Shown here: positions 1 to 6,836 of the stretch, piece after piece
Position numbering within the stretch: position 1 is the first letter of the stretch
Layout of the letters: the number at the start of each line of letters is the position of its first letter
Position numbers and translations under genes: made by a program
Notes under the pieces: generated by a model
The model's database searches: none
Seen by the model: only the letters and a program-made list of their open reading frames with translations
Told to the model about the DNA's origin: nothing
Source of the DNA: Candidatus Poribacteria bacterium
GTDB lineage: Bacteria > Poribacteria > DTPJ01 > WJIO01
Reading direction: 5' to 3'
NCBI GenBank assembly: GCA_014730235.1
Contig: WJIO01000044.1
Location: forward strand, 1-6,836
Length of the DNA stretch: 6,836 bases

Positions 1-204
1 ACAACATAACCACCATCCCTGGTTTGCTGGATGGATGTAGCATCAGTATAATCATTATAACTACCTCCATAGGTCTTTTGCCATATCAAGTTACCATTGC
101 TATTAAGCTTTAGTACCCAGATATCAAGAAAACCTTCGCCGAAAGAGTCAGTATGTCCAGCCACAACATAACCACCATCCCTGGTTTGCTGGATGGATGT
201 AGCA
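1..204. repeat. Exact 42-bp direct repeat within the repeat-protein gene
   Basis: Bases 1-42 and 163-204 are identical, offset by 162 bp (54 codons). They encode the T-S-I-Q-Q-T-R-D-G-G-Y-V-V part of two adjacent protein units. A third, diverged unit begins its equivalent stretch near 307-316, offset by 156 bp. Identity at synonymous positions suggests recent duplication or gene conversion. The left copy may continue beyond the window edge. Confidence 0.9.
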
Positions 205-473
205 GAATCTCTATTGATACCTCCGTAGGTCTTTTGCCACATCACATCACCGATGCTGTCAAGCTTTAGCACCCATAAATCAAGATCCCCTACTCCAAAA
301 GACTGGGTATGTCCAGCTACTACATAACCATTGTCGCTAGTTTGATAGACGGAAGAAGCTTCATCCCAACTATTCCCCACATAAGTTATACTCCAGGCCA
401 CCTCAGCATGACAAAAACCTGACAAAGCAAACAGCAGACTGAAAATAAATAAGATCAATATTATCCTTTTCAT
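1..473 (-). CDS. Exported repeat protein, 5' part only (runs off left edge)
   Basis: The reading frame opens with ATG at 473 and stays open to base 1 (157 full codons), so the C-terminus lies outside the window. Residues 1-23 form a signal peptide: MKR, a hydrophobic stretch, then CHA just before E24. The residue before Cys21 is Phe, so this is not a lipobox and type I cleavage is more likely. From about residue 40 the protein is tandem units of about 52-54 residues, each carrying GGYVVAGHT, SFG, a D-x-WVLKL strand and WQKTYGG. Two units are complete and a third is cut by the edge. Such units are common in secreted or surface proteins of uncultured bacteria and archaea and probably fold as beta-propeller blades; the true function is unknown. 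A GGGGG Shine-Dalgarno at 482-486, 8 bases upstream, supports the start. A terminator separates the gene from the permease operon, so it is probably its own transcription unit. Confidence 0.85.
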   Translation of the reverse strand, partial: MKRIILILFIFSLLFALSGFCHAEVAWSITYVGNSWDEASSVYQTSDNGYVVAGHTQSFGVGDLDLWVLKLDSIGDVMWQKTYGGINRDSATSIQQTRDGGYVVAGHTDSFGEGFLDIWVLKLNSNGNLIWQKTYGGSYNDYTDATSIQQTRDGGYV

Positions 474-481
474 GACTTTTA

Positions 482-486
482 CCCCC
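482..486 (-). promoter_or_regulatory. Shine-Dalgarno of the exported repeat protein
   Basis: On the minus strand GGGGG lies 8 bases before the ATG at 473. It fixes the start codon of a reading frame whose other end is outside the window. No strong promoter was found in 474-632. The best match, ATGACT-17-TATACT ending at 495, would give a leader of only about 15 bases. Confidence 0.6.
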
Positions 487-632
487 AATTGAAAAGTATA
501 AGAAATAATAAGATTCCAGTCATTGCTACATAAATATTCAGTTGTCAATGATTTGTTTACCGCTTTACTATTAGCCGACGTAAATATTATAAAACACTTT
601 TATGAAAAGTCAACAAAAAACATCAACCAAAA

Positions 633-669
633 TAAAAAAAAGCCGTCAGATATATATGCTTGATGGCTT
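633..669 (-). terminator. Rho-independent terminator of the permease operon
   Basis: Read on the minus strand, AAGCCATCA (669-661) and TGACGGCTT (648-640) form a 9-bp stem with one A-C mismatch and a 12-base loop. A run of eight T (641-634) follows. It lies 48 bases beyond the stop codon of the last permease and before the next gene, where an operon end is expected. On the plus strand the mismatch becomes a G-U pair, but the flanking T tract is missing, so termination is expected mainly on the minus strand. Confidence 0.75.
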
Positions 670-717
670 GAATGACTATATTCTATGGAAATCACTGGGT
701 CATATAATTGGAAATAG

Positions 718-1986
718 CTATTCATGCCTTAAAGCGTCGGCAGGCGGCAGCTTGGATGCCTTGTTAGCCGGATATAGACCAAAGAATATTCCTGTCGCCA
801 TTGCGACGGAAAATGCAATTAAACCGGCTTTCCATGATATTGACGTGGGCCAGGATATATCCTCAAACATCCCCTGGGATATTTTGCTAATCAGGGATGA
901 ATGTAATATTCTGGTTATGCCTATGGCCATGCCTTTACCGATTCCCGCGCCGATTAATATACCAACTACGCCGCCTATAACACCTATTAATGCAGCTTCG
1001 GCAAGGAACTGCAATAGAATATCCAGCCTTCTGGCCCCTACGGCTTTTCGCAGGCCGATCTCCCTTGTGCGCTCTGTTACCGATACCAGCATGATGTTCA
1101 TAATACCTACAGCTCCCACGATCAGGGCTATGCTGGCAACAGCTATTAAAGCTGTTGTTATTACGGCAGCGGTTTGTTTTGTTTCCTCTACGCTTCTGGT
1201 AGGAGTCCAGAATTCAAACATCCAGTCGTTGCCGTGATGGGTATGACGAAGCACGCGCCGGATTTCTGCTCCGGCTTGATCCACTACCTCGAAGCTGTAG
1301 GCCTGGGCTCTTATCATGTCTATGTGCCTTTTGCCGGTGAACCTCTTTTGGACTGTGGTTATGGGTAAGAATACACGCCTGTCCCATCCCCGGGTGTTGA
1401 TCCGTTCTCCCTTTTCTTCCATCACACCTATAACCCTCAGCCTGTGATTTCCAAGTGTGATCTCTTTACCCGAAATATCGCCTTTGCCGAAAAGCTGATC
1501 CCATACCTTGTAGCCTATTACGCATACCTTGGTGCTGTTGCTCATATCATCCCTGGATATGAACCTGCCGATTTTTATGTTCCAGTCATAGGCCTCCGGG
1601 TAGGCTGGTGAGACTCCTGCTACTTCTGATATGGTATATTTATCCCCGGTCCGGGCGAAGACTGAAAACCTCTCGGTTTCAGGTGAAACGCTCTTTACAT
1701 TGGGGCAGTAACGTATGATGGCGTCCAGATCATCCATTGTAAGCATGGTGGCTTTGGCATCCCAAGTTTCTTTCTCTACCCAGTCGCCCAGTCTGACCTT
1801 TACCACATCCAGCTCCCCGGCCCTTTGCATCTCTCCCAGGGCAAATTCCCGCAGGCCATTGCCGACGGATAAAATGCCGATAATCATGGAAATCCCCACA
1901 CTGGTTCCCAGTACTGTGAGTGCTGTGCGGAGCTTGTTTTTCTTTAATGTAGAAATGCTGATTCCGAAACCTAAGAATAATTTCAT
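718..1986 (-). CDS. MacB-type ABC transporter permease, second of two
   Basis: A 422-residue inner-membrane permease of the MacB/FtsX family without an ATPase domain. Residues 21-44 are TM1. A large periplasmic MacB_PCD-like domain covers about 45-270. TM2 (about 272-297) runs into the FtsX signature around 291-320, with GIMNIMLVSVTERTREIGLR followed by KAVGAR. TM3 is about 325-355 and TM4 about 385-404, ending in the typical FGLYPANKAS and DALRHE. In this family such subunits do not form a substrate pore; they pass ATP-driven movement to the periplasmic part (mechanotransmission). Full-length E. coli MacB carries its ATPase in the same chain; here it must come from a separate protein. The ATG has no Shine-Dalgarno. 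It lies 88 bases after the first permease, and a short open frame ends 2 bases before it. It is the last gene of the operon. The general family is certain; the substrate is unknown. Confidence 0.95.
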   Translation of the reverse strand: MKLFLGFGISISTLKKNKLRTALTVLGTSVGISMIIGILSVGNGLREFALGEMQRAGELDVVKVRLGDWVEKETWDAKATMLTMDDLDAIIRYCPNVKSVSPETERFSVFARTGDKYTISEVAGVSPAYPEAYDWNIKIGRFISRDDMSNSTKVCVIGYKVWDQLFGKGDISGKEITLGNHRLRVIGVMEEKGERINTRGWDRRVFLPITTVQKRFTGKRHIDMIRAQAYSFEVVDQAGAEIRRVLRHTHHGNDWMFEFWTPTRSVEETKQTAAVITTALIAVASIALIVGAVGIMNIMLVSVTERTREIGLRKAVGARRLDILLQFLAEAALIGVIGGVVGILIGAGIGKGMAIGITRILHSSLISKISQGMFEDISWPTSISWKAGLIAFSVAMATGIFFGLYPANKASKLPPADALRHE

Positions 1987-1988
1987 TT

Positions 1989-2060
1989 TTATATTGGGAC
2001 GAGGAATAGCACGCTGATGACGCGGATTATAAGGATTAGCGCGGAAAACTTTTCATTCAT
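1989..2060 (-). CDS. Possible 23-residue hydrophobic peptide between the permeases
   Basis: The frame starts with ATG at 2060, begins MNEKFSALILII and ends VLFLVPI before TAA at 1991-1989. It starts 14 bases after the stop of the first permease and ends 2 bases before the ATG of the second, so it fills the gap almost exactly. Residues 6-23 are hydrophobic enough to span a membrane. Neither it nor the next gene has a clear Shine-Dalgarno, so ribosomes could pass by termination and re-initiation from one gene to the next. It could be a leader peptide that couples translation or a small membrane subunit. At this length it could also be chance; hydrophobic short frames are common in AT-rich DNA. 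Confidence 0.28.
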   Translation of the reverse strand: MNEKFSALILIIRVISVLFLVPI

Positions 2061-2074
2061 GTGCTGTTATCTAT

Positions 2075-3316
2075 TTAACTTTGCCGAAGGGCATCGACAG
2101 GTGTCAGACTTGAGGCCTTATGAGCGGGATATAAACCAAATGCTATGCCCACACAAATACATGCAATAACGGCAAATGTAACACTGTATATGGATAATAT
2201 GGGATTCCAGGGAACGGGAGGGTTAGCGTACCTATTCATAAACCATGATATGGCCCGGGTAAAGCCAAATCCAACACCTATGCCTCCGGCAGCTCCTACC
2301 AGACAAAGGATTACCGACTCCACCAGAAACTGAAGCTTTATGTCGCTGTTTCGCGCTCCTATGGCCTTTCGCAGGCCGATCTCATATATCCTTTCGTTTA
2401 CTGATGCCAGCATGATATTCATAATGCCTATGCCGCCTACCAGAAGGGCTGTAGTTGCCAATCCCCCTATAACAACCTGTATTACCAGGATCATCTTGTC
2501 CATATATTTCAATATGTCTTTCAAAGACCAAGTTCTGAAAAAATCCTGACCACCATGTCGGTTCATGAGTATGGATGCCGCTTCACCACGAGCCAGGTCT
2601 ACAGTATCCATGCTGGTGGTTTTAACCCAGAAATGTTCTATCATGTCGTTACCTGTGATGCGTTCCTGGGCTGTGGTAATTGGCACTATCACCTTTTTGT
2701 CCATATCTTCGTCTTTTTCTTCCAGCACACCGGCTACCACATATCTTTTTTCATCCAGTCTTATCTCACTGCCCACCGGATTAATATCATGACCGAACAG
2801 AAACCGGGCTACTCTAAGGCCCAGGAAACATACTTTTATCTGGTTATCCGTATCACTGTAATACATGGAACGACCTAACTGGGAAAACCATTTCATTCCC
2901 GGCGAAAAGGACGGCGATGTTCCCATTATATCCAGATGCCGCCCTGTATAACCCCTGGAGACGCGGATGTTATGCTCTATCTGAGGTACTACATAAGTTA
3001 TATATTTGCATTGGTTTTCCAGGGCTACAGCATCGTCATAAGTCAGGTATTCGCTGCTGCGGTTGGGCACTATTTTCCCATCCTCAAAAAAGAAAGGTGC
3101 GCGGAAAATACCGAACATATTTGTTCCCCCTACCAGGTTATCCAACTGCCCTACCAATATGCCTTTCACGCTTTCACCGATAGAAACCATACCCACAATG
3201 CCGCCCACACCGATGATTATACCAAGCATGGTCAGAAATGATCGCATTTTGCTGGCCAGTATAACAGCCAGACCGGATTTTGCGCTTTCAATGAGTTTTA
3301 TATGTAGCCGAAGCAT
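2075..3316 (-). CDS. MacB-type ABC transporter permease, first of two
   Basis: A 413-residue inner-membrane permease with the same plan as the downstream one. TM1 is about 27-50 after the basic ASKMRSFLTMLG segment. The periplasmic MacB_PCD-like domain runs about 51-270, TM2 about 275-300. The FtsX signature follows at 294-322 (GGIGIMNIMLASVNERIYEI, GLRKAIGAR). TM3 is about 328-355 and TM4 about 377-396, with FGLYPAHKASS and VDALRQS at the end. There is no Walker A or ABC signature, so it depends on a separate ATPase. The ATG directly follows the stop codon of the fusion-protein gene (TAA-ATG, no gap), which implies translational coupling; a weak GGGAAG lies 5 bases upstream. The two permeases differ clearly outside the conserved C-terminal motifs, which points to a heterodimer rather than a recent duplicate. 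Substrate unknown. Confidence 0.95.
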   Translation of the reverse strand: MLRLHIKLIESAKSGLAVILASKMRSFLTMLGIIIGVGGIVGMVSIGESVKGILVGQLDNLVGGTNMFGIFRAPFFFEDGKIVPNRSSEYLTYDDAVALENQCKYITYVVPQIEHNIRVSRGYTGRHLDIMGTSPSFSPGMKWFSQLGRSMYYSDTDNQIKVCFLGLRVARFLFGHDINPVGSEIRLDEKRYVVAGVLEEKDEDMDKKVIVPITTAQERITGNDMIEHFWVKTTSMDTVDLARGEAASILMNRHGGQDFFRTWSLKDILKYMDKMILVIQVVIGGLATTALLVGGIGIMNIMLASVNERIYEIGLRKAIGARNSDIKLQFLVESVILCLVGAAGGIGVGFGFTRAISWFMNRYANPPVPWNPILSIYSVTFAVIACICVGIAFGLYPAHKASSLTPVDALRQS

Positions 3317-5272
3317 TTAATCTTCCCACATGAACAGGTCTTTTCTGCTCAGTTCCGGTACTTTTATCCTGTCATCCTCAGAAAGGCCTCTTATTATTTC
3401 AATATTATTTTCGTTTCGCTTACCTATAACAATGGGAACTTCCTGTGTCTCGATTTCCTGGGATTGCTGGGATGATGAATTTCCATCACCGACTATAAGG
3501 AGGGCAAAAGGCTCTCTTTCTTTCCGTACTTCGCATTTTACAGCATCCAGCCTGTCGGATTGTGAAAATATCAAGTCCATAGGTCTGGGTGGCCCCCAAT
3601 CGAATTCACCGGGGTTGTTTTTCACCCTTATGCGCACCTCAAAAAGCTCCTGATCATCTATATATCGTTTATCGTATTCCTCCGGGGTTTTAACGACTTC
3701 TGACGGGAAAAGTTTTTCGTTGTTTGGCAATTTTATATTTAAATTTTTACCGCCTTTGAATCTGTATACATCATCTTCCTTTATCCATGTATAGACCAGA
3801 GTTACATCCTTTTCAATAAGGGCTGATATGGGCATTTGCAGAATATCCTTACGTTCTCCCACTATTATATCCACATCAGCGGTCATCTGGGGACGGAGTT
3901 CCTTTGTTACGTTGGTGATCAAGATCGTGACCTCAAAGGAGCGTATATTATCCTTTAATTTTGCCGCTGGTGCGACTTTCCATACTTTGCCGTCAAAAAC
4001 TCTGTCTCTGTATGCGCTTACATGTATTTCAGCCCTTTGACCCAAATTAATTTTAGCTATTTCGATTTCATTTACATAAGTCTTAACCACCATCTGGGAC
4101 AGGTCTGATATTTTCATAATAGGTTCTCCGCCGCCCCATTCGGAGCGACCGGAGGCCACAGCCTGTCCTTCTTCTATTATACAATCTGTAATAGTTCCGC
4201 TTCGGGGTGCATGTTTTAACGTCCAGCTTAACTCCTCTTTCAGCCTGTTGAGTTCGGCTTCTGACCTTTCTTTATATTTTTCCGCCGACATTACCCTCAG
4301 TTCCACATCTTTTTTCTGATTTTCCTCAGCCGCCAACAGGTTTTCAAGTTCCTTTTTTTGTTGAGCTACCCTGAGTTTAGCTTCTTTTCTCTGGGCTTCT
4401 GCTGACACTTTTAGCTTATCCAGGCTTTCCTTCTGGTCTTCTATATCAGCCTTTAACTGGTGGACTTCCTGTTTTGCGGCATCAAGATTAAGCTGTGCGG
4501 ATTTTTCGCTTCCCTGGGCGCTTTCATAAGCTGCTTGAGCTTCATTGAGCTTATTTTGCGCTTCCTCATACTGGGCTTCGGATACAAATTTCTGTTCAAA
4601 CAGCTTTTTGTATCGTTCTTCCTCAGATTTGGCCAGCTCCAGGGCTGATTGTTTCGTTTGCAGAACAAGGTGGGTTTCCTGTAAGGCCAATTCGGCTTGG
4701 GATACAGCGGTTTTATATTTTTCCAGCGAGTCTTTTTCCAGCTTTCTCAGGGAGTTTTCGGCCTGGATAATTTGCTGATCGCTCATGGCTGAGACCGATT
4801 CCATATTAGCCTGAGCCAGTTCAAGATTCTTTCGGGCCATATCTATGTTATTTTCTATCCTTTTGATTTCCAGAGCTTTATTTATTTTGGCCTGTTCCAA
4901 CTGTCCATTTGTTACATCGTAATCGGCTTGGACTGCTCTGAGCCTTTGTCTTATGTATTCATCATCAATCTTAAATAATTCCTGGCCCGCTTGCACATTA
5001 TCTCCGTCTTCCACGTATAATTTTTTTATGACCCCGGCCACATCAGATTTGATTTCCACCTCTTCCAAAGCTTCCAGATCTCCCCTCTCGCTGATCCTCT
5101 CGACAAACATGGCCCTCTGCACCGTCTCTATTTGTATATGTTTACTCTCCTCCTCCTCTCTGGCAAATATTTTATCCAATATCCAGCGTCCTGAAAAAAT
5201 GAGAACTGCTATAATAGCTAAAGGGATCAGATATTTAAGGGATCTTCTCACATATACAGCTGCTTTATTCAT
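3317..5272 (-). CDS. Long HlyD/MacA-type periplasmic adaptor (membrane-fusion protein)
   Basis: A 651-residue adaptor linking the permeases to an outer-membrane channel. Residues 13-32 form an N-terminal membrane anchor. The first lipoyl half is about 72-103 (SDVAGVIKKLYVEDGDNVQ). A predicted alpha-helical hairpin rich in Glu, Lys, Gln and Ala spans about 108-350. Its tip carries R220-x3-L224-x6-S231, the same spacing as the TolC-docking motif of AcrA-type adaptors (R128, L132, S139). The second lipoyl half is about 352-392 and the beta-barrel about 393-487. A membrane-proximal strand set ends the protein (VPIVIGKRN, IEIIRGLSEDDRI, about 612-637), but roughly 110 residues with no counterpart I recognise sit before it. 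MacA-like proteins are usually below 450 residues; the extra length comes from the hairpin and this insert. A GAGGAA Shine-Dalgarno supports the start. The gene begins 24 bases after the lipoprotein gene and abuts the next permease. Confidence 0.93.
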   Translation of the reverse strand: MNKAAVYVRRSLKYLIPLAIIAVLIFSGRWILDKIFAREEEESKHIQIETVQRAMFVERISERGDLEALEEVEIKSDVAGVIKKLYVEDGDNVQAGQELFKIDDEYIRQRLRAVQADYDVTNGQLEQAKINKALEIKRIENNIDMARKNLELAQANMESVSAMSDQQIIQAENSLRKLEKDSLEKYKTAVSQAELALQETHLVLQTKQSALELAKSEEERYKKLFEQKFVSEAQYEEAQNKLNEAQAAYESAQGSEKSAQLNLDAAKQEVHQLKADIEDQKESLDKLKVSAEAQRKEAKLRVAQQKKELENLLAAEENQKKDVELRVMSAEKYKERSEAELNRLKEELSWTLKHAPRSGTITDCIIEEGQAVASGRSEWGGGEPIMKISDLSQMVVKTYVNEIEIAKINLGQRAEIHVSAYRDRVFDGKVWKVAPAAKLKDNIRSFEVTILITNVTKELRPQMTADVDIIVGERKDILQMPISALIEKDVTLVYTWIKEDDVYRFKGGKNLNIKLPNNEKLFPSEVVKTPEEYDKRYIDDQELFEVRIRVKNNPGEFDWGPPRPMDLIFSQSDRLDAVKCEVRKEREPFALLIVGDGNSSSQQSQEIETQEVPIVIGKRNENNIEIIRGLSEDDRIKVPELSRKDLFMWED

Positions 5273-5280
5273 TTTTCATA

Positions 5281-5286
5281 TTCCTC
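5281..5286 (-). promoter_or_regulatory. Shine-Dalgarno of the adaptor gene
   Basis: On the minus strand GAGGAA lies 8 bases before the ATG at 5272, in the 24-base gap after the lipoprotein gene. It is the best ribosome-binding site in the operon, whereas both permeases have weak or no such site. Confidence 0.7.
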
Positions 5287-5296
5287 ATACTTCAGA

Positions 5297-6301
5297 CTAT
5301 GGCGCATCTATTATCTCCAGGCCATACATTTTACCATCAAATGATATATAGGCCATTTTTTTACCATCCGGCGACCATCTGGGTTCCAAACCATCGTGTA
5401 TTTTTTGAGCAGCATCAGTGCCATCAGAATTTCTTACATAGATAACCTGATCCGATACATAAGCTATTCTACTGCTGTCAGCAGACCAGTTTGCATCGTA
5501 AGAATCCGGGTGATCTGAGCTTATATGTATTGCATCGCCGCTACCATCGGAGTTTTTTACCCATATACCCAGGCTTCCAGACCTGGCCGACTCAAAGGCG
5601 ATCTTTTTGCCATCAGGTGACCATACCGGGTCCTGGTCGTTAGCATTATGAAATGTAAACTGAACAGGCTGACTAATAAAATCAGCTTTTATAATCCATA
5701 AATCAAGATTTCCGGTTTTGTTTGACTGATAAGCCAGCATGGTTCCATCCGGCGACCACTCGGGATTCAGATCTTTGGATGTATCACCAACCAACAACAG
5801 GTCTTCCCCGCTGTCACTGGCATTTCTAATCCATATATCATAGCTGGTTTTCCTGAAAGAATGGAAAGCGATAATATCACTGGTTGGCGACCACCGGGGG
5901 TGGGAATCGGCGGCTTTATCCGAGGTTATCTTGTTGGCAACAGTATCGCCGTTTATATCCTTTATCCATATATCATCCCTGATGCCATAAGAGCGGGAAC
6001 TATATGCAATTCTGGTATTATCCGGCGACCATGTTATATCGCTGTAAAAACCTGTGCCGGTTAACTGTTTGAGATCGTCCTCCGGAATGTATTTTATGAC
6101 TATTTTATTATTGAGAATATAAGCCAGCTTTGTGCCGTCATTTGACCAGGACAGATTATTGTGGGTAGCAATATATAATTGCGGATCGATTTCATATTCT
6201 TCATCATCTCCAAAAAAATCCTCGTCACATCCTGATATGAAGGCAAGGGAAGTTACTAAAACTAATATAAGACTTCTCATAATTGAATGAATCCTTTTCA
6301 T
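5297..6301 (-). CDS. TolB-like PD40 beta-propeller lipoprotein
   Basis: From the chosen start the product has 334 residues. MKR, a hydrophobic stretch and the lipobox ISG-C25 form a type II signal peptide, so the protein should be a periplasm-facing lipoprotein. An acidic linker (DEDFFGDDEE) follows. Then come seven PD40 motifs of the form W-S-x-D-x-x-x-I-A-Y/F, with their Trp at residues 52, 91, 137, 182, 227, 272 and 309. The spacing of 37-46 residues fits one beta-propeller blade each. TolB itself has a PD40 propeller but with six blades and a separate N-terminal domain, which is missing here; it is therefore not TolB. The frame is open to an ATG at 6346, but the longer form would put 15 unusual residues before the signal peptide. 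A third ATG at 6280, with AAAAGGA 11 bases upstream, is also possible. As first gene of the operon it may be an accessory or substrate-binding part of the transporter; this is inference. Confidence 0.9.
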   Translation of the reverse strand: MKRIHSIMRSLILVLVTSLAFISGCDEDFFGDDEEYEIDPQLYIATHNNLSWSNDGTKLAYILNNKIVIKYIPEDDLKQLTGTGFYSDITWSPDNTRIAYSSRSYGIRDDIWIKDINGDTVANKITSDKAADSHPRWSPTSDIIAFHSFRKTSYDIWIRNASDSGEDLLLVGDTSKDLNPEWSPDGTMLAYQSNKTGNLDLWIIKADFISQPVQFTFHNANDQDPVWSPDGKKIAFESARSGSLGIWVKNSDGSGDAIHISSDHPDSYDANWSADSSRIAYVSDQVIYVRNSDGTDAAQKIHDGLEPRWSPDGKKMAYISFDGKMYGLEIIDAP

Positions 6302-6323
6302 AATTACAACAATGGATATGTTC

Positions 6324-6352
6324 TTGACATTGTAAAACTGATACATTAAAAT
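6324..6352 (+). promoter_or_regulatory. Sigma-70-like promoter pointing right, away from the operon
   Basis: TTGACA (6324-6329), a 17-base spacer and TAAAAT (6347-6352) match the housekeeping consensus at 11 of 12 positions. Transcription would start near 6359 and run into the repeat region, opposite to every gene found here. No gene follows on this strand within the window. In AT-rich DNA such matches can occur by chance, but consensus -35 and ideal spacing together are uncommon. Confidence 0.45.
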
Positions 6353-6383
6353 TCTAACGAATTAAATATAGATAATGGGTACA

Positions 6384-6573
6384 TAACCAAGCATAAAATT
6401 TATGTCCGTGTGTTATTGCGATAAAGTTTGGTTCTTCCTGGTTCAGTGTGTTAAAGATAAGAAACTTCTATATACTGTCATTCCTGCGAAAGCAGGAATG
6501 ACAGGCTGAGAAAATCTTCAAATTATTACCATACTCAAACCGGAAGAGCCAAAATTTTCACGGACATAAATTT
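6384..6573. repeat. Composite inverted-repeat element, copy 1
   Basis: The left arm contains AAATTTATGTCCGTG (6396-6410). Its exact reverse complement stands at 6559-6573. Imperfect pairing continues inward (6426-6447 against about 6535-6555), and a perfect hairpin (6475-6504) sits in the middle. The left arm has an extra TGTTATTGCGAT that the right arm lacks. A 9-bp direct repeat GGGTACATA flanks the unit at 6377-6385 and 6575-6583. Size, inverted ends and possible target duplication resemble a small non-autonomous mobile element, but the left end is not clean. Confidence 0.55.
6475..6504. repeat. Perfect 13-bp hairpin with GAAA loop
   Basis: The arms 6475-6487 and 6492-6504 are exact reverse complements (CTGTCATTCCTGC and its complement) around GAAA on the plus strand. 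Neither strand carries a T tract behind it, so it is not an intrinsic terminator. It resembles the dispersed extragenic palindromes of GTCATTCC type known from many bacterial genomes. Confidence 0.85.
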
Positions 6574-6585
6574 GGGGTACATAGA

Positions 6586-6594
6586 ATTATAACA
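6586..6594 (-). promoter_or_regulatory. Extended -10 promoter candidate for the transporter operon
   Basis: On the minus strand TGTTATAAT (6594-6586) is a perfect extended -10 element. The hexamer 17 bases further upstream is only a weak -35 (TTTAAC), but extended -10 promoters tolerate that. TTGACT at 6619-6614 is too far away (22-base spacer). A start near 6579 would give a leader of about 280 bases containing the 6475-6504 hairpin before the lipoprotein gene. No better promoter was seen nearer to the gene. Confidence 0.4.
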
Positions 6595-6649
6595 AATTTG
6601 CCTGATGAGTTAAAGTCAAGATAACAAAGCATAAATTTTACATCCCTGT

Positions 6650-6672
6650 GTTATTGCGAAGAACGGAGTAAC
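6650..6672. repeat. Imperfect stem-loop inside copy 2
   Basis: GTTATTGCG and CGGAGTAAC pair over nine positions with one G-G mismatch and one G-U pair around an AAGAA loop. Its form resembles degenerate GTCATTGCGA-type extragenic palindromes. Copy 1 has only the left half (to 6421), so the right half was lost there or gained here. Confidence 0.5.
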
Positions 6673-6771
6673 AAATAAAGTTTTTAGTCTGTATCAGAGA
6701 TTTTGGTTCATCCAGTTTGAATGTGGAGGTGTAAAAAACATTGTCCAATTAAGAAAAAAATATCCTCCATT

Positions 6772-6836
6772 TGTCATTCCTGCTTCAAGCTTTTTGAAAA
6801 AGCTTGAGCAAAAAGGAATAAGAGTTTCGCAGGAAT
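6772..6836. repeat. Nested palindrome at the right edge
   Basis: The outer left arm TGTCATTCCTGC (6772-6783) is matched by GCAGGAAT (6829-6836), where the sequence ends. Between them lies a second perfect palindrome with 11-bp arms, 6785-6795 and 6797-6807, around a single G (6796). It looks like the 6475-6504 hairpin opened by an inserted segment of about 40 bases. Confidence 0.7.

Follow-up and report, generated by a model that had tools for sequence, protein, structure and literature searches.

In the usual account of type VII ABC machines such as MacB, LolCDE and FtsEX, each ATPase is dedicated to its own permeases. Orphan permeases are represented by ADOP (TIGR03434), an NCBI family of acidobacterial duplicated orphan permeases in which two units are fused into a protein of ~800 aa. 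In MacB, movement of the ATPase is transmitted by a major coupling helix located between TM2 and TM3 (PMC5985334). In Streptococcus pneumoniae, Spr0693-0694-0695 is reported to be a MacAB-like pump encoded in one operon with a single permease (PMC5768738). Sharing of an ATPase is described for importers: MsmK is reported as the shared ATPase of sugar importers in Streptococcus suis (PMC4519317) and FhuC as that of siderophore/heme importers in Staphylococcus aureus (PMC10147376), in each case one ATPase for several permease sets encoded elsewhere. Precedents thus exist separately for orphan permeases (ADOP) and for shared ATPases (MsmK, FhuC). A literature search with little coverage of subscription journals returned no account of ATPase sharing within the MacB family, nor of the Poribacteria arrangement reported here.

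The stretch of DNA analyzed here (the window) takes in the whole of contig C408, 6,836 bp long, from a genome of the phylum Poribacteria that totals 5.5 Mb in 451 contigs. All long genes of the contig lie on the minus strand (Table 1). The ATG of permease A directly follows the adaptor stop codon, and the frames of the adaptor and of permeases A and B are all intact. Both permeases gave full-length, above-cut-off matches to MacB_PCD and FtsX and none to ABC_tran, and an ABC_tran scan of the whole genome placed no ABC domain on contig C408. This agrees with the preliminary description, which had reported an adaptor and two permeases without an ATPase domain, and no ATPase gene in the window. 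The gene order that it gave, adaptor, permease, permease, also stood, but the closing terminator became doubtful: the hairpin at ~669-640 folds no better than shuffled sequences (z -0.43) and was not picked up by a terminator scan. The TolB-like propeller gene (6346-5297) had been omitted. Its product has an N-terminus resembling that of a lipoprotein. Only 24 nt separate the end of this gene from the start of the adaptor gene, and it is probably the first gene of the same transcript as the adaptor.

Table 1. Features of contig C408 (6,836 bp).
Feature	Coordinates	Strand	Evidence
Start of repeat-containing protein, running off contig	3-548	-	weak delta-60 / SBBP-like matches
Possible intrinsic terminator, hairpin then T-run to ~632	640..669	-	seen in sequence
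Permease B, MacB-type (FtsX fold), 422 aa	718..1986	-	MacB_PCD + FtsX; no ATPase domain
Coupling helix of permease B, ERTREIGLRKAVGARR	1027..1074	-	
Permease A, MacB-type (FtsX fold), 413 aa	2075..3316	-	MacB_PCD + FtsX; no ATPase domain
Coupling helix of permease A, ERIYEIGLRKAIGARN, presumed ATPase-docking element	2348..2395	-	
Periplasmic adaptor (membrane-fusion protein), 651 aa, long coiled-coil type	3317..5272	-	HlyD_D23/HlyD_3/Biotin_lipoyl; RND_mfp
TolB-like (PD40) beta-propeller protein	5297..6346	-	Pfam PF07676, E 1.4e-40
Dispersed non-coding repeat, upstream contig end	6400..6836	.	119 matches, many contigs, own genome

The repeat at the upstream end is composed of two or more modules (query positions ~1-174 and ~225-437) and is matched on dozens of contigs. 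Because these matches fall on many contigs of the same genome, contig C408 can be assigned to it, and the repeat is probably the reason why the contig stops there. A number of copies are found close to further adaptor/permease loci (C32, C261). At the opposite end, repeats within the truncated protein may have caused the downstream break.

The locus resembles MacAB-TolC in its adaptor, its MacB_PCD/FtsX permeases and their coupling helix, and a profile of permease A orthologs matched residues 260-647 of MacB (5nik_J) over the whole length of permease A (E 8.6e-59). It differs in having two different permeases, both lacking the N-terminal fused ATPase of MacB (PRK10535 / NF007826), in an adaptor far longer than MacA, and in the absence of an outer-membrane channel gene from the operon; in relatives, such a gene lies beside the putatively shared ATPase described below. 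With LolCDE the locus has in common two different FtsX-type permeases and a separate ATPase, but it includes an adaptor and no adjoining lolD. As in ADOP, the MacB/FtsX permeases are orphans with no ATPase gene adjoining; here, however, they are single units of 413 and 422 aa, paired and accompanied by an adaptor, and a candidate shared ATPase could be identified. The permeases scored 209 and 212 bits against the MacB equivalog cut-off of 966 bits, 72.7 and 33.5 bits against 362 bits for LolCE (TIGR02212), and 131.7 and 104.5 bits against 622 bits for ADOP. These scores, together with the architecture, rule out curated membership in MacB, LolCE or ADOP. The pneumococcal Spr0693-0694-0695 pump (5xu1) likewise combines a separate ATPase, a MacB-type permease and an adaptor, but has one permease rather than two and keeps its ATPase in the operon.

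Adaptor, permease A and permease B occur in identical order in three relatives of the same phylum (L048, L049, L050), with identities of 64-66% for permease A, 63-66% for permease B and 49-50% for the adaptor (two genomes; the L050 contig begins within the adaptor gene). The flanking genes vary: upstream, two relatives have a gene of the acetyltransferase family where the window has the propeller gene; the adaptor and the two permeases therefore form the conserved unit. The propeller gene does not adjoin the orthologous operons and stands outside this three-gene cassette. Against the window dS was saturated, and dN/dS taken among the relatives was 0.04-0.13, indicating purifying selection. A search of the named genomes with an adaptor profile returned two loci only, both from Poribacteria and both already found. 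The intact frames and low dN/dS speak against decay of the operon, in line with the preliminary description, which had judged it unbroken. An ATPase gene inside the operon of a relative would have spoken against that description's proposal of a distant or shared ATPase; none adjoins the three orthologous operons, whose contigs reach past the operon on one or both sides. Since the window is an entire contig, the absence of an ATPase from it is weak evidence alone and becomes strong with these comparative data.

We next quantified how often permeases of this kind lie near an ATPase gene, using the window's genome, five closed Poribacteria genomes and one further relative (G073). Permeases with a MacB_PCD match of at least 100 bits were classed as strong MacB-type and LolCE-like permeases as weak, and adjacency was defined as a location within 3.5 kb of a LolD/MacB-type ATPase. 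Adjacent genes were found for 0/50 strong and 19/20 weak permeases in the five closed genomes, and for 3/66 strong versus 30/31 weak permeases in all seven (Fisher p 1.6e-20). All three adjacent strong permeases belong to the window's own genome, on contigs C261 and C269. When ABC domains of every type were considered, the one nearest to any strong permease in G035 and in G010 was still more than 5 kb away. In other genomes, a few permeases (L141, L152 and one in L143) have large ABC proteins of ~600 aa nearby, which are not of the LolD/MacB type. As a control, 15 of 22 strong permeases, counted by hand in ten genomes of other phyla, stand beside an ATPase. Separation of permease and ATPase is typical of Poribacteria, but not unique to the phylum.

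Several other arrangements came to light in these genomes. Five loci (L142, L148, L153, L159, L138) carry four MacB-type permeases in tandem, three A-like and one B-like, followed by a long adaptor and with no ATPase, and such clusters are conserved across Poribacteria. Many relatives encode, some kb away from a LolD-like ATPase, a very large protein (about 1,050-2,500 aa) that matches MacB_PCD weakly (L091 on C304, G035:C1:4226171, G037:C1:2623613, G047:C1:4953798). One genome of another phylum (G089) has 72 MacB_PCD matches, many of them double permeases of ~800 aa, and seven LolD-like ATPases; it is probably ADOP-rich, and a second place to look at the idea of a shared ATPase.

Close kin of these permeases have an ATPase in some genomes and lack one in others. 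In the window's genome the C261 system has the order channel-adaptor-ATPase-permease, and its relatives in G035, G037, G019 and G047 consist of adaptor and permease only; C261-type permeases form one clade in the tree. C269-type permeases are accompanied by an ATPase at L038, L131 and L132, but not at L138, L142, L148, L153, L159 and L168-L170, and at L058 a permease has an ATPase that its kin in other genomes lack. Thus, ATPase genes are gained and lost as the permeases persist.

Across 81 permeases from these loci, the twelve most conserved 15-residue windows all fall in a segment that starts at the end of TM2 and includes the coupling helix, with a core approximating EIGLRKAxGA. Nine LolCE- or FtsX-like permeases located beside ATPases have unlike helices, such as EIGTIGALGM, EIGMMRALGM and EYGVLKAVGT (those of the LolCE-like permeases being taken from a profile alignment). 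In the C261 permease, which is accompanied by an ATPase of its own, the helix is EIGTRKAVGA, versus EIGLRKAVGA in its ATPase-less kin, a single case and suggestive at most.

The genome-wide search for candidate ATPases that had been proposed at the outset identified a MacB-type ATPase on contig C269, with the one on C261 as second candidate. The C269 ATPase is MacB/MJ0796-like, its closest solved structure being the pneumococcal 5xu1. An ortholog of 65-80% identity is present in 76 of 83 relatives across the phylum, nearly always in single copy. Seven relatives lack the C269-type ATPase, two of them more than 90% complete, compared to ~7.6 absences expected from genome completeness for a universal gene, and it is on this expectation that its universality rests. 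The sole relative without a strong permease (G074, 76% complete) also lacks the C269-type ATPase. We read the ATPase neighborhood at thirteen loci. Ten of these (G035, G010, G019, G047, G037, G045, G073, G080, G007 and G003) show, in this order, an outer-membrane channel, a long adaptor and the ATPase, but no permease; an OEP match confirmed the channel in G035, and elsewhere it was assigned from position and size. In G057 and G001 permease pairs lie beside the ATPase, and in G016 the contig ends there. The order in G057, adaptor-permease-permease-channel-adaptor-ATPase, may represent the ancestral gene set. In the window's genome, the C269 locus reads adaptor-permease-permease-LamG protein-ATPase. 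The window adaptor is 31-34% identical to the adaptor found beside the shared ATPase. A GHMP-kinase-family gene (L124, 8283-9302) lies after or near this ATPase in many relatives; similar ORFs with like N-termini occur in L127, L128, L130, L134 and L135, the family being confirmed in L124, and a functional link is possible.

With regard to the pairing of the permeases, permease B clusters in the tree with second genes of other pairs (SH-aLRT 96), in a B-type clade that includes members from C32, C269, G016, G057, G001 and G073, the last gene of the tandem clusters and some single orphans. Permease A sits on a long branch outside this clade, in a placement without support. A heterodimer would be consistent with an ancient A/B duplication whose copies have stayed paired, and the tandem four-permease clusters and single orphans indicate that other arrangements exist. 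The B-type clade and the essentially single-copy, phylum-wide ATPase lend support to the earlier suggestion of a fixed heterodimer that relies on a distant or shared ATPase, as far as sequence comparison can indicate.

Taken together, we consider it probable (roughly 0.7), on comparative sequence grounds, that a split MacAB-TolC-like (type VII ABC) machine takes its membrane and periplasmic components from this operon. A MacB-like heterodimeric core of permeases A and B would be capped by six copies of the long adaptor, and one LolD/MacB-type ATPase per genome, usually from a channel-adaptor-ATPase operon, would act in trans. In the window's genome the C269 ATPase would be the first candidate donor and that of C261 a less likely one. 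The same ATPase could drive every MacB-type permease that keeps the EIGLRKAxGA helix: ATP-driven closing of the ATPase dimer would be relayed through the coupling helices to the periplasmic domains by mechanotransmission, and a periplasmic substrate would be pushed into a conduit of adaptor and outer-membrane channel, the latter supplied from another operon. We give about even odds to the broader proposal that, in Poribacteria, a hub operon of channel, adaptor and ATPase provides both the motor and the exit duct for interchangeable MacB-type permease modules, 6-14 in number and dispersed around the genome, the window pair among them.

The identity of the donor is where this model is most readily challenged. 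The C269 ATPase adjoins another permease pair, and the window's genome also encodes the C261 ATPase (57% identical to that of C269) and about nine other LolD-like ATPases; such ATPases number nine or more per genome, and several have no MacB_PCD permease within 3.5 kb. Another LolD-like ATPase could therefore be the donor. It is nevertheless improbable that the A/B pair uses one of these (for instance C261 or a LolCE-type one), or several interchangeably, with no single hub: C261-type permease operons elsewhere in the phylum are themselves without an ATPase gene, the LolCE-like permeases examined have their own ATPases and unlike coupling helices, and G073, which has the window's operon plus three further MacB-type permease clusters, encodes only one ATPase of the C269 subtype.

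In principle, the permeases might act independently of ATP, for example as a sensor or passive scaffold, or the operon might be decaying after the loss of its motor, as might be supposed from the lack of an ATPase near any ortholog and from the orphan FtsX-type permeases common in some phyla (ADOP). We regard this as distinctly unlikely, given that no part of the permeases is better conserved than the coupling helix, that selection is purifying and that a suitable ATPase is conserved across the phylum. Least probable of all, with only a slight chance, is an ATPase gene lying just past a contig end. The window does end in a dispersed repeat upstream and in a repeat-containing gene downstream, but ~490 bp without a gene separate the first gene from the contig end, and the more extended ortholog contigs carry no ATPase. 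We favor the split machine powered in trans.

The parallels for ATPase sharing, MsmK and FhuC, serve importers of other ABC types, and Poribacteria match them at the level of genomic arrangement only, with one ATPase and several permease sets without their own. The coupling-helix motif provides a testable docking code. If the model holds, a single motor for many MacB-type permeases would entail competition and common regulation among pumps, and it would point to a specific source of power for orphan MacB/FtsX permeases such as ADOP.
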